A stretch of 64,000 nt of DNA from Verrucomicrobiota bacterium (GTDB taxonomy: Bacteria > Verrucomicrobiota > Verrucomicrobiia > Opitutales > Opitutaceae), in assembly GCA_018239675.1 (NCBI GenBank), contig JAFEGX010000116.1, forward strand, positions 1 through 64,000, written 5' to 3'. Shown piece by piece: positions 1 to 64,000 of this stretch (position 1 is its first letter; every line of letters starts with the position of its first letter). Made by a program: the position numbers and the translations under genes. Below the pieces are notes generated by a model that was not told the DNA's origin, made no database searches, and worked only from the letters and a program-made list of their open reading frames with translations.

Positions 1-77
1 ACGGAGGCCAGGGCGCCCTGGAAGGCGCCGAGCGGGGTGCGCGTGGCGCCGAGGATGACGATGTCGGTGGCAGGCAT
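1..77 (-). CDS. Thiolase (acetyl-CoA acetyltransferase family), N-terminal fragment
   Basis: Only the first 25 codons lie in the window; the gene continues beyond the left edge. The start ATG is at 77 on the minus strand. The visible residues read MPATDIVILGATRTPLGAFQ, which is the characteristic opening of degradative/biosynthetic thiolases (a hydrophobic strand followed by a TRTPxG(A/S)FxG motif). Members condense or cleave acyl-CoAs. The active-site cysteine and the His/Cys pair lie outside the window. It points the same way as the flavin reductase and tyrosine-degradation genes but no operon can be shown. Confidence 0.75.
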   Translation of the reverse strand, partial: MPATDIVILGATRTPLGAFQGALAS

Positions 78-164
78 GGGGTGGGTGGAAGCCACGGTTG
101 GCGGGGCGGACGGGACCGAAAATCAGGACCCGCGGGCCGCGCGACCAAGGCGGTGAAAACAGAG

Positions 165-773
165 CTAGTCGGGTCGGACGAGCGAAAAAGTCTCGCGGGT
201 CAGCGTGTAGGCCTCGCCGCCGAGGCGCCCGACCAGGTCGAGCCGGGCGCTGTCGGGCTTGCCGTTCGCGCCCAGGACGTCGTCGCGGACGTGGGCGGCG
301 AGGATGCGGCCAAAGACCACGTTGGCGGCGAGCGGGCCCTCGCCGACGTGGACGAAGCGGTCGAGGCGGCACTCGAACGCGACCGGGGCGGCGGCGACCC
401 GCGGCGGGCGCACATGCGTGGAAGGGGTGGCGGCGATGCCGAATTTCTCAAACTCACTCTCGCCGTACGGCAGCAGCGCCGCGGTGGCGTTCATCTGCTC
501 GGCCAGCGCGCGCGGGACGAGGTTCACCACGAACTCCGGCACCGCCTCGATGTTGCGGACCGTGTCCTTCTTGACGCCCTGCCGGTTGTTGACCGGCACG
601 AACATGAGGGTTGGCGGATTGGCGCAGATGCCCTGGAAAAAACTGAAGGGCGCGAGATTGGTGCGTCCGTCGCCGGAAACCGTGGAGACCCAGGCGATTG
701 GCCGCGGCAGGATTGTCGCGGTCATCCATTGGTAGGCTTCGCGGGGCGCGAGCGCGGAGAAATCGAGGAGCAT
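165..773 (-). CDS. Flavin reductase domain protein (FMN-binding split barrel)
   Basis: A 202-residue soluble protein of the flavin-reductase-like family (DIM6/NTAB type). The N-terminal half contains the family pattern ILPRPIAWVST followed by NLAPFSFFQGICANPPTLMF, where flavin phosphate and isoalloxazine contacts are made in relatives, and DTVRNIEAVPEFVVNLV follows. Family members bind FMN and reduce flavin with NAD(P)H, often to feed an oxygenase. It lies downstream of hmgA on the same strand with a gap of about 170 nt, so a role in aromatic catabolism is possible, but no partner oxygenase is adjacent. Confidence 0.8.
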   Translation of the reverse strand: MLLDFSALAPREAYQWMTATILPRPIAWVSTVSGDGRTNLAPFSFFQGICANPPTLMFVPVNNRQGVKKDTVRNIEAVPEFVVNLVPRALAEQMNATAALLPYGESEFEKFGIAATPSTHVRPPRVAAAPVAFECRLDRFVHVGEGPLAANVVFGRILAAHVRDDVLGANGKPDSARLDLVGRLGGEAYTLTRETFSLVRPD

Positions 774-945
774 GGGTGGAAAGTCCGAAGTTCAGAATTC
801 GCGATCCGAGGGAGTCACGTCGAACAGTGCGCGAAGTCGCGGACCGCGCAACCTCGGCCCGCGGCAAACAGGAGGGCACCCGGATTCATCCCGCCGGCAG
901 GCGCGCTGCAATCCCTCCCGGCATTCGGGTTCTGCCGCGTCGACC

Positions 946-2130
946 TCATTCCAGCCAACTCAGCGGATAGGCGGGGTCGTCGATGCCCAGGGCCTCGCTG
1001 GTCAGCTGGAGGGGATACTGCGTGTCGAACATCACGGCCAGCTCCTCCGTGCGCTGCGCGTCGAAGCTCTTCCGGGTCGTGCCCGGGTGCGGGCCGTGCG
1101 GGATGCCCTGCGGATGGAGCGTGAACGAGCCCGGCTCGACGCCCTTCCGCGAGCCAAACTGCCCGCGCACATAGAACAGCACCTCGTCGGCCTCGGTGTT
1201 GTCGTGGGCCCAGGGCACCTTGATCGCCTCGGGATGATGGTCGAGCCACCGTGGGGCGAAGGTGCACACGACGTAGCCCCGGATCTCAAACGTCTGGTGG
1301 ATGGGCGGCGGCAGGTGGACGGTGCCCGTGATCGGCTCAAAATCGTTCGCGTTGAACGTGAACGGGTACAGGTAGCCGTCCCAGCCGACGACGTCGAACG
1401 GATGGTTCGCCATCACCATCCGGGTGTACCGCGAGCGGTCCTTCAGCAGGACCGCGAAGTCGCCCTCCTGCTCGTTCGGCACGAGCTCGGTCGGGCCGTG
1501 GAAGTCGCGCTCGCTGTAGGGCGCGCCGAGCCGGATCTGGCCCTCGGGGTGGAGGTAGCGCGCCGGGATGCGGACCGGGTGCGCGGACTCGAGGATGAGA
1601 TAGTCCTCCTGCGTGATGTCGTCCGGCACGAGGCGGTAGATCGTGCCGCGCGGGATGACGATGTAGTCGTCCTGGCGGTAGCGCAGCCGCCCGAAGTTCG
1701 TCTCCAGCCAGCCGCCGCCGCGCCACACGAAGATCAGGTCGTCGCTCTGGCCGTTGCGGTAGAAATCATAGCCGGATGCCATCGCCGTGGCGGGCCGGCA
1801 GCGCGAGCAGGTGAGATCCTGGTTGAACAGCAGCGGCACGCGGCCGGTGTAAGGGTCGCCCTGCCGGGGCAGCTGGAATGACTTGAGATGATGGTGCCGC
1901 AGCGGCGCCGGCGCGGCGGGGGCCAGGTGACACTCCCGGAGCAGCTCGACCGACTTCACGCGCGTCGGCGGCTTCTGGTGATAGAGGATCGAGTACGCGC
2001 GATCAAAGCCCTCGGTGGTGATGATATGCTCGTAGTGCAGGCCCTCGCCCTTGAAGCTCGCCGCCGTTTCGCGCGGGAACTTCACATGATGCTTCCGGGG
2101 CATCCGCCCGAGTGAAAGATAGTGGGGCAT
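946..2130 (-). CDS. hmgA: Homogentisate 1,2-dioxygenase
   Basis: A 394-residue protein that would open the homogentisate ring to maleylacetoacetate, a central step of phenylalanine/tyrosine catabolism in the cytosol. The cupin core is clear: PPPIHQTFEIRGYVVCTFAP, then HDNTEADEVLFYVRGQFG, then LHPQGIPHGPHPG. These carry the His-Glu-His type iron ligands of the family. It is about 45 residues shorter than the human enzyme, as is common for bacterial homologues of this branch. It lies downstream of hppD on the same strand, separated by about 85 nt that hold a hairpin repeat. Maleylacetoacetate isomerase and fumarylacetoacetase are not in the window. Confidence 0.93.
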   Translation of the reverse strand: MPHYLSLGRMPRKHHVKFPRETAASFKGEGLHYEHIITTEGFDRAYSILYHQKPPTRVKSVELLRECHLAPAAPAPLRHHHLKSFQLPRQGDPYTGRVPLLFNQDLTCSRCRPATAMASGYDFYRNGQSDDLIFVWRGGGWLETNFGRLRYRQDDYIVIPRGTIYRLVPDDITQEDYLILESAHPVRIPARYLHPEGQIRLGAPYSERDFHGPTELVPNEQEGDFAVLLKDRSRYTRMVMANHPFDVVGWDGYLYPFTFNANDFEPITGTVHLPPPIHQTFEIRGYVVCTFAPRWLDHHPEAIKVPWAHDNTEADEVLFYVRGQFGSRKGVEPGSFTLHPQGIPHGPHPGTTRKSFDAQRTEELAVMFDTQYPLQLTSEALGIDDPAYPLSWLE

Positions 2131-2144
2131 GGTCGGCGAAAGGG

Positions 2145-2218
2145 TCAGGAATCAGGGATCAGGTAACAGGCAAGGATGACACCAGGACGCGTCTTGTCAC
2201 CTGTGACCTGGGACCTCA
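2145..2218. repeat. Inverted repeat with 7-nt words (CAGGTAACAGG family)
   Basis: The left arm is CAGGGATCAGGTAACAGG and the right arm, read on the minus strand, is AGGTCCCAGGTCACAGG. Both are made of a drifting 7-nt word ending in CAGG. The element fills the gap between hppD and hmgA, and the hppD stop codon TGA lies at its edge. It may act as a transcript-processing or attenuation hairpin in the hppD-hmgA message. Confidence 0.6.
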
Positions 2219-3334
2219 AAGCGTCCCCCGCCTTGCCTGTTCGCGTTCGATGGCCTCGAACAGGGCGCGGAAGTTGCCCTCGCCGAAGCCGCGGGCGCGG
2301 CCGCGGCGCTGGATCACCTCGAAGAACAGCGTCGGGCGCGCGAACACGCACTTCGTGAACAGCTGGAGCAGGTAGCCGTCGTCGCCCTCGTCGCGGTCCA
2401 CCAGGATGCGCAGGCGCTTGAGGAGCTCCTTGTCCTCCTCGATCTCGCCAACGCGCCTGTCGAACTCCGCGTCGTAGTAGGTGTCCGGCACCTCGAGGAA
2501 CTCCTGGCCCATGCGCCGCATCTCGGCGACGGTGCTGACAATGTCGGGCGTGAGCAGCGCGATGTGCTGGACGCCGGGACCGTTGTAGCGGTCGAGGAAC
2601 TCCTGGATCTGCGAGTTCGCCGACGACGGCTCGTTGATCGGCATCTTCACCCAGCCGTCCGTCGAGCTCACCACCTTCGACATCAGGGCGCTGCGGCCGG
2701 TGTTGATGTCGAAGTGCATGAACAGGTCGAAGCCGAAGATCTCCTCGTAGTATTTCACCCACGGCTCCATGTGCTCCACGTTCGCGACGACGTGGTCGAT
2801 CATCGCGAAGTTGATGTCACCGTCCTCGCACCCGCCCGGCACCGGCCGGTAGCCCGGCGCGAAGTCCGTGTGCGGCTTGCGCTCGATGAACGTGTGCACG
2901 GTGTCACCGTAGGCCGCAATCGTGCCGCCGATGAACTGCTCGTGCTCGTCGAGCGGCCGCGTGACCCGGGCGCCCCGGCGCGCCGCCTCGTCGAGCGCGT
3001 GCGCCGCGCTCTTCACGCGGAAGGCCACGTCGCGCACCCCGCAGCCATGGCGGTCGAGATGCCAGCGGAGGAAGTCGGCCTCGGGACCGTTCCCCTGGGG
3101 CTCGGCGAGGATGAAGTTGATACGCCCCTGCCCCACGACATGCGCGCGGCGCCCGCGGACGCCGGTCGACTCGTCGGCGTAGAACCGTGCGGCCATGCCG
3201 TACTTCTCGAGGAAGAAGTCCCGCCACTGGTCGGCGCGGTCGACGATGAACTCGATGTGGTCGATGCCCTTCACGCCGAGCGGGTTCGCGGTAGCCGGGC
3301 GGGCGGCGGTCTTGTCGAAATAGGTGGTGCTCAT
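2216..3334 (-). CDS. hppD: 4-hydroxyphenylpyruvate dioxygenase
   Basis: A 372-residue enzyme that converts 4-hydroxyphenylpyruvate to homogentisate, the substrate of the HmgA encoded downstream. It has two VOC (glyoxalase-fold) domains. The N-terminal one opens with GIDHIEFIVDRADQW. The C-terminal one carries the iron ligands in MIDHVVANVEHM, GVQHIALLTPDIV and LFFEVIQRRG (His, His, Glu). I chose ATG 3334 (MSTTYFDKT), which gives normal family length; an upstream in-frame start at 3415 would add an unlikely arginine-rich tail. The gene is divergent from a LuxR-type regulator that starts about 135 nt away. Confidence 0.93.
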   Translation of the reverse strand: MSTTYFDKTAARPATANPLGVKGIDHIEFIVDRADQWRDFFLEKYGMAARFYADESTGVRGRRAHVVGQGRINFILAEPQGNGPEADFLRWHLDRHGCGVRDVAFRVKSAAHALDEAARRGARVTRPLDEHEQFIGGTIAAYGDTVHTFIERKPHTDFAPGYRPVPGGCEDGDINFAMIDHVVANVEHMEPWVKYYEEIFGFDLFMHFDINTGRSALMSKVVSSTDGWVKMPINEPSSANSQIQEFLDRYNGPGVQHIALLTPDIVSTVAEMRRMGQEFLEVPDTYYDAEFDRRVGEIEEDKELLKRLRILVDRDEGDDGYLLQLFTKCVFARPTLFFEVIQRRGRARGFGEGNFRALFEAIEREQARRGTL

Positions 3335-3468
3335 GGGAAAATCCGGCCTGCACTGCAGGAGCCGGCGGGGTTGCGCCCAATCTATCCGCACCCCCGCGGA
3401 GGGTCTATCAGCCAAAAGGAGTAAACCGCCGTCTTGCGGTGCCGCGGCCGCCGCGCCAGCGTGCGGCC

Positions 3469-4083
3469 ATGTCTGGACGCAACCCCCTGCCAGCGGCGCT
3501 CGGCCCCGCCCTGCTGGCCCACCTCACGGCGATGCTGGAGGAGGTGCCGGTCGGCCTGCTGCTGCTCGACCTCGAGCTCGAGCCCCTGTGGTTCAACGCC
3601 GAGGCCGCGAACGCGTGCGCCGTGTGGAACCATGGCGAGCGGCGCGCCGCCGCGCTCCGGGCGCGGAGCGCGTTCCGGGTGCCGCCGGCGCTGCTCGAGG
3701 CGTGCCGCGCCCTCCTCGCGACCCCGCCCGGCGGGACCCTTCCGCCGCAGGTGGTGAGCGACCATGGCCGGGGCCTCCACGCGCGGGTGCGCCTGCACAC
3801 GCCCGGCGGCGGCCAGCCCGCGGCGTTCCACCTCCACCTCGACTACCGCCGGCCGCGCGGCGACCGGCACCGCCCGCTCTCGCCCGGCGCCGTCGCCCTG
3901 CTGGCGCGCCTCACCGAACGCGAGCGCGAGGTCGCCATGCGCGTCCGCGAGGGCCTGCGCACCGTCGAGATCGCCGCCGAGCTCCACCGGAGCCCGCTCA
4001 CGATCAAGACCCAGCTCGCCGCCGTGTTCGCCAAGCTCGGGGTCCGCGGCCGCACCCGCGTCGCCGCGCTGCTCAACCGGTGA
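3469..4083 (+). CDS. LuxR-type transcriptional regulator, possible PAS-like sensor domain
   Basis: A 204-residue protein. The C-terminal ~60 residues form a LuxR/FixJ-type DNA-binding domain: LTEREREVAMRVREGLRTVE, IAAELHRSPLTIKTQLAAVF and AKLGVRGRTRVAALL, with the usual Glu-Arg-Glu entry and turn. The first ~110 residues (LLLDLELEPLWFNAEAANAC and onward) resemble a PAS-type ligand pocket and have no receiver aspartate, so the signal is probably a small molecule and not phosphorylation. Its divergent position to hppD suggests it controls tyrosine degradation; that is inference from context. A GTG at 3439 could add ten residues. Confidence 0.75.
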   Translation: MSGRNPLPAALGPALLAHLTAMLEEVPVGLLLLDLELEPLWFNAEAANACAVWNHGERRAAALRARSAFRVPPALLEACRALLATPPGGTLPPQVVSDHGRGLHARVRLHTPGGGQPAAFHLHLDYRRPRGDRHRPLSPGAVALLARLTEREREVAMRVREGLRTVEIAAELHRSPLTIKTQLAAVFAKLGVRGRTRVAALLNR

Positions 4084-4154
4084 GCGCCTGACCGCGGGTT
4101 TTGGGAATTGCCCTGCAGCCCGACCGGACCGAAGGTAACGACGATTCCCTGCCC

Positions 4155-4547
4155 ATGGCCCGCATCCTGATCATCGACGACGACGACGCCCTTCGCGGCA
4201 TCATCGTGAAGAGTCTCACCTTCGCCGGCCACCAGGTGCAGCAGACCGACGACGGCCGCAAGGGCGTGGCCATGTTCCGCGCCGATCCGACCGAACTGGT
4301 CATCACCGACATGGTGATGCCCGGCCAGGAGGGCATGGAGACCATCAAGATTCTCCACAAGGAGTACCCGGATCTGAAGATCATCGCGATGTCCGGCGGC
4401 CTCGAGGGCTCCGAGCTTTACCTCGAGCTCACCAAGCGCCTCGGCGCCGCCTACACCCTGACCAAGCCTTTCACGCTCCAGCAGCTGAAGGAAGCCATCG
4501 AGATCGTCATGGGGACGCAGCCGCCGCCGGCGGCCGGCGGCAAGTAA
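4155..4547 (+). CDS. Single-domain response regulator (CheY-like)
   Basis: A 130-residue stand-alone receiver. It opens MARILIIDDDDALRGIIVKS, giving the acidic Mg-binding cluster. The phospho-acceptor aspartate is in VITDMVMPGQEG and the conserved lysine in LTKPFTLQQL. A serine sits at the usual Thr/Ser position (IAMSGG). There is no output domain, so it would signal by protein contact or as a phosphorelay intermediate. No kinase is adjacent; the nearest histidine kinase in the window is about 35 kb away. The stop codon TAA is part of an intergenic repeat word (AAGTAACAGG). Confidence 0.88.
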   Translation: MARILIIDDDDALRGIIVKSLTFAGHQVQQTDDGRKGVAMFRADPTELVITDMVMPGQEGMETIKILHKEYPDLKIIAMSGGLEGSELYLELTKRLGAAYTLTKPFTLQQLKEAIEIVMGTQPPPAAGGK

Positions 4548-4737
4548 CAGGATTCAGGTACCAAGTAACAGGATCCTAGCAGCGAGTATCAGGCGTGCGG
4601 CAAGGGTGGCTGACCGGCATCCGCCGCTGCACTCCTGCTACACGGCGCCCGTCGCCTGTTCCCTTCCGGTACCCAACTCATCCAGCCGTCACCCCCGCTG
4701 GATTCCTGTTACATGATACCTGTCCCCTGTTACTTTT
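4542..4737. repeat. Inverted repeat with 7-nt words (CAGGTAACAGG family), large copy
   Basis: The left arm begins AAGTAACAGGATTCAGGTAC and continues through a second AAGTAACAGGATCC. The right arm contains GGATTCCTGTTACATGATAC and CCCCTGTTACTT, the inverted form. The unit is 7 nt (CAGGATT, CAGGTAC, CAAGTAA, CAGGATC). The response-regulator stop codon is inside the first word. Confidence 0.7.
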
Positions 4738-5049
4738 CCGCCGGCCGGGAATAAATGACAGGACTCTTGGTGGTCGGTGAGTCTCCCGCCGTTGAGGGCA
4801 AGAGAAGCGGAGGAAGTAACAGGTACCAGGATCCAAGTGCCAGGGCGGTCAGCGGGCTCCCTTCGCTGGATTCCTGATACCTGCCCCCTGAACCCTGATA
4901 CCTTTTTCCTCCCCCGCCCATCTTACATCGTTCGGCGTATGGCACGAGTCCGCGGCCGCTGCTAGCATGCGGCAAACAAACGACCGGGCCGTTGCACGCC
5001 GAGCGCGTGGGCGCCGCCCGGTTCCCCGCCCCATGAACCCGGCCGCCCC
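4548..5049. other. 500-nt intergenic region filled by two repeat elements
   Basis: I find no credible gene between the receiver gene and phhA. The stretch holds two neighbouring copies of the 7-nt-word hairpin family (about 4542-4737 and 4814-4903). The last ~130 nt before phhA are unique GC-rich sequence that presumably contains the phhA promoter, but no clear promoter or operator motif was recognised. Confidence 0.7.
4814..4903. repeat. Inverted repeat with 7-nt words (CAGGTAACAGG family), second copy
   Basis: The left arm AAGTAACAGGTACCAGGATC pairs imperfectly with the right arm GGATTCCTGATACCTG and the following CCTGAACCCTGATACC. It is the same family as the element at 4542-4737 and lies about 75 nt from it. 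Confidence 0.7.
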
Positions 5050-5862
5050 ATGCCTTCCACCCCAAGCCCTGCGTCCCGCCCCGAGACGACCACGCCCGAT
5101 GGCAGCGATCCGCGCTGCATTCCCCACAAGCTGAGCGCGCCGTTGCCCGTCGGCGACGAGTGCGGGTACCCGCGCTACTCCGCGGACGAGCAATCCGTCT
5201 GGCGCACGCTCTACGCCCGGATGGAGGAGCTGCTGCCGGGACGCGCCGCCGACGAGTTTCTCACCGGCCTGCGGGCGCTGCAGCTCGAGCGCGACCGCGT
5301 CCCGGCGCTGGCGGACGTGTCCCGCCGGCTGCACGCGGCGACCGGCTGGCGCGTGGCCCGCACACCGGGCCTGCTCGATGCGCATGATTTCTTCGGGTAC
5401 CTCGCCCGCCGCATTTTTCCCTGCACTGACTACATCCGCGGGCGCCGGGAGTTGGACTACACCCCGGCGCCCGACTGCTTTCACGACATCTTCGGCCACA
5501 CGCCGATGATCATGCACCCGCGCTTCGCCGACTTCTACCAGCGCATTGGCGAGGCGGCGCTGGCCTGCACCGACCCCGCCGTCGAGGAGGGCCTGACGCG
5601 CATCTACTGGTTCACCGTCGAGTTTGGCCTCGTCCGCAATCCCGGCGGCCTGCGCATCTACGGCAACGGCATCATCTCCAGCTCCGGCGAAACCCTGCAT
5701 TCGCTGACCGACCAGGTGGAAAAGCGTCCGTTCGTCCCCGAGCAGACCGCCGCCCAGCCCTACGACATCTGGCATTATCAGGACGTGCTCTGGGTCGTGG
5801 ACTCCTTCGACCAGCTCGAGCGCGAGTTTGTGCGCTGGGCCAGGAACCGGGGCCTGCTCTAG
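5050..5862 (+). CDS. phhA: Phenylalanine 4-monooxygenase
   Basis: A 270-residue pterin-dependent aromatic amino acid hydroxylase that converts phenylalanine to tyrosine in the cytosol, feeding the homogentisate route encoded nearby. The core motif DYTPAPDCFHDIFGHTPMI supplies the two iron histidines; the glutamate ligand is in YWFTVEFGLV. The length fits bacterial single-domain enzymes, which lack the N-terminal regulatory ACT domain of the animal enzyme. A pterin carbinolamine dehydratase (phhB) is not next to it. It is separated from hppD by the regulator and receiver genes, so it is probably transcribed on its own. Confidence 0.93.
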   Translation: MPSTPSPASRPETTTPDGSDPRCIPHKLSAPLPVGDECGYPRYSADEQSVWRTLYARMEELLPGRAADEFLTGLRALQLERDRVPALADVSRRLHAATGWRVARTPGLLDAHDFFGYLARRIFPCTDYIRGRRELDYTPAPDCFHDIFGHTPMIMHPRFADFYQRIGEAALACTDPAVEEGLTRIYWFTVEFGLVRNPGGLRIYGNGIISSSGETLHSLTDQVEKRPFVPEQTAAQPYDIWHYQDVLWVVDSFDQLEREFVRWARNRGLL

Positions 5863-5868
5863 GCCCCG

Positions 5869-5956
5869 GGTCGAAAGTCGAAGGTCTCAAGTTAAAGGTC
5901 GCGTGCGGCGGCGGCGCGGTGGCCGACCTGCGACTTGCGACCTTCGACTTGCGGCC
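5869..5956. repeat. Inverted repeat with 7-nt words (GTCGAAA family)
   Basis: Two 33-nt arms (5869-5901 and 5924-5956) pair with six mismatches. The left arm reads as GGTCGAA-AGTCGAA-GGTCTCA-AGTTAAA words; the right arm is the inverted version. It starts six bases after the phhA stop codon. It could work as a transcription end or mRNA-stabilising hairpin, though no U-tract follows. Confidence 0.8.
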
Positions 5957-5988
5957 CCGCCGCGCGTCTGCCTTCGTCGGGCGCGCCG

Positions 5989-7233
5989 ATGTCCGCCCCC
6001 GTCGCCTCCTCCCGTTCGCTGCGTCTCACGCTCGCCGCCGCCCTGCTGGGCTGGATGTTCGACGGGTTGGAAATGGGGCTCTTCCCGCTCGTGGCCCGGC
6101 CGGCCCTGCAGGAGATGCAGACCGGCGCGATGGTGACGGATGCGTTTGTCGGCCACTGGATGGGCATCATCACCGCGGCCTTCCTGCTCGGCGCCGCGGT
6201 CGGCGGGCTCGCCTTCGGCTGGCTCGGCGACCGGCTGGGGCGCGTCCGCGCGCTCAGCCTCAGCGTGCTCACCTACTCGATCTTCACCGGCCTCGCCTAC
6301 TTTGCCCAGACGCCGTGGCACCTCGCGGCCACGCGGTTCTGCGCGGCCCTCGGCATGGGCGGCGAGTGGTCGCTCGGCGTCGCGCTCGTGATGGAGGTCT
6401 GGCCCGAGCGTTTCCGTCCCATGCTCTCCGGCATCATCGGCGCCGCGGCCAATGTCGGCTTCTCGCTCATCGCGATCATCGGCCTGTTCTTCTCGGTGAC
6501 CGCGACCTCCTGGCGCTGGGTGGTGCTGGTCGGCGCGGTGCCGGCGCTGCTCACGCTGTTCATCCGGCAGTTCGTGCCCGAGTCCGAGCGCTGGCAGCAC
6601 GCGGCGGCGGCCGGCGTGGCGAAGCCGGTCCGGGAGATCTTCGCGCCGGGCCTGCGCAAGCTGACGCTGCTGGCGACGGCGCTGACGGCGGTGGTGCTGA
6701 TCGGCACCTGGGGCACGGTGCAGTGGATCCCGCTGTGGGCGGACCAGCTGACCGGCGGCGCGCTGCCGCAGGCGAAGGCGTGGGCGGGACTCCTGTCCGG
6801 CCTGGGCGCGATCACGGGCTGCCTCGTCGGCGCGTGGGCCGGCGGGCAGTTCGGCCGGCGGGTGACCTATTTCGGCATGTGCCTCGGCTCGCTGGCGAGC
6901 TGTGCGCTGCTGTTCCGCGGCGGCCTGGGCTATGGCGCGGGCTTCCTGGCGTTGTCGTTCCTGGTGGGGGCGATGACGGCGTCATTCTTCGGCTGGCTGC
7001 CCTTGTACCTGCCCGAGCTCTTCCCCACGCGCGTGCGGGCGACAGCGCAGGGCCTCGCGTACAACGCCGGGCGCGTGCTGGCCGCGGTCGGCGCGCTGCA
7101 GATGGGCGCCCTCATGCGCCAGTTCAACGGCAGCTACGCCCAGGCCGGCGCCGTGATCACCCTCGTCTACGCGGTCGGCCTCGGGCTGATCTGGCTCGCA
7201 CCCGAGACCAAGGGCCAGCCGTTGCCGGAGTGA
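5989..7233 (+). CDS. MFS transporter, possible organic or aromatic acid carrier
   Basis: A 414-residue inner-membrane protein with about 12 predicted helices. The signature between helices 2 and 3, GWLGDRLGRVRALSLSV, is the MFS GxxxDRxGRR-type loop, and LGMGGEWSLGVALVMEVWPE is typical of the metabolite/H+ and aromatic-acid symporter branches. The half-repeat loop (LPLYLPELFPTRVRATAQGL) is also well preserved. I use ATG 5989. The position after phhA suggests uptake of an aromatic or other organic acid, but substrate is not readable from sequence. The next operon member is unclear because a regulated promoter precedes the following gene. Confidence 0.85.
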   Translation: MSAPVASSRSLRLTLAAALLGWMFDGLEMGLFPLVARPALQEMQTGAMVTDAFVGHWMGIITAAFLLGAAVGGLAFGWLGDRLGRVRALSLSVLTYSIFTGLAYFAQTPWHLAATRFCAALGMGGEWSLGVALVMEVWPERFRPMLSGIIGAAANVGFSLIAIIGLFFSVTATSWRWVVLVGAVPALLTLFIRQFVPESERWQHAAAAGVAKPVREIFAPGLRKLTLLATALTAVVLIGTWGTVQWIPLWADQLTGGALPQAKAWAGLLSGLGAITGCLVGAWAGGQFGRRVTYFGMCLGSLASCALLFRGGLGYGAGFLALSFLVGAMTASFFGWLPLYLPELFPTRVRATAQGLAYNAGRVLAAVGALQMGALMRQFNGSYAQAGAVITLVYAVGLGLIWLAPETKGQPLPE

Positions 7234-7303
7234 GACGGAGGCCGAACGTTGAGCGTTGAGGGTTGATGCCTTCCGCTCCGGGCCCGAGAGTTGCCCCGCC
7301 ATC

Positions 7304-7345
7304 GTGATCCAGGTCAAGGCGCCGCGGGTTGATTGGTGGCATCCT
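7304..7345 (+). promoter_or_regulatory. FNR/DNR-type box and -10 for the YwiC-like gene
   Basis: The box GTGATCCAGGTCAA is at 7304-7317 and is followed by GGCGCC. A -10-like CATCCT occupies 7340-7345, 22 nt after the box. The predicted start of transcription, near 7352, is one base before the ATG at 7353. Confidence 0.65.
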
Positions 7346-7352
7346 TGACCGC

Positions 7353-8126
7353 ATGGCAGATTCCTCCTCCCTCGCCTCCATCCTCGTGCCCAAGGAACGC
7401 GGCAGCTGGTCCCTGGCGCTCGAGCCGGTCGTGCTCGGGCTCGTCGCTGCCCCGTCGATGGCCGGCCTGCCGCTCGCGGGCGCGGTGCTCGCGGGGTTTC
7501 TCGCACGGCGGCCGCTCAAGCTGGCGGCGACCCTGCCCGCCGTCGACCCGCGCCGCGGCCCCGCGAAAATCTGCGCCGGTCTCCTCGCCGGTCTCGCGCT
7601 CCTGGGCGTGGCCGGCGCGGCGGGACTGGCCTCGCCGTCGGCGCTCTGGCCGCTGCTGCTGGCCGTGCCGTTCGGCGCGGCGTTCCTCTGGTACGACCTC
7701 CGCCAGGCGATGCGCGAGGCCGAGGCGGAACTCGCGGGCAGCATCGCGTTCGCGCTCGTGCCGGCGACGTTTGCGACCGTCGCCGCGCGGCCGACCGCGG
7801 TCGCCCTCGCGCTCGCCGTGCTGATGCTGGCCCGCAGCGTGCCGACGGTGCTGGCCGTGCGGGCTTTTCTCCGGACTCGCAAGGGTCAGGCCGGCACCGG
7901 CTGGCCGGCGTTCGGCGCCGCGGTCATAGCCTGGGCGGTCACCCTCGCGCTCGCCAGCCGCTCGCTGGTGCCGGGCCTCGCGCCGGTCCTCGTCACGCTG
8001 CTGCTCATCCGGACGTATTTTCTAATAAGCCCTTTCGCCCCGGCATGGAGCGCCACGCGGCTGGGCATTGTGGAAGCCGTTGCGGGCGCGATTTATGTGG
8101 TGGCGCTCGGGCTCGCGGCGCACTGA
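7353..8126 (+). CDS. YwiC-like integral membrane protein
   Basis: A 257-residue membrane protein with about eight hydrophobic segments. It begins with the family hallmark VPKERGSWSLALEP, near the N-terminus, as in YwiC-like proteins, whose Bacillus member lies beside nitrate-respiration genes. The biochemical function is unknown. Here it lies directly upstream of nirK and has its own FNR/DNR-type box, so it belongs to the nitrogen-oxide regulon by position and control. An in-frame start 24 nt upstream (7329) is possible, but the predicted transcription start favours ATG 7353. Confidence 0.75.
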   Translation: MADSSSLASILVPKERGSWSLALEPVVLGLVAAPSMAGLPLAGAVLAGFLARRPLKLAATLPAVDPRRGPAKICAGLLAGLALLGVAGAAGLASPSALWPLLLAVPFGAAFLWYDLRQAMREAEAELAGSIAFALVPATFATVAARPTAVALALAVLMLARSVPTVLAVRAFLRTRKGQAGTGWPAFGAAVIAWAVTLALASRSLVPGLAPVLVTLLLIRTYFLISPFAPAWSATRLGIVEAVAGAIYVVALGLAAH

Positions 8127-8150
8127 GGATGCAGCCGAATTGGCGGTGCT

Positions 8151-8192
8151 TTGACGCAGATCAAGGCGCGCCGGACCGCTCGAACTTATAGT
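8151..8192 (+). promoter_or_regulatory. FNR/DNR-type box and -10 for nirK
   Basis: TTGACGCAGATCAA lies at 8151-8164 and is followed by GGCGCG. The -10-like TATAGT is at 8187-8192, 22 nt downstream. Class II activation would place the transcript start at about 8199, giving a 73-nt leader before nirK. Confidence 0.8.
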
Positions 8193-8271
8193 TGAGTCAC
8201 AAACTGAGACGCCTGCTACCGCCCATTCCCGAACCCGCCATCCTGTCGCGCCAATTGAACCGAACCGCATC

Positions 8272-9798
8272 ATGAACAAGTCCAACCCGCACCCCCGCCG
8301 GTATCCGGCCGTCGCCCTCGCAGCGACCCTCCTGCTCCTGTCCCTGCCGCTCCGCGCGGACGAGGATCCCTCGGCCCCCAAGGGCCTGGTCGCCCTCCCG
8401 CCCGAGGTCGAGGCGATGCCCGTCGAGCAGGCGATCCTCACCACCCCGCCGCATGTGCCGCCGCCGTTCAAGCGGAAGTACTCCGCCCGCGTCGTGGTCA
8501 ATCTCGAGGTGCGCGAAGTCGTGAAGCGGCTCGCCGACGGCGTCGAGTACACCTTCTGGACCTACGGCGGCACCGTGCCCGGCCGGTTCATCCGCATCCG
8601 CGAGGGCGACGTCGTCGAGTTCCACCTCAACAACCACCCGTCGTCCAAGCTGCCACACAACATCGACCTCCACGCGGTCACCGGACCCGGCGGCGGCGCG
8701 GCCTCGACCTTCACCGCGCCGGGCCACAGCTCGCAGTTCACCTTCCAGGCGCTGAATCCCGGCCTCTTTGTCTACCACTGCGCCACCGCGCCGGTGCCCA
8801 TGCACATCGGCAACGGCATGTACGGCCTGATCCTCGTCGAGCCAAAGGAGGGCCTGCCGCCGGTCGACAAGGAGTACTACGTGATGCAGGGCGAGTTCTA
8901 CACCACCGGCAAGTATGGCGAGGAGGGCCTGCAGTCCTTCGACATGGCCAAGGCGATCGACGAGCGCCCGCCCTACGTCGTGTTCAACGGCGCCGTCGGC
9001 TCGCTCGTCGGTGACAAGGCCCTCACCGCCAAGGTCGGCGAGCGCGTCCGCATCTACTTCGGCGTCGGCGGGCCCAACCTCACGTCGTCCTTCCACGTCA
9101 TCGGCGAGATCTTCGACAAGGTTTACCCCGAGGCCGGCCTCAGCCTGCCCAATTCCAACGTCCAGACCACCTTCGTCCCGTCCGGTGGCGCCGCCGTGGT
9201 CGAGTTCAAGGTCGAGGTCCCCGGCACGTTCATCCTCGTCGACCACTCCCTTACCCGCGCGTTCAACAAGGGAGCGCTCGGCATGCTCAAGGTCTCCGGA
9301 CCCGAGAACCGCGTGATCTACTCCGGCAAGGAGATCGACGCCGTGTACCTCGGCGCCCAGGCCGAGGAGGGCTCCGAGTCCGCCAAGCGCGAGGCCGAGC
9401 TGAAGTCCAAGATCGCCGCCGAGATCAAGTCCAACCCGGCCATCACCGCCCTCACCAAGGAAATGCAGATCGAGAAGGGGAAGCAGGTCTACATGGGCCT
9501 GTGCTTCGCCTGCCACCAGCCCGACGGCAAGGGCCTGCCGGGCGCCTTCCCGCCGCTCGCCGGCTCCGACTTCCTCAAGGCCGACCGCGACCGCGCCGTG
9601 CGCATCGTGCTCAAGGGCCTCTCCGGTCCGGTCGTCGTCAACGGCCAGACGATCAACAGCGTCATGCCGCCGCAGGAGGCCGTCCTCACCGACGCGCAGA
9701 TCGCCGACGTCCTTACCTACGTCTTCAACGCGTGGGGCAACTCGGGCGACGCCTTCAGCGCCGACAAGGTGAAGGCCATCCGCAACGAGATCCACTAA
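8272..9798 (+). CDS. nirK: Copper nitrite reductase with C-terminal cytochrome c domain
   Basis: A 508-residue periplasmic enzyme that reduces nitrite to NO. A signal peptide (cleavage near residue 29) precedes two cupredoxin domains. Type 1 copper ligands are H129, C170, H178 and M183. Type 2 ligands are H134, H169 and H325, with catalytic D132 and H275. The short loop [15 protein letters not shown] and the sequence around it are of class II (AniA-like) type. Residues ~395-495 add a cytochrome c domain (CFACH, C411/C414/H415; probable axial Met in INSVMPPQE), so an electron can be passed to type 1 copper within one chain, as in three-domain CuNiRs. It heads a row of accessory genes. Confidence 0.96.
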
Positions 9799-9824
9799 GT
9801 CCCGGCCCGGAGACCATCCGGACG

Positions 9825-9909
9825 TTTCACCGCCAAGCGCGCCAAGGCCGCGAAGCACCCCTGACCCAGCCGACCGTCTCTTTGCGACCTCCGCGGCCTT
9901 CGCGGTGAA
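9825..9909. repeat. Inverted repeat with 9-nt words (CGCCAAG/CGCGAAG family)
   Basis: The left arm (9825-9855) reads TTTCACCGCCAAGCGCGCCA and onward in 9-nt words (GCCAAGCGC, GCCAAGGCC, GCGAAGCAC). The right arm (9880-9909) is the inverse, ending GCCTTCGCGGTGAA. It fills the nirK-nirV gap, and the only upstream nirV start (GTG 9905) lies inside the right arm. Confidence 0.75.
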
Positions 9910-10741
9910 CCATCAATCCCTCCTCGTGCACCCGCTGCCGTCACGTCTTCGCCTGCGGCTCGCCGCGCTGATCGTCGCCCTCGCGGTGACGGCGGCGACC
10001 GCGGGCGCGGAAGCGGTCCGGATGGTCACGATCCCGGCCGGCAGCTACGTGCCGCTGCAGCGCTCCGAGAAGGATGCGCCGACGGTGCCGGTCGCAGCCT
10101 TCCTGCTCGACGAGCGGCCCGTGACCAATGCGGAGTTCGTGGCCTTCGTGACCGCGGTGCCGAAGTGGCGCCGGTCGCAGGTCAGCCCGCTCTTCGCCGA
10201 CAGCTCCTATCTCGGCCAGTGGGTCGGCGACCTCGATCCCGGCCCCGGCGCCCCGCCTGACTCCCCGGTCGTGCAGGTCTCGTGGTTCGCCGCGCGCGCC
10301 TACGCCCACTGGGTCGGCAAGCGGCTCCCGACCACCGCCGAGTGGGAGCTGGCCGCCAGCGCCGGCTACACCCGTCCCGACGGACGCAACGACGACGAGC
10401 TCAACCGCGACCTCTACGCCTGGCTCGCCCGTCCCGTCCCCGCCGTCCTGCCCGCGGCGGGCCGCGGCCGGCCCGACTACCACGGGGTGCGCGACCTGCA
10501 CGGGCTGGTGTGGGAGTGGGTCGAGGACTTCAACAGCGCCATGGTCACCGGCGAGTCGCGCGCCGACTCCGGCCTGGATCGCAACCTGTTCTGCGGCGCC
10601 GGCGCGGTCGGCGCCAAGGACACCACCGACTACGCGGCGTTCATGCGCGGCGCGCTGCGCTCGTCGCTGAACGCCAAGAACACCACCACCTCGCTCGGTT
10701 TCCGTTGCGCGCGGGACCTGCCGCCCGCCGCCGGCCGATAA
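9905..10741 (+). CDS. nirV: NirV-like formylglycine-generating-enzyme-fold protein
   Basis: A protein of up to 278 residues with a signal peptide and an FGE-sulfatase (SUMF1) domain: MVTIPAGSYVPL, ERPVTNAEFVAFV, QVSWFAARAYAHWVGKRLPT, TAEWELAASAGYT, and GLVWEWVEDFN near the end. Proteins of this fold encoded after nirK are called NirV; their job is not established. The paired catalytic cysteines of true formylglycine-generating enzymes are missing: the C-terminal region RGALRSSLNAKNTTTSLGFR has none where they are expected, so sulfatase activation is unlikely. The start is uncertain: GTG 9905 is inside a repeat arm and GTG 9926 would give a more typical signal peptide. Confidence 0.82.
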   Translation: MNHQSLLVHPLPSRLRLRLAALIVALAVTAATAGAEAVRMVTIPAGSYVPLQRSEKDAPTVPVAAFLLDERPVTNAEFVAFVTAVPKWRRSQVSPLFADSSYLGQWVGDLDPGPGAPPDSPVVQVSWFAARAYAHWVGKRLPTTAEWELAASAGYTRPDGRNDDELNRDLYAWLARPVPAVLPAAGRGRPDYHGVRDLHGLVWEWVEDFNSAMVTGESRADSGLDRNLFCGAGAVGAKDTTDYAAFMRGALRSSLNAKNTTTSLGFRCARDLPPAAGR

Positions 10742-10758
10742 ATCTCCACCCGTTTCCC

Positions 10759-11352
10759 ATGAAGCCGCACCTCCTCACCCTCGCCCTGCTCCTCAGCGCG
10801 ATCGCCGCCCGCGGCGGCGATGCCCCGGCCTGCTGCCACGCCGAGCAGGCGCCCGCGGCGTTCACGAAGAACTCGATCTACCAGCTCGACGCGACCTTCA
10901 CGGACGACTCCGGCCACGCCTTCACGCTCGGGGAGCTCCGCGGCCGCCCGGTGGTGATCAACCTCTTCTTTGCCTCGTGCGGCTACGCCTGCCCGCTGCT
11001 CGTCACGAACATGCAGGCCATCCGCGGCCAGCTGCCTCCCGCCGTGCGCGACCGCGCGGTGTTCGTGCTCGTGTCCTTCGACGTCGCGCGCGACACGCCC
11101 GCGGCCCTCGCCCGCTACCGCGCCCAGCGGCAGCTCGACGGGCAGTGGAAGCTGCTGCACGGCGACGATGCCGCGGTGCGCGAGCTCGCCGCGCTGCTGG
11201 GCGTGAAGTACAAGCAGGAGGCCGACGGCGCCTTCTCCCACTCCAACATTCTCACGATCCTGAATCCCGAGGGGGAGATCGTCCACCAGCGCATCGGCCT
11301 GCAGGGCGGCCTCGAGGCCGCCGCCGCCGCGCTGGTCACCGCCGCCCACTAG
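10759..11352 (+). CDS. SCO1/SenC-type copper chaperone
   Basis: A 197-residue exported thioredoxin-fold protein. After a signal peptide comes GRPVVINLFFASCGYACPLL, with the CxxxC copper-binding pair (C-GYA-C). The downstream copper histidine is in DGAFSHSNILTIL. SCO proteins deliver copper to CuA centres or act as thiol reductants. Its place 17 nt after nirV and before a porin suggests it serves copper loading of NirK or of the CuA subunit encoded by the opposing operon; which one cannot be told from sequence. Confidence 0.88.
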   Translation: MKPHLLTLALLLSAIAARGGDAPACCHAEQAPAAFTKNSIYQLDATFTDDSGHAFTLGELRGRPVVINLFFASCGYACPLLVTNMQAIRGQLPPAVRDRAVFVLVSFDVARDTPAALARYRAQRQLDGQWKLLHGDDAAVRELAALLGVKYKQEADGAFSHSNILTILNPEGEIVHQRIGLQGGLEAAAAALVTAAH

Positions 11353-11363
11353 GGCCGCCCGCC

Positions 11364-12563
11364 ATGAAACGGTTCCTGGTTCCGCTGCTCGGCGGACTCG
11401 CGGGCCTCGCCGGCGCCGCCGAGCCCGCCACGCCCGCGGCCGCCATTGCCGCCGGCAAGTTCTCGCTCAACCTGCGCCTGCGCTACGAGTCGGTCGAGCA
11501 GACCGGCCTCCGCGACGCCGACGCGCTCACCCTGCGCACACGGCTCGGCTTCGCTCCGGCGCCTTGGCAGGGCTTCAAGGCATTCATCGAGGCCGAGGAT
11601 GTCACCGCGGCCGACGGCGACAGTTACAGCCAGTCCGGCCTGAACCCGGGCGGCGCCGGGCGCGCGGTCATCGCGGACCCGGTGACGACCGAGCTCAACC
11701 AGCTCTTCCTCGCCTACACGCGCGATCATACGACGGTCACGGTCGGCCGGCAGCGGCTGGTCCTGGACAACGCCCGGTTCATCGGCGACGTGGGCTGGCG
11801 GCAGAACATGCAGACGTTCGACGCGGTCGTCCTGCAGGACCAGACCCTCGGACAGACCACGCTGACCTACGCGTATCTCAGCCAGGTGAACCGCGTGTTC
11901 GGCGACCGGCATCCCCAGGGCAAGTGGTCCTCGCACTCCCAGCTTTTCAACGGGAGCTACCGGGGCTGGTCCGGCGGCACCCTCACCGGCTACGTTTACC
12001 TCCTCGATTTCCCGAACGCGGCGGCCAACTCGTGCGCCACCACGGGCGTCAGCCTGGCCGGTTCGCTCCCGGCCACGCCGCAGCTGAAGTTCACTTACCG
12101 CGTCGAGCTCGCGACCCAGTCCGACTACGGCTCCAGCCCGCTCGCCTACACCGCGCGCTATCACGACGTGGAGGCGGGGTTCACGCACGCCGCGGGCAGC
12201 CTCGCGCTCGGTGACGAGCGGCTGGGCTCGGATCACAATGTCGGCTTCAAGACGCCCCTTGCGACGCTGCATGCCTTCAATGGCTGGGCGGATCTCTTCC
12301 TCGCCACGCCCGCTGGCGGGCTCGACGACCGTTACCTGCGGGCCACGGCCAACCTGCCCGGCGCCGTCGCGCTCGTGTCCGCCTATCACTGGTACGCGTC
12401 CGACGTGAACGCGGTTGACCTCGGCCGCGAGTTCAACCTCCAGCTCAGCCGGAAGCTCACGCCAGCGCTCACCGCGCTGGTGAAGTTCGCCGATTTCCGG
12501 CACGAGAGCGCGGCATTTCCGGACGTGCAAAAATCCTGGGTGCAGCTGGAATATGTCTTCTAA
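11364..12563 (+). CDS. Predicted outer-membrane beta-barrel (alginate-export/porin-like)
   Basis: A 399-residue protein with a signal peptide ending near GLAGAAEP. The body alternates polar and hydrophobic residues as in a barrel, with strand motifs such as FSLNLRLRYESVEQTG, LRTRLGFAPAPWQGFKAFIE and TTVTVGRQRLVLDNARFIGD. This last set resembles the alginate-export porin family. The chain ends in VQLEYVF; a terminal phenylalanine is the usual outer-membrane assembly signal. It begins 11 nt after the SCO gene and probably shares the nirK transcript. A role in nitrite or copper passage is a guess from context. Confidence 0.75.
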   Translation: MKRFLVPLLGGLAGLAGAAEPATPAAAIAAGKFSLNLRLRYESVEQTGLRDADALTLRTRLGFAPAPWQGFKAFIEAEDVTAADGDSYSQSGLNPGGAGRAVIADPVTTELNQLFLAYTRDHTTVTVGRQRLVLDNARFIGDVGWRQNMQTFDAVVLQDQTLGQTTLTYAYLSQVNRVFGDRHPQGKWSSHSQLFNGSYRGWSGGTLTGYVYLLDFPNAAANSCATTGVSLAGSLPATPQLKFTYRVELATQSDYGSSPLAYTARYHDVEAGFTHAAGSLALGDERLGSDHNVGFKTPLATLHAFNGWADLFLATPAGGLDDRYLRATANLPGAVALVSAYHWYASDVNAVDLGREFNLQLSRKLTPALTALVKFADFRHESAAFPDVQKSWVQLEYVF

Positions 12564-12571
12564 CCCCCGCC

Positions 12572-12805
12572 ATGAGCCCGACCAAGTTCAAGACCCTCGA
12601 CGTCCGCCCCCACCTCGCGCGGGGTGAGGAGCCGTTCGACCTGATCCGCGCCCGCGTCGACGCGCTCAAGCCCGGGCAGGGCGTGACGATCATCGCGCCC
12701 TTCCTGCCGGCCCCGCTGATCGAGCTGCTCAAGAGCGAGGGCTTCCAGTCCACGATGGAGCGCGGCGGCGACGGCTCGTGGGCCGTGAATTTCTGGCGCG
12801 ACTAG
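12572..12805 (+). CDS. DUF2249 domain protein
   Basis: A 77-residue cytosolic protein matching the DUF2249 pattern: TLDVRPHLARGEEPFDLIRA with VDALKPGQGVTIIAPFLP, and a C-terminal GDGSWAVNFWR. DUF2249 proteins adopt a small TusA-like fold and recur in denitrification and hemerythrin-containing gene neighbourhoods; function unknown. There is no TusA-type catalytic cysteine. It starts eight bases after the porin stop, in the CCGCCATG context, so it is likely the last gene of the nirK row. Confidence 0.82.
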   Translation: MSPTKFKTLDVRPHLARGEEPFDLIRARVDALKPGQGVTIIAPFLPAPLIELLKSEGFQSTMERGGDGSWAVNFWRD

Positions 12806-12836
12806 CGCGTCCGCCACGCGCCGGCAGGGCCGGAAC

Positions 12837-12878
12837 GTGACACAGGTCAAGGCGCCCGCGCCCGGGTTTCGCTAGGCT
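12837..12878 (+). promoter_or_regulatory. FNR/DNR-type box and -10 for the cupin gene
   Basis: GTGACACAGGTCAA is at 12837-12850, followed by GGCGCCCG. The -10-like TAGGCT is at 12873-12878, 22 nt after the box. The predicted start at about 12885 leaves an 11-nt leader before ATG 12896. Confidence 0.72.
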
Positions 12879-12895
12879 GCCTCATCCCTTCCGCC

Positions 12896-13243
12896 ATGAA
12901 AAAGAACACCCTCCTCTCCCCGACCGAATCCGGGACCTGCGCGCTGCTGGCCCCGGTGGAAAACGTCGCCCATGGAATCGTCAGCCGCGCCGTGCTCACC
13001 ACGCCCGCGCTGCGGCTCACGCTGTTTCACTTCGCCGCAGGCCAGGAGCTCTCGGAGCACACCAGCAAGGCCCGCGCGCTGGTGCAGATCCTCACCGGCA
13101 CGTGCGAGTTCACCGTCGGTCCGAAAAAGCACGTGCTCCGTCCCGGCGACCTGCTGCACCTTCCGCCTGGCGAGCCGCACGCGGTGAACGCCCCCGAGGC
13201 GTTCTCGATGCTCCTCACCCAGGTGACCGAGTCGGAGAAGTGA
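12896..13243 (+). CDS. Single-domain cupin protein
   Basis: A 115-residue small cupin. The two cupin motifs are visible: LFHFAAGQELSEHTSKARAL and onward (GxxxxxHxH-like, with one His clearly kept) and LRPGDLLHLPPGEPHAVNAP. The second motif retains the usual His. Metal binding is likely but the ligand set is incomplete by inspection, and no enzyme activity can be assigned. Its own FNR/DNR-type box places it in the nitrogen-oxide regulon. Small cupins of this type are frequent near nirK and nor genes. Confidence 0.78.
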   Translation: MKKNTLLSPTESGTCALLAPVENVAHGIVSRAVLTTPALRLTLFHFAAGQELSEHTSKARALVQILTGTCEFTVGPKKHVLRPGDLLHLPPGEPHAVNAPEAFSMLLTQVTESEK

Positions 13244-13249
13244 TTCTTA

Positions 13250-13374
13250 CAGGAGGCAACGGAGGGAACGGAGGAAGGAACCGCTAATCCTCGCTAATCC
13301 GCACTAATTCGGGTTGGGAATCATTAGCGGGAATTAGCGAAGATTAGCGGGCTCTCCTCCGTTGTTTTCGGTGC
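13250..13374. repeat. Inverted repeat (GGAGGCAACGGAGG / CGCTAATC family)
   Basis: An outer arm of 9-nt words (GGAGGCAAC, GGAGGGAAC, GGAGGAAGG) surrounds an inner arm of ~10-nt words (CGCTAATCCT, CGCTAATCCG, CACTAATTCG). The inverted copy follows: ATTAGCGGGAATTAGCGAAG and then GCTCTCCTCCGTTG. It begins six bases after the cupin stop and ends at the stop of the opposing gene, so it lies between two convergent transcripts and may serve as a shared terminator. Confidence 0.8.
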
Positions 13375-13382
13375 AGCCACCC

Positions 13383-15506
13383 CTACTGGTCGAATTGGAA
13401 GCCGCCGTTGGCCTCGAGTGACAGGACGGACAATCGGCCGGGCCGGGCCTCGACCTCGGCCTGCCACTCACGGCGCGGGACGGTCGGATCGGGACTCGTG
13501 GCGACGCTCACGGACACCGCATGCCGGCCCGGGCTCAGCGGCACCCGCAGTTCGCCCACCGAAAATCCATCGGACTTGAGACCCTTCGGCCGAAAAACGT
13601 GTTCCTCGGCGCGGCCATCAATCACGAGGCGCACCGTCACCGGCGAGCGGGTCCGCTGGGCCGGCATCGCCACCCGCATGTGGATCGGGCGCTGGTCGTG
13701 CGCGGGATCGGGCACGGCCGCCGGGGCGCCAGCCAGCCAGGCACCGTACTCACGGAAGGTGAACACGAACTCGGCCGCCCCCGGCGCTGGATTGCGGAAC
13801 GGCGCGTCGCTCACCGCCAGCAGCCCGGCAAGCCCGAGCGCGGTCAGGACCACCCCGGCCAGCACTGCCGGCCAGGTCCTGCGCGGAGAAATGGCCGGGG
13901 CCGGAGACCGTTGCCGCAGCCGGAGGGCGGTTTCGGTCACGAGCCGCGGCTGCAGCGGGTTGAAGGTCACGTGCGCCACCCGGCTCACGTCGGCGCGGTT
14001 CGGCCGCAACACTGGCTCGCGGGTCCCCGCCAGGCGCGCCGGCAGCCAGCGGTTCCCCTCGCGGCCGAACGCCTCGCTGGTACCGCAGCCGACCGCCAGC
14101 ACCGCCGTGGCGCCCTTCGCCAGCAGGCGCTCGATCAGCTTCGGCTCCAGCCAGCCGATGCACGGCACGGGCCGCACCGAGTAGCCCGGCAGGCGGATCT
14201 GCCACCGGACGGCCGCGAAGTGCTCCCAGCCGCCGTCCTCCTGCGCGCACACAAACGCCAGCGCCGGCGGTGCGCCGCGGGCCACCTCCGCGACGACGAA
14301 GGCCTCGAGTTCGCGCGCAACCTGCTGGGCGTCGAACCAGGCCAGGCCAATTCCCTGCGTGTCACACGCCCCGGTGCAGACGCCGCAGCCGACGCAGCGG
14401 TTGGGATCAACCTGCGCCTGTGACGGAAACGGCTTTCCGTCCGTGCGCGGCACCATCGTGATTGCCCCAAACGGGCAGTCCTTCGAACACAGCGTGCAGG
14501 CGAAGCAGCGTGAGACATTGACGGTCGCCTGGAAGGTCGACCGCGGCCGGCGGCGCGCCAGCCACCACGGCACCGTCCCGAGCCCGACCACCGCGAGGCC
14601 GCCGGCGAGCCAGAGCCCCGCCCCCGACAGGCGCGCGGCGAGGGCCAACGGGGCGAGGTACCACCAGTCCATCGTGAACCGCGCCGGCTTGACCGTCATG
14701 TGGGCCATCGCGGCATTCGTTGCCGGGTGGACCGTCGCCGCGACCAGCACCGCGCCAGCCAGCCAGGCCGTCAGGCGCCAGTCGGGCAGCAACCGTGAGC
14801 GGCTCAGGCGCGCGAGGTGGAGGCAGAGGGCGCCGGCGATCCCAAGCGGCAGCACCATGTGCAGGAAGAAGACGACGAAGAACAGCAGCGACGGCACCGT
14901 GCGGTCCAGCGCGAATAGCCGCAGCATCGGCTCGCCGAACACGGGCAGCACGTCCACCGCCCGCATCGTGCCGAGCGCCACCAGCTGCGCCCGCACGTCC
15001 CAGACGAGCCAGTAGCCGGTCCAGCCGATGAACCACACCAGTCCCAGCAGGACGATCCCGCTCATCCAGGCGAGCCAGCGCGCGTCGGCAAACTTGCGGG
15101 CGAGCAGCGTGCGAACCGCGTGCGCCAGGATCAGCAGCATCGCCAGATCGGACGAGTAGCGGTGCATGCTTCGCACCAGGCCGCCAAGCGAGCGCGGGCC
15201 GAGGTCCGCGACCGAGTGCCACGCCAGCTGCACGCTCGGGGAATACCAGACCAGCATCAGCACGCCGGACAGGGTCGCCAGCAGGAGCAGCACGTTGGCC
15301 GCGGGGCCGAGCTGGGCCAGCGGATTCCACTCGCGCGGCAGCCACCGCTCCAGGAGCGCGTCCAGCCGCGCCGCCCAGCGCTCGCCCGCCGCCAGCAGCG
15401 GCGCCGCCCGGGTCGGCGGCGCCGGCGGCACCGCTCCGGCCCCCGCCGCCCCCGGTCCCAGCGTCTCCGCGAGCACCTCGCAATCGGGCTCAGGGTGCGC
15501 CGGCAT
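13383..15506 (-). CDS. Cytochrome b / double [4Fe-4S] ferredoxin / MvhD-like fusion protein
   Basis: A 707-residue membrane protein with three joined modules. Residues ~65-320 form a cytochrome-b-type helix bundle with two histidine pairs 14 apart (H115/H129 and H216/H230), expected to bind two b hemes. Residues ~330-385 form a two-cluster ferredoxin (C334, C337, C340, C344; C371, C374, C377, C381). Residues ~415-495 resemble the hydrogenase iron-sulfur (MvhD/FlpD) domain, with cysteines at 420, 449 and 474. A last helix (~553-575) and a periplasmic tail of beta-rich character follow. It could pass quinol electrons across the membrane; that is inference. Its start overlaps the SCO-like gene upstream by 17 nt, so it is the last gene of the NO-reductase operon. 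Confidence 0.85.
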   Translation of the reverse strand: MPAHPEPDCEVLAETLGPGAAGAGAVPPAPPTRAAPLLAAGERWAARLDALLERWLPREWNPLAQLGPAANVLLLLATLSGVLMLVWYSPSVQLAWHSVADLGPRSLGGLVRSMHRYSSDLAMLLILAHAVRTLLARKFADARWLAWMSGIVLLGLVWFIGWTGYWLVWDVRAQLVALGTMRAVDVLPVFGEPMLRLFALDRTVPSLLFFVVFFLHMVLPLGIAGALCLHLARLSRSRLLPDWRLTAWLAGAVLVAATVHPATNAAMAHMTVKPARFTMDWWYLAPLALAARLSGAGLWLAGGLAVVGLGTVPWWLARRRPRSTFQATVNVSRCFACTLCSKDCPFGAITMVPRTDGKPFPSQAQVDPNRCVGCGVCTGACDTQGIGLAWFDAQQVARELEAFVVAEVARGAPPALAFVCAQEDGGWEHFAAVRWQIRLPGYSVRPVPCIGWLEPKLIERLLAKGATAVLAVGCGTSEAFGREGNRWLPARLAGTREPVLRPNRADVSRVAHVTFNPLQPRLVTETALRLRQRSPAPAISPRRTWPAVLAGVVLTALGLAGLLAVSDAPFRNPAPGAAEFVFTFREYGAWLAGAPAAVPDPAHDQRPIHMRVAMPAQRTRSPVTVRLVIDGRAEEHVFRPKGLKSDGFSVGELRVPLSPGRHAVSVSVATSPDPTVPRREWQAEVEARPGRLSVLSLEANGGFQFDQ

Positions 15507-16485
15507 GGGACTCGTGCAGCAGGGCGCGCAGGCCCTCGCGGAGCCACGCCTGATGGCGCGGATCCAGCGTGAAGCGGTAGGCGATATGACCGGAACGGTC
15601 GACGAGGAGGAAGAGATTGGCGTGGTCGATCACGCCGGTGCGCGGATCGCGCACGGCGGAGAACTGCAGGCGCGTCAGCGCCTCGTGCATCGCCGCCGGC
15701 CGGGGGGTGTTGAGATACCGGAACTCCGGGTACGACAGGCCGCGGCCCTCGGCCACCAGGTTCATGAGCTCGCTGGTCTCATACTCGGGATTCAGCGAGA
15801 GCGCGACCACGCTCAGGCCGGCCCGGTCCGCCGGAGCGAGCTCGCCGAGGATCTTCTTCAGCTCGAGGAAAATCTCGGGGCAGGCGGTGGTGCAGGTCGC
15901 GTAGACCCCCGTCACCAGGACGACCCGGCCGCGCAGGTCGGCCAGGCGAAATTCCCGCGCGCGCTGGTCCACGAAGGTCGTGTCGGGCAGGTCCAGCCGC
16001 ACCCGGATGCGCTCGCCGGGAAACGGCGGCACGACCGCGGCGCGCGCCTGGTCGGCGCGGGCATACCAGGCCAGCCCCGCCACCGCCAGCGCCACGAGGC
16101 CGAGACCCGCGGCGGCGGCCCCGGCGTGCCGGCGCCAGGTCGCGCCGGCCGCCAGCGCCCGCACCGCGTCCCGCCACAGCAGCACCGCCACCCCCGCCAC
16201 AAACAGCGGCTCGCCCATCATCACCGACACCGCGAGCCAGGAAACGCCGCCGGTGCGCGGGTCACCGCGGTAGCACCACCGCTGGAAGTCGCGCACGAAA
16301 TCGCCTACCGCCCCGCCCGTGGTTGGGCCGAACACCGTGAGCAGCAGGAACGCCTCGTACGCCACCAGCGCGGCTAAGAGGAACACCAGCAGCCCGGGGC
16401 CGGTCAGCCAGCGCGCGCCCGCCGGCAGCCGCCGGCCGAGGGCGGCCGGCGGGAGGGCGGGAACAACGGGGACGGATCCGGCCAT
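15490..16485 (-). CDS. Membrane-anchored SCO1/SenC protein with N-terminal helices
   Basis: A 331-residue protein. The first ~150 residues hold about four hydrophobic helices (GPGLLVFLLAALVAYEAFLL and later segments). The remaining part is an SCO thioredoxin fold: LADLRGRVVLVTGVYATCTT, where CTTAC gives the copper-binding CxxxC pair, and the conserved His is in GVIDHANLFLLVD. It would assemble the CuA centre of the subunit II encoded upstream in the same operon. The gap to that operon's subunit I gene is 12 nt, and its stop overlaps the next gene's start, showing tight coupling. Confidence 0.86.
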   Translation of the reverse strand: MAGSVPVVPALPPAALGRRLPAGARWLTGPGLLVFLLAALVAYEAFLLLTVFGPTTGGAVGDFVRDFQRWCYRGDPRTGGVSWLAVSVMMGEPLFVAGVAVLLWRDAVRALAAGATWRRHAGAAAAGLGLVALAVAGLAWYARADQARAAVVPPFPGERIRVRLDLPDTTFVDQRAREFRLADLRGRVVLVTGVYATCTTACPEIFLELKKILGELAPADRAGLSVVALSLNPEYETSELMNLVAEGRGLSYPEFRYLNTPRPAAMHEALTRLQFSAVRDPRTGVIDHANLFLLVDRSGHIAYRFTLDPRHQAWLREGLRALLHESHAGAP

Positions 16486-16497
16486 GGCGCCAGGGGC

Positions 16498-18201
16498 TCA
16501 GCGCACCGGCCAGACGTCCGCCAGCGCCTTCCAGTTCGCGAAATAGTAGACCGCGAAGCAGGCGAGGAAGACCAGCGTGAGCACGATCGTGCCCTTGGTC
16601 GCATAGTGGTCGTGGGCCAGCGAGCCGGGCTGGCTGCCGGCGAGCGCCGGCGGCGTGCCCCAGTCCGCCATGGGACGGTTTTCAATCTTCGCGCCGAAGA
16701 ACAGGGTGCCGACACAGAGCAGCACGAAGATCAGCAGGCCGGTGAAGGCGAGGATGCCGCCGAGGCCGAGCACGCCGAGCCAGAGGTGCGCCGCGGGACC
16801 GTAGACGCCCTGGGCGTCGATGTCCCAGCTGCGGCGGCTCACGCCCATCGAGCCGGCAAAGGACATGCCGAACGACACCAGCGTGATGCCGATCCCGAAC
16901 AGCCAGGGCTGCACCCGCGCGACCCCGCGCAGGATGAAGTCACGCTGGAAGATCAGCGGCACCACGTAGTACGCGAGGCCCATGAACGCGAGCGTCGTGC
17001 CGCCGACGACCGTGACGTGGAAGTGGCCCGGGATGCGGAGGGTGTTGTGGGCGATGATGTTGATCTGCTGCGTGCCGAGCGTGACGCCGGTGATGCCGCC
17101 CAGGAACCCGAAGATCACCACGGAGAGCGCGGTGGCGGCGAACGCCGGGTTGCGCCACGGCAGCGCGGTGACCCAGCCGAAGATGCCGGAGGTGTAGCCC
17201 TTCTCCCGCATCGCGATCTCGACGCCAGCCGGGACCGTGAAGCCGTGCACCATCGAGGCGAGCACCGCGAGGTACATCGCGTACGAGGTGTTCCAGATCT
17301 TCCACGTCGCGCCCACGCCCGGGTCCACCAGCAGGTGGTGCGCCGACGCGAGATTGATGAACAGGACGTAGAGCGCGAACGCCGTGCGGCACACCGCCTC
17401 GTTGATCGGGCGGGCGCCGACCACGACATGAGTCAGGAGATACCACACCGCGACCATCGCGCAGACGTTGACCTGCTGCGACTGGTGCCCGAGGCCCCAC
17501 CAGATCAGGCGGTACCAGCCCGGGTCCGGCTGCGGCGTCCACCCCATCGCGTAGGTGAAGGTCGGGATCATGACCAGCGCGCCATGGAGCAGCGTCACGA
17601 CCGCGATGATCGCGGCCGCCAGCGCGCCGAACGTCACGATCGGCATCGAGCCCTCGTAGGCCCGGTCGCGCTTCGCGACGTAGAGCGTGGCGAAGAAGTT
17701 GAACACCCCCGTCAGCGTGCCGACCGCGACGAGGATAATGCCGAGGTAGAACAGCGGGTGCGCGAGCAGCGGGAGGTAGGACGTCATCATCACGTCGGCC
17801 TGCCCGACGAGGATGATGTAGTCCACCATCACGGCGCCGGTCAGCATCAGGCCGAACGCGGTCCACGCGACCTTGCGCGAGAACAGCCGCGCGTTGAGCG
17901 GCGTGGTGCAGGCGAAGGTCAGGATCGCGACCTCGAAGAAGAGGATCCACAGGATCAGCATGTTGATGCCGTGGAAGGTGAGGACGCGGTAGAACCAGTC
18001 GGCGGGCAGCAGGTGCACGGCCTGCCAGCGGGTAAGCGCGAGCAGGAGCGCGGCGATGCCGCCGAGCAGGAGGAACACGATGCCGGCGACGGCGTTGAGC
18101 TTGATGAAGCGCTGGGCGTCGAGGCAGACGCCGAGGCCCGTGGTGCCGCACACGCGGGCGCGGGCACCCGGCTCGGCCAGGTTGTGGGAGGAGGTGGACA
18201 T
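16498..18201 (-). CDS. Heme-copper superfamily subunit I lacking the active-site tyrosine; probable NO reductase (eNOR-like)
   Basis: A 567-residue integral membrane protein with about 13 helices. All six heme/metal histidines are present: H77 (LTFHGIN), H239 (WWGLGHQSQQVN), H288/H289 (ASAHHLLVD) and H393/H395 (PGHFHVTV). In oxygen reductases of A type the fourth residue after the helix VI histidine is the cross-linked Tyr (HPEVY); here it is Gln (HQSQQ). Loss of this Tyr is a mark of NO-reducing members such as eNOR, sNOR and bNOR. With a CuA subunit II, heme O synthase and nirK beside it, NO reduction to N2O is the best reading. The exact NOR family is not proven. Confidence 0.85.
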   Translation of the reverse strand: MSTSSHNLAEPGARARVCGTTGLGVCLDAQRFIKLNAVAGIVFLLLGGIAALLLALTRWQAVHLLPADWFYRVLTFHGINMLILWILFFEVAILTFACTTPLNARLFSRKVAWTAFGLMLTGAVMVDYIILVGQADVMMTSYLPLLAHPLFYLGIILVAVGTLTGVFNFFATLYVAKRDRAYEGSMPIVTFGALAAAIIAVVTLLHGALVMIPTFTYAMGWTPQPDPGWYRLIWWGLGHQSQQVNVCAMVAVWYLLTHVVVGARPINEAVCRTAFALYVLFINLASAHHLLVDPGVGATWKIWNTSYAMYLAVLASMVHGFTVPAGVEIAMREKGYTSGIFGWVTALPWRNPAFAATALSVVIFGFLGGITGVTLGTQQINIIAHNTLRIPGHFHVTVVGGTTLAFMGLAYYVVPLIFQRDFILRGVARVQPWLFGIGITLVSFGMSFAGSMGVSRRSWDIDAQGVYGPAAHLWLGVLGLGGILAFTGLLIFVLLCVGTLFFGAKIENRPMADWGTPPALAGSQPGSLAHDHYATKGTIVLTLVFLACFAVYYFANWKALADVWPVR

Positions 18202-18219
18202 TGGGGGGCGGGGCGCGGG

Positions 18220-18771
18220 TTATTCGACGAAGATCTTGCCGGTCATGGCGTGGTGCCCGGCGCCGCAGAACTCGTTGCACACGATCGTGAACTCGCCCGT
18301 GGAGGTCGGTGTGATCGTGAGCACGTGGTCGTAGCCAGGCACGACCTGGAAGTTCATGTTCAGCGGCTGCAGCGAGAAGCCGTGCTGGAGGTCGAGCGAC
18401 GAGAGGTGCAGGCGGTAGGTCTCGCCCTTGCGCAGGCGCAGCGCGGGATACCACTGCCACATGCGGCCCATCAGGTAGGCATCGCCGCCGGCCGGCGGCT
18501 CGACGATGGGCAGCTCCGTCGTGAGCGGGTTCGGGACCGGATTCTTGAAGGTGCCGACGCGGTTGGCCGCGACGAATTTCTCGGTCCGGGCATAGTAGTC
18601 GCCTGGGACCACGCGGTAGGCCTCGCCGGTGCTGTTCTGTTTGCCGCGAAAATGCCAGTACGGCATCATCAGCGACATCACGAAGCACCAGAGGATCGCG
18701 CAACCGAGCCAGATTTTCTCGTGGCCGGCGGGACCGTGAAACCAGGGGGCGGTGAGGGGACGAAGGCTCAT
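18220..18771 (-). CDS. Heme-copper oxidoreductase subunit II with CuA site
   Basis: A 183-residue protein with one N-terminal anchor (IWLGCAILWCFVMSLMM) and a periplasmic cupredoxin domain. The CuA ligands are complete: H130 (LQHGF), then C165, E167, C169, H173 and M176 in VCNEFCGAGHHAM. It would accept electrons from a soluble cytochrome c and pass them to subunit I, encoded 18 nt downstream. It is short beside typical subunit II proteins and has one helix, not two. ATG 18771 is chosen because an upstream extension would run through the neighbouring small gene. Confidence 0.88.
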   Translation of the reverse strand: MSLRPLTAPWFHGPAGHEKIWLGCAILWCFVMSLMMPYWHFRGKQNSTGEAYRVVPGDYYARTEKFVAANRVGTFKNPVPNPLTTELPIVEPPAGGDAYLMGRMWQWYPALRLRKGETYRLHLSSLDLQHGFSLQPLNMNFQVVPGYDHVLTITPTSTGEFTIVCNEFCGAGHHAMTGKIFVE

Positions 18772-18782
18772 GGCGGCGGCGG

Positions 18783-18932
18783 TCAGGGCAGCAGCCCGGG
18801 CTTCGTCTGCATCAACTCGACCCAGCCCCAGACGGTGTAGGACAGGATCGGGATTATCACGCCGAGGGCGAGCAGCAGCCAGGGGCTGTCGAGCACCTTC
18901 TGCCACGGGTGTTTTTGGGGTTCGTTATTCAT
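18783..18932 (-). CDS. 49-residue single-helix membrane peptide of the NO-reductase operon
   Basis: A short reading frame starting at ATG 18932 and ending in TGA at 18783-18785. It encodes a cytosolic N-terminus (MNNEPQKHPWQKVL), one strongly hydrophobic helix (WLLLALGVIIPILSYTVWGW) and a short tail (VELMQTKPGLLP). The start overlaps the stop of the upstream gene by 8 nt and the next gene starts 11 nt beyond its stop, so translation is likely coupled. Small one-helix subunits are common in heme-copper enzymes; I read it as an accessory subunit of this complex. There is no database name I can give. Confidence 0.78.
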   Translation of the reverse strand: MNNEPQKHPWQKVLDSPWLLLALGVIIPILSYTVWGWVELMQTKPGLLP

Positions 18933-20373
18933 GGTGGTGGAGGGAAAGGGCCGGGTGCGGGTCGCGGCGCCACGACGCGAGCACGCTCAGCATCGCCGCG
19001 AGGAACAGGATGCCGCCGGTCACCGCGACCAGGCCGCCCAGGCCCATCACGCCGAGGCCGAGGTACTCGCCGAGCGTGCGGACATGCTGCTCCGCGCCGT
19101 ACTGCTTGCGGCCGAGCCCGTAGGCGCCCGCCAGCGCGAAACCCAGGCCGAACACGGCCTGGCCACCGCCGAAGAGCAGAAGCTGCCACCGCGCGCGCCG
19201 GTGCCCGGGGGCGACCGCGCCACCCGGGAAGACCCGCGCCGCAAACTCGTACGCTGTCGTCATGAGCGCCAGCGTCACCGCGCCGATCGCGCAGTGGTAA
19301 TGGCCGGGCACGAGGGTGTTCGAGCCGCGGATGAGCGCGCCCAGCCCGAAGCCCAGCACGGTGAGCGTCATGCTGCCGACCAGCCCCGCGAGCCGGTAGT
19401 CCCGCCCGGCGCCGTCACGGCCATGGCGCCGCAGGTGCGCCACCGCGACCCCCAGCACGACGACGACGACCGGGAAGATGGTCCAGCGCATCAGGTGCGT
19501 CGCCATCGAGAAATAGTTTGTCGTGGTCGTCCCCGCGAACGCCAGCGGCGGCAGCACCAGCTGCGGCAGCACCAGCGCTGTCAGCAGCGCCGCGGCCGGC
19601 GCGGGCGCCAGCACCGGGCGGCCCGTCACCCGGTGCAGCAGGTGCAGCCACAGCCCGAGCATCGCCGCGACATTGGCCACCTGCAGCACGTGGCCGCCGC
19701 CCCAGAACACGAGCTCGCAGCGCACGCTGGGCGCCGCGGCCGGCGTCGTGAGCCAGGCGCCGGCAAACGTGGCCAGGGCCACCAGGTTCGCGGCCGCCGC
19801 CGCGCGCAGGGCCAGCACCGCGTCGGGCGCCAGCGCGAGGTCATCCGTCCGCGCCGGCGTGGCGAGGGCCAGCGCGCAGAAGAGTCCCACGCCGGCAAAC
19901 CAGGCGGCGAGCCCGCCGAAGAACACCGGATGGTCGATCGCCGGAACGTAGTTCGAGAGCACGGGCTGCGCGCCAGGGAGGCACGCCCCGGCCAGCAGGC
20001 CGGCCACGCCGGTGGCGGCGAGTGCCAGCGCCAGGGCCGTCCCGCCGCGGTGCAGGCGCGGTCCCAGCGCCAGGCCGAGGCACGCCAGCGTGCCGGCCTG
20101 GAACCAGACCACGATCGCGAGGTCCACGTGCACCACGAGGGCGCGCCGGAAGAACAGCGGGTCGGTGAACAGCCAGCCCAGGAAGGGCAGGCGCCCGATC
20201 ACCAGCGTCAGCGACAACAGTCCCGCCAGCACCAGGCTGCCCAGCGCGAGCCGATACCAGCCGCGCGCCGCCGCCTGGCCGGGATCGCCGGCCAGCGCAT
20301 CCGTGGCGTCGGGCAAAGGGAAGGAATGGGGCAGCGCAACCGGGTCCGGCGCACAGACGGTGGGCGGGGGCAT
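18925..20373 (-). CDS. Divergent heme-copper subunit-I paralogue with five of six ligand histidines
   Basis: A 482-residue membrane protein with about 12 helices. Histidines matching subunit I are H82 (VHVDLAIVVWF), H228 (WGGGHVLQVAN), H293 (MATHLMRW) and H358/H360 (PGHYHCAIG). The first member of the helix VII His pair is T292. After the helix VI His it reads HVLQVAN, against HQSQQVN in the partner encoded three genes downstream; Gln at +3 and Asn at +6 are shared, and neither has the catalytic Tyr. It may be a second NO-reducing subunit or a heme-carrying partner that has lost FeB/CuB binding. It is the first gene of the operon. Confidence 0.75.
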   Translation of the reverse strand: MPPPTVCAPDPVALPHSFPLPDATDALAGDPGQAAARGWYRLALGSLVLAGLLSLTLVIGRLPFLGWLFTDPLFFRRALVVHVDLAIVVWFQAGTLACLGLALGPRLHRGGTALALALAATGVAGLLAGACLPGAQPVLSNYVPAIDHPVFFGGLAAWFAGVGLFCALALATPARTDDLALAPDAVLALRAAAAANLVALATFAGAWLTTPAAAPSVRCELVFWGGGHVLQVANVAAMLGLWLHLLHRVTGRPVLAPAPAAALLTALVLPQLVLPPLAFAGTTTTNYFSMATHLMRWTIFPVVVVVLGVAVAHLRRHGRDGAGRDYRLAGLVGSMTLTVLGFGLGALIRGSNTLVPGHYHCAIGAVTLALMTTAYEFAARVFPGGAVAPGHRRARWQLLLFGGGQAVFGLGFALAGAYGLGRKQYGAEQHVRTLGEYLGLGVMGLGGLVAVTGGILFLAAMLSVLASWRRDPHPALSLHHHE

Positions 20374-20379
20374 GGGGCA

Positions 20380-20421
20380 TTTCTAGCGCAAGGTCCGTTT
20401 GCCAGCATTGATCTGGATCAA
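20380..20421 (-). promoter_or_regulatory. FNR/DNR-type box and -10 for the NO-reductase operon
   Basis: On the minus strand the perfect palindromic box TTGATCCAGATCAA spans 20421-20408. A -10-like TAGAAA follows after 22 nt and is itself followed by six bases and the ATG at 20373. The predicted first base of the transcript is the A of that ATG, so the mRNA would be leaderless. Confidence 0.82.
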
Positions 20422-20451
20422 CGTTTTTCCCCGCCGCCATCGGGCCGGGCC

Positions 20452-20493
20452 TTGATCTCGATCAAGGCGCCCGCCGCGGCCGCGGGCTATAAA
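20452..20493 (+). promoter_or_regulatory. FNR/DNR-type box and -10 for the heme O synthase gene
   Basis: The perfect box TTGATCTCGATCAA lies at 20452-20465, followed by GGCGCCCG. After 22 nt comes TATAAA (20488-20493), then six bases, then ATG 20500. The geometry is identical to the divergent promoter 30 bp away and again predicts a leaderless transcript. Confidence 0.85.
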
Positions 20494-20499
20494 CCCGTC

Positions 20500-21429
20500 A
20501 TGCCCGCGACGAGCCTCCCCCTCGCCCCGCCGTTGGCCCGCCCCCGCCCCCAGGCCGCGATCCGTACGTCGATCCGGGCGCTGGTCGCGCTGACCAAGCC
20601 GCGGCTGGCGTTCCTGTCGGTCATGACCACGATGGCCGCGTACGGCACCGCGCGGCCCGAGCCGCGCACCGGCCCGGTCGGTCTGACCTTGGTGGGTACG
20701 ACACTCGCCGCGGCCGGGGCGCTCTCCCTCAACCAGTGGTGGGAACGCCGGGCCGACGCCCGGATGCGGCGCACGCTTCTCCGGCCCCTGCCGCAGGGCC
20801 AGCTGAAGCCCCGGGTGGCGCTCGGCTGGAGCCTGCTGCTCTCGCTCGGCGGCGTCGGCCTGCTCGCCGGCACCGTCAACGTCCAGGCCGCCGCGCTCGC
20901 GGCGCTGACCATCCTCCTCTACGGCGTGGGATACACGCCGCTCAAGCGCCACACCCGCTGGGCCACGGAAGTTGGCGCCGTGTCCGGAGCGCTGCCGGCG
21001 TTGCTCGGCAATGCCGCGGCCGGCCACCTGGCCGCGACACCCGGCCTCGTGCTCGCGGCCATCCTGCTGTGCTGGCAGATGCCGCATTTCTTCGCGATTG
21101 GCTGGAGGCACCGGGCCGACTATCGGGCGGCGGGATTTCTCCTGCGGCCGGCGGTCGACCCGACCGGGCGCTCCACCGCGGCCTGGTCGTTGGGCTATGC
21201 GCTGCTGCTGGTGCCCGTCTCGCTGGGCCCGTGGCTGCTGGGTTGGTTCGGTCCGGCCTATGGCGTCCCGACGGCCATCGCGAACGGGTGCTTTCTCCTC
21301 GGCGCGTGGCGGTTCGTGACGGCGCGGCCCGACCGCGACACCGCGGCCCGCCGGCTGTTTCTCGCTTCGCTCCTTTACCTCCCGGTTGTGATGGGCGCGC
21401 TGGTCCTCGACTGGTTCCTTGGACGGTAA
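20500..21429 (+). CDS. ctaB: Protoheme IX farnesyltransferase (heme O synthase)
   Basis: A 309-residue UbiA-superfamily membrane enzyme that adds the hydroxyethylfarnesyl group to heme b. The substrate motif is complete: NQWWERRADARMRRTLLRPL, with Asn and spaced Asp residues for Mg-prenyl-diphosphate and the RT.RPLP tail. A second conserved loop is LLYGVGYTPLKR, and CWQMPHFFAIGWRHRADYRA is the usual third. It is divergent from the NO-reductase operon and shares its control elements, implying that the encoded heme-copper enzyme carries heme O or A. Heme A synthase (ctaA) is not in the window. Confidence 0.94.
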   Translation: MPATSLPLAPPLARPRPQAAIRTSIRALVALTKPRLAFLSVMTTMAAYGTARPEPRTGPVGLTLVGTTLAAAGALSLNQWWERRADARMRRTLLRPLPQGQLKPRVALGWSLLLSLGGVGLLAGTVNVQAAALAALTILLYGVGYTPLKRHTRWATEVGAVSGALPALLGNAAAGHLAATPGLVLAAILLCWQMPHFFAIGWRHRADYRAAGFLLRPAVDPTGRSTAAWSLGYALLLVPVSLGPWLLGWFGPAYGVPTAIANGCFLLGAWRFVTARPDRDTAARRLFLASLLYLPVVMGALVLDWFLGR

Positions 21430-21443
21430 ATCCCAATTTGCAC

Positions 21444-21573
21444 GGGAGGCAACGGAGGGAACGGAGGAGGTGGAACCACTAATTTTCGCTAATCCGCGCT
21501 AATGCGCTTCGAACCATCATTGAGAATTGGCGTGGATTACCGGTTTTTCCTCTGTTCCCTCCGTTGCCTCCTG
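21444..21573. repeat. Inverted repeat (GGAGGCAACGGAGG / CGCTAATC family), second copy
   Basis: The left arm GGAGGCAACGGAGGGAAC(G)GAGGA (from 21444) pairs with the right arm at 21548-21573 with a single mismatch over about 25 bp. The interior again carries CGCTAAT words, less well inverted than in the copy at 13250-13374. It lies between the convergent ctaB and RIC genes. Confidence 0.85.
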
Positions 21574-21588
21574 TGAGGACGGTTCCCG

Positions 21589-22317
21589 TCAGTTCCGGCC
21601 GGCCCGGGCGAGGGCGCGGGGGAACATGATGTTATTCTCCTTGTGGACGTGGCGGTGGAGGTCGGCCTCGAATTCCGCGAGCCCGGCCAACAGGGCGCGG
21701 TGCGTGTTGCACGCCTCGGCGTCCGGGAGGAATCCATTGGTCAGCTCGCGCAGCCGCGCCGTGGCGTTGCCGGCGGTCTCGTGCTCGGCCTCCATCTGCC
21801 GGATGGGGTTCGCGATCGAGCCGCAGTGAAAGCCGTCGGCCGCGCCGGAATCGATCTGCCGCACGATCGGGAAGAGGATGCGCTCCTCCTTCATCATGTG
21901 GTTGAACATCTCCTCGGCGAGGGCGGCCGTGACCTGCCAGACCTCGGGCAGCCGCGAGTCCCGCCAGGCATGCTTGCGCGCCACGCGCTCCGCCATCTCG
22001 ACGAGTCGCGGCAGCTCGGTCTTCAGGTACTGGTGGTGCGTCTGCTCAATATGGTCGGCGAGCTCCGTCAGGGTCATGCACGCCGTGTCCACCTCCGTCG
22101 GCCCCGATTCCGCGGCGGCGGTCGCCGCCTCGAGGGTCGTGACCAGCGTGGCGACGTCGAGGTTCTTGCGCTGGCAGGCCTGGGCCAGCGACTGCTTGCC
22201 GCCGCAGCAGTAATCGAGGCCGAGGCCCTCGAAGACGCGGGCCAGCGACGGCCGGGCGGCAACGATCGCGCCGAGGGAGGTTTCAGGAGTGATGACGAGC
22301 GTGGTGGCGGTGGACAT
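21589..22317 (-). CDS. ric: RIC-type iron-sulfur cluster repair di-iron protein (YtfE/ScdA family)
   Basis: A 242-residue cytosolic protein. The N-terminal ScdA domain (~residues 10-65) has FEGLGLDYCCGGKQSLAQAC with the characteristic Cys pair. The C-terminal hemerythrin-like domain supplies di-iron ligands in ELADHIEQTHHQYLKTELPR, FNHMMKEERILFPIV, EAEHETAG and HRHVHKENNIMFPR. RIC proteins repair iron-sulfur clusters damaged by NO and peroxide. It is divergent from the CRP/FNR-type regulator and shares with it a TTGA-N6-TCAA box, as expected of an NO-stress gene. Confidence 0.92.
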   Translation of the reverse strand: MSTATTLVITPETSLGAIVAARPSLARVFEGLGLDYCCGGKQSLAQACQRKNLDVATLVTTLEAATAAAESGPTEVDTACMTLTELADHIEQTHHQYLKTELPRLVEMAERVARKHAWRDSRLPEVWQVTAALAEEMFNHMMKEERILFPIVRQIDSGAADGFHCGSIANPIRQMEAEHETAGNATARLRELTNGFLPDAEACNTHRALLAGLAEFEADLHRHVHKENNIMFPRALARAGRN

Positions 22318-22368
22318 GGCGGTGTGATGGGTTCGCCCCCACCGTGCCACAGTCGGCGCCGGCCAGCC

Positions 22369-22382
22369 TTGACCCACGTCAA
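22369..22382. promoter_or_regulatory. FNR/DNR-type box between RIC and the regulator gene
   Basis: TTGACCCACGTCAA sits between the divergent genes. At the standard 22-nt spacing the hexamers are weak in both directions (CACGGT toward RIC, GAGGAT toward the regulator). The RIC direction fits best because TCAAGGC follows the box there. Use for autoregulation of the regulator is possible. Confidence 0.65.
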
Positions 22383-22470
22383 GTTCCGGGCGGATCGACC
22401 GGCGGAGGATTTCGGCGGCTCCCCTGTCGTTGGCCTTGCCGTCGACTCCGCGACGCCAACACTGGGCCCT

Positions 22471-23199
22471 ATGCCGCTGACTCCGCGCACGTCCGACCTG
22501 AAAGCCACCGGGCTGATCGGGACCCTGCGCTGCTGCCAGCTGTTCTCGGGACTTTCCGCGGAAGACCTGGCGGTGATCGCGGGTTTCATCGTCGTGCAGA
22601 AGCTCGCGAAGGACGAGTACCTGTTCCACGAGGGCGACCCGTCGCGCGGGTGCTACCTGGTGCAGAGCGGCGCGGTGAATGTCCACCGCGTCAGCGCCGC
22701 CGGGAAGGAGCAGGTGATCCACGTGTTCCGCTCGGGCGAGTCGTTCGCCGAGGCCGCGCTGGCCTCCCCGACCGGCTACCCCGCCAACGCGCGCGCCGTG
22801 GAGGCGAGCACGGTGCTGGTGATTCCCAAGGCCCCGATCCTCGAGCTCATCGGGCGACGGCCCGACCTTGCGATGCGCATGCTCGGCTCGATGAGCGGGC
22901 ACCTGCGGGTGCTGGTCGGCATGCTCGACGACCTCACGCTGAAGGACGTCGAGACCCGGCTCCTCAACTGGCTGGTGAAGCACGCCCCGGCAGGCCCGAC
23001 GGGGAAAATCCACCTCGCCGGCACCAAGCGGGTGCTGGCGGCCGAACTCGGCACCAGCAGCGAGACGCTTTCCCGCACGCTGGGCCGGCTGCGCGACCAG
23101 CACCTGATCACCGTTTCCGGCAAGATCATCACGGTCCATAACCTGCCGGCCATCCAAAGCCTGCTGCGCCGCAACCTCGGCGAGCACGAAAACCCTTGA
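22471..23199 (+). CDS. CRP/FNR-family regulator, DNR/NnrR-like
   Basis: A 242-residue regulator. The cyclic-nucleotide-type beta-roll spans ~20-140 (LFSGLSAEDLAVIAGFIVVQ, then GCYLVQSGAVNVHRVS). The dimer helix follows, then a winged helix: RVLAAELGTSSETLSRTLGR, whose E-x-x-S-R matches the recognition helix of FNR, which reads TTGA half-sites. The N-terminus lacks the four-cysteine iron-sulfur motif of FNR, having only one CC pair, so NO or heme sensing as in DNR is more likely than oxygen sensing by a cluster. It sits among seven matching boxes and is the obvious candidate to bind them. Confidence 0.86.
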   Translation: MPLTPRTSDLKATGLIGTLRCCQLFSGLSAEDLAVIAGFIVVQKLAKDEYLFHEGDPSRGCYLVQSGAVNVHRVSAAGKEQVIHVFRSGESFAEAALASPTGYPANARAVEASTVLVIPKAPILELIGRRPDLAMRMLGSMSGHLRVLVGMLDDLTLKDVETRLLNWLVKHAPAGPTGKIHLAGTKRVLAAELGTSSETLSRTLGRLRDQHLITVSGKIITVHNLPAIQSLLRRNLGEHENP

Positions 23200-23237
23200 G
23201 CCCGGTCAAGGCGGCCCCGGGCTGCCCGCGCTAGCCT
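23196..23237 (+). promoter_or_regulatory. FNR/DNR-type box and -10 for the truncated haemoglobin gene
   Basis: TTGAGCCCGGTCAA (23196-23209), followed by GGCG, overlaps the TGA stop codon of the regulator gene. The -10-like TAGCCT is at 23232-23237, 22 nt downstream. The predicted transcript starts near 23244, seven bases before ATG 23251. Confidence 0.78.
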
Positions 23238-23250
23238 TGTCCCGTACCTG

Positions 23251-23670
23251 ATGAACGCCTCTCCCGTCGCCCTGTTCGACCGCCTTGGCGGCCGCCCGAA
23301 ACTGCTCGAGCTGCTCCGCTACTTCTATGCCGACGTGCGCCAGCACGCGGAGATCGGGCCGATCTTCAACGCGCACATCGCCGACTGGCCGGCCCACCTG
23401 GAGAAGATCGCGGACTTCTGGTCGGGCGTCACCGGCGGACCGGCCCGTTACGCCGGCGGCATGCCCATGAAGCACTTTCCCCTCCAGCTCGAGGAACGCC
23501 ACTTCCAGGCGTGGCTCGGGCTCTGGCATCGGCACTGCCAGGCGCGCCTCGCGCCGGCCGAGGCCCGGGAACTCATCGCCGCCGCGGAGACGATCGGCCA
23601 GCGCCTCAGGATGATGATCGCGAACTACCAGGCGTATCAGGCGGGAGAAAAGCGACCCGGGACGATGTGA
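23251..23670 (+). CDS. Group III truncated haemoglobin
   Basis: A 139-residue globin of the group III truncated type. It begins LFDRLGGRPKLLELLRYFYA and has the B/C region IGPIFNAHIADWPAHLEKIA with FWSGVTGGPARYAGG. The proximal histidine is expected in GMPMKHFPLQLEERHF and the tail contains AWLGLWHRHC. Members bind heme and protect against NO and nitrosative stress in Campylobacter. The gene follows the regulator with its own box inside the upstream stop codon, which places it in the NO-response set. Confidence 0.88.
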   Translation: MNASPVALFDRLGGRPKLLELLRYFYADVRQHAEIGPIFNAHIADWPAHLEKIADFWSGVTGGPARYAGGMPMKHFPLQLEERHFQAWLGLWHRHCQARLAPAEARELIAAAETIGQRLRMMIANYQAYQAGEKRPGTM

Positions 23671-23785
23671 CCGGCGGTTCGGTCGGCCTGGCCCGCGCCC
23701 GCAAGCCGGAGCGAACCGGCGACCGCGCCAGCATCCCAGAAATCGCACTCGCCCCATGGGGCGCAACCGTTCAGCGTCGGCCCTT

Positions 23786-24499
23786 ATGTCTGAAGCCGCG
23801 ACCCATTCCGACCCTGCCCTCGAGGCACCTTGGCGCGCCAGCCTGCGGGCGGCGCGCGCCAACGTGGTGCCCGGCGTGGTCCTGTGGTCCGTCGGCCTCG
23901 TGCTCGTGCTGGCCTATTACTTCCATCCACCGACGCATGCGGCGCTTGAGCGCGTCACCGGCCTCCGTGATCGCATCGGGTTCTGGTTCCCGATCATCGG
24001 CACCGTGATCTGCGGCGGAATTCTCCCGATCCTGTACCTGCGGCGCGACCCGGCGACCCGCGACGAGTACCGGTTGAAGAACTGCGGGTTCCTGATCCTC
24101 TTCTGGGCCTACAAGGGCGTGGAGATCGAGCTGTGGTACCGGTTCCTCGCGTTCCTGGTCGGCCACGGCAACGACTTGCGCACCGTGATGATCAAGAGCC
24201 TCCTCGACCAGGTCGTCTACTGCCCGATCTACGCGGTACCCATGACCGTGCTCGGCCTCTCGTTCAACCACGCCGGCCTGAGGTTCGCCCCGCTGCTCGC
24301 CGACTTCCGCGCCGGCGGCTGGTACCGGCGGCACATCCTCCCGACCCTGATCGCCAACGCCGCCATCTGGGTCCCGGTGGTGTTCCTGGTCTACTCGCTT
24401 CCGCTGTCCCTCCAGACCCTGCTCTTCGACCTCGTCCTTTGCTTTTACATCCTGATGGTCGCGCACATCACCCGCCGCCACGGGCGGCGGGTGAGTTGA
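23786..24499 (+). CDS. Integral membrane protein, weakly Mpv17/PMP22-like
   Basis: A 237-residue protein with about five hydrophobic segments. The second half resembles the Mpv17/PMP22 pattern, with a short polar DQ (KSLLDQVVYCPIYAVP) followed by WYRRHILPTLIANAAIWVPV and a final helix and positive tail. The match is by eye and weak. An in-frame start at 23756 is also possible. No function is assigned. Its last codons and stop (AGT TGA) lie within a repeat arm, so the C-terminus may have been altered by the repeat. Confidence 0.6.
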   Translation: MSEAATHSDPALEAPWRASLRAARANVVPGVVLWSVGLVLVLAYYFHPPTHAALERVTGLRDRIGFWFPIIGTVICGGILPILYLRRDPATRDEYRLKNCGFLILFWAYKGVEIELWYRFLAFLVGHGNDLRTVMIKSLLDQVVYCPIYAVPMTVLGLSFNHAGLRFAPLLADFRAGGWYRRHILPTLIANAAIWVPVVFLVYSLPLSLQTLLFDLVLCFYILMVAHITRRHGRRVS

Positions 24500-24603
24500 A
24501 GGTTGAAAGTTGACGGTTGAAAGCGTTCCGGCGGCCAGGTGGATCGAAACATTGCCCGGGAGATCTCGGGCCGTTTTTGGCTTTCAGCTTTCAACCTTCA
24601 ACT
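24494..24603. repeat. Inverted repeat with 7-nt words (GTTGAAA family)
   Basis: The left arm reads AGTTGAAGGTTGAAAGTTGA and onward (24494-24523) in 7-nt words; the right arm (24581-24603) is its inverse. Sixteen outer base pairs are perfect. The upstream gene's stop codon TGA is contained in the left arm. Confidence 0.82.
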
Positions 24604-24610
24604 GCCCACT

Positions 24611-24639
24611 GACCAAACCGGCCGGAGGCCGGTTTGGTC
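24611..24639. repeat. Perfect 13-bp palindromic hairpin
   Basis: GACCAAACCGGCC, then GGA, then GGCCGGTTTGGTC. The stem is perfect and the loop is 3 nt. It follows directly after the GTTGAAA repeat. No U-tract follows on either strand, so intrinsic termination is doubtful. It may be a protein-binding site or an independent small repeat upstream of dsbD. Confidence 0.75.
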
Positions 24640-24765
24640 CAAACGGCCCATATCCAAGGCGGAGGCTTTGCCCTAGCATCTGACAACCCCGTTACCCTGA
24701 CCGGCTTGTGTCCGGGGAACGGGAATCTTTGCGTTCTGTTGGGTCTCACACACATTCACAATCTC

Positions 24766-26892
24766 ATGAAGGCACTCTCGCATCCCTGGTGGCGCGCCCC
24801 GCTGGCGCTCGGTTTTGTCGCCCTGGCCGCCGCCAGCCCGGTCCTGGCCCAGGAATCCCACGTGCAGGCTTCGCTCGTTTCCTCCCAGGAGTCGATCCAG
24901 CCCGGGCAGTCCGTCACCGTCGCGTTGCGGTTCGTCCACGACCCGCACTGGCACACCTACTGGATCAACCCGGGCACCGGCGTCGCGACGACCCTCGCCT
25001 GGACCCTCCCGGACGGTTACTCCGCCGGTGACATCCAGTGGCCCGCTCCGCTGGTGCTCAAGGACCACACCGGCACCGTTTCCGGCAACGGCTACGAGGG
25101 CGAGACGCTCTTTCCGGTCACCATCAAGGTCCCGGCCAGCGCCACGCCAGGTTCGACGGTGAAGCTGGTCGCGGCCGCCGACTGGCTCATGTGCGACGAA
25201 ATGTGCGTGCCGGGCAGCGCCCAGCTCACCCTCACGCTGCCGGTTTCCGCCGAGGCGCCCAAGCCCGACGCGCGCTGGGCGGCGAAGATCCAGGCCGTCG
25301 TGGCCGCCCTGCCCGTCGCCGATCCGGCATGGGTGGTGTCGGCCACACACGACGCGAAGAACGTCACGCTCCGCGTCATGCCCGCGGCCGGCCAGCCCGC
25401 CAACGCCCCCGCCCCCGGCGACCTGCATTTCTTCTCGGAGGACAATTACGTCGCCTACGACCTGCCGCAGGCCGTGAAGGCCGACGGCCACGGCTACGTG
25501 CTGACGCTCCCGATCTCGCCCGATGCCACCGCCGGCACGAAGCGTCTCGTCGGCGTGCTCACCGCCGAGAAGGGCTGGCGTCCCGACGGCTCGCTACGCG
25601 GCCTCCGGGTGGACGTCGAGTTCGGCGCGGCGCAGGCCGCGGCGGCTCCGAAGGCCCCTTCCGCCCCGGGGGCGGGCGGCACGGCCGCGACCGGCGGCCT
25701 GCTCGGCACGCTCGCGCTGGCGCTGGTCGGCGGTCTCATCCTCAACCTGATGCCCTGCGTGTTCCCGGTGCTCGGCATCAAGATTCTTGGCTTTGTCAAC
25801 CAGTCGGGCAGCGAGAAGGCGAAGGTCGTGGGGCACGGCCTGGTGTTCGCGCTCGGCGTGCTGCTCTCGTTCTGGGTGCTCGCCGGCCTGCTCGCGCTGC
25901 TGCGGCAGGGTGGCGCCCAGCTCGGCTGGGGCTTCCAGCTCCAGTCGCCCGGCTTTGTGTTCACGCTGGCGGCGCTGATGCTCGTGTTCGCGCTCAACAT
26001 GAGCGGCCTGTTCGAGTTCGGCCTCTCGGCCACCGGCGTGGGCTCGGGCCTGCAGGCCAAGTCCGGCTTCGCCGGCTCGTTCTTCACCGGCGTGCTGGCC
26101 ACCGTCGTGGCCACGCCCTGCTCCGCCCCGTTCCTCGCGCCCGCGCTCGGCGCCGCGCTCGCGCTCCCGGTCGGCGAGTCGTTCCTCATCTTCACCGCCA
26201 TCGCGATCGGGCTGGCGCTCCCGTACCTGCTGCTGTCCATCTTCCCGCAGGCCGTCCGGGTCCTGCCGCGTCCCGGCGCCTGGATGGAGACCTTCAAGCA
26301 GTTTATGGCCTTTCCGCTGTACGCGACGGTCGGCTACCTCGTGTGGGTGCTGGCCGGCCAGACCACCGAGAACGGCCTGCTCATGGCGCTGTTCGGCCTC
26401 GTGCTGATTGCCATGGGCGTCTGGTTCTACGGCCGGTGGAACGCCCCCGGCGCCTCGGCCCGGCGCGCCCGCTTCGGCGTGGTCGCGGGCGCCATCGTGC
26501 TGCTCGCCGGCGGCTGGCTCGGCTGGCCGCAGCCGCCCGCGGCGAACGACGTGACCTGGGAGAAGTGGAGCCCCGAGACCGTGGCCAAGCTCCGCGCCGA
26601 CGGCCGCATCGTGTATGTCGACTTCACCGCCCGCTGGTGCGCCACCTGCCAGGCCAACAAGCGGCTCGTGTTCCACTCGCAGGAGGTCCTCGACTACTTC
26701 CGCGACAAGAAAATCGTCACGCTCCGCGGCGACTGGACCAACAAGGACCCGCACATCACCGCCGAGCTCGCCGCCTACCAGCGCAGCGCCGTGCCGTTCA
26801 ACCTGATCTGGCTGCCCGGCAAGTCCGATCCCGTGATCCTGCCCGAGCTGCTCACGCCGGACACCGTACTGCGCGCCCTGAAAGGGACGTAG
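24766..26892 (+). CDS. dsbD: DsbD-type thiol:disulfide interchange protein
   Basis: A 708-residue inner-membrane protein with signal peptide (ending AAASPVLAQ). Residues ~30-290 are a periplasmic DsbD alpha-like domain, with a C-x3-C pair in WLMCDEMCVPG. An eight-helix CcdA-like core follows, with its two redox cysteines in NLMPCVFPVLGIKI and VATPCSAPFL. The last ~140 residues are a thioredoxin domain with WCATCQANK. It moves electrons from cytosolic thioredoxin to periplasmic proteins, including cytochrome c maturation and SCO proteins. The final ~20 codons are unusual: a second, diverged copy of this 3' end is found about 3 kb downstream (29827-29887). Confidence 0.92.
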   Translation: MKALSHPWWRAPLALGFVALAAASPVLAQESHVQASLVSSQESIQPGQSVTVALRFVHDPHWHTYWINPGTGVATTLAWTLPDGYSAGDIQWPAPLVLKDHTGTVSGNGYEGETLFPVTIKVPASATPGSTVKLVAAADWLMCDEMCVPGSAQLTLTLPVSAEAPKPDARWAAKIQAVVAALPVADPAWVVSATHDAKNVTLRVMPAAGQPANAPAPGDLHFFSEDNYVAYDLPQAVKADGHGYVLTLPISPDATAGTKRLVGVLTAEKGWRPDGSLRGLRVDVEFGAAQAAAAPKAPSAPGAGGTAATGGLLGTLALALVGGLILNLMPCVFPVLGIKILGFVNQSGSEKAKVVGHGLVFALGVLLSFWVLAGLLALLRQGGAQLGWGFQLQSPGFVFTLAALMLVFALNMSGLFEFGLSATGVGSGLQAKSGFAGSFFTGVLATVVATPCSAPFLAPALGAALALPVGESFLIFTAIAIGLALPYLLLSIFPQAVRVLPRPGAWMETFKQFMAFPLYATVGYLVWVLAGQTTENGLLMALFGLVLIAMGVWFYGRWNAPGASARRARFGVVAGAIVLLAGGWLGWPQPPAANDVTWEKWSPETVAKLRADGRIVYVDFTARWCATCQANKRLVFHSQEVLDYFRDKKIVTLRGDWTNKDPHITAELAAYQRSAVPFNLIWLPGKSDPVILPELLTPDTVLRALKGT

Positions 26893-27050
26893 CGGCCAAG
26901 CAAGGCCCCGGCGGGACTTCGATTCGTCGACCGGCACCGGCAAGGAGCCGGCGCTTTGCATCAGCATAATCACGCGCCGACGGAGGGCCCCTTCTACTTT
27001 CCGGGCGCCGAACGAGTGGGCTTGCTCGCGCCAGCCTGACGGAGAATTCT

Positions 27051-29543
27051 GTGTCTCAGTCGGAGCAGGGCGCTCACGCCATCGCCCATTTGTTTGCCAT
27101 TATGAATTCGATCCGGCCTAGGAGTATTAGGGTCCGCCTGGCAGCTGCGACTTTCAAAATCGGGTATTTCGGATTGCTGCTGTCTGCATCCGTGAGCGCG
27201 AGTTCGACCGGTGTTTCCCCAGGCGAAACCAACCCAAGCAGATTAGCCACCAGTACTTTCAGCCAGACGTTCAATCTCGAAGGAAATTTGGCTAACCCGG
27301 CACCCTGGGCAGTCGCCACCAGCGATCTGCCCTACAACCCGATGGTTTGGGTCACACCCTTGAACCAAGGGGTTGCCCACGGGGAGGACGCGACCTTTGT
27401 CGCCGAAGCCCATGGCGTCGGCACTCTCGTCTATAAGTGGTACAAGAACGGCAATCCCATTTACGGGGCTGATTCGCCAAGCTACACGGTGCGCAACGCC
27501 CAGGATCAGGACGTGGCCCTTTACCGCGCCAGAATCTCCAACTCGTACGGCTATATTGATACCGAAAGCGCCTTCCTGTGGTTTATCGATCGGCCGTCGC
27601 CGCCCGTCTTTTTCATCCATCCGAAATCCCAAACCGGGGTCCAAGGCCTAGCCTCAGTCTTTTACGCTTCGGTCGCCGGTACCCCGTGGCCAAACCTGCA
27701 GTGGCAGAAGGACGGAGTCGATATACCGGGTGCCACCCAACCCTATTTAATGGTCGATCACGCTGTGCCAGCTGATGCTGGGAACTATGCCATGGTTGCA
27801 ACTAACCGGCTGGGCACCGTCATCAGTTCTAGTGCGCACCTGGAAATCACCACGTCACCTGCAGCGCCAAAGTTCACCAAGCAGCCCTTGTCTCAGGCCG
27901 TCAAAGTCGGATCCGATGTGAGTTTCGATGCGGCCGCGACAGGGAGCCCGGCCCCGACCTACTCGTGGGTGAAGGATGACGTCCCAATTCCCGACGAACT
28001 CGGCACCACGCTGACTCTCAAGAACGTCCAGCTTTCAGACTCCGGCAAATATCGAATCTATGCCCACAACATGCTTGGGCTGGAACTCAGCGACCGGGTC
28101 GAACTCACTGTCCTCACTACCTTCGCTCCGGTTTTCACCGCCCATCCCGCCACGCAGAATGCAAGGCCGGGGCAAACGGTCACATTTTTCGTGGCAGTCA
28201 CTGGGGTCCCAACACCGGTGCTTCAATGGTATCGCAACGGCGTGCCAATACCCGTCTCTAGCTCCAGCTTCACGATGGGCGTCACTGCGGCCACGGCCAA
28301 CACGGTGTTCTATGTTACCGCCACAAATCCTTTGGGGACCGCCACCAGCAATCAGGCGACTCTGAACGTGGTGACTTCGGTCACGCCCAAGATCGTCAAT
28401 CAACCACTTAGCCACATCTTGGCCGCCGGAAGCACGGGCGTGCTGTCGGTCGGAGTGGCCGACCAAGGTGCTACCCCCGAATCTTTGCATGCAGGCGGGG
28501 CCACCGCCGCGAGTGCGGGGCACTCGGCTGGAGACTACAATTACCAGTGGTACAAGGACGGTGCGCCCATTGCTGGCGCGACTCGGGACCAACTGATGAT
28601 GCCAGCCATGCAAGCGACCCAGACAGGGCAATACCAAGCTCAGGTGTCGAATGGCGATGCCGTGGTTGCTAGTGAGCCTGGAGTACTGAAGGTCATATCC
28701 ACCAATGATCCGGGTCGCATCGTCAACCTATCGGTTCGCACTAACGCTTTCCAAGGCGACCAGGCTCTTATCATGGGCTTCGTCCTCGGTGGGCCTAAGG
28801 TGGGGCGTCCCAAAGAGGTTCTCGTGCGGGGAATTGGACCGGCGCTGGCCAATTTCGGGGTCGCCTCGCCCCTCATCGATCCGACCCTTCAGCTATTCTC
28901 CGGAGGCCAATCAATCCCGATGCTAGTAAATGATAATTGGTCCGGCCTTCCTTCCTTGACCACGTTGGGAAATCTCGTCGGAGCGTTCACGCTGCCCGAT
29001 CCCACGAGTCGGGATGCGGCACTGGCCACAACCCTTTTTCCGGGTCCATATTCCGCCATCATCCAAGGGAAGTCCCAGAATTCCGGCACTGCTCTTGCCG
29101 AGATCTACGATGGGGCGCCATTGGTGTCCGATGACACCTCGATGCGTCTGGTAAATGTGTCAGCCCGGGCGAATATAAGCCCGGACAACCCGCTGATCGC
29201 GGGCTTTGTGATTCTCGGAAACACCGCGAAGACCGTACTCATTCGCGGCGTCGGCCCAAGCCTTGCCGCCTTTGTTGGCGAGTCGGCGATGACTGACCCT
29301 CAGTTGGAGCTGTACACTCGGAAATCTGGAAGCGACGAGATGTTGGCGGCAAACGACAATTGGAATGGATCAACGGTCATCGCATCTGCAGCTGACCGCG
29401 TGGGGGCATTCGCGCTCTCAAGTCCTGAAACCAAGGACGCTTGTCTCCTGATCACTTTGGACCCCGGTATCTACACAGCCAAGGTTACAGGCGCGACCGG
29501 CTCGACGGGAGTTGCGCTGGTCGAAGTCTACGAAGTTCCCTAG
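27051..29543 (+). CDS. Secreted multi-Ig-domain protein with C-terminal paired repeats
   Basis: An exported protein of up to 830 residues. The GTG start at 27051 has a Shine-Dalgarno-like GGAG seven bases upstream; ATG 27102 would give a more usual signal peptide ending near SASVSASS. About five immunoglobulin-like domains follow, each with a YxWYKNG or LQWxKDG strand and a DxGxYxxxxxN turn. The last ~280 residues hold two copies of a module with VLVRGIGPALANFG / VLIRGVGPSLAAFV and NDNWSG / NDNWNG, typical of surface proteins in Opitutus-like bacteria. Ligand unknown. The gene is visibly poorer in G+C than its neighbours and lies inside an apparent insertion. Confidence 0.82.
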   Translation: MSQSEQGAHAIAHLFAIMNSIRPRSIRVRLAAATFKIGYFGLLLSASVSASSTGVSPGETNPSRLATSTFSQTFNLEGNLANPAPWAVATSDLPYNPMVWVTPLNQGVAHGEDATFVAEAHGVGTLVYKWYKNGNPIYGADSPSYTVRNAQDQDVALYRARISNSYGYIDTESAFLWFIDRPSPPVFFIHPKSQTGVQGLASVFYASVAGTPWPNLQWQKDGVDIPGATQPYLMVDHAVPADAGNYAMVATNRLGTVISSSAHLEITTSPAAPKFTKQPLSQAVKVGSDVSFDAAATGSPAPTYSWVKDDVPIPDELGTTLTLKNVQLSDSGKYRIYAHNMLGLELSDRVELTVLTTFAPVFTAHPATQNARPGQTVTFFVAVTGVPTPVLQWYRNGVPIPVSSSSFTMGVTAATANTVFYVTATNPLGTATSNQATLNVVTSVTPKIVNQPLSHILAAGSTGVLSVGVADQGATPESLHAGGATAASAGHSAGDYNYQWYKDGAPIAGATRDQLMMPAMQATQTGQYQAQVSNGDAVVASEPGVLKVISTNDPGRIVNLSVRTNAFQGDQALIMGFVLGGPKVGRPKEVLVRGIGPALANFGVASPLIDPTLQLFSGGQSIPMLVNDNWSGLPSLTTLGNLVGAFTLPDPTSRDAALATTLFPGPYSAIIQGKSQNSGTALAEIYDGAPLVSDDTSMRLVNVSARANISPDNPLIAGFVILGNTAKTVLIRGVGPSLAAFVGESAMTDPQLELYTRKSGSDEMLAANDNWNGSTVIASAADRVGAFALSSPETKDACLLITLDPGIYTAKVTGATGSTGVALVEVYEVP

Positions 29544-29682
29544 CCGATCGCCCAGCACATTCGGTTGCCTGCGCGCTAGGATTCTGGGGCCGGCTTAGAG
29601 ACCGCCGTAGTTTAGGTTCAGTGCGGATAGGTCAGGTCGGAGTTGCCGGATCTGCGGCGAACGTCAAAGCTCCATTTCATCC

Positions 29683-29824
29683 ATGATCATCCATACCATC
29701 CACGCGCGGCACGCGGGCGCGAAACTCGACAGCAATGTGGCCACCGGCGGTGGCACCGACGACACCGCGGTGCTCCAGGTGGTTCTTGACCGGACGAAGG
29801 ACGGGGAAGGCCTCCGCCTCATCC
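29683..29824 (+). pseudogene. Broken 5' copy of the GH28-like gene
   Basis: The 142 nt from ATG 29683 match the first ~47 codons of the GH28-like gene at 30328 with few changes: MIIHTIHARHAGAKLDSNVA against MIIHTVHARQAGAKLDSNVA. Similarity stops abruptly at about 29824, where sequence like the 3' end of dsbD begins. The reading frame then runs into unrelated codons. It cannot make a working beta-helix. Confidence 0.82.
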
Positions 29825-29826
29825 TC

Positions 29827-29887
29827 CGTGATCCTGCCCGAGCTGCTCACGCCCAACGTCGTGCTCGACGCGCTGCGCAAGGGCTGA
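29827..29887 (+). pseudogene. Orphan copy of the dsbD 3' end
   Basis: Read in the dsbD frame this encodes VILPELLTPNVVLDALRKG and a stop, parallel to VILPELLTPDTVLRALKGT at the end of dsbD. The first 26 bases (GTGATCCTGCCCGAGCTGCT and CACGCC) are identical, then the copies diverge. It lies 10 nt before the cytochrome c gene and looks like the original end of dsbD, displaced by an insertion. Confidence 0.8.
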
Positions 29888-29897
29888 GCCCGCTGTT

Positions 29898-30224
29898 ATG
29901 AAATCCGGGCGGTTAATCTGGCTCGTGCTCGCTGGACTGCTGGGGTCCATCACTCCGGCCCGGGCCGAGGACGGCGCCACCCTCTTTGCCGAGAACTGCG
30001 CTGCCTGCCACGGGCTCGACGGACACGGCCAGACGCCCCAGGGCCGGAAGATCCACGCGAAGGACCTTACCCGGAGCCAGCTCACGCGCGGCGAGATCGC
30101 ACGGCAGATTCGCGAGGGTTCGAAGGTCAAGACCGGCAAGTCGGTCATGCAGCCGTTCGCCGACAAGCTCTCCGCCGCCCAGATCGACCTGCTCGTTGCC
30201 CACGTCCTGAGGCTGCGGAAGTAG
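29898..30224 (+). CDS. Small periplasmic cytochrome c
   Basis: A 108-residue exported protein with signal peptide (ending SITPARA). One heme is attached at CAACH (AENCAACHGLDGHG). The axial methionine is probably in KSVMQPFADKLS, and ADKLSAAQIDLLVAHVLRL is the usual last helix of class I cytochromes c. It may carry electrons to NirK or the CuA subunit, but no operon link exists. It lies just after the orphan dsbD tail, suggesting an ancestral dsbD-cytochrome pair. Confidence 0.88.
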   Translation: MKSGRLIWLVLAGLLGSITPARAEDGATLFAENCAACHGLDGHGQTPQGRKIHAKDLTRSQLTRGEIARQIREGSKVKTGKSVMQPFADKLSAAQIDLLVAHVLRLRK

Positions 30225-30327
30225 CCGCATCCGCCGCCCGCCGGCCGAATGTTCAGCTGGACCCGTGTGTCAGCACGCGTTTTCCGCTGGTGCCCGGCGA
30301 CCGGAATCCGTTAGCGGGATACCGTCC

Positions 30328-31704
30328 ATGATCATCCATACCGTCCACGCGCGGCAGGCCGGCGCGAAACTCGACAGCAACGTGGCCACCGGCGGCGGCA
30401 CCGACGACACCGCGGTGCTCCAGGCGGTCCTTGACCGGGCGAGGGACGGGGAGGGCGTGCGGCTGGTCCTCGACGGCGCCGCCCTCGTGCGCGGGCTCAA
30501 GGTCTACTCGAACACCACCATCGAGTGCCTCGGCAAGGAGTGCGGCTTCTTCCAGGCCGACCATTCCGACTGCGCGCTGCTCGCGAACGGCCGACCGTCC
30601 AGCGGCCCGATCCTCGATCGCGACATCACGCTGCTCGGCGGCACCTACAACCAGAACTGCCGGCACCAGGCCCACCATGTCCCGCCCGACGTGCACTACT
30701 CGAAGGCGAAGTACATGGTCGTCGCCTTCGCCTTCTTCGGGGTCGAGAACCTGCTGGTCCGAGATGTGACGGTCTGCGACCAGCGCACCTTCGCCTTCCT
30801 CATCACCAACTGGCTGAAGGTCACGATGGAGAACATCCGCCTCGAGCTGCCGGGCTTCATCCACGCCGGCAACCAGGACGGCATCCACGTGCAGGGCCCG
30901 GGTCGCTTCCTCGTCCTGCGCAACATCCAGGGCCGCACCGGCGACGACTTCATCGCGCTCAACGGCGACGAGGAGACCAACGGGGAGAAAAGCTGGGCCC
31001 ATCCCCATGCCACGGTCGGGCCGATCACGGACGTGCTCATCGACACCGTGATGGTCGACGACGCGGCGCAGGTCCTGCGGATCCTTTCGCGCGAGAGCCT
31101 CCACGACCGGATCACCATCCGCAACGTGAGCGGCAACTACCGCAGCTTCGGCTTCTATCTCAGCGCGTGGGATTACAAGGCCAAGGGCTTCCAGGGCAAC
31201 TTCGGCTCGATCGTCATCGAGAACGTCGACCTCCGCCAGACCCAGGCCAACTACACCTACACCGAGCCGTTCCTGTTCCGCGTGTCCGGGAGGCACCGGA
31301 GCCTCACGCTCCGCAACATCCACTACCACGATCCTTCGGACGACCGCTACCTCGTCCACGTCGAGGGCAAGACCGACATCCCCGACATGGGCGACACGCC
31401 CGCCGACGTGGAGTCGCTCGTCATCGACGGCCTGCATGTGCAGGACCGCGGCGCCGCGACGCAGTGCCGCCCGTACTTCCGCGTGAGCGGCCGCGTGCGC
31501 CGCTTCGTCATCCGCAACAGCGAGCTTTACTGCGCGCCGGGCAAGCAGCCGGTCCTGCTGGCCACCGAGGGCGAGCTCGCCCGGATCGACTCCCTGCTCG
31601 CGTACAATCTCGATGCCGAGAACCTCGGCGCGCTCGTGTCGGACCCGGGCCGGAAGATCGCCCGCTTCGAGTCGAGCAACGTGCAGCAGCGGACGACGAC
31701 CTGA
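30328..31704 (+). CDS. Right-handed beta-helix protein, GH28 (polygalacturonase)-like
   Basis: A 458-residue protein. It opens with MIIHTVHARQAGAKLDSNVA and GGGTDDTAVLQAVLDRA, the pectate-lyase-3-type start with a TDDT turn. Beta-helix coils follow. GH28-like catalytic positions can be seen in AGNQDGIHVQGPG (NxD) and GRTGDDFIALNGDE (DD). The later His/Lys positions are not obvious, so activity is uncertain. No signal peptide is present, which suggests a cytosolic role in breaking down uronate oligosaccharides or a modified fold use. A broken copy of its 5' end lies 645 bp upstream. Confidence 0.72.
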   Translation: MIIHTVHARQAGAKLDSNVATGGGTDDTAVLQAVLDRARDGEGVRLVLDGAALVRGLKVYSNTTIECLGKECGFFQADHSDCALLANGRPSSGPILDRDITLLGGTYNQNCRHQAHHVPPDVHYSKAKYMVVAFAFFGVENLLVRDVTVCDQRTFAFLITNWLKVTMENIRLELPGFIHAGNQDGIHVQGPGRFLVLRNIQGRTGDDFIALNGDEETNGEKSWAHPHATVGPITDVLIDTVMVDDAAQVLRILSRESLHDRITIRNVSGNYRSFGFYLSAWDYKAKGFQGNFGSIVIENVDLRQTQANYTYTEPFLFRVSGRHRSLTLRNIHYHDPSDDRYLVHVEGKTDIPDMGDTPADVESLVIDGLHVQDRGAATQCRPYFRVSGRVRRFVIRNSELYCAPGKQPVLLATEGELARIDSLLAYNLDAENLGALVSDPGRKIARFESSNVQQRTTT

Positions 31705-31794
31705 CCGGACCCGGATGCGGGCCAAAACCAAACCCCGCCCGCCCGGCGCTTGAGCGCGGGCGGCGGGGCGACACGACCAACGCAAACGGGCGCC

Positions 31795-32130
31795 TTACTT
31801 GCCGGCGAACCCGCGGATATGCCCCACGAGGGCGGCGATCTCGTCGGCCGAGAGCTTGTCCGCATAGCCCTTCATCTTCTCCTTGCCGTTTTCCTTCACC
31901 CCCTCGGCGGTCGCCTTGGTGAGGTCGGCATCGGTGAACTTCGCAAGCGACTCCGCCTTGGAGTAATCCTTCAGCTTCATCTTCTGCCCGAGTTTCGTCT
32001 GGGCCTTGCCGTCGGTGCCGTGGCACTTGGCGCAGTGGTTCTCCCAGTTCTCGGCCGGCGTGGCGGCAAGGGCCGACGTCGCGCCGAGCGCGAGAACGAG
32101 GGTGAGTGAGGCGATCAGTTTGGTCTTCAT
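31795..32130 (-). CDS. Small periplasmic cytochrome c (class I)
   Basis: A 111-residue exported cytochrome with signal peptide ending TSALAATP. Heme is attached at CAKCH (NHCAKCHGTDGKAQ). The probable axial methionine is in KEKMKGYADKLSADE, and IAALVGHIRGFAGK is the closing helix. It resembles the c551/c552-type donors that serve nitrite and NO reductases. It is convergent with the GH28-like gene and, with the cytochrome at 29898, is the nearest candidate electron donor for the nitrogen-oxide enzymes. Distance makes this inference only. Confidence 0.88.
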   Translation of the reverse strand: MKTKLIASLTLVLALGATSALAATPAENWENHCAKCHGTDGKAQTKLGQKMKLKDYSKAESLAKFTDADLTKATAEGVKENGKEKMKGYADKLSADEIAALVGHIRGFAGK

Positions 32131-32354
32131 GGGGACAAGCATTGGGGGCCCGCGTGCAGCGGGGAATGTGAACCTATCGCCGCGCCGTCGGTGGATCAAG
32201 CGGGCGCCAGCCCGCCGGCCGCGATGGCAGGACCCTGAATGCAGGGTATGAAAAAACCTCACGTCCTCGTCGGCCGGCCAAATGGGCCTCGCGCACCGGC
32301 GCCGGCAGGACTAAACGTGCGCTTGGCCAAGGCGCCGTCGCGCCGCGACCGGCT

Positions 32355-33827
32355 ATGAGGGTGTTGCTCGTCAGTCCCGCGACTCCGGACACGTTCTGGA
32401 GCTTCAAGCACGTGCTGCGGTTTGTCTCCAAGCAGGCCGCGTTTCCGCCGCTGGGACTGCTGACCGTGGCCGGGATGCTGCCCCCCGCCTGGGACCTGAA
32501 GCTCGTCGACCTGAACGTCTCCCGGCTCACCGATGACGACCTGCGGGCGGCTGACTGGGTTTTCCTCAGCGCGATGATCGTGCACCGCGACTCCGTCCGC
32601 GAGGTGGCGCGGCGTTGCGCGGCGCTCGGCAAGCCCGTCCTGGCCGGCGGACCGCTCTTCACGACCGGGCACGAGGCCTTTCCCGAGATCCCCCACTTCG
32701 TCCTCGGCGAGGCCGAGGAGGTGATGCCCCAGGTGGTGGCGGACCTGACGGCGGGCCGGCTTCAGCCAGTCTACCGCGCCCCGCGGTTCCCGGCGCTCAG
32801 CCTGGCCCCGATCCCGCGCTTCGACCTGATCGACCTGCGCAGGTACGTGACGATGGCCGTGCAGTTCTCGCGCGGGTGCCCGTTTGACTGCGAGTTCTGC
32901 GACATCGTGGTGATCAACGGCCGGGTCCCGCGGACCAAGGCCCCCGCGCAGCTCATCGCCGAGCTGGAGGTGCTGCGCCGGCACGGCTGGCGCGACATGG
33001 TGTTCGTCGTCGACGACAATTTCATCGGCAACGTGGCGCGCAGCCGCGCGCTCCTGGAAGCCCTGGTCGCGTGGCGCACGGAGACGAAGGCCGAGATGGG
33101 GTTCCTGACCGAGGCTTCGGTCAATCTCGCGGACAATCCCGAGCTGTGCGCGCTGATGGTCGCCGCGGGTTTCCGCAAAGTCTTCGTCGGGATCGAGACC
33201 CCGTCCGTGGCCTCGCTGGAGGAGTGCCGGAAGCACAACAACGCCGGCCGCGACCTCGTGCAGGCGGTGCAGGTGCTGCAGCGGGCCGGGCTGGAGGTCA
33301 TGGGCGGATTCATCGTCGGGTTCGACAGCGACACGCGCGACATCTTCCGCGACCAATTCGAATTCATCCAGCGCTCGGGCGTGGTGACCGCCATGGTCGG
33401 ACTGCTCACCGCCCTGCCCCAGACCAAGCTTTACCAGCGCCTGCAGCGCGAGCGCCGGCTGCTCGGCGAAAGCACGGGCAACAACACGATGGCCGCGCTG
33501 AACTTCCGCCCGCGGCTCAGCCGCGACTACCTCGAGAACGGGTACCGGGAACTGATGCGCCGCCTCTACGAGCCGCGCGCCTACTACCGGCGGATCCGGG
33601 TGTTTCTGCGGCATCACCGCCCCGTGCCGGAGCGACTGCGCCTCTCCGGCGTGGATTTTCAGGCCTTCCTGAAGTCCTTCTGGCTGCTCGGGGTCTGGCA
33701 TCGCGGCCGGGTGGGCTACTGGTGCCTGTTCATCGGCACCCTGATCCGTCGCCCGCGGCAGTTCCGCATGGCGATCGAGCTGGCCATCCTCGGCCATCAC
33801 TTCCGGCGGGTCGCGGCCACGCTCTAA
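32355..33827 (+). CDS. B12-binding-domain radical SAM protein (HpnP-like family)
   Basis: A 490-residue protein. An N-terminal cobalamin-binding-type fold (~1-140) begins MRVLLVSPATPDTFWSFKHV. The radical SAM core carries the 4Fe-4S cysteines C175, C179 and C182 in RGCPFDCEFCD, followed by GRVPRTKAPAQLIAELEVL and VFVVDDNFIGN. The last ~140 residues match the DUF4070-type tail found in this branch. Relatives methylate unactivated carbons; the family includes the hopanoid C-2 methylase HpnP. No hopanoid or other pathway genes are adjacent, so the substrate is open. Confidence 0.82.
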   Translation: MRVLLVSPATPDTFWSFKHVLRFVSKQAAFPPLGLLTVAGMLPPAWDLKLVDLNVSRLTDDDLRAADWVFLSAMIVHRDSVREVARRCAALGKPVLAGGPLFTTGHEAFPEIPHFVLGEAEEVMPQVVADLTAGRLQPVYRAPRFPALSLAPIPRFDLIDLRRYVTMAVQFSRGCPFDCEFCDIVVINGRVPRTKAPAQLIAELEVLRRHGWRDMVFVVDDNFIGNVARSRALLEALVAWRTETKAEMGFLTEASVNLADNPELCALMVAAGFRKVFVGIETPSVASLEECRKHNNAGRDLVQAVQVLQRAGLEVMGGFIVGFDSDTRDIFRDQFEFIQRSGVVTAMVGLLTALPQTKLYQRLQRERRLLGESTGNNTMAALNFRPRLSRDYLENGYRELMRRLYEPRAYYRRIRVFLRHHRPVPERLRLSGVDFQAFLKSFWLLGVWHRGRVGYWCLFIGTLIRRPRQFRMAIELAILGHHFRRVAATL

Positions 33828-33897
33828 CGTCCGGGAGCGGGCGGCCGGCGCCGCTCCAGGGAGGCCGCGGCGGCCAGTTGTCCCTTGTCAGGGACGC

Positions 33898-34782
33898 GTG
33901 CGGCTGCCGTCATCCGCTTCCGTGGGCAAGCACCCTGAACACACCCGGGCGGTCGGGCAACTGGTGGCCGCCGCGCTGCTCTGGAGCTTCGCGGGCGTGC
34001 TGATCAAGGGCATTCCCTGGCCGCCGCTCGCCGTCGCGGGCGGGCGCGGGATCATCGCGGCGCTCTTCCTGTTTTTCACGAGCCGCGGACTGCGGTTCAC
34101 CTGGTCATGGCTCCAGGTGGGCGCCGCGCTGTCCTATGTCGGATGCACCGTCACTTTCGTCGTGGCGAACCGCCTGACCACCGCGGCCAACGCCATCCTC
34201 CTCCAGTACACCGCGCCGGTCTGGGTCGCCCTGCTCGGCACGTGGTTCCTCGGCGAGCGACCGACCCGCGCCGACTGGTGGGCCATCATCGCGACCTTCG
34301 TCGGCATGGGTCTCTTTTTCGCCGACGAACTCCGGCTCGCGGGAGTCCTGGGCAATCTGGTCGGGGTCTTCAGCGGCATCTGCTTCGCCGGCGTCGCCAT
34401 CCTGCTTCGGAAGCAGAAGGACGGTTCCGCGGTCGAGTCGATCATCCTCGGCAATCTCGGGGCCTTCGTCATCGGCCTGCCGTTCATCGTCTCCGCCCCC
34501 GCCCTGCCATCGCACGGCTGGATCCTCCTTCTGCTCCTCGGCGTCTTCCAGCTGGGCCTCTCGTACCGGCTCTACAGCCAGGCCATCCGCCACGTCACCG
34601 CGCTCGAGGCCGTCATCATCCCGGTGGTCGAGCCCGTCATGAATCCCGTGTGGGTCCTGCTCTTCGTGGGCGAACGGCCCGGGCCGCTCGCCCTGGTCGG
34701 CGGCGCCATCGTGCTGGGGGCCGTCACGCTCCGCGCCCTCGCCTCGATCCGCCGCGCCGGCGCCGCGCCCGCCGCGGCTTGA
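33898..34782 (+). CDS. EamA/DMT-superfamily transporter
   Basis: A 294-residue protein with ten predicted helices in two EamA repeats. The first begins AVGQLVAAALLWSFAGVLIK and ends GTWFLGERPTRADWWAII; the second ends WVLLFVGERPGPLALVGG. The repeated (L/V)GERP motif is typical. Start GTG 33898 is the longest option; a short N-terminal tail precedes the first helix. Substrate unknown (metabolite export is common). A lipase-like gene follows after 24 nt and may be cotranscribed. Confidence 0.85.
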   Translation: MRLPSSASVGKHPEHTRAVGQLVAAALLWSFAGVLIKGIPWPPLAVAGGRGIIAALFLFFTSRGLRFTWSWLQVGAALSYVGCTVTFVVANRLTTAANAILLQYTAPVWVALLGTWFLGERPTRADWWAIIATFVGMGLFFADELRLAGVLGNLVGVFSGICFAGVAILLRKQKDGSAVESIILGNLGAFVIGLPFIVSAPALPSHGWILLLLLGVFQLGLSYRLYSQAIRHVTALEAVIIPVVEPVMNPVWVLLFVGERPGPLALVGGAIVLGAVTLRALASIRRAGAAPAAA

Positions 34783-34806
34783 ATCGTCCATGGTTTTAGC
34801 GCGCCC

Positions 34807-35574
34807 ATGACCCCGGTCCGCCGATTCGCCGGCGCGAGCCTCGTCGCTCTCGCCTTGTGCCTGCAGGCCGTCGCACTCCCCGCCGCCGTTTCGGACGAGA
34901 CGGTCATCCTCCTTCACGGGCTGGGCCTCCGGAGCTGGGCCATGGCGCGGCTGGCGGGTGCGCTCGAGCGCGACGGCTACCGGGTGATCAACCTCAGCTA
35001 TCCGTCACGCTCACTCCCACTGGAGGAGATCGCCGACCGCTGGCTGCCCGCGCAGCTCCAGGCCGCGGGGGTCGGACCGGGCCGACCGGTGTGTTTCGTG
35101 ACCCACTCGATGGGCGGCATCGTGGTGCGGCAGTTCCGCCATGACTTTCCCTCCGCCCCGATCCGGCGCGTCGTCATGATCGCGCCACCCAACCAGGGCA
35201 GCGAGATAGCCGACCGGCTCCACGACAATCCGGCCTTCCGCTGGTTCATGGGCGACAACGCGCCGCGGCTCGGCACCGGCCGGGACTCGGTGCCGCTCGC
35301 GCTGGGACCCTGGCCGGCGGGATCCGGCGACCTCGGGGTCATCGCGGGCGACCGTTCGCTCAATCCGCTGTTCTCCGCCTGGATCGGCGCGCCCAACGAC
35401 GGCAAGGTGGCGGTGGAGCGCACGAAGCTCGCGGGCATGGCGGACTTCATCATCGTCCACCACTCGCACACCTGGCTGCAGTGGTGCGACGACACGTTTG
35501 CCCAGGTCCGCGCGTTCCTGCGCACGGGCCGCTTCGAGCACGGCGCGGCCGCCGGACCGCTGGCCACACCCTAG
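34807..35574 (+). CDS. Exported alpha/beta-hydrolase, lipase/acyltransferase-like
   Basis: A 255-residue protein with signal peptide ending LPAAVSDE. The alpha/beta-hydrolase core shows the oxyanion motif VILLHGLGLRSWAMARLA, the nucleophile serine in FVTHSMGGIVVRQF, an acidic residue in GAPNDGKVAVE and a histidine in IVHHSHTWLQ. The order fits a Ser-Asp-His triad. It is of the PGAP1/lecithin-acyltransferase-like esterase group with a short lid. It would act in the periplasm on lipids or esters; no specific substrate can be given. Confidence 0.84.
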   Translation: MTPVRRFAGASLVALALCLQAVALPAAVSDETVILLHGLGLRSWAMARLAGALERDGYRVINLSYPSRSLPLEEIADRWLPAQLQAAGVGPGRPVCFVTHSMGGIVVRQFRHDFPSAPIRRVVMIAPPNQGSEIADRLHDNPAFRWFMGDNAPRLGTGRDSVPLALGPWPAGSGDLGVIAGDRSLNPLFSAWIGAPNDGKVAVERTKLAGMADFIIVHHSHTWLQWCDDTFAQVRAFLRTGRFEHGAAAGPLATP

Positions 35575-35611
35575 CGTGCGGTCGCAGGCCCGAGGGTGAG
35601 CCGTGGGCTCA

Positions 35612-35724
35612 TTTCACCACGAAGAGCGCGAAGTTCACGAAGGCCAGGCCGGCAGATCGCGGGCAATCCATGAGTTCCGCTGTGCGGTTCATTTTTTGCG
35701 CCTTCTGCGCCTCCTTGCGGCGAC
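35612..35724. repeat. Inverted repeat with 9-nt words (CACGAAG/CGCAAGG family)
   Basis: The left arm TTTCACCACGAAGAGCGCGA (from 35612) continues with AGTTCACGAAGGCC in 9-nt words. The right arm (35689-35724) reads, inverted, GCAAGGAGG-CGCAGAAGG-CGCAAAAAA. Pairing is imperfect; word structure is clear. It separates the convergent lipase and EamA genes. Confidence 0.6.
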
Positions 35725-35743
35725 AAGCCCGGATGAATCGGCG

Positions 35744-36718
35744 CTAGACGACCGCCTTGGCCGACCGGCCCTCCTCGAGTTGCACGAGGATGTTCGCGCC
35801 GAGAATGAGTCCGCCACCCGTGACCAAGGCCGCGGTGAGAGGCTGGTTGGAGTACTCGAGACCGGTCCAGCGGCCGAGCGGCGCCGGCAGGACGGTCTCC
35901 GCGAGCGCGGCGAATACCGGGCCGAAGCTGTAAAGGAGCCCCGCCTCCGTCGGCGTCACGAAGCGCTGCCAGCGGTTGATGAACAGGAACGGTCCGGCCG
36001 TGCCGAGCAGCGTGGCGGCCAGCGCGAGCACGTTCCACGACAGTGAGCCGAAGGGAGCCGTGAGATGCACAGGGGCGCGCACGGTGGCCGCCGCCACGGC
36101 CGCGAACATCCCACCCTCCATCAGGAACATCGCCGCCGAGGTCCGTTCCGCGCGGTTGGCGGCGAATGCCGGCCAGTTGATCGAGCAGAGCAGGAGCGAG
36201 AAGAACACGGTGGCCAGCAGCAGCTCGGTCTCGCCGCGGCCGAGCCGCAGCGTCATCCAATCCACGCGCGCCACCAGCCCCACGCCGGCCATCACCAGCA
36301 CGGTCGCCGCCAGGGTCGCCGCGCCCGGACGCCGGCGGTGGAGCAGCGCCATCCAGAACGGGACGAGGATCACGTAGAACTGGTTCAGGAACGCGGCGGT
36401 GCCCGCCGTGGTCCGCTGCAGGCCGTCGTTCTGGAGGATGCACCCGGAAAAGGACGCCAGCGCCATGAAGCCGGCCTGCCGCCACTCGGTCCCCGTCAGC
36501 TGCAGCACGCGCGCGCCGTACACGGCGGCCAGCAGCAGCGTGCCGAGGAGGAAGCGCGGCGCGAGGTTGTGCGCGGAGATGAACCACGAGCTCTCGCCCG
36601 CCGCGAACGGCCCCTGCGCCAGCACCGACGCCTTGTAGGTCACGAAGCTCGCGCCGGAGAAGAACGTGCAGACCGCGAGGATGGTGAACGCCGTCCAGTG
36701 CCGGGCGCGGGGGTTCAT
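35744..36718 (-). CDS. EamA/DMT-superfamily transporter, second of an overlapping pair
   Basis: A 324-residue, ten-helix transporter beginning MNPRARHWTAFTILAVCTFF. EamA repeats are recognisable by GCILQNDGLQRTTAGTAAFL in the first half and TPTEAGLLYSFGPVFAALAE in the second. Its ATG (36718) overlaps the stop of the upstream paralogue by four bases. The reading frame stays open far upstream, but the true start is this ATG because the upstream gene occupies another frame. The pair is divergent in detail and may form a heteromer. Confidence 0.84.
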   Translation of the reverse strand: MNPRARHWTAFTILAVCTFFSGASFVTYKASVLAQGPFAAGESSWFISAHNLAPRFLLGTLLLAAVYGARVLQLTGTEWRQAGFMALASFSGCILQNDGLQRTTAGTAAFLNQFYVILVPFWMALLHRRRPGAATLAATVLVMAGVGLVARVDWMTLRLGRGETELLLATVFFSLLLCSINWPAFAANRAERTSAAMFLMEGGMFAAVAAATVRAPVHLTAPFGSLSWNVLALAATLLGTAGPFLFINRWQRFVTPTEAGLLYSFGPVFAALAETVLPAPLGRWTGLEYSNQPLTAALVTGGGLILGANILVQLEEGRSAKAVV

Positions 36719-37683
36719 GGCCGGGACGGCGGGCGCAGCTGCACGATCACGTTGGCGAGGGTGATGAGCCCGCCGCCGATCACGAGGTGGACGCTGACGG
36801 TCTCGTTGGCGTACACGAAGCCGCCCCACGCCGCAAACCACGCTGGGAGAAACAGCGCCATCAGCGCCGTGAACAGCGGCTCCGCGCAATACAGCAGCCC
36901 CGCCTCGGTCGCGGTGATCCGCGGCTGATAGACGTTCATGATCGTGAACGACCCGAGAGTGCACAGCAGGGTGAGCAGGGCGGTCAGGCCCAGCCAGGCG
37001 CCGTTGGTCGCCAGCCCGGTGAGGTTCGCACCCGGCCGCGCCAGCACCGCCATCAGGCCGGCGGCGGTCAGGGCCTGCACGAGGAACATCACAAACGTGA
37101 CAGGCAGCATGCGATTGCCGGCGAATTCCCGCCGCTCGAGCCAGAGGATCTGGCCCATGAAGAACACCGAGCACACCAGCGTCTCGATCTCGCCGCGCCC
37201 CAGCCGGAAGTGGTGCCAGTCGACGCGCGCCAGCACCGCCACGCCCGCCAGGACCAGCGCGCAGCCGACCCACACCCCCCAGGGCGGCAGGTGCCGGCCG
37301 CGCAGGGCCAGATAGGCGGGGATCATGACGGCGTAGAGCTGGGTCAGGAAGGCGGAGGTCGAGGCGGAGGTGAATTGGAGGCCGTCGTTCTGGAAGGCCA
37401 TGCCGAGCACCGCGAACACTCCCAGGCCGACGCCCTGCCGCAGCTCCCGCGCCGTCAGCGTGCGCACCCCCGGCCAGCAGATGACGCCCAGCACGAGTGC
37501 CCCGATGGAAAAGCGCGGGAGCAGCGCGGTCGCCGTGATGAACCACGAGCCGGTGCCGGGCGCGAGCCGCTCCTGCAGCAGCGCGAGCGACTTCACCAGC
37601 GGAAAGCTCACGCCCCAGAGCAGGTTCGCCAGGAGGAGCATCCAGATCGCCTGGCGATGTTGGGCCGGGGTGACGTTGGACAT
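36715..37683 (-). CDS. EamA/DMT-superfamily transporter, first of an overlapping pair
   Basis: A 322-residue, ten-helix protein starting MSNVTPAQHRQAIWMLLLAN. Repeat motifs parallel those of the downstream copy: MAFQNDGLQFTSASTSAFLT and TATEAGLLYCAEPLFTALMA. The shared QNDGLQ.T and TEAGLLY signatures show that the two arose by tandem duplication. They are joined by a 4-bp ATGA overlap, so translation is coupled. Substrate not known. Confidence 0.84.
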   Translation of the reverse strand: MSNVTPAQHRQAIWMLLLANLLWGVSFPLVKSLALLQERLAPGTGSWFITATALLPRFSIGALVLGVICWPGVRTLTARELRQGVGLGVFAVLGMAFQNDGLQFTSASTSAFLTQLYAVMIPAYLALRGRHLPPWGVWVGCALVLAGVAVLARVDWHHFRLGRGEIETLVCSVFFMGQILWLERREFAGNRMLPVTFVMFLVQALTAAGLMAVLARPGANLTGLATNGAWLGLTALLTLLCTLGSFTIMNVYQPRITATEAGLLYCAEPLFTALMALFLPAWFAAWGGFVYANETVSVHLVIGGGLITLANVIVQLRPPSRP

Positions 37684-37912
37684 GGGGGGGACGCGCAGGG
37701 TGGTCCGTCGCGCCGGCCGCGCCAAGTGAAATGCCGCCGGCGGGCGGAGTCGGCCGCCAAATGGATTGCCGGGTCGGGTGCGAGGCGGGTGCCCCCACTC
37801 GCCGTCCGCGGGCGTGAGGGCACCCCGCCCACATTTTCAATTGCCGATTCGCCGGCCGGTTCCTGTCGCGTTGCGTTCCGCCGGGCCCCGTCCCACTGTC
37901 CCTCACCCCACC

Positions 37913-39190
37913 ATGAAAAAGCTGCTGGCCTTCCTGGCACTCTCCCTCGCTGCCAACGCCGCGTTTCTCGTCACGTTCTTCGTCCGGCCAAAGCCGCAGG
38001 TCGTGGTCCCCAATCCGGCCACCCAGCCTGCGGCCACCGATACCACATCCGTCGTGCCGGCGGCCGCGGCCGCCGCGGGACTTGCCTCGGCGGACCTTGC
38101 TGCGCTTGAGCGAACGCGCGGGTTGGTGGGCGGCGGCGACCTGCGCCAACTCGCCGCCCGCCTGCGCGCCGCCGGATTTCCCGAGCACCAGGTCCGGGCC
38201 CTGGTCGGGGCGGAGATTTCCCGGGTCATGCAGGCCCGGCGGGCCGACGTCTTCCGCAAGCTCGGCAGCGTGCCCTACTGGTCGGCCAACCTCCGGATGT
38301 CCGCCGAGCGGGAACTCAGCCGGCAGCTTGGCGCGATCGGCCGCGAGCAAACAGCCTTGATCAAGAGCGTGCTCGGGCCCGGCGACTCGGAGCCGGACCA
38401 GATAAACCGGGCCATGCTCCAGCGCACCTGGGGCGACCTGCCGGCGGAGAAAGTCAGCCGCCTTCAGGCAATCATGAACGACTACGGGGAGATGCGGTCC
38501 CAACTGTTTCAGAACACCGGCGGAATGCTGGTGGCCGAAGACCGGGCCAAGATCGATCTGCTGGAAAAAGAACAGCGCGCCGACATCGAGAAGCTCCTGA
38601 CCCCAGAGGAGCTTGAGCAATACGACCTGCGCACCAGCGGCACGTCCATGCGCCTGCGCGACCGGCTGGCGGGATTCGAAGTTTCCGAGGATGAGTTTCG
38701 CACCCTGTTCCGGGCGTATGCCGCGGCCGAGGGCTTGCCGGTTGGCAACAGCCGTTCGTTTCCAAGCGCCGCCGAAAGGGACCGGGCCAACACCGCCCTG
38801 CTTGCCCAGATCGAGTCCACGCTGGGGCCGGAGCGCGCGGCGGAGTTCCAGAAAGTCACCAATCCCGAATACCGGCAGGTGTCCCAGCTGCTCAATCGGC
38901 TGGAGCTGCCTTCGTCGCTGGCCCCCGGCATCCTGTCCGTGCAGCAGGACATCCAGCAGCGCGCCAGCGCCGTCCGGCAGGATCCAGCGCTTTCGAGTGA
39001 AGACCGGGCCAGTCAGCTGGCGGCGCTCGCGGGCGAGGCCGAATCTCGGTTGTCCGCTTCGCTCGGCCCGCGCGGGCTGAGCGTTTACAAGCAAATGAGC
39101 GGCCAGTGGCTCAACCAGTTGACGCGGCCGAACCAGCCGCGGGTTAACCCGCTTCCGGCCGTCCGTTTCCAAGCGTCGCCCAACGACTGA
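37913..39190 (+). CDS. Membrane-anchored alpha-helical protein of unknown function
   Basis: A 425-residue protein. An N-terminal helix (KLLAFLALSLAANAAFLVTF) is a signal anchor or uncleaved signal peptide. An Ala/Pro/Thr-rich linker (to ~residue 70) precedes a charged, mostly alpha-helical domain with amphipathic stretches such as LLEKEQRADIEKLLTPEELE. I recognise no catalytic motif. Similar helical proteins with LTPEELEQYDLR-like motifs are frequent in Opitutaceae and may be periplasmic structural or Spy-like proteins; this is only an impression. It stands alone, divergent from the EamA pair. Confidence 0.7.
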   Translation: MKKLLAFLALSLAANAAFLVTFFVRPKPQVVVPNPATQPAATDTTSVVPAAAAAAGLASADLAALERTRGLVGGGDLRQLAARLRAAGFPEHQVRALVGAEISRVMQARRADVFRKLGSVPYWSANLRMSAERELSRQLGAIGREQTALIKSVLGPGDSEPDQINRAMLQRTWGDLPAEKVSRLQAIMNDYGEMRSQLFQNTGGMLVAEDRAKIDLLEKEQRADIEKLLTPEELEQYDLRTSGTSMRLRDRLAGFEVSEDEFRTLFRAYAAAEGLPVGNSRSFPSAAERDRANTALLAQIESTLGPERAAEFQKVTNPEYRQVSQLLNRLELPSSLAPGILSVQQDIQQRASAVRQDPALSSEDRASQLAALAGEAESRLSASLGPRGLSVYKQMSGQWLNQLTRPNQPRVNPLPAVRFQASPND

Positions 39191-39220
39191 GCCGGAATCA
39201 CGCAATCTAGCGCTGAGCAG

Positions 39221-39327
39221 GCGAAAGTCGAAAAGCAGATGGCCGGCCACCTCGGTCGGGCCGCCTACACCCGGATTATCCCAATGAGCTCTGGCTACTC
39301 GACTACTCGACCCTCGACTTTCGACCG
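39221..39327. repeat. Inverted repeat with 7-nt words (GTCGAAA family)
   Basis: The left arm is GCGAAAGTCGAAAAGCAG (from 39221). The right arm, inverted, reads GGTCGAAAGTCGAGGGTCGA and onward, in 7-nt words. It lies between two convergent genes. Confidence 0.7.
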
Positions 39328-39350
39328 CAGGCTTCCACCTGGGTCCCCGC

Positions 39351-41921
39351 TCACAGCCCGCGGCGCCGGCGGGCGAGCGTGAACTTGTCGAGGGCGATGC
39401 GCAGGACCGGCAGCGACACCGGCTTGACCAGGTAGTCGTTCGCGCCGATCTCCAGCGTGCGCTCCTTCTGGTCGCTGCGCGCGTCGGCCGTGAGCGCCGC
39501 GATCCAGATGTTCTTCACGCTCTCGCCCGCCTTGCCGGCCCGGATCTGGGCGATCGCCGCGACGCCGTCCAGCTCGGGCATGTAGAGGTCCATCAGCACA
39601 AGATCGAAGGGCTGGCGGCCCAGCGCCTCCAGCGCCTCGCGGCCGTTCTCCGCCTTCGTCCAGCGGCAGCCCGCCGCGGACAGCTGCTTCTGCATCAGGA
39701 GGCGGTTCACCGGGTCGTCCTCGACCAGCAGCACGCTCAGGTCCGTCGTGGCGCGGCGCGCCTGCGTCACCACCGGGGTCTCCATCACCGCCGCCAGGAC
39801 CGAATACAGGGCGTCATGGTGCAGCGGCTTGCTCAGCAGCAGCCGGAAGTGCACCCGCAGCGCCGTGCGCGCGACGGCGGGCAGCGCCAGCGGGACCAGG
39901 CCGAAGACGCGCTCCGGCGGCAGGTCCGGCGACGGCCGGGGATCGGCCACCAGCTGCGTGAGGCGGTCGGGGGTCACGTCCATCAGCGCAACATCCCACC
40001 CGGGCGCAGCCGCCAGCTGGTCCGGGGTCGTCTCGACGAGGTTGACCCCGAAGCGGCGCGCGAGGCGCACGACCTCGTCGCGCAGCGGGCCCGCCTCGAT
40101 TGCCACGCCGAGGTTGAGCTGGCCGAGCGGCACGAGCGGCCGGCGCTCGGCGACCGCCGGGTTGGGCTCGACCGGCACGATGAAGGTGAAGGTGCTGCCT
40201 TTGCCGGCCTCGCTCGCGAGCGTGATGTCGCCGCCCATCAGCGCGACGACGTTCTTGCAGATCGCGAGCCCGAGCCCGGTGCCGCCGTGGCGGCGCGTGA
40301 GGCCGTGGTCGAGCTGCGTGAACGGCTTGAACAGCCGGTCCTGCTGGTCCGCCGGGATGCCGACGCCGGTGTCGCGCACCGAGAAGACCAGCCGCACCTG
40401 CGCCCGCGGGTCCGGCCCGCTCCGCTCGGCCACAACCCGGACCTCGATCTCGCCCGCGGTGGTGAACTTCACGGCGTTGCCGAGGAGATTCGTCAGCACC
40501 TGCCGCAGGCGGTTGCCGTCGGCGTAGATCGTGGCCGGCACCGCGTCGTCGATCCAGTGCAGCAGCTCGATGCCCTTGGCGGCGGCCTTGGTGGCCACCA
40601 GGTCGAGCGCGTCCTCGACACACTCCCGGACCGAACAGGGCTGCGGCTCGAGCTTCAGCTTGCCGGACTCGATCCGGGCAAAATCCAGGATGTCGCCGGT
40701 GAGCTGGATCAGCGCCTCGCTGCTGAGCTGGATGGTCTGGACGAACTCGCGCTGCTCGGGCGTGAGCGGCGTGTCGAGCAGCAGGCTCGTGAAGCCGAGG
40801 ATGCCGTTGAGCGGGGTGCGGACCTCGTGGCTCATGGTGGCGAGGAACTGGCTCTTCGCCGTCTCGCCCGCCTCGGCCCGCTCCTTCGCCTCGCGCAGCA
40901 CCGCCTCGGTCCGGCGGATCTCGCTCATGTCGTCGAAGGTCGCGATGAAGCAGGCCAGGCGGCCGCTGCGGCGCCGCACCGGCGTGAAACTGCCGCGCAC
41001 GGGATAGACCGTGCCGTCCGGGCGCCGGTTGAGCCACTCGCCGCTCCACGGCCGGCCGGCGTTGATGGCGGACATCAGCTCCGTGACGTCGAGGGCGGCG
41101 GGGTCCGCGAGCTGGAATTGCGCCCAGTGGTAGCCGATCAGCTCGCGGCGGGGGCGCCCGACCTGCTCGCAGAGCCCGCGGTTCGCGTACTCGATGTCGC
41201 CGTCCAGGTTCACGATCATCACCGCGGCCCGGCTCTGCTCGACCGCCTCGGCGAGGTTGCGGATCGCCTCGTCCTGGCCGCGCGAGCGCCGCAGCAGGAG
41301 GTACCCGGCGAACGGCAGGCCGAGGATCGCCCAGACGGCCAGCGCCGACCCGGCCGCGGCGAACGCGAGGTCGCGCGTCCAGTGCGGGACGACGAGGTCG
41401 AGGCTCAGGAAATTGCGCGGCGCGGCCGGCGGCGGCCGCGGGCCGATCAGCGCGTAGACCGTGAGCACCCCGTCATGCGGCCCCTCGACGAGCGTCTCGC
41501 CGGTCCGGAGGCTGAGCTGCAGGGCCGCGGATGTCTCGACCGCGGGGAACGGCTCGCCGGGCTGGAGCCGGACCGGCACGTCGTCCGGCTGGACGTCAGC
41601 GAGCACCGCGGTGCGGCTCTGCATCGGCCGGTACTGGAACACCCGGGCGGCGCGGACCTTGGGGTCGGTCTCGCGGAGCCGCTGGAGCCGGGTCGCGGTC
41701 GTGACGTACGCGGTGCCCGCCACCAGGTCGTCCGCCACCCCGAGCCGCGCGAGATCGGCGGACTCGAACGCGATGGCGGCGTGCCGGGCGTTGTCGGCCA
41801 CGGCGTCGACCAGGCGGCCCCGGGTGTCGGCCAGGCTCAGGTAACCGGCGGCCAGCCCCGCGAGGGCGATGACCACCGCGAGGAGGCGGTCCTTCAGTCG
41901 GCGGAGACGGCGGGGTGACAT
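39351..41921 (-). CDS. Hybrid sensor histidine kinase (PAS, HisKA, HATPase, receiver)
   Basis: An 856-residue membrane kinase. Two helices (~13-30 and ~187-210) bracket a periplasmic sensor of ~150 residues, CHASE-like in position. A PAS domain (~220-335) is followed by HisKA with the phospho-His in ATMSHEVRTPLNGILGF and by HATPase_c motifs (LTNLLGNAVKFT, DTGVGIPADQQDRLF, GGTGLGLAICKNVV). A degenerate receiver-like region (~575-690) precedes an intact receiver with its Asp in VLMDLYMPELDG and Lys in YLVKPVSLP. There is no HPt domain and no adjacent response regulator, so its output partner is elsewhere. Confidence 0.92.
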   Translation of the reverse strand: MSPRRLRRLKDRLLAVVIALAGLAAGYLSLADTRGRLVDAVADNARHAAIAFESADLARLGVADDLVAGTAYVTTATRLQRLRETDPKVRAARVFQYRPMQSRTAVLADVQPDDVPVRLQPGEPFPAVETSAALQLSLRTGETLVEGPHDGVLTVYALIGPRPPPAAPRNFLSLDLVVPHWTRDLAFAAAGSALAVWAILGLPFAGYLLLRRSRGQDEAIRNLAEAVEQSRAAVMIVNLDGDIEYANRGLCEQVGRPRRELIGYHWAQFQLADPAALDVTELMSAINAGRPWSGEWLNRRPDGTVYPVRGSFTPVRRRSGRLACFIATFDDMSEIRRTEAVLREAKERAEAGETAKSQFLATMSHEVRTPLNGILGFTSLLLDTPLTPEQREFVQTIQLSSEALIQLTGDILDFARIESGKLKLEPQPCSVRECVEDALDLVATKAAAKGIELLHWIDDAVPATIYADGNRLRQVLTNLLGNAVKFTTAGEIEVRVVAERSGPDPRAQVRLVFSVRDTGVGIPADQQDRLFKPFTQLDHGLTRRHGGTGLGLAICKNVVALMGGDITLASEAGKGSTFTFIVPVEPNPAVAERRPLVPLGQLNLGVAIEAGPLRDEVVRLARRFGVNLVETTPDQLAAAPGWDVALMDVTPDRLTQLVADPRPSPDLPPERVFGLVPLALPAVARTALRVHFRLLLSKPLHHDALYSVLAAVMETPVVTQARRATTDLSVLLVEDDPVNRLLMQKQLSAAGCRWTKAENGREALEALGRQPFDLVLMDLYMPELDGVAAIAQIRAGKAGESVKNIWIAALTADARSDQKERTLEIGANDYLVKPVSLPVLRIALDKFTLARRRRGL

Positions 41922-42008
41922 GCGTGGGATCCCAGGACGCCGACTAAACGGCGGCCCTTCCGGCCGCGCAACTCCGAAGGCAGGGGCCGGGACGCCGGCG
42001 CCGGGCGC

Positions 42009-42044
42009 AAAAAAAAACCGCCGCGAGGGACTCGCGGCGGTTTT
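42009..42044 (-). terminator. Rho-independent terminator of the SWIB gene
   Basis: A perfect 14-bp stem (AAAACCGCCGCGAG and its inverse) closes a 3-nt loop. Read on the minus strand it ends in an uninterrupted run of nine T. It lies 17 nt after the SWIB stop codon and is the clearest terminator in the window. Confidence 0.95.
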
Positions 42045-42060
42045 CCAAAGACAGCGGGTC

Positions 42061-42330
42061 TTACGAGACGTGGCTCGAGACGAGCTTGGTCATCTCGAAC
42101 ATGCTGACCTTGCTCTTGCCGTTGAACACGGGCTTGAGCGTGTCGTCCGCGTTGATCTGCGTGCGGACCTTCTTGTCCTGCAGGCCGTTCTTCTTGATGT
42201 AGGCCCAGAGCTTCTTGGTCAGCTCCGTGCGCGGCAGCGGCGTCGAGCCAACGACAGCGGCGAGCTTGGCGTCGGGCGTGACGGGTTTCATGAACGCGGC
42301 GTTCGGTTTACGAGCGGATTTTTTTGCCAT
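42061..42330 (-). CDS. SWIB/MDM2 domain protein
   Basis: An 89-residue basic protein: a lysine-rich N-terminus (MAKKSARKPNAAF) and one SWIB domain (TPLPRTELTKKLWAYIKKNG, LQDKKVRTQINADDTLKPVF, VSMFEMTKLVSSHV). The domain is eukaryotic-like and known in Chlamydiae, Verrucomicrobia and some other bacteria, where it is proposed to be chromatin- or DNA-associated. The gene is monocistronic, with an AT-richer upstream region and a strong terminator, which suggests high expression. Confidence 0.93.
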   Translation of the reverse strand: MAKKSARKPNAAFMKPVTPDAKLAAVVGSTPLPRTELTKKLWAYIKKNGLQDKKVRTQINADDTLKPVFNGKSKVSMFEMTKLVSSHVS

Positions 42331-42454
42331 AGTGATTGTGGGTTTAGGGTCCTTTACTCGGATAACAAGGCATTTCTAGAGGGAAACTCGCCCATTTGCC
42401 TAGGAGAATCTTGAAAAATATGGGCGCGCGCCCCTCGGACCGCGATTGATATTT

Positions 42455-42473
42455 GTCTCGCTATCCGCGAGAC
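42455..42473. terminator. Possible stem-loop after the ABC exporter gene
   Basis: GTCTCGC, TATCC, GCGAGAC form a perfect 7-bp stem 22 nt beyond the stop of the exporter gene that ends at 42495. On the minus strand it is followed by AAATATC, not a T-run, so Rho-independent termination is weakly supported. Confidence 0.35.
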
Positions 42474-42494
42474 TCATCGACTCGCGCCCGCCGG

Positions 42495-44327
42495 TCAGGC
42501 CCGGTCGTCGACCTGCACGAACTGCTGGTACAGCGCCGCGTAGTGCCCGCCGCGGGCCAGCAGGGTGACGTGCGTGCCGTGCTCGATCACGCGGCCCTGG
42601 TCGAGCACCAGCACCTGGTCCGCATGGCGGATCGTGCTGAGGCGGTGCGCCACGACGAAGCTCGTGCGGCCGCGCAGCAGCGCGACCAGCGCCTTCTGCA
42701 GCCGCGCCTCGGTCAGCGCGTCGATCGCGCTCGTCGCCTCGTCGAGGATCACCAGCCGCGGGTCCGCCAGCAGCGCGCGGGTGAAGCACACGAGCTGGCG
42801 CTGCCCCACCGAGAGGCCCGCCCCGCGCTCGCCGATCACGGTGTCAAGGCCCTGCGGCAGGTTCTCCAGCAGGTCGAGGCAGTCGAGGTGCCGCGCCGCC
42901 GCTCGCACCTCCTCCAGCGTCGCCTCCGGGCGGCTCAGCCGGATGTTCTCCAGCACGGTGCCGGTGAAGAGGAAGTTCTGCTGCTGCACCATGCCCATCT
43001 GGCGGTGCAGCGAATGGCCCGTGAGCGTGCGGATCTCGCGGCCGTCGAGCCGCAGCTCGCCGCCGGTCGGGAGGTAGAATTTCGCGACGAGGTTGATGAT
43101 CGAGCTCTTGCCGCTGCCGGTGTGACCGACCAGCGCGATGGTCTGCCCGGGCTCGGCAGTGAAGGTCACGTCGTGCAGCACCGGCCGGCCCGGGTCGTAG
43201 CCGAAGGTCACCCGCCGGAACTCCACGCGCACGCCGCGGCCGGGCGCCGGCGGCAGCGCGACCGCCGCCGGGTCGTCCGTCCAGTCGGGCTGGGCGTCGA
43301 TCAGCCGGAACACCCGCTCGGCGCCGGCCATCGCGATCAGCGCCTGGTTGTACTGGTTGCCGATCGTTGCGATGGGCGAGAAGAAGAGGTTCGCGAGGAA
43401 GAAGAACTGGATCAGGTCCCCGACCGTCATCGCGCCGTGGAAGGTCCGCCAGCCGCCCAGCAGCAGCAGCATCGCGATGAAGAACTGGCTGTTCAGCTCG
43501 AGCAGCGGCGTGAGGATCGCCGAGGTGCGGGCCTGCTCGACGTTGTAGCGCGAGTGGTCCGCCAGCAGCGAGCGGAAGAGGCCCAGGTTCGTCTCCTGCC
43601 GCACGAAGCCCTGCGTCACCCGCATGCCGTTCACCGACTCCGCTAGCGTCGAGGTCACGCGGCTGAAGCTCTCCTGCGCCGCGCGCGAGACCTGGCTCAG
43701 GCGCATCCGGAAATGGTTGTTCACGAGCCAGAGGATCGGCGCCATCGCCAGCACCACGAGGAAGAGCAGCCAGTCGCACCACGCCATCACCACCGCCGCA
43801 AACACCATCTGGCCGAACTGGATCAGGCTCACGAAGAGCACGTCCTGGATGCCCGAGCGCACCGCCTCCACGTCGGTCGTCACCCGGCTCAGGATCCGCC
43901 CCAGCTTCGTCCGGTGGAAGAAGCTCATCGGCATTGACTGCACCCGATCGAAGATCGCGCTCCGCAGCGCGTTCACCACCTGCTCGCCCAGCTCGAGGGC
44001 GAAGCGCTGGCGGAAGTGGAACATGGCGTCCGTGACGATCGCCAGCGTGCCGAAGGCGACGACCGCCCAAGGCAGCACCGTGAGGTTCTGATGCGCGATC
44101 GGCCCGGCGATGATCCGGCCCATCGCCCACGTGATCGCCGGGATCTGGATCGAGCGGATCAGGGTGAGGGCGATGAGCGCGTTGCGCTTCCGTGCGAACG
44201 GCCGGGTGTAGGTAAACAGCCGCGCGATCAGGCCCCACTCCAGGGGCTTGAACTGCGGCTCGTCCTCGTCGCGCTCGCGCCGCACGAGGAGGCCGAGGTC
44301 GGCGCGGGGCTGGGGCGCGGCGCTCAT
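42495..44327 (-). CDS. ABC exporter half-transporter with catalytic Walker B
   Basis: A 610-residue type IV ABC exporter: six-helix domain (~30-330) and ATPase domain. Walker A is GHTGSGKSS, Q-loop MVQQQNFLF, signature GLSVGQRQL, Walker B VILDEATSAID and H-loop VAHRLSTI. Walker B retains the catalytic Glu, but the signature has Val where Gly is usual (LSVGQ). The start ATG overlaps the stop of the upstream half-transporter by 4 nt. In heterodimeric exporters such a degenerate signature completes the non-hydrolysing site together with the partner's altered Walker B. Substrate (lipid or drug) is not readable. Confidence 0.9.
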   Translation of the reverse strand: MSAAPQPRADLGLLVRRERDEDEPQFKPLEWGLIARLFTYTRPFARKRNALIALTLIRSIQIPAITWAMGRIIAGPIAHQNLTVLPWAVVAFGTLAIVTDAMFHFRQRFALELGEQVVNALRSAIFDRVQSMPMSFFHRTKLGRILSRVTTDVEAVRSGIQDVLFVSLIQFGQMVFAAVVMAWCDWLLFLVVLAMAPILWLVNNHFRMRLSQVSRAAQESFSRVTSTLAESVNGMRVTQGFVRQETNLGLFRSLLADHSRYNVEQARTSAILTPLLELNSQFFIAMLLLLGGWRTFHGAMTVGDLIQFFFLANLFFSPIATIGNQYNQALIAMAGAERVFRLIDAQPDWTDDPAAVALPPAPGRGVRVEFRRVTFGYDPGRPVLHDVTFTAEPGQTIALVGHTGSGKSSIINLVAKFYLPTGGELRLDGREIRTLTGHSLHRQMGMVQQQNFLFTGTVLENIRLSRPEATLEEVRAAARHLDCLDLLENLPQGLDTVIGERGAGLSVGQRQLVCFTRALLADPRLVILDEATSAIDALTEARLQKALVALLRGRTSFVVAHRLSTIRHADQVLVLDQGRVIEHGTHVTLLARGGHYAALYQQFVQVDDRA

Positions 44328-46270
44328 GGCGTTCCCTCCGCCGGCTTGAAGGGCTCGAGTTCGCGGCCGTCGACCAGCTGCAGGCTGGCGACGTGCCGGT
44401 ACGGGCCCGGCACGCTCATCAGCGCCTCGTGCGTGCCGCGCTGCACGATCCGGCCGTTCTCCATCACGATGATGAAGTCCGCGCGCCGCAGGGTGCTGAG
44501 GCGGTGCGCGACGATGAAGGTGGTGCGGCCCGCGATCGCCCGCTCGAGGGCCTCGAAGATCTCGTGCTCGGTCTCGCTGTCGATCGCCGCGGTCGGGTCG
44601 TCGAGCAGCAGGATCGCCGGTTCCAGCAGCACCGCGCGGGCGATCGCGAGCCGCTGCCGCTGGCCGCCCGAGAGCGTGTTGCCGCTCTCGCCCAGCACGG
44701 TCTGGTAGCCCTGCGGGAGCCGCATGATGAAGTCGTGCGCGGCCGCGATCCGCGCCGCCTTCTCGATCTGCTCCGGCGTCGCCCCGGGATGGCCGAAGGC
44801 GATGTTGGCCGCCACGGTGTTCGAGAACAGGAAGCTCTCCTGGAACACCAGGCCGATGTTCCGCCGCAGGTCGTCGAGGTGGAGGTGCCGGATGTCGATG
44901 CCGTCCACCAGCAGCCGCCCGCCCGTCACGTCGTAGAACCGCGGGATGAGGCTCATCAGCACGCTCTTGCCCGCGCCCGTGGCGCCGAGGATCGCGACGC
45001 ATTGGCCGGGCCGGACGTCGAGGTTGATGTCGCGCAGCACCGGGTCGATGCCGCTGTAGGAGAACTCCACGTGCTCGAAGCGCACCGCGCCCTGCAGCCG
45101 GCGGCAGGGCATGGCGTCGGGTGCGCTCCGGACCTCGACCGGCGCGTCGAGCACCTCGAACACCCGCCGCGCGCCGATCAGCGACTGCTGCACGGAGTTC
45201 ACCACGCCCGCGATGTTGTTCACCTGGCCGGAGAACTGCTCGAGCAGCCCGGCGAACACCACCAGGCCGGTGCCGAGCGGGAGCTGTCCCTGGGCCACCA
45301 GCCAGCCGCCGTAGCTCAGCAGGACGATCATGTTGATGCGGGTGATGATGCCGACCGCCGGGGAAAAAAGGCTCACCCGCCAGAAGATGCCGAGCTGCTG
45401 GTCATAGACCGCGCGGTTGGCCGCCTCGAACTTCGCGCGGTTCTCCGCCTCGCGGCCGAAGCCCTTCGTCACGGCGATACCCTGGATGCTTTCCGCGAGG
45501 TACTGCACGAGCTGCTCCACCAGGGTGCGGTTCTGGGCGTAGGCCGGCTGGATCTTCTTCGAGAACCAGAGCGACATCACCACCAGCACGGGCGTCGTGG
45601 CCAGGCAGGCCGCCGTCAGCACCGGGCTCAGGCTCGCCATGTAGGCGACATAGACGGTGAGCGACACCGCCATGATCACGCTCTGGAACAGCACCTGGTC
45701 GAGGAACATCCGGACCGCCTGCACGTCGCCCGTCACGCGGGTGATGATCGAGCCCGTCGAGTTGGCGTCGAAAAAGCGGAAGCTCAGCTGCTGCAGCTTG
45801 TCGTAGATCACCGCGCGCAGTTCCACCACCAGCTCCTGCTGGAGGAGGATGTTGATCGAGATCAGGTAGGCGTAGTTGAGCAGCGCGCGGCACAGGGCGA
45901 GCATCATGATGATGCCCGCGATCAGGCCGATGATGTGCATCGGCGCCCAGCCGGGCGGGAGCATCGAGACGTCGAGGACGTGCGACGGGTGCGCAGGATG
46001 GGCGGCGGCCGGGTGGGCGCCAGCCGCCACGCCGGCCTTGGCCGCCATGGTGGCCCCGGCGGCAGCCCCGCCGGGCAGCATCTGGAGCCGGATGTAGTCG
46101 ATGCCAAGGCCGGTGAGGCTCAGGCCGATCAGGCCCATGGTCAGCAGGACGAGCTGGATGCTCAGGACCTTGATGCAGCCCCAGCGGTACCGCCACGTCA
46201 GCCGCAGGAGCCGGCTAACCAACGCGCCGTTGGACAGCGGCGCGGCGGCGGTGGACGGCGGAGCAGACAT
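44324..46270 (-). CDS. ABC exporter half-transporter with degenerate Walker B
   Basis: A 648-residue ABC exporter. The membrane domain has an unusual Ala/His/Pro-rich periplasmic insert between helices 1 and 2 (about residues 70-105). The ATPase domain has Walker A GATGAGKSV, Q-loop VFQESFLF, a perfect signature LSGGQRQRL and Walker B ILLLDDPTAAID, in which Asp replaces the catalytic Glu. This is the arrangement of the non-catalytic partner in TM287/288-type heterodimers. It is coupled by ATGA overlap to the other half. Confidence 0.9.
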   Translation of the reverse strand: MSAPPSTAAAPLSNGALVSRLLRLTWRYRWGCIKVLSIQLVLLTMGLIGLSLTGLGIDYIRLQMLPGGAAAGATMAAKAGVAAGAHPAAAHPAHPSHVLDVSMLPPGWAPMHIIGLIAGIIMMLALCRALLNYAYLISINILLQQELVVELRAVIYDKLQQLSFRFFDANSTGSIITRVTGDVQAVRMFLDQVLFQSVIMAVSLTVYVAYMASLSPVLTAACLATTPVLVVMSLWFSKKIQPAYAQNRTLVEQLVQYLAESIQGIAVTKGFGREAENRAKFEAANRAVYDQQLGIFWRVSLFSPAVGIITRINMIVLLSYGGWLVAQGQLPLGTGLVVFAGLLEQFSGQVNNIAGVVNSVQQSLIGARRVFEVLDAPVEVRSAPDAMPCRRLQGAVRFEHVEFSYSGIDPVLRDINLDVRPGQCVAILGATGAGKSVLMSLIPRFYDVTGGRLLVDGIDIRHLHLDDLRRNIGLVFQESFLFSNTVAANIAFGHPGATPEQIEKAARIAAAHDFIMRLPQGYQTVLGESGNTLSGGQRQRLAIARAVLLEPAILLLDDPTAAIDSETEHEIFEALERAIAGRTTFIVAHRLSTLRRADFIIVMENGRIVQRGTHEALMSVPGPYRHVASLQLVDGRELEPFKPAEGTP

Positions 46271-46333
46271 GGCCCGGTCACGGTAGGGCCACCGTCGCGA
46301 AAGACACGAAATTTTTCCGGCCCCCGGCGCCGG

Positions 46334-46879
46334 TCACCTACGCTGCGGCGACGCCTGCTGCGCCTGCGCGGCCGCCTGCTCCCGGAGTGCCCGCCGGCGG
46401 GCGATCTCCTCTTTCACGCGGTTGAACCGCGCCACCTCGTCGGCCGGCGTGGGGTTGAGCACCACCGGCGGGTTCGGGCCGGCCGCGCCGGTGTTGCCGG
46501 CCCCGGCGGCCGGCGCGGCGGGGGCGGCGGCGACCTTGGCGGTGCGGAGCGCCAGCGTCAGGACCCGACCCTGGTAGTCGAGCGTCACGAGGTCGCGGCT
46601 CGGGTCGTAGCTGCGGATCACAAAATCGTAGCCGGTCTCGTTGACGCGGGCCCAGGTGCCGGTGTGCCGCGTCGGGTCGAAGATGCTGAACCGGTAGCCC
46701 GCGCCGTCCGCCATGATGCCCCGGAGCTCCAGCGGCGTCGCCTCGGCCGGGGTCGCGCCGCCGGCGGTCGGCGGGAGGAACGGCGAACTGGCCGCCAGTC
46801 CCTCGCCGGCCCGCGCGCCGCCCAGCCCGCCGAGGATCAGGCAAGCCAGCAGGGAGGCGACTGGGGCGGAGCGAGGCAT
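46334..46879 (-). CDS. Exported protein of unknown function
   Basis: A 181-residue protein with a signal peptide (ending GGARAGEG). The middle part LELRGIMADGAGYRFSIFDP and VTLDYQGRVLTLALRTAKV looks like the small beta domain seen in type II secretion/pilus accessory proteins of this group, but no firm family is claimed. An Ala/Pro-rich linker leads to a charged C-terminal helix (EVARFNRVKEEIARRRALRE). It lies upstream of the ABC exporter genes on the same strand with a gap of about 60 nt in the opposite order of transcription, so it is probably read first. Confidence 0.65.
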   Translation of the reverse strand: MPRSAPVASLLACLILGGLGGARAGEGLAASSPFLPPTAGGATPAEATPLELRGIMADGAGYRFSIFDPTRHTGTWARVNETGYDFVIRSYDPSRDLVTLDYQGRVLTLALRTAKVAAAPAAPAAGAGNTGAAGPNPPVVLNPTPADEVARFNRVKEEIARRRALREQAAAQAQQASPQRR

Positions 46880-47012
46880 GGGAAAGGACTAAGTATGACG
46901 CCGGTCCGGGGCGTCAAGTGACGGCCGGCGTGGCCCGGGCCTTCAAGCCGATTTCCCCGCCCCGGGCCGGCCCCCGGCGACCGCCTTCCGCGATCTCATG
47001 CCGCGACCCATC

Positions 47013-48440
47013 CTAAAGCAGGGTCCCGTGCATGATGAGGTAGGCGACCGTGAAATAGATGATCAGGCCGGTCACGTCCACCAGCGTGGCCACGAAGGGC
47101 GCGCTCGAGGTGGCCGGGTCGAAGCCCAGCCGCTTGAGCAGGAGCGGCAGCATCGAGCCCATCAGGGAGCCCCAGAGCACGATGCCGATCAGCGCCACGC
47201 CGACCGTGGAGGCGACCAGCATCCAGTGCGGGCCGTAGATGTTGGAAAAAAACGACCAGGCGGCGATGCGCAGGAAGCCGATGGCCCCGAGGATCGCGCC
47301 GAGCGCCGTGCCCGCGGCGAGCTCGCGGCGCATGATCCGCCACCAGTCGCGCAGCCGGAACTCGCCGAGCGCGAGCGCCCGGATGACGAGCGTCGCCGCC
47401 TGCGAGCCGGCGTTGCCGCCCGAGCTGATCACCAGCGGCACGAACAGCGCCAGCACCACCGCCTTCGCGATCTCATCCTCGAAGAACCCCATCGCCGTCG
47501 CGGTCAGCATCTCGCCGAGAAACAGCACCACCAGCCAGCTCGCCCGCTTCTTCACCATCCGCGCCAGCGGGATCGTGGTGTACGGCTCGTCGAGGGCCTC
47601 CGTGCCGCCGAGCTTCTGGATGTCCTCCGTGGCCTCCTCCTCCGCGACGTCGAGCATGTCGTCGACGGTGACGATGCCGATCAGCTTGCGGTTCTCGTCG
47701 ACCACCGGCAGCGCCACGCGGTCAAACTTCTTGAACAGCTCCAGCGCTCGCTCGCGGTCGTCGGTCGGCGAGAGCATGGTGTAATTGCCGTCGAGCAGGC
47801 CGCGGACCGGCGCGTCCAGCGGCGACAGCAGGAAGCGGCGCACGCGGATGTCGTCGATCAGGTGGCCCCGCTCGTCGACCACGAAGACCACGTTGAGCGT
47901 CTCGCGGTCGTAGCCGTGCTCGCGGATGTAGTCGAGGGACTCCCGGACGGTCCACTCGGGCCGGACCGCCACGTAGTCGAGGGTCATCATCCGGCCGACG
48001 CTGTGCTCCGGGTAAGCGAGCAGGGACTGCGCGACCTGCCGCTCCTGCGGCGTGAGGAGCCCGAGCATCTGCATCGCGAGGTCGAGCGGGAGCTCGTTGA
48101 GGAAGGCCGTGCGGTCGTCCGGCGACAGCTCGTTGAGCAGCACGGCGACCTGGGGCTGGGTGAGCATCTTCAGGACCCGGTACTTCGCGCCGTGCTCGAG
48201 ATAGGAGAAGGTCGCCGCCGCCAGCTCCTTCGAGCTGTTGCGAAACAGGATCGCCAGCTGCTCGATCGGGAGCTCCGCGAGGATCGGCGCGAGGTCCGCC
48301 GGCAGCCACGGGGCGAGCTTCTGCTTCAGGGAAGCGAAGTCCTTGTTGCTGATCAGGGCGGAAACTTCCGCCTTCAGGTTCGGGGTCTCGGCCGGCATGG
48401 GCGGGATGCTGTCCGCCGACCCGTCCGAGGCAACCTCCAT
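47013..48440 (-). CDS. mgtE: Magnesium transporter MgtE
   Basis: A protein of about 475 residues. The cytosolic N domain (~20-150) is a helical superspiral; two CBS domains follow (VRESLDYIREHGYDRETLNV and VDDMLDVAEEEATEDIQKLG). The five-helix pore has the family motif PLVISSGGNAGSQAATLVIR. MgtE is a Mg2+-gated channel for magnesium homeostasis. I use ATG 48440; ATG 48398 (MPAETPNL) is equally possible, neither having a Shine-Dalgarno. The gene is divergent from the TetR gene. Confidence 0.92.
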   Translation of the reverse strand: MEVASDGSADSIPPMPAETPNLKAEVSALISNKDFASLKQKLAPWLPADLAPILAELPIEQLAILFRNSSKELAAATFSYLEHGAKYRVLKMLTQPQVAVLLNELSPDDRTAFLNELPLDLAMQMLGLLTPQERQVAQSLLAYPEHSVGRMMTLDYVAVRPEWTVRESLDYIREHGYDRETLNVVFVVDERGHLIDDIRVRRFLLSPLDAPVRGLLDGNYTMLSPTDDRERALELFKKFDRVALPVVDENRKLIGIVTVDDMLDVAEEEATEDIQKLGGTEALDEPYTTIPLARMVKKRASWLVVLFLGEMLTATAMGFFEDEIAKAVVLALFVPLVISSGGNAGSQAATLVIRALALGEFRLRDWWRIMRRELAAGTALGAILGAIGFLRIAAWSFFSNIYGPHWMLVASTVGVALIGIVLWGSLMGSMLPLLLKRLGFDPATSSAPFVATLVDVTGLIIYFTVAYLIMHGTLL

Positions 48441-48512
48441 GATGCCGCGCCGAGGTTTGCAACCTGCTGCGCGCAACCGGCTCGCGCCGGGCCCCGACAT
48501 TTCCGCTTGCAT

Positions 48513-48540
48513 GGAAACTATAAATACTATTTCGGTTTCC
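48513..48540. promoter_or_regulatory. Candidate TetR operator in an AT-rich patch
   Basis: GGAAAC at 48513 and GTTTCC ending at 48540 are inverted, and AAATA-C-TATTT (48522-48532) forms a second, nearly concentric palindrome between them. This AT-rich patch stands out in GC-rich surroundings and ends ten bases before the TetR ATG. It may be the operator for autoregulation and the local -10 region. Confidence 0.55.
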
Positions 48541-48550
48541 TAAGACTCCC

Positions 48551-49192
48551 ATGCCTGCCTCCACCCCGAACCGCTCCCTCCCGCCGGCCGCCGGGATCCG
48601 CGACCGCATCCTGCAGGCGGCGCGCGCCCAGCTGTTTGCCTACGGCTACACCGCCCTGACGATGGACGAGCTCGCCGCGGAGCTGGGGATGAGCAAGAAG
48701 ACGCTCTACGTCCACTTCCCGAGCAAGGACGACCTGGTCGGCGAGATTCTCCAGGGATTCGTGACGGAGATCCGCGCCTCGGCGGAGGCGCTGTTCGGCG
48801 ACACGTCGCTCAGTTTCCCGGTGAAGCTCCACCGGTTCAGCGAGGCGATGGCCAAGCGCCTCCGGGTCAACCCGCACATCTTCCGCGACCTCCAGCGGTC
48901 CGCCCCGCACATGTACCGGCAGATCGAGGAGCTGCGGCACCGCAACATCCCGCTGATCTTCGGCCGGATGATCCGCCAGGGCCAGGCGGCGAGGATGGTC
49001 CGGGCCGACATCGACCCGGACTTCGCGATCGAATTCTGGCGCCCCGCCATCCAGGCGCTGATGCATCCCGACACCCTCGAGCGGCTCAAGCTCTCGCCCG
49101 ACGAAATGTTCTCCCGGTCCATCAACCTCTTTTTCGGCGGCCTCCTCACCCCCGCCGGACGCAAAGACTATGAAAAGCACCTCGACCCGTGA
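48551..49192 (+). CDS. TetR-family transcriptional regulator
   Basis: A 213-residue protein. The N-terminal TetR helix-turn-helix is well formed: IRDRILQAARAQLFAYGYTA, TMDELAAELGMSKKTLYVHF and PSKDDLVGEIL. The C-terminal ligand domain has no recognised subfamily signature. It overlaps the following HlyD-like gene by 23 nt and heads a seven-gene efflux operon, so it is almost certainly that operon's local repressor, responding to a substrate of the pump. Confidence 0.92.
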   Translation: MPASTPNRSLPPAAGIRDRILQAARAQLFAYGYTALTMDELAAELGMSKKTLYVHFPSKDDLVGEILQGFVTEIRASAEALFGDTSLSFPVKLHRFSEAMAKRLRVNPHIFRDLQRSAPHMYRQIEELRHRNIPLIFGRMIRQGQAARMVRADIDPDFAIEFWRPAIQALMHPDTLERLKLSPDEMFSRSINLFFGGLLTPAGRKDYEKHLDP

Positions 49193-50171
49193 CCTCCTCC
49201 GGCCAGCCGCGCTCCTCGCCGGCCTGGCGCTCGCGCTGTCCCTGACGGCCTGCTCCCGCAACGGCGCCGGCCACGGCGAACTCGTCCTCTCCGGCAACCT
49301 CGAGGTCAGCGACGCCCAGCTCGGCTTCAAGACCGCCGGCCGCCTCGTGGAGCGGCTCGTCTCCGAGGGCGACCGGGTCACCGCCGGCCAGCTGGTCGCC
49401 CGGCTCGACGACGCCGAGCAGCGCGCCCAGCTCGCGCTGCGCCAGGCCGAGCTCGCCGCGGCCGAGGCCGTGGTCGCCGAGCTCGAGGCCGGCTCGCGGC
49501 CGCAGGAGATCGCCGCCGCGGCCGCCACGCTGCGCAGTGCCGAGGCCGAACGCGACCGGGTGCGGCTCGACTACGCGCGGCAGAAGGAGCTGCGCGCCAA
49601 GGAGGTCATTTCCGACCGCGACTTCGAGGCCGCCGACGCCCAGCTGAAGGTCGCCGAGGCCCGCGCCGCCGAGGCCGCCGAGCGCCTCAAGCTGGTGCAG
49701 GAGGGTCCTCGCGCCGAGACCATCCGCCAGGCCCGCGCGCGCCTCGAGCAGGCCCGCGCCGCCGTCACCCTCGCCACCACCCAGCTCGACAACACGCGCG
49801 TCGTGTCGCCGCTCACCGGCACGGTCCTCGCCCACCATATCGAGCCCGGCGAGTTCGTCTCGCCCGGCACGCCGGTCGTGACCGTCGCCGAGACCGCGCA
49901 CATGTGGGTTCGTGCCTATGTGAACCAGCCTGACCTCGGCCGCGTGCGCCATGGCGAGAAGGTCGTCGTGCGCACCGACAGTTTCCCGGGCCGCGACTTC
50001 ACCGGCACGATCGGCTTCATCTCCTCCGAGGCCGAGTTTACGCCGAAGACGGTCCAGACGCCGAAGGAGCGCGTGAAGCTGGTCTTCCGCATCAAGGTCG
50101 ACGTCGAGAATCCCAAGGACGAGCTGAAGCCGGGCATGCCGGCCGACGTGATCCTGCCGCCCGCCAGCTGA
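49170..50171 (+). CDS. Periplasmic adaptor (HlyD/MFP family), lipoprotein-like
   Basis: A 333-residue membrane-fusion protein. The start overlaps TetR by 23 nt. A lipobox-like LSLTACSRN at residue ~27 suggests lipid anchoring. The order lipoyl half (GNLEVSDAQLGFKTAGRLVE), long coiled-coil hairpin rich in Ala/Glu (~80-200) and second lipoyl half (TRVVSPLTGTVLAHHIEPGE) is typical of YbhG/YhiI-like adaptors. It would connect the ABC-2 permeases to the TolC-like channel encoded at the end of the operon. Confidence 0.92.
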   Translation: MKSTSTRDLLRPAALLAGLALALSLTACSRNGAGHGELVLSGNLEVSDAQLGFKTAGRLVERLVSEGDRVTAGQLVARLDDAEQRAQLALRQAELAAAEAVVAELEAGSRPQEIAAAAATLRSAEAERDRVRLDYARQKELRAKEVISDRDFEAADAQLKVAEARAAEAAERLKLVQEGPRAETIRQARARLEQARAAVTLATTQLDNTRVVSPLTGTVLAHHIEPGEFVSPGTPVVTVAETAHMWVRAYVNQPDLGRVRHGEKVVVRTDSFPGRDFTGTIGFISSEAEFTPKTVQTPKERVKLVFRIKVDVENPKDELKPGMPADVILPPAS

Positions 50172-50181
50172 CCGCGCCCCC

Positions 50182-51120
50182 ATGCCCGAACCCGTCATCC
50201 GTGCCGCCGGCCTGCGCCGCGCCTTCGGCGCACTCGTCGCCGTCGACCGCCTCGACCTGGCGGTCGCACCCGGCGAGATCTTCGGCCTCGTCGGGCCCGA
50301 CGGCGCGGGCAAGACGACCACGATGCGGATGCTCACCGGCATCCTGCCGCCCACGGCCGGGACCGCGCAGGTGGCGGGCCACGACATCGTGGGCGACCGC
50401 GAGCACCTCAAGGAGCACATCGGCTACATGAGCCAGCGCTTCGGGCTCTATCCCGACCTCACGGTCGCCGAGAACATCGACTTCTACGCCGACATCTACA
50501 GCGTGCCGGCCGCGGAGCGCGGGCCGCGCACCGAGCAGCTGCTCGGCTTCAGCAACCTCACGCCGTTCCGGCACCGGTTCGCCGGCAACCTCTCGGGCGG
50601 CATGAAGCAGAAGCTCGGCCTGGCGTGCGCCCTGATCCATACGCCGCGCGTCCTGTTCCTGGACGAGCCGACCAACGGCGTCGATCCCGTGTCCCGCCGC
50701 GATTTCTGGCGGATCCTCTACCAGCTCGTCCGCGACGGCGTGACCATCTTCGTCTCCACCGCCTACCTCGACGAGGCCGAGCGCTGCAACCGCCTCGCCC
50801 TCCTGCACGAGGGACGCCTGCTCGCCCTCGGGACGCCCACCGAGATCAAGGCCCTGATGCCGGGGGCCCTCCTCGAGCTGCGCACCACGGCGCCGCGCCG
50901 CGCCGCCGCGCTGCTGCGCGGGGAGCTCCGCGACGCGACCGTCGGGCTGTTCGGCGACCGGGTCCACCTCGCCGCGCGCGACGCCGGCGCGGTCGACACC
51001 GCGGCCCGCCGGATCCTCGCCGCCGCCGGCCTCGACATCGTTTCCCTGCGTCCCGTCGAGCCGTCGCTCGAGGACGTGTTCGTGGCGGTGCTCGCCCACC
51101 AGCCGTCCGCCGCCCGCTGA
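50182..51120 (+). CDS. ABC transporter ATP-binding protein (efflux), first
   Basis: A 312-residue ATPase. Walker A is GPDGAGKTTT (Asp in place of the common Asn), Q-loop YMSQRFGLYP, signature LSGGMKQKL and Walker B VLFLDEPTNGVD, with H-loop-position serine (VSTAYLDEAERC) instead of the usual His. This last change may weaken hydrolysis. The C-terminal ~80 residues are the regulatory tail seen in DrrA/YbhF-like subunits. In YbhF one fused chain carries two ATPase domains; here they are separate genes. Confidence 0.92.
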   Translation: MPEPVIRAAGLRRAFGALVAVDRLDLAVAPGEIFGLVGPDGAGKTTTMRMLTGILPPTAGTAQVAGHDIVGDREHLKEHIGYMSQRFGLYPDLTVAENIDFYADIYSVPAAERGPRTEQLLGFSNLTPFRHRFAGNLSGGMKQKLGLACALIHTPRVLFLDEPTNGVDPVSRRDFWRILYQLVRDGVTIFVSTAYLDEAERCNRLALLHEGRLLALGTPTEIKALMPGALLELRTTAPRRAAALLRGELRDATVGLFGDRVHLAARDAGAVDTAARRILAAAGLDIVSLRPVEPSLEDVFVAVLAHQPSAAR

Positions 51121-51128
51121 ACCGCGCC

Positions 51129-52108
<980 letters not shown>

Positions 52109-52112
<4 letters not shown>

Positions 52113-53242
52113 GCCTCCGCCGACTCTGGGCCGTCGCCCGCAAGGAGGCGCTGCACATCCGGCGGGACCCGCGGAGCCTGATCCTGGCCGTGGGCATCCC
52201 CATGCTGATGCTCCTGATGTTCGGCTACGCCCTCACGCTCGACGTGGACCGGGTGCCGTTCGCCGTCTGGGACCAGGGCCGCACGCCGGCCAGCCGCGCG
52301 CTGGTGGCGGCGTTCAGCGCCACCCGCTACTTCGACTACCGCGGGCCGGTGGCGAGCTATGCCGAGGCCGAGCGGATGATCGACCTGCGCGAGGTGATGC
52401 TCGTGCTGGTGGTGCCGCCGGACTTCGCCACCCATCTCGCGGCTGGCCGCCCGGCGGGCGTGCAGGCGATCGTCGACGGGTCCGACTCCAACACCGCGGG
52501 CATCGTGCTTGGCTACACCCAGGGCATCGTCACCACCTACAACCAGGCCATCGCCCTCGAACAGGTCCGGCGGATCGCGGGCGCGGTGCCGGCCCCGGTC
52601 CTCGACCTGCGCCCGCGCGTCTGGTTCAACGCCGACCTCGAGAGCCGCAATTTCATCGTGCCGGGCATCATGGCGGTGATCATGGGCCTGATCGCGGCGC
52701 TGCTCACGTCGCTGACCATCGCCCGCGAGTGGGAGCGGGGCACGATGGAGCAGCTGATCTCCACTCCGGTGAAGCCGGCGGAGCTCATCCTCGGCAAGCT
52801 CCTGCCCTACTCCGCCATCGGGCTCGCCAACATGGTGATCGCGGTGCTGATGACCGTCTTCCTCTTCCACGTGCCGCTGCGGGGGAGCGTCCCGCTGCTC
52901 TTTGCGGTCGGCATGGTGTTCATTGTCGGCACGCTCGGCCAGGGCATCCTGATCAGCACCGTCGCCCGCCAGCAGCTGCTGGCCTCGCAGATGGCGATGA
53001 TCTCGACCTTCCTGCCGGCCTTCCTCCTGTCGGGCTTCGCGTTCGCGATCGCCAACATGCCCCTGCCGGTGCAGGGCATCACCTATCTCGTGCCGGCGCG
53101 GTATTTCGTCGCGCTGGTGAAGGGCATTTTCCTCCGGGGGGTTGGCCTCGAGACCCTGTGGGACGACGCCCTCTTCCTGGTGCTGTTCGCCCTGTTCGTC
53201 GCCGTCGTGGCGATCCGGAAGTCGCGCCAGACCCTCGGCTGA
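52109..53242 (+). CDS. ABC-2 type permease, first
   Basis: A 377-residue permease of the YbhS/YbhR type: one N-terminal helix (LILAVGIPMLMLLMFGYALT), a ~150-residue periplasmic domain with VQAIVDGSDSNTAGIVLGY and WFNADLESRNFIVPGIMAVI, and five C-terminal helices. The motif EWERGTMEQLISTPVKPAEL after the second helix is the family signature. It would pair with the second permease, encoded three bases downstream. Confidence 0.92.
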
Positions 53243-53244
53243 CC

Positions 53245-54375
53245 ATGTGGGAACGCATCCTCACGATCCTCCGCAAGGAGTTCCGCTCCGTCTTCCGCGA
53301 CCCGCGGATGCGGATGGTCATCATCGGCGTCCCCCTGATCCAGACCCTGATCTTCGGCTACGCCGTCTCGCTCGACGTCCGGCACGTGCGGCTGGCGGTG
53401 ATCGACCGCGACGGCACGCCGGCCAGCCGCGCACTGGTGGCCCGGTTCACCGGCTCCGCGTATTTCGACACCGTGGCATACCTGCAGGACGAGGACGCGG
53501 CCCGCGCGCTGGTTGACCGCACCGACGCGTCCGCGATCCTGCAGATCAACTCGGGCTACGAGCGCGAGCTGCGGGGCGGCCGCACGGCGCCGGTGCAGCT
53601 GATCATCGACGGGTCGGACTCGAACACCGCGCGCTTCGTGGTGAACTACGGCACCCAGATCGCGGCCGCGGCCAACACCGAGTTGATGCTCGACCGGGCC
53701 GCCCGCCAGCTGGGCCGGTCCGTCACCCCCGGCCGCGCCGACCTCCAGTTCCGCGCGTGGTTCAACGCCGACCTCGAGAGCCGCAACTTCTACGTCCCGG
53801 GCATAATCGCAATGCTGGTCATGCTCGTCGGCCTGATGCTGACCAGCATGGCCATCGTGCGGGAGAAGGAGGCCGGGACGATCGAGCAGATCATGGTGAC
53901 GCCCATCCAGCCGGTGGAGTTCATCCTGGGGAAGTGCGCGCCCTTCGCCGTGATCGGCTTCGTGAACACGGCGATGGTCTCGGCCATCGCGCTGCTCTGG
54001 TTTGATATCCCGTTCCGCGGGAGCTTCGTGCTGCTGCTCATCGGCGTCGCGCTCTTCCTGCTCAGCACGCTCGGCGTCGGGCTGTTCATCTCGACGGTGA
54101 GCCAGACGCAGCAGCAGGCGATGATGACGACCTTCTTCTTCTTTTTTCCGGCCATGCTCTTCTCGGGCTTCATCTTCCCGATCGCGAACATGCCGACCGT
54201 GATCCAGTGGATCAGCCTCCTCGATCCCCTGCGCTACATGCTCGTGATCATCCGCGGCGTGTTCCTCAAGGGCGTGGGTCTGGAGATCCTCTGGCCCCAG
54301 CTCGCGGCCCTGGCCGCCCTCGGCGTGGCGGTGCTCATCTTTGCCGTGCGCCGCTTCCACAAGCACCTCTCGTAA
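53245..54375 (+). CDS. ABC-2 type permease, second
   Basis: A 376-residue paralogue of the permease just upstream, with the same layout: MVIIGVPLIQTLIFGYAVSL, the periplasmic domain with VQLIIDGSDSNTARFVVNYG and WFNADLESRNFYVPGIIAML, then EKEAGTIEQIMVTPIQPVEF and the helix bundle. Shared SRALVA and DGSDSNTA motifs show duplication of a common ancestor. Expected to form a heterodimeric membrane core with its partner. Confidence 0.92.
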   Translation: MWERILTILRKEFRSVFRDPRMRMVIIGVPLIQTLIFGYAVSLDVRHVRLAVIDRDGTPASRALVARFTGSAYFDTVAYLQDEDAARALVDRTDASAILQINSGYERELRGGRTAPVQLIIDGSDSNTARFVVNYGTQIAAAANTELMLDRAARQLGRSVTPGRADLQFRAWFNADLESRNFYVPGIIAMLVMLVGLMLTSMAIVREKEAGTIEQIMVTPIQPVEFILGKCAPFAVIGFVNTAMVSAIALLWFDIPFRGSFVLLLIGVALFLLSTLGVGLFISTVSQTQQQAMMTTFFFFFPAMLFSGFIFPIANMPTVIQWISLLDPLRYMLVIIRGVFLKGVGLEILWPQLAALAALGVAVLIFAVRRFHKHLS

Positions 54376-54390
54376 ACCCATCGTTCCGCC

Positions 54391-55692
54391 ATGAAGACGC
54401 TCGCCCTTCCCGTCCTGTGCGCCCTCGGCGCCCTCGGCCTTGCCGCCGCCGAGCCCCCGCTCTCGCTCGACGACTGCCTCGCGCTGGCCAACTCCCGGCA
54501 TCCCGCCCTCGCCGCCTCGCAGGCCGGCGTGGCGGCGGCGACCGAGGCCGTGGGCGAGGCCCGCGCGCCGTATCTGCCGCAGGTCGACCTCAGTGCCGGC
54601 TACCACCGGTGGCAGAAGCGGGCGTTCCTGCCCTCGGGGCTCTCGCTGCCGGGCCGCACGATCCCGGACCTGATCGGACCGCTCAATGACTGGACGGGCG
54701 GCGTCACGGGCCGGTACACGCTGTACGATTTCGGCGAGCGGGGCGCGAACGTCTCGGCCGCCATCGCCCGGCGCGCCGCCGCGGAGGCCGAGGCCGACAC
54801 CACGCGGGCCGACGTCCGCTGGTCGGTGCAGACGGCGTTCTTCGGCCTCGCGGCCGCCCAGGAGCTGGCCACTGTCGCGGACCAGAACCTCGCCCGCACC
54901 GAGCGCCACCTCCGGATGGTCGAGGCCCGCCGGCAGGCCGGCGCGGTCTCGCCGGCCGACGTGCTGCGCCTCGAGGCGGAGGTCGCGGCCGCGCGGCTGC
55001 AGGTGATCTCAGCCCAGAGCCAGGTGCGCGTCGCCGGCGGCCGGCTCAACACCATGATGGGCCGCGCGGCCGAGACCCCCGTGGCCATCACCCCGCCGAC
55101 GGTCGCGCCGCCGCCCCCGCAAGAGGACCTGGGGCAGGCGGTCGAGCACGCGCTGGCCCGGCGGCCGGAGCTGCAGTCGGCGGCCAAACGGGTCACCGCC
55201 GCCAAAGCCGGCGTGGAAGGCGCCCGGGCCTCCCGCGCCGCCAAGGTGCGGGCCGACGCCGCCTATGGCTGGAACGACACCGCCTGGACTCCCGAGACCC
55301 GCGAGTGGCAGGCCGGGTTGTCGGTGGACGTGCCGGTCTTCGACGGCGGCACGCGCCGGAGCCGGATCTCGCGGTCGCGCGCGGAGCTGGCCCGCGAGGA
55401 GGCCAACCTGGAAAATCGCCGCCTGCAGGTCCGGCAGGAAGTTTGGGCGGCGATGAGCGAGGTGGACCGCACGTGGGCTTCGATCGCGGCCAACGAGGCC
55501 GGCGTGAAGGCGAGCAGCGAGAGCCTGCGGGTCACGCAGGAGCGCTACCAGAATGGCGCCGCCGTGGTGACCGACCTGCTCGACACCCAGACCGCGCTGA
55601 CCCGGGCTGAGGCCGGGCTGGCGGCGGCGCGCTGGGACTACCTCGCCGCGCGCGCCGCGTACGACCGCGCCACCGGAGCGACGTCACCCTGA
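54391..55692 (+). CDS. TolC-family outer-membrane efflux protein
   Basis: A 433-residue protein with a signal peptide ending GLAAAEPP. Two OEP repeats are visible, each an Ala/Arg/Glu-rich helical hairpin with characteristic RPELQSAAKRVTAAKAGVEG and SVDVPVFDGGTRRSRISRSR segments. It forms the trimeric exit duct of the pump. It is the last gene of the TetR-HlyD-ATPase-ATPase-permease-permease-TolC operon, which is complete in the window, and it is convergent with the MscS gene, four bases away. Confidence 0.93.
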   Translation: MKTLALPVLCALGALGLAAAEPPLSLDDCLALANSRHPALAASQAGVAAATEAVGEARAPYLPQVDLSAGYHRWQKRAFLPSGLSLPGRTIPDLIGPLNDWTGGVTGRYTLYDFGERGANVSAAIARRAAAEAEADTTRADVRWSVQTAFFGLAAAQELATVADQNLARTERHLRMVEARRQAGAVSPADVLRLEAEVAAARLQVISAQSQVRVAGGRLNTMMGRAAETPVAITPPTVAPPPPQEDLGQAVEHALARRPELQSAAKRVTAAKAGVEGARASRAAKVRADAAYGWNDTAWTPETREWQAGLSVDVPVFDGGTRRSRISRSRAELAREEANLENRRLQVRQEVWAAMSEVDRTWASIAANEAGVKASSESLRVTQERYQNGAAVVTDLLDTQTALTRAEAGLAAARWDYLAARAAYDRATGATSP

Positions 55693-55696
55693 GGCC

Positions 55697-56929
55697 TCAG
55701 GCCCGGGGCCGGAGTCGCTCCACGAGCTGCTCCGGCAGGTGCACGGTCTGGGTCGGGAACGCGAATGACAACCCGCGCGCGTTCACCGCGCGCATGATGG
55801 CCAGGTTCAGTCGCTCCTTCAGGCGCAGGGACGCGAGAATGTCGGGGCTGAACGTCGTATAGATGACCTGGATGTCGAGCGACGAGGCGGAGAAGCCCGA
55901 GAAGAACACGACCACCGAGGCGGGATCGACCTCGGGATCGCCGCTGATGAGCTGGCGGAGGTCGGCCAGGATGGCCTCCATCTGCTCGGGCCGCGTATCG
56001 TAGGTCAGGCCGAGCGTCTGCTCGGTGCGGCGACCGGTGAAGCGGGAGAGATTCACGATCGACTCCGCAGCCACCGCCTTGTTCGGGAGCACGACCAGCG
56101 AGCGGTCGAACAGGCGGATCTTGGTCGAGCGGAGGCCGATGTCCTCGACGGTGCCGGTGCTGCTGCCGATCTTCACGACATCGCCAACCTTGAATGGCTG
56201 GTCCATCACCACCACGAACGAACCGAAGAGATTCGCGATCGTGTCCTGCGCAGCGAGGGCGAAGGCCAGGCCGCCGATGCCGAGGGAGGTGAGCAGCGCC
56301 CCGACCTTGGCGCCCAGGCTGTCGGCGATGATAATGATGCCGATGATCACCGTCATCACGAACAGCGTCTTCTTGATCAGCGGCATGAACGTCGCGACCG
56401 TCATCTTCCGCTGGTGCGCCATCTCCTCAAGGTGGTCGAGGACGGCGCCGCCCGCGCGGATCACGCCCCAGAGCAGCACGCTGAGGACGGCGATCAGGGC
56501 GCCGTTGTTGATGAGCCGGTCGACCTGTTCCGAGAGCTGGAGGACAGTCAGGGAACCGAATATGCCAAGCACCATCACCAGGGTCGCGGCGGGCGACTCG
56601 AGGGCCGGGAAGAGCTTGTCGTCGAGCGTGGTCTCGGTCTTCTCCGCGAGCTTCTTCAGGTAGAAGAAGATCACATTGGTGATGAGGTGGCGGAGGAGGA
56701 TGGCCGCAATGAACAGGACGCCGCAGGCGATCCAGTGGAACAGGCCGTCGTCGATCGCCGGGAAAAAATGGTGGAGCCAGGAGACGAAGCGCTCGAGGAG
56801 GTCGGTGACCTCGCGCGGCTGCACCCGGGCCGGCGCGGCCGACGGGGTGGCGGCGGCGGCATCGGCCGCATCGGCGGCAAAGGCGGCGACGCCCGGCAGG
56901 AGCGTGCTCAGGAAGATCAGGCGTTTCAT
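55697..56929 (-). CDS. MscS-type mechanosensitive channel
   Basis: A 410-residue membrane protein with a signal peptide, a short periplasmic region and about four helices. The pore helix and beta domain follow the MscS pattern: GIGGLAFALAAQDTIANLFG, FVVVMDQPFKVGDVVKIGSS and GTVEDIGLRSTKIRLFDRSL. The C-terminal domain contains TLGLTYDTRPEQMEAILADL. It would release solutes at hypo-osmotic shock. The extra N-terminal helices place it with medium-size MscS homologues. It is monocistronic by position. Confidence 0.9.
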   Translation of the reverse strand: MKRLIFLSTLLPGVAAFAADAADAAAATPSAAPARVQPREVTDLLERFVSWLHHFFPAIDDGLFHWIACGVLFIAAILLRHLITNVIFFYLKKLAEKTETTLDDKLFPALESPAATLVMVLGIFGSLTVLQLSEQVDRLINNGALIAVLSVLLWGVIRAGGAVLDHLEEMAHQRKMTVATFMPLIKKTLFVMTVIIGIIIIADSLGAKVGALLTSLGIGGLAFALAAQDTIANLFGSFVVVMDQPFKVGDVVKIGSSTGTVEDIGLRSTKIRLFDRSLVVLPNKAVAAESIVNLSRFTGRRTEQTLGLTYDTRPEQMEAILADLRQLISGDPEVDPASVVVFFSGFSASSLDIQVIYTTFSPDILASLRLKERLNLAIMRAVNARGLSFAFPTQTVHLPEQLVERLRPRA

Positions 56930-57072
56930 GGGAACGGGTTAACCCAAGGCGCCGGAGCCGCCTTGTCAAAATATCCCCGGCGGCCCGCGGCCGGGTGGAA
57001 AAATCCGCCGTGTTTCCCGTCCCGCACTCCCCGCTTGCCCGGCGCCCGGCGCCGCCGCCATGCTGCGCCGCC

Positions 57073-58026
57073 ATGCTCCTGTCGCTTGCCCTGCTCGACT
57101 CCATGCCGCTCTGGGCCTGGGCCGGGTTCTTCGCCTTCATCGTCGCGATGCTCGCGCTCGACCTGGGCGTCCTGCAGCGCACCCCGCACGCCGTGTCGAT
57201 GAAGGAGGCGCTGGTCTGGTGCGCGGTGTGGTTCTCCCTCGCGCTCGGCTTCAACGCCCTGCTGCTGCACTGGCGCGGCGGCGAGGCCGCCCAGCAGTTC
57301 CTCGCGGCCTACCTCGTGGAGCTGTGCCTGAGCGTCGACAATGTCTTCGTCTTCATCCTCGTCTTCGCCTACTTCAAGGTGTCCCCGCAGTACCAGCATC
57401 GCGTGCTCTTCTGGGGTATCATTGGCGCCGTCCTGATGCGCGGCGTCTTCATCCTCGTCGGCGTCGAGATGATCCAGCGCTTCCACTGGGTGCTGTACCT
57501 GTTCGGCCTCTTCCTCGTCTATACCGGCGTCAAGATGGCCCTGCCCCGGGACGAGGCGGAACAGATTCACCCCGACAAGAACATCGCCGTCCGGATGTTC
57601 CGGCGCTTCTTCCCGGTCTCCACCCAGGCAACGGGCGGAAGCTTTTTCACGCTCGAGCACGGCCGGCGCATGGCGACCCCGCTGTTCGTCGTGCTGATCG
57701 TGATCGAGACCACGGATCTCGTGTTCGCGCTGGATTCATTGCCGGCGGTGCTCGCGATCACCAAGGACGGCTTCATCGCCCTGACCTCGAACATCTTCGC
57801 CATCCTTGGGCTGCGCTCCCTCTATTTCGCCCTGAACGGCGTGATGCAGCTCTTCCGTTACCTCAAGGTCGGGCTGGCGATCATCCTGGTGTTCATCGGC
57901 ATCAAGATGCTGATCGTCCGCTGGCTGGACATCACCACCGCCACGTCGCTGGGGGTGATTGGCGGCGTGCTGACAATGTCGGTGCTGCTGTCGCTCCTGA
58001 TCAAGGAGCCGCCGGCCAAGTCCTGA
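57073..58026 (+). CDS. TerC/Alx-family membrane protein
   Basis: A 317-residue protein with about nine helices. TerC hallmarks are AYLVELCLSVDNVFVFILVF and VIETTDLVFALDSLPAVLAI, which carry the buried acidic residues thought to bind a metal ion. Family members (Alx, MeeF/MeeY) export manganese and help metallation of secreted proteins. I start at ATG 57073; a longer in-frame start at 56995 would add a proline-rich tail. It is monocistronic and divergent from mscS. Confidence 0.88.
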   Translation: MLLSLALLDSMPLWAWAGFFAFIVAMLALDLGVLQRTPHAVSMKEALVWCAVWFSLALGFNALLLHWRGGEAAQQFLAAYLVELCLSVDNVFVFILVFAYFKVSPQYQHRVLFWGIIGAVLMRGVFILVGVEMIQRFHWVLYLFGLFLVYTGVKMALPRDEAEQIHPDKNIAVRMFRRFFPVSTQATGGSFFTLEHGRRMATPLFVVLIVIETTDLVFALDSLPAVLAITKDGFIALTSNIFAILGLRSLYFALNGVMQLFRYLKVGLAIILVFIGIKMLIVRWLDITTATSLGVIGGVLTMSVLLSLLIKEPPAKS

Positions 58027-58458
58027 TCAGGCGAGAAACCGTCCGGCCCACTCGACCCGCGCCAGCGGCCGCGGCCGCCACGGGCCAAAGACGCGGTACC
58101 GCAGCCTCGCCACCTGACGGTAGCCGGCGTCGCGCCACGCCGCCGGCCACACCGCCAGCACCGCGGCCAATTCGTCGCCCAGCCCGCCGCAGGTCCGCAG
58201 CGCCGCCAGCACGCCATCGGTGCGCAGGCGGAATTCGCCGTGTTCCCGCCGCGCCCAGTCGTTCACGAACACCAGCGAGTCGAAGTCATCCGCCGGGAGA
58301 CCCCGCGCGCGCAGGAACGACTGGCCGTGCGCTCCCTGGAGCGGCGCGTACCGGAGGCGCCCCTCCCCATCCAGCCGGAGCAGCAGTCGCACGATGCGCT
58401 GGCAGAGGCTGCACTCCCCGTCGAAGAGCAGCACCGGTCCGGGGGCGGTTGGGTCCAT
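58027..58458 (-). CDS. DCC-family (DUF393) thiol-disulfide oxidoreductase-like protein
   Basis: A 143-residue protein with the DCC signature near its start: VLLFDGECSLCQRIVRLLLR, in which D, C and C give the family its name. The later RTDGVLAALRTCGGLGDELA and YRQVARLRYRVFGPWRP segments also fit. Thiol-redox activity is presumed from CxxC; no substrate is known. It ends one base after the TerC gene on the opposite strand. Confidence 0.88.
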   Translation of the reverse strand: MDPTAPGPVLLFDGECSLCQRIVRLLLRLDGEGRLRYAPLQGAHGQSFLRARGLPADDFDSLVFVNDWARREHGEFRLRTDGVLAALRTCGGLGDELAAVLAVWPAAWRDAGYRQVARLRYRVFGPWRPRPLARVEWAGRFLA

Positions 58459-58500
58459 GATGCGAACTTCCGCGAGGTTTCGCCGGGGCGCAACCCGTGA

Positions 58501-59145
58501 CTACCGGCGCGGGCCGGCGGCGACCTCGGCAACGTCGGCCAGCTCCGCCACGACCTCCGCGGCCCGCGCGAGTCGCTCGACCAGCGCGGCGTTGGCGAAG
58601 GTGCCCTGCTCGGCGTACCGCGCCTGCCCGTTCTCGATCATGAGCCGGAGGCCGCGAACCCCTTTCGCCTCAGCCAGGGCGTTGACCTTGGCTCGCAGCT
58701 CCGGGATTAGGGCGGCGCGCAGGAAGTCCGGCTGGTTGGTCTGGACGAACCAGACATCGTCGAACGCCCGGTCACCCACCTCGATCTCGCTCGCGCCGAA
58801 CAGCTCGAGGACCTTGGTGCCCAAACCTTGGCGCTGGAGCGCCAGCGTCAGCCCGTCCGCGGTCCGCGGCGTGACCGCCACCGCACACCAAACGGTGCGC
58901 GATTTTCCCGCTCCGGTCGTGTAGCTGAAAAACTCCAGCGGCCGGCCGCGCCAGTTGCCCCTGGCCCGGAGCTTCTGCAGGCCGAGCGCCGAGGCGGACG
59001 ACGCCTCGACATTCAGGCCGAATTGCTCCGCGAGGCGCCGCAGCTGCTCGGCGGCGATCCGGTTGTCACGGATCGCGGCCCAGAGAACTAGGGCCACCAC
59101 GCCCGCTATCACAATCACCGGCAGAAGCGGGAAGATCGTGGCCAC
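58501..59145 (-). CDS. Membrane-anchored protein of unknown function
   Basis: A 214-residue protein with one N-terminal helix (FPLLPVIVIAGVVALVLWAA) and a cytosolic or periplasmic domain of mixed secondary structure. The core WRGRPLEFFSYTTGAGKSRT VW resembles DUF3137-like proteins that sense or modify membranes, but I do not claim the family. Start GTG 59145 is chosen because it places the helix at the N-terminus; a longer start at 59241 would add an odd 32-residue leader running into the terminator of the next gene. No operon partner is evident. Confidence 0.6.
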   Translation of the reverse strand: MATIFPLLPVIVIAGVVALVLWAAIRDNRIAAEQLRRLAEQFGLNVEASSASALGLQKLRARGNWRGRPLEFFSYTTGAGKSRTVWCAVAVTPRTADGLTLALQRQGLGTKVLELFGASEIEVGDRAFDDVWFVQTNQPDFLRAALIPELRAKVNALAEAKGVRGLRLMIENGQARYAEQGTFANAALVERLARAAEVVAELADVAEVAAGPRR

Positions 59146-59200
59146 GCCGCGATTCTCCCCGCTCACCGGAAAACCGCAAAGACATTCCCGCCAGGCCCGG

Positions 59201-59233
59201 AAACGAGAAAGGCCGGACCCCAAGGGTCCGGCC
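59201..59233 (-). terminator. Rho-independent terminator of the Hsp20 operon
   Basis: GGCCGGACCC, CAA, GGGTCCGGCC form a perfect 10-bp stem. On the minus strand it is followed by TTTCTCGTTT, a fair U-tract. It lies about 27 nt after the stop of the second Hsp20 gene. Confidence 0.85.
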
Positions 59234-59259
59234 GGTTCCACGTGCCGTCGTGGTTGCCG

Positions 59260-59664
59260 TCAGGCAACCGTGATCTTGCGGGGCTTCAGCGCCTCGTGCT
59301 TCGGCAGCGTCACCTGCAGGACGCCGTCACGGAGCTCGGCGGCGACCTTGTCCGCGTCGATGGCGTTGTCGTGGGTGAGCACGAGTTCGTAGCCGACGTC
59401 CGCGGTCTCGCGATGCAGCGCGGTCCAGCCCGCCGGCCGGGTCCAGGTGCGGCGGCCGGCGATGCGGATGCCGTCGGTCTCGATCGTGAGCTCGAGCGCG
59501 TCCCGCGTCACGCCGGGCAGGTAGACCGTGAGGCGGTAGGCCTCGGGGGTCTCCTGCACCTCATAAGCGGGCTTGAGCGCGGGCTTCGTCGGGGCCGCCG
59601 AGCCTTCGCTGGCGACCGAGGGTGTGCGATTCAGGGACGGAATGATGCTGGTGAAGAGTGACAT
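59260..59664 (-). CDS. Small heat-shock protein (Hsp20/alpha-crystallin), second in operon
   Basis: A 134-residue chaperone. A short variable N-terminus precedes the alpha-crystallin domain from YEVQETPEAYRLTVYLPGVT to DGVLQVTLPKHEALKPRKIT, where GVLxVTLPK is the C-terminal family motif. The usual IxI/V tail is reduced to KITVA. It would hold unfolding proteins without ATP. The gene starts 39 nt after the stop of a related Hsp20 gene upstream. A solo arm of the GGTTGAG repeat (59669-59690) fills the gap. Confidence 0.92.
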   Translation of the reverse strand: MSLFTSIIPSLNRTPSVASEGSAAPTKPALKPAYEVQETPEAYRLTVYLPGVTRDALELTIETDGIRIAGRRTWTRPAGWTALHRETADVGYELVLTHDNAIDADKVAAELRDGVLQVTLPKHEALKPRKITVA

Positions 59665-59703
59665 GGTGATAATGGAAGGTTGAGGGTTGAGGGAGCGGTG
59701 CGG

Positions 59704-60150
59704 TTACTTCACCGTGATCGCGATCTTCTTGGCCTTGGCCTCCTCGCGCTTCGGGAGAGTGACCGTGAGGATGCCATTCTCGTAGGCGGCGCTGACCTTG
59801 TCGGTCGCGACATCCGCGGGGATGGACAGTGACCGGCTGAACGAGAAAGCCTGTTCCGGCTGGTCGCCAGCGGCGGGGGTCTTGCGCACCGCGCTAATGG
59901 ACAGGTCGCCTTCGACCATTTCCACTTGGATATCTTCGCGGTTCACTCCCGGCAATTCGGCGCGGACATGGACGTCGGCCTCATCCTCGTAGAGATCCAC
60001 GGGGAAGATCGGGTTGTTCTGCACACCCACGGTCGACGCAAAGAGGCGGTCAATTTCGGACTCCAAGCCCGACCAGGGAGACCGGCCGAAGAGGCTCGGC
60101 GTGAGGAGGATGTTGCTGTAGGACGGATAGTTGTAACGTGCGATTCTCAT
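59704..60150 (-). CDS. Small heat-shock protein (Hsp20/alpha-crystallin), first in operon
   Basis: A 148-residue chaperone. The alpha-crystallin domain runs from PVDLYEDEADVHVRAELPGV, through FSRSLSIPADVATDKVSAAY, to NGILTVTLPKREEAKAKKIA, with IAITV as the tail anchor. The N-terminus (SNILLTPSLFGRSPWSGLES) is longer than in the downstream paralogue. The pair may form mixed oligomers. About 300 nt of non-coding sequence, AT-richer than average, separate it from the autotransporter gene and must contain its promoter; I could not recognise a classical heat-shock sigma or CIRCE element. Confidence 0.92.
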   Translation of the reverse strand: MRIARYNYPSYSNILLTPSLFGRSPWSGLESEIDRLFASTVGVQNNPIFPVDLYEDEADVHVRAELPGVNREDIQVEMVEGDLSISAVRKTPAAGDQPEQAFSFSRSLSIPADVATDKVSAAYENGILTVTLPKREEAKAKKIAITVK

Positions 60151-60412
60151 GGTTAGTAGGTTTCAGTGGATTCGATTGAGGGCATAGGCCCATTGATGCC
60201 GACCTACTTGCACGCCGAATGCCGGACAAATCGCCTGTACAAGCAGCGAAAAGGAAAACACTTACTGACTTGGTCCAGCCTAGGGTTGTGACGCGATGTC
60301 CGGACCGGGACGTCACAGTCGGGAAGATTTTTCCCGCGTAGATACGCCCGTATGCCTGGTGGGACATGCTGTGGAATAGTACGTAAGGGTATTCGGTAGC
60401 CATCCGCGGAAA

Positions 60413-60442
60413 ATATGTTGGGGTATTGACCCTAAAACATAT
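60413..60442. promoter_or_regulatory. Inverted repeat just upstream of the autotransporter gene
   Basis: ATATGTT and AACATAT flank GGGT and ACCC with an ATTG loop, forming a two-part hairpin six bases before the start codon. Its place would cover the ribosome-binding region or overlap the promoter, so it is a candidate operator or translation-control hairpin. Confidence 0.5.
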
Positions 60443-60447
60443 CCGCC

Positions 60448-63400
60448 ATGCCCCCAGTACTCCATAGGCTCTTCCGCCTGATTCTCGCCTCGCTCTGCAG
60501 CCAGGTGCTTGTGGCGCAGCTTCGGGGTCAGGTGGTGACCGAGACGTTCATGAATGCGACGGCACCGGGTTGGGTTCTTTCCGGTACCGGCTACACGCCG
60601 ACCCTTACCTCGGGCTCCAGCGATCCGTCCGGCAGCGGCTGGCTGCGGCTAACCGACACGGGCGGCAATGAGGCTTCGAGTGCGTACTATAACACGGCTT
60701 TCAATGCCACCGGGGCGACGGTTTACGCCAAGTTCGACTACGAGTCCTACGGCGGCACGGGCGCGGATGGCATCACGTTCTTCCTGTTCGACGGCTCGGT
60801 GCCCTTCAGCGTCGGCTCCTACGGCGGCTCGATCGGCTACGCGCAGCGCACGGTCGCCGGCGGCGGCGGCTCCGACATCAACGGCATGGCGGGCGGCTAT
60901 CTCGGCGTGGCGCTCGACGAGTACGGCAATTTCTCCTCGGCCTCCGAGGGCCGCGTCGGCGGCTACAACGGCACCACCGGACTGGTGCCCGATTCCATCG
61001 GGGTGCGCGGCCCGGGCCAGGGCCTGAACGGTTATGCCTACCTCGGCGGCAGCGGCACCCTCTCGCAGTCGATCGACTCGGCCATCCGCCCCACCCAGAC
61101 AAATACGGTCCAGATCCTCCTCACGGCCACCAACCAGCTGACGGTCACGCTGCAGCAGGGCGGAACGAGTCCGCAGACGGTCCTGCAGATGGACCTCTCG
61201 GGTTACCTGCGGCCCGACACGCTCAAGTTCGGATTCGCGGCCGGCACCGGCGGCGCCACCAACATCCACGACGTCCGCAACCTGAATGTCACCACCCTCA
61301 CGTCCAATCTCTGGTCGGGCGGCAGCAGCAACGGCCAGTGGTCGAGCAACGGCAACTGGGACCCGACGGTCGTCCCGACGGTCGGCGCCGACATCCTGTT
61401 CGACAACACCCACGTCTCGACCGACCAGACGATCGACACCGGCGCGAACCGCAACGTGCGCTCCATCTCGTTTGATGCCCCGTTCGGATACACGCTCAAC
61501 AACAACACCCTCACCTTCGACAGCCAGGGCGTCGCCGGCTTTTCCGGCATCGCGGTCACCCAGACCCACGGCTCCGCGACTGACACGATCAACTCGAACC
61601 TGTCGCTCGCGAACGCGATCAACATCCGGAACAACGCCGCGGGCGCGCTCAACCTCAACGGCAGCATCGCGACCAACGGCAACGCCGTCACGCTCGACGG
61701 CACCGGCCTCACCACCCTCACCGGCGCCATCACCGGCACCGGTGCAGTGACCAAGAACGACAGTGGCACCGTCACCCTCGCCGGCGCCAGCAGCTACAGC
61801 GGCGGCACCACCCTCAACAACGGCACGCTCAACGCCAACCAGGCGACCGCGCTTGGCACCGGCGGCGTGACGCTGGCGGGCGGCACCCTCGGCTCGACCA
61901 ACGGTTCGACCATCGGGAACACGGTCACTTTGACCGGCAATGCGGCCATCCAGGGCCTGACACTCACGGGCGCCCTGACGGAAACCGGCAGCCAGACCCT
62001 CAACCTCAACAACGCCACGCTGGGCGCGGTGAATCTCTCGAACACGAACACCGGCCGCACGCTCACCGCCCAGGTTGACAGCGGCACCAGCCAGATCAGC
62101 GGCGTCATCGCCAACGGCGGCACCGGCGCCGGTAGCCTGACCAAGACCGGCGCGGGCGAACTCGTGCTCGGCGGGGCCAGCACCTTCACCGGCACGACCA
62201 CCATCAGCAACGGCACCGTCACGCTGGGGGCCAGCAATCGCCTCGCGGACTCCAGCAGCGTGAACCTCGGGGCGTCCGGCACGCTCAACCTCAACGGGTT
62301 TTCCGAGCGCGTGGGCACGCTGACCGCCGCCGGCGGCGCCACCCTCGATTTCGGCCCGACCGGCACCGCCAACACGTTTGTCTTCGGCACCTACAACGCG
62401 CCGGCCAGCGGCGTGCTCGTGGTCAACCATTGGGAGAGCGGCACCGACAAGCTCGCCACCACCGTGGCCGGCCAGACGGTCAGCTCGATCTACCTCTCCG
62501 GCTACGGCATCGCCCAGGAGTCCGGCACCATCACCAACAACCTCTATGGCACGACCAGCGCGTATCTCCTGACCCCGGTCGCCGCCAGCACCGTCGAGTG
62601 GGACGGCAGCTCGAGCTCCGCCTGGAACACCAGCTTCAACTGGACCGGCAACGCCAAGCCCACCTCCACGCAGGTCGCGGTGTTCAACAGCCTCGGCACC
62701 GGCCGACCCAACGTCACCCTCAACGGCTCGAACACCATCGCCGGCATCCAGTTCGGCTCCGGCGCCTCCGTCAGCTACAACATCACCGGCGCCAACACGC
62801 TGACCCTCTCGGGCACCGTGCCCTACATCCAGCAGCAGAGCGCCAACGACCAAACCCTCAGCCCGAGCACCGTGGCCCTTTCGAACCACACCGTGGTCGA
62901 CATCACGGGGTCGGGGAACCTCACCATCGGCGCCGCGATCACGGGCACGGCCCGCAACCTGATCAAGGATGGCACCGGGGCCGGCAAGCTGATCCTCTCG
63001 GGCAATAACTCCGGCCTCACCGGCAGCGTCTACATCAATAACGGCGTCGTTCAGGCCGCGCACACCAACGCCCTCGGCACCGGCACCACCAATATCACCA
63101 GCGGCGCCGGCCTCGAGCTCGCCGGCGGCATCAGCCCGGCCAACGCCCTCGCCGTCACTGGCACCGGCCTCAACGGCGCCGGTGCCATCCACAATGTCAG
63201 CGGCACCAACACCGCCTCCGGCACGGTCACGCTCGGCGGCGACACGCGCCTCGCGGCCGACACCGGCAGCACCCTTAATCTCACCGGCAATGTCACCGGG
63301 ACGAACTACAACCTGGAGCTCACCGGCGCCGGCAACACGAGCCTCGCCCGCATCACCACGGGCACGGGCGGCGTCACGGTGAACGCGACCGGCACCGTCA

Positions 63401-64000
63401 CCTTCAATGGCGGGGCGACGGCCAACACCTACACCGGCACCACGACCGTGAACTCCGGCACGCTCAGCCTGGCGAAGAACGGCGGCGTGACGGCGGTCGC
63501 GGGCAACCTGGTGGTCAACAGCGGCGGCACGGTGCAGCTGGCGGCTTCGAACCAGATCGCCGACAGCGCCTCGGTCACCCTCAACGGCACCGGCGTCCTC
63601 AACCTCAACGGGCAATCCGAGACGCTGGGCCAGCTGACCAGCACGAGCGGGTCCGCGACCGTCGCGCTCGGCGCCGGCAGCCTGACGCTCAACGGCACGA
63701 ACAACCTCAACTCCGCCTACGCCGGCGCCATCACCGGCGCGGCCGGCAGCTCGCTCAATGTGACTGGCACCGGCAAGGTCTACCTTTCCGGCGCCAGCGC
63801 CTCCTACGCGGGCACCACCAACGTGACGAACGGCACGCTGAACGTCAGCGGCTCGAACCAGGTGCTCGGCAGCGGCGCGGTGAATGTCAGCAGCTCCGGC
63901 AATCTCCAGCTCCAGGGCGGCATCACTCTCGCCAATGCGGTCGCGGTCAACGGCACGGGCACCTCCGGCAACGGCGCGATCGAGAATTTCACCGGCAACA
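60448..64000 (+). CDS. Autotransporter-type surface protein with lectin domain and beta-strand repeats (3' end missing)
   Basis: The frame opens at ATG 60448 (CCGCCATG context) and stays open for 1,184 codons to the window edge. A signal peptide (LFRLILASLCSQVLVAQ) is followed by an L-type-lectin-like domain (~30-270) with GADGITFFLFDGS and YLGVALDEYGNFSS. From ~residue 285 come NGQWSSNGNWDP and many autotransporter-associated beta-strand repeats such as TVTLAGASSYSGGTTLNNGT and ELVLGGASTFTGTTTISNGT. Such passengers form long beta-helices on the cell surface. A C-terminal barrel or PEP-CTERM anchor would lie beyond the window, so the secretion class is not proven. Confidence 0.85.
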   Translation, partial: MPPVLHRLFRLILASLCSQVLVAQLRGQVVTETFMNATAPGWVLSGTGYTPTLTSGSSDPSGSGWLRLTDTGGNEASSAYYNTAFNATGATVYAKFDYESYGGTGADGITFFLFDGSVPFSVGSYGGSIGYAQRTVAGGGGSDINGMAGGYLGVALDEYGNFSSASEGRVGGYNGTTGLVPDSIGVRGPGQGLNGYAYLGGSGTLSQSIDSAIRPTQTNTVQILLTATNQLTVTLQQGGTSPQTVLQMDLSGYLRPDTLKFGFAAGTGGATNIHDVRNLNVTTLTSNLWSGGSSNGQWSSNGNWDPTVVPTVGADILFDNTHVSTDQTIDTGANRNVRSISFDAPFGYTLNNNTLTFDSQGVAGFSGIAVTQTHGSATDTINSNLSLANAINIRNNAAGALNLNGSIATNGNAVTLDGTGLTTLTGAITGTGAVTKNDSGTVTLAGASSYSGGTTLNNGTLNANQATALGTGGVTLAGGTLGSTNGSTIGNTVTLTGNAAIQGLTLTGALTETGSQTLNLNNATLGAVNLSNTNTGRTLTAQVDSGTSQISGVIANGGTGAGSLTKTGAGELVLGGASTFTGTTTISNGTVTLGASNRLADSSSVNLGASGTLNLNGFSERVGTLTAAGGATLDFGPTGTANTFVFGTYNAPASGVLVVNHWESGTDKLATTVAGQTVSSIYLSGYGIAQESGTITNNLYGTTSAYLLTPVAASTVEWDGSSSSAWNTSFNWTGNAKPTSTQVAVFNSLGTGRPNVTLNGSNTIAGIQFGSGASVSYNITGANTLTLSGTVPYIQQQSANDQTLSPSTVALSNHTVVDITGSGNLTIGAAITGTARNLIKDGTGAGKLILSGNNSGLTGSVYINNGVVQAAHTNALGTGTTNITSGAGLELAGGISPANALAVTGTGLNGAGAIHNVSGTNTASGTVTLGGDTRLAADTGSTLNLTGNVTGTNYNLELTGAGNTSLARITTGTGGVTVNATGTVTFNGGATANTYTGTTTVNSGTLSLAKNGGVTAVAGNLVVNSGGTVQLAASNQIADSASVTLNGTGVLNLNGQSETLGQLTSTSGSATVALGAGSLTLNGTNNLNSAYAGAITGAAGSSLNVTGTGKVYLSGASASYAGTTNVTNGTLNVSGSNQVLGSGAVNVSSSGNLQLQGGITLANAVAVNGTGTSGNGAIENFTGN

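Follow-up and report, generated by a model that had tools for sequence, protein, structure and literature searches.

Genes for ba3-type cytochrome c oxidases are arranged in the order IIa-II-I, and the operon described here has the same arrangement. The published signature of eNOR, an NO reductase, is a Gln at the position occupied by the cross-link Tyr of oxidases (PMC8756737). In Bacillus azotoformans, the core order of the bNOR/qCuANOR operon, cbaC-cbaB-cbaA-senC (PMC3475470), equals that of our peptide, CuA subunit II, subunit I and SenC/SCO genes. How heme A gets to subunit I of heme-copper oxidases (HCO) is an open question (PMC9145763). We analyzed a stretch of 64,000 nucleotides (the window) from an Opitutaceae genome of Verrucomicrobiota, in which such a core is preceded by a gene for a second protein of the subunit I type. 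We designate this protein SUI2 and the catalytic subunit I of the same operon SUI.

Organization of the locus

SUI2 is encoded by an open frame of 482 codons (20373..18925, minus strand) and is the first gene of a tightly packed six-gene operon that reaches down to 13383. The gene order is SUI2, a 49-aa IIa-like peptide, CuA subunit II, SUI, SCO and a cytochrome b/ferredoxin protein. The features of the operon and its surroundings, with the evidence for each in brackets where available, are as follows.

18925..20373, minus strand: SUI2, CuB-less heme-copper subunit I-like protein, 482 aa (alignments, AF2 model, homologues)
18783..18932, minus strand: 49-aa single-TM peptide, subunit IIa-like (49-86% identity kept across dozens of loci)
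18220..18771, minus strand: subunit II, 183 aa, CuA motif CNEFCGAGHHAM (motif, CoxB-like matches)
16498..18201, minus strand: SUI, catalytic subunit I, 567 aa (PF00115, six ligands, Gln243)
15490..16485, minus strand: SCO1/SenC copper-insertion protein (PF02630)
13383..15506, minus strand: cytochrome b / 2x[4Fe-4S] / FlpD-like fusion, 707 aa, last gene of the operon (PF00033, Fer4, PF02662)
20500..21429, plus strand: UbiA-family prenyltransferase, CtaB-like, heme O synthase (PF01040)
8272..9798, plus strand: NirK, Cu nitrite reductase with a C-terminal cytochrome c domain (TIGR02376 over cut-off; Pfam)
9905-10741: NirV-like FGE-domain protein
22471-23199: CRP/FNR regulator
23251-23670: truncated globin

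The end of SUI2, including its stop codon, overlaps the IIa-like peptide gene by 8 bases (ATGAATAA), and an overlap with the next gene was present in 32 of 48 homologous loci. In size and position, this peptide resembles cbaC of the Bacillus CuA-NOR (PMC3475470). In one locus (L042:3914-4272), a IIa-like peptide gene was matched twice in tandem between SUI2 and subunit II. The best start of subunit II was at 18771, which was preferred over 18906; the protein scored slightly below the cut-off of PF00116 and had CoxB-like matches. The gene for the cytochrome b/[4Fe-4S]/FlpD-like fusion is a conserved member of the operon across loci. This 707-aa protein (13383-15506), which combines cytochrome b, two [4Fe-4S] motifs and an FlpD/MvhD-like domain, closes eNOR operons in several phyla and suggests an electron input to eNOR other than cytochrome c alone.

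On the other side of SUI2 lies the divergent CtaB-like gene, with 126 bp separating both starts. About 18 further loci, almost all from Opitutaceae, likewise had a divergent ctaB beside SUI2. In a group of Balneolota-like loci (L177-L181), the place directly upstream of SUI2 where ctaB sits elsewhere was occupied by a divergent regulator of about 150 aa, which we take, by sequence recognition, to be Rrf2-family-like and possibly NsrR-like. NirK is a source of NO in the window, and nirK was located no more than about 10 kb from the same operon in approximately 20 related loci; NirS was not found in the host genome. The gene at 22317-21589 presumably codes for a RIC/YtfE-like protein, as judged by sequence recognition.

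Assignment of the catalytic subunit

SUI had a strong match to PF00115 and could be aligned with the ba3 oxidase. Its set of ligands (H77, H239, H288, H289, H393 and H395) is complete, and among 44 relatives a single deviation from it was seen. This exception is the SUI of a Cyclobacteriaceae MAG (L069:2952-4619), in which GHFK replaces GHFH in helix X, such that the low-spin heme ligand is changed from His to Lys. Gln243 of SUI, within the motif GHQSQQVN, occupies the position of the cross-link Tyr of oxidases, and SUI therefore combines the Gln and the six ligands by which eNOR is recognized; the CuA-type subunit II that is also expected of eNOR is represented in the operon by the protein carrying CNEFCGAGHHAM. 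Based on these ligands, Gln243, the CuA motif, the peptide-II-I-SCO order and the proximity of nirK, we read the operon as coding for a predicted NO reductase of the eNOR type, to which SUI2 has been added. An sNOR/bNOR label for SUI was rejected in view of the Gln, rather than Asn, at the cross-link position.

Fold and ligands of SUI2

The AF2 model of SUI2 (pLDDT 89, pTM 0.88) had 12 TM helices, as in the fold of subunit I. All significant matches listed in a search of PDB with this model (Foldseek/VIA) were HCO subunit I proteins, with Z of about 29-31, and among these listed matches ba3 showed the highest sequence identity to SUI2 (17-19%). The open frame, its place in the operon and these fold matches agree with the preliminary description, in which the first gene of the operon was said to encode a second heme-copper subunit I.

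Helices were assigned by combining predicted secondary structure with alignments, which placed helix VII at residues 257-280 and helix VIII at 285-317. The whole interval from residue 248 to residue 292 is free of histidine. Helix VII is therefore devoid of His, and both of its ligands (H288/H289 of SUI) have been lost; the pair was absent in every one of 87 homologues as well. The preliminary description had counted five retained ligand His and a single loss, with Thr292 in the position of the first helix VII His. This has to be corrected: four ligands are kept (H82, H228, H358 and H360), and Thr292-His293 (THLMRW) sit in predicted helix VIII. We rejected the alignment with one lost ligand since H293 belongs to helix VIII and varies, being His in only 24 of 52 and 25 of 87 homologues in two alignments. 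The same description had considered that FeB/CuB might be missing, and the absence of the helix VII pair from SUI2 and its homologues bears this out; no aligned His elsewhere that could restore the site was found in the homologue alignments.

The retained histidines are highly conserved: H82 (helix II) and H228 (helix VI) were present in 87 of 87 homologues, and H358 and H360 (both in helix X) in 86. W224, Q231, R422 and K423 were invariant in the same set, and E220 was conserved. R422-K423 align with the R456-R457 pair of SUI, which corresponds to the heme-propionate arginines in ba3. From these alignments, H82 and H360 are predicted to be the low-spin heme ligands and H358 the high-spin heme ligand, with H228 a predicted orphan distal histidine. 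SUI2 thus has all three heme-ligand His (one in helix II, two in helix X), and H228 is the only one left of the three CuB/FeB His (one in helix VI, two in helix VII). With four ligands retained and the helix VII pair absent, two intact heme sites and no CuB/FeB are predicted, and judging from its ligands SUI2 would be unable to carry out canonical reduction of O2 or NO. It also differs from the eNOR pattern of six ligands and a Gln at the cross-link Tyr position (H+4), as its helix VI sequence GHVLQV has Gln at H+3 and Val at H+4.

The host genome contains another degenerate heme-copper subunit I (L073, G000:C141:10238-11467), which is cbb3/CcoN-like and about 480 aa in length. This protein apparently lacks the helix VI CuB histidine (GAWTLWLAP versus GHNAV of CcoN).

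Relationship of SUI2 to SUI and its annotation

Profile-profile comparison (hhalign) showed that SUI2 and SUI are homologous, with 27% identity over 406 columns and a probability of 99.9. Both have the helix VI motif H-x-x-Q-x-x-N (GHVLQVAN in SUI2, GHQSQQVN in SUI), as had been noticed in the preliminary description, and the common descent with a NOR-type subunit that it derived from this motif is upheld by hhalign and by the tree. In phylogenetic analyses, all SUI2 sequences clustered together with full support, eNOR subunit I being their nearest neighbor, in a tree whose deep branches are long and whose root is arbitrary; eNOR-linked SUI2 proteins were separate from a Rickettsiales/alphaproteobacterial subgroup. 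The dN/dS of SUI2, about 0.10-0.27 over eleven pairs, is above that of SUI, yet clearly indicates purifying selection.

The Pfam COX1 model (PF00115) did not match the host SUI2 at E 0.1; it matched 31 of 48 homologues at E<=0.01 (best 6e-13). None of these 48 proteins matched the NCBIfam oxidase models. NCBIfam and PDB sequence searches with SUI2 returned nothing useful, and tblastn searches of plasmids gave no match, whether the query was SUI2 or an alphaproteobacterial homologue. Members of the family, with weak or no PF00115 scores and no NCBIfam oxidase model, are easily overlooked or misannotated as oxidases. A literature search, which left out the main eNOR paper (where, or in whose supplement, a prior mention is possible), found no description of the family, which apparently consists of undescribed CuB-less subunit I-like proteins.

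Occurrence of SUI2 with eNOR

We gathered eNOR-linked loci by a scan of the genome collection and by tblastn. The order SUI2-peptide-II-I-SCO-cytb was present in every eNOR-linked locus with sufficient flanking DNA, L069 alone deviating. These loci were from Opitutaceae and from several MAGs labelled Deltaproteobacteria, Proteobacteria or 'bacterium'. Balneolota-like genomes also showed this gene order. In L069, the Cyclobacteriaceae MAG mentioned above, the order was SUII-SUI-SUI2~SCO-cytb, followed by cytochrome cd1 nitrite reductase, and SUI2 was naturally fused to an SCO1 domain inside the eNOR operon (L069:4630-6639).

Among 388 genomes of Verrucomicrobiota, SUI was detected in 9, of which 8 also had SUI2; the exception (G074) possessed the remaining operon. 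Of the 345 genomes examined in the phylum of Gracilimonas, seven carried SUI and five of these had SUI2 in the same operon. The pairing of SUI2 with SUI is well beyond chance, and the co-occurrence of SUI2 with the NOR genes in several phyla is as expected from the preliminary description. On the other hand, eNOR operons without SUI2 are common, including six alphaproteobacterial operons, and SUI2 is therefore a lineage-specific addition rather than a core part of eNOR. An obligate partnership was rejected because of these standard operons.

SUI2 family outside eNOR operons

The genomes of Gracilimonas (L065) and Anaplasma (L067) encode a SUI2 homologue but lack an eNOR subunit I. A mislabelled contaminant as the source of the "Anaplasma" locus was rejected, as its flanks match other Rickettsiales loci and the family was found in 85 of 131 Rickettsiales genomes, where it is normally a single-copy, stand-alone gene. 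The heme A synthase CtaA was present in 83 of the 85 SUI2-positive versus 13 of the 46 SUI2-negative genomes (Fisher p 4e-18, shared ancestry ignored). In 45 Rickettsiales genomes SUI2 adjoined ctaA within 1 kb, always in divergent orientation. The association with A-type COX1 was also positive, although weaker (76 genomes with both, 9 with SUI2 only, 15 with COX1 only and 31 with neither). Nine Rickettsiales genomes contained aa3 and CtaA without SUI2.

Several loci place the gene among cox genes, for example ctaA-SUI2-coxB-coxA-ctaB-ctaG-coxC (L160) and SUI2-ctaB-coxB-coxA-ctaG-coxC (L121). In six Anaplasmataceae-like loci, SURF1 was one or two genes away from SUI2. No heme-synthesis gene adjoined the homologues in Gracilimonas (L065), Schekmanbacteria (L066) and several Rickettsia-like loci. 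The stand-alone gene of Gracilimonas mengyeensis (L065:8914-10065) begins 13 bp after a same-strand gene resembling cytochrome P450. In two Rickettsiales genomes (G738 and G779), an open frame of about 505 aa was matched by SUI2 in two separate parts, about 75-195 bases apart, and in some Rickettsia-like genomes the match covered the first three quarters only.

Possible functions of SUI2

The reading that we tentatively favor, at close to evenly balanced probability, is that SUI2 binds heme without CuB and assists oxidoreductases that depend on heme A/O, as a factor for biogenesis or heme handling that was recruited into eNOR operons. Its subunit I-like pocket would accept heme O from CtaB or heme A from CtaA, and SUI2 would help to deliver this heme to, or would stabilize, the real subunit I. 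The beneficiary would be the eNOR NO reductase of the same operon in the window, and the aa3 oxidase in the case of the Rickettsiales relatives. Heme binding, heme delivery and physical contact with subunit I are inferences from the observed fold, ligand pattern, conservation, operon and genomic associations. This role fits both the eNOR and the CtaA/aa3 settings. It is consistent with the (nearly) invariant heme-pocket His, R422-K423 and Q231 in 87 homologues that lack the helix VII pair, with purifying selection, and with the occurrence of the family without eNOR. The co-occurrence with CtaA and the divergent ctaA neighbors in Rickettsiales, the cox contexts of L160 and L121, the proximity of SURF1, the divergent ctaB in Opitutaceae and the SCO fusion in L069 point in the same direction. 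However, neighborhoods and co-occurrence of genes are an indirect kind of evidence, the synteny in Rickettsiales may represent one inherited arrangement, some homologues have no neighboring heme-synthesis gene, and the nine Rickettsiales with aa3 and CtaA as well as the alphaproteobacterial eNOR operons show that SUI2 is not universally needed. In a more specific and more doubtful form, the family might carry heme A/O, or act as a template for it, and so load the true subunit I of aa3 (in Rickettsiales) and eNOR (in Opitutaceae, Balneolota and others); it would then be an oxidase-core pseudoenzyme turned assembly chaperone.

The main rival explanation, which we consider less likely, is that SUI2 bears heme as a stable part of eNOR without catalytic function, in a complex with two subunit I-type proteins such as the preliminary description had considered. 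SUI2 would then be an electron relay with its hemes as stations, accepting electrons, for example, from quinol or the cytochrome b/ferredoxin module and passing them on to CuA and SUI. The fact that SUI2 always comes first in the operons of Opitutaceae, of several proteobacterial MAGs and of Balneolota-like genomes, the conserved heme ligands and the joint presence with SUI in Verrucomicrobiota and the Gracilimonas phylum are in line with such a role. The frequent overlap with the IIa gene fits translational coupling, which suits a structural subunit and in this respect counts against heme handling. However, other genomes have the standard eNOR operon without SUI2, and Rickettsiales have stand-alone SUI2 with CtaA; in Anaplasma there is no eNOR subunit I to join.

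Heme A synthase catalyzes an O2-dependent heme oxygenation. In a further reading, which we regard as improbable, SUI2 is a heme-only enzyme or electron donor in its own right, for example a quinol-oxidizing cytochrome that feeds heme A synthase, or an O2/NO-binding heme protein. The divergent pairing with ctaA and the orphan distal His228, which shares its helix with the conserved E220 and Q231, would agree with this idea, but the neighbor in Opitutaceae is CtaB, whose prenyl transfer requires no electrons, and no quinone site could be identified from the SUI2 sequence. Finally, a decaying duplicate retained by operon inertia alone, to which the faster evolution compared with SUI and the two lost ligands might point, is very improbable and already largely refuted by the low dN/dS, the residues invariant over 87 divergent homologues, and the distribution of the family across phyla with retention in reduced Rickettsiales genomes. 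Whether heme-handling partner or eNOR subunit, the SUI2 family offers a concrete, testable candidate for heme insertion into subunit I or a new kind of NO reductase with two cores.

Comparison with known systems

The window operon is similar to eNOR, an NO reductase derived from the B family (PMC8756737), in that its SUI has the Gln signature and the full set of six ligands and is accompanied by a CuA subunit II. SUI2 and the eNOR catalytic subunit are distant homologues that have the helix VI H-x-x-Q-x-x-N in common, but SUI2 is without both helix VII ligands, and eNOR operons elsewhere are without SUI2. Compared with the B. azotoformans qCuANOR (PMC3475470), the cross-link position is Gln in SUI instead of Asn, and a second subunit I gene is present in the window but not in the Bacillus operon. 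The extra membrane gene also differs, coding for a 6-TM protein in B. azotoformans and for the cytochrome b/ferredoxin fusion in the window.

Subunit I of the Thermus ba3-type cytochrome c oxidase is the closest solved relative of SUI by sequence. It has the same fold as SUI2, which lacks its helix VII CuB ligands and helix VI Tyr. In proposed function, SUI2 is comparable to SURF1 and CtaM, biogenesis factors for heme A and CuB (PMC9145763), with which it shares a proposed handling of heme A and a ctaA/ctaB/cox neighborhood. However, SURF1 (two TM segments and a periplasmic domain) and CtaM (DUF420) have folds unrelated to subunit I (PMC9145763), whereas SUI2 is itself built on the subunit I fold.
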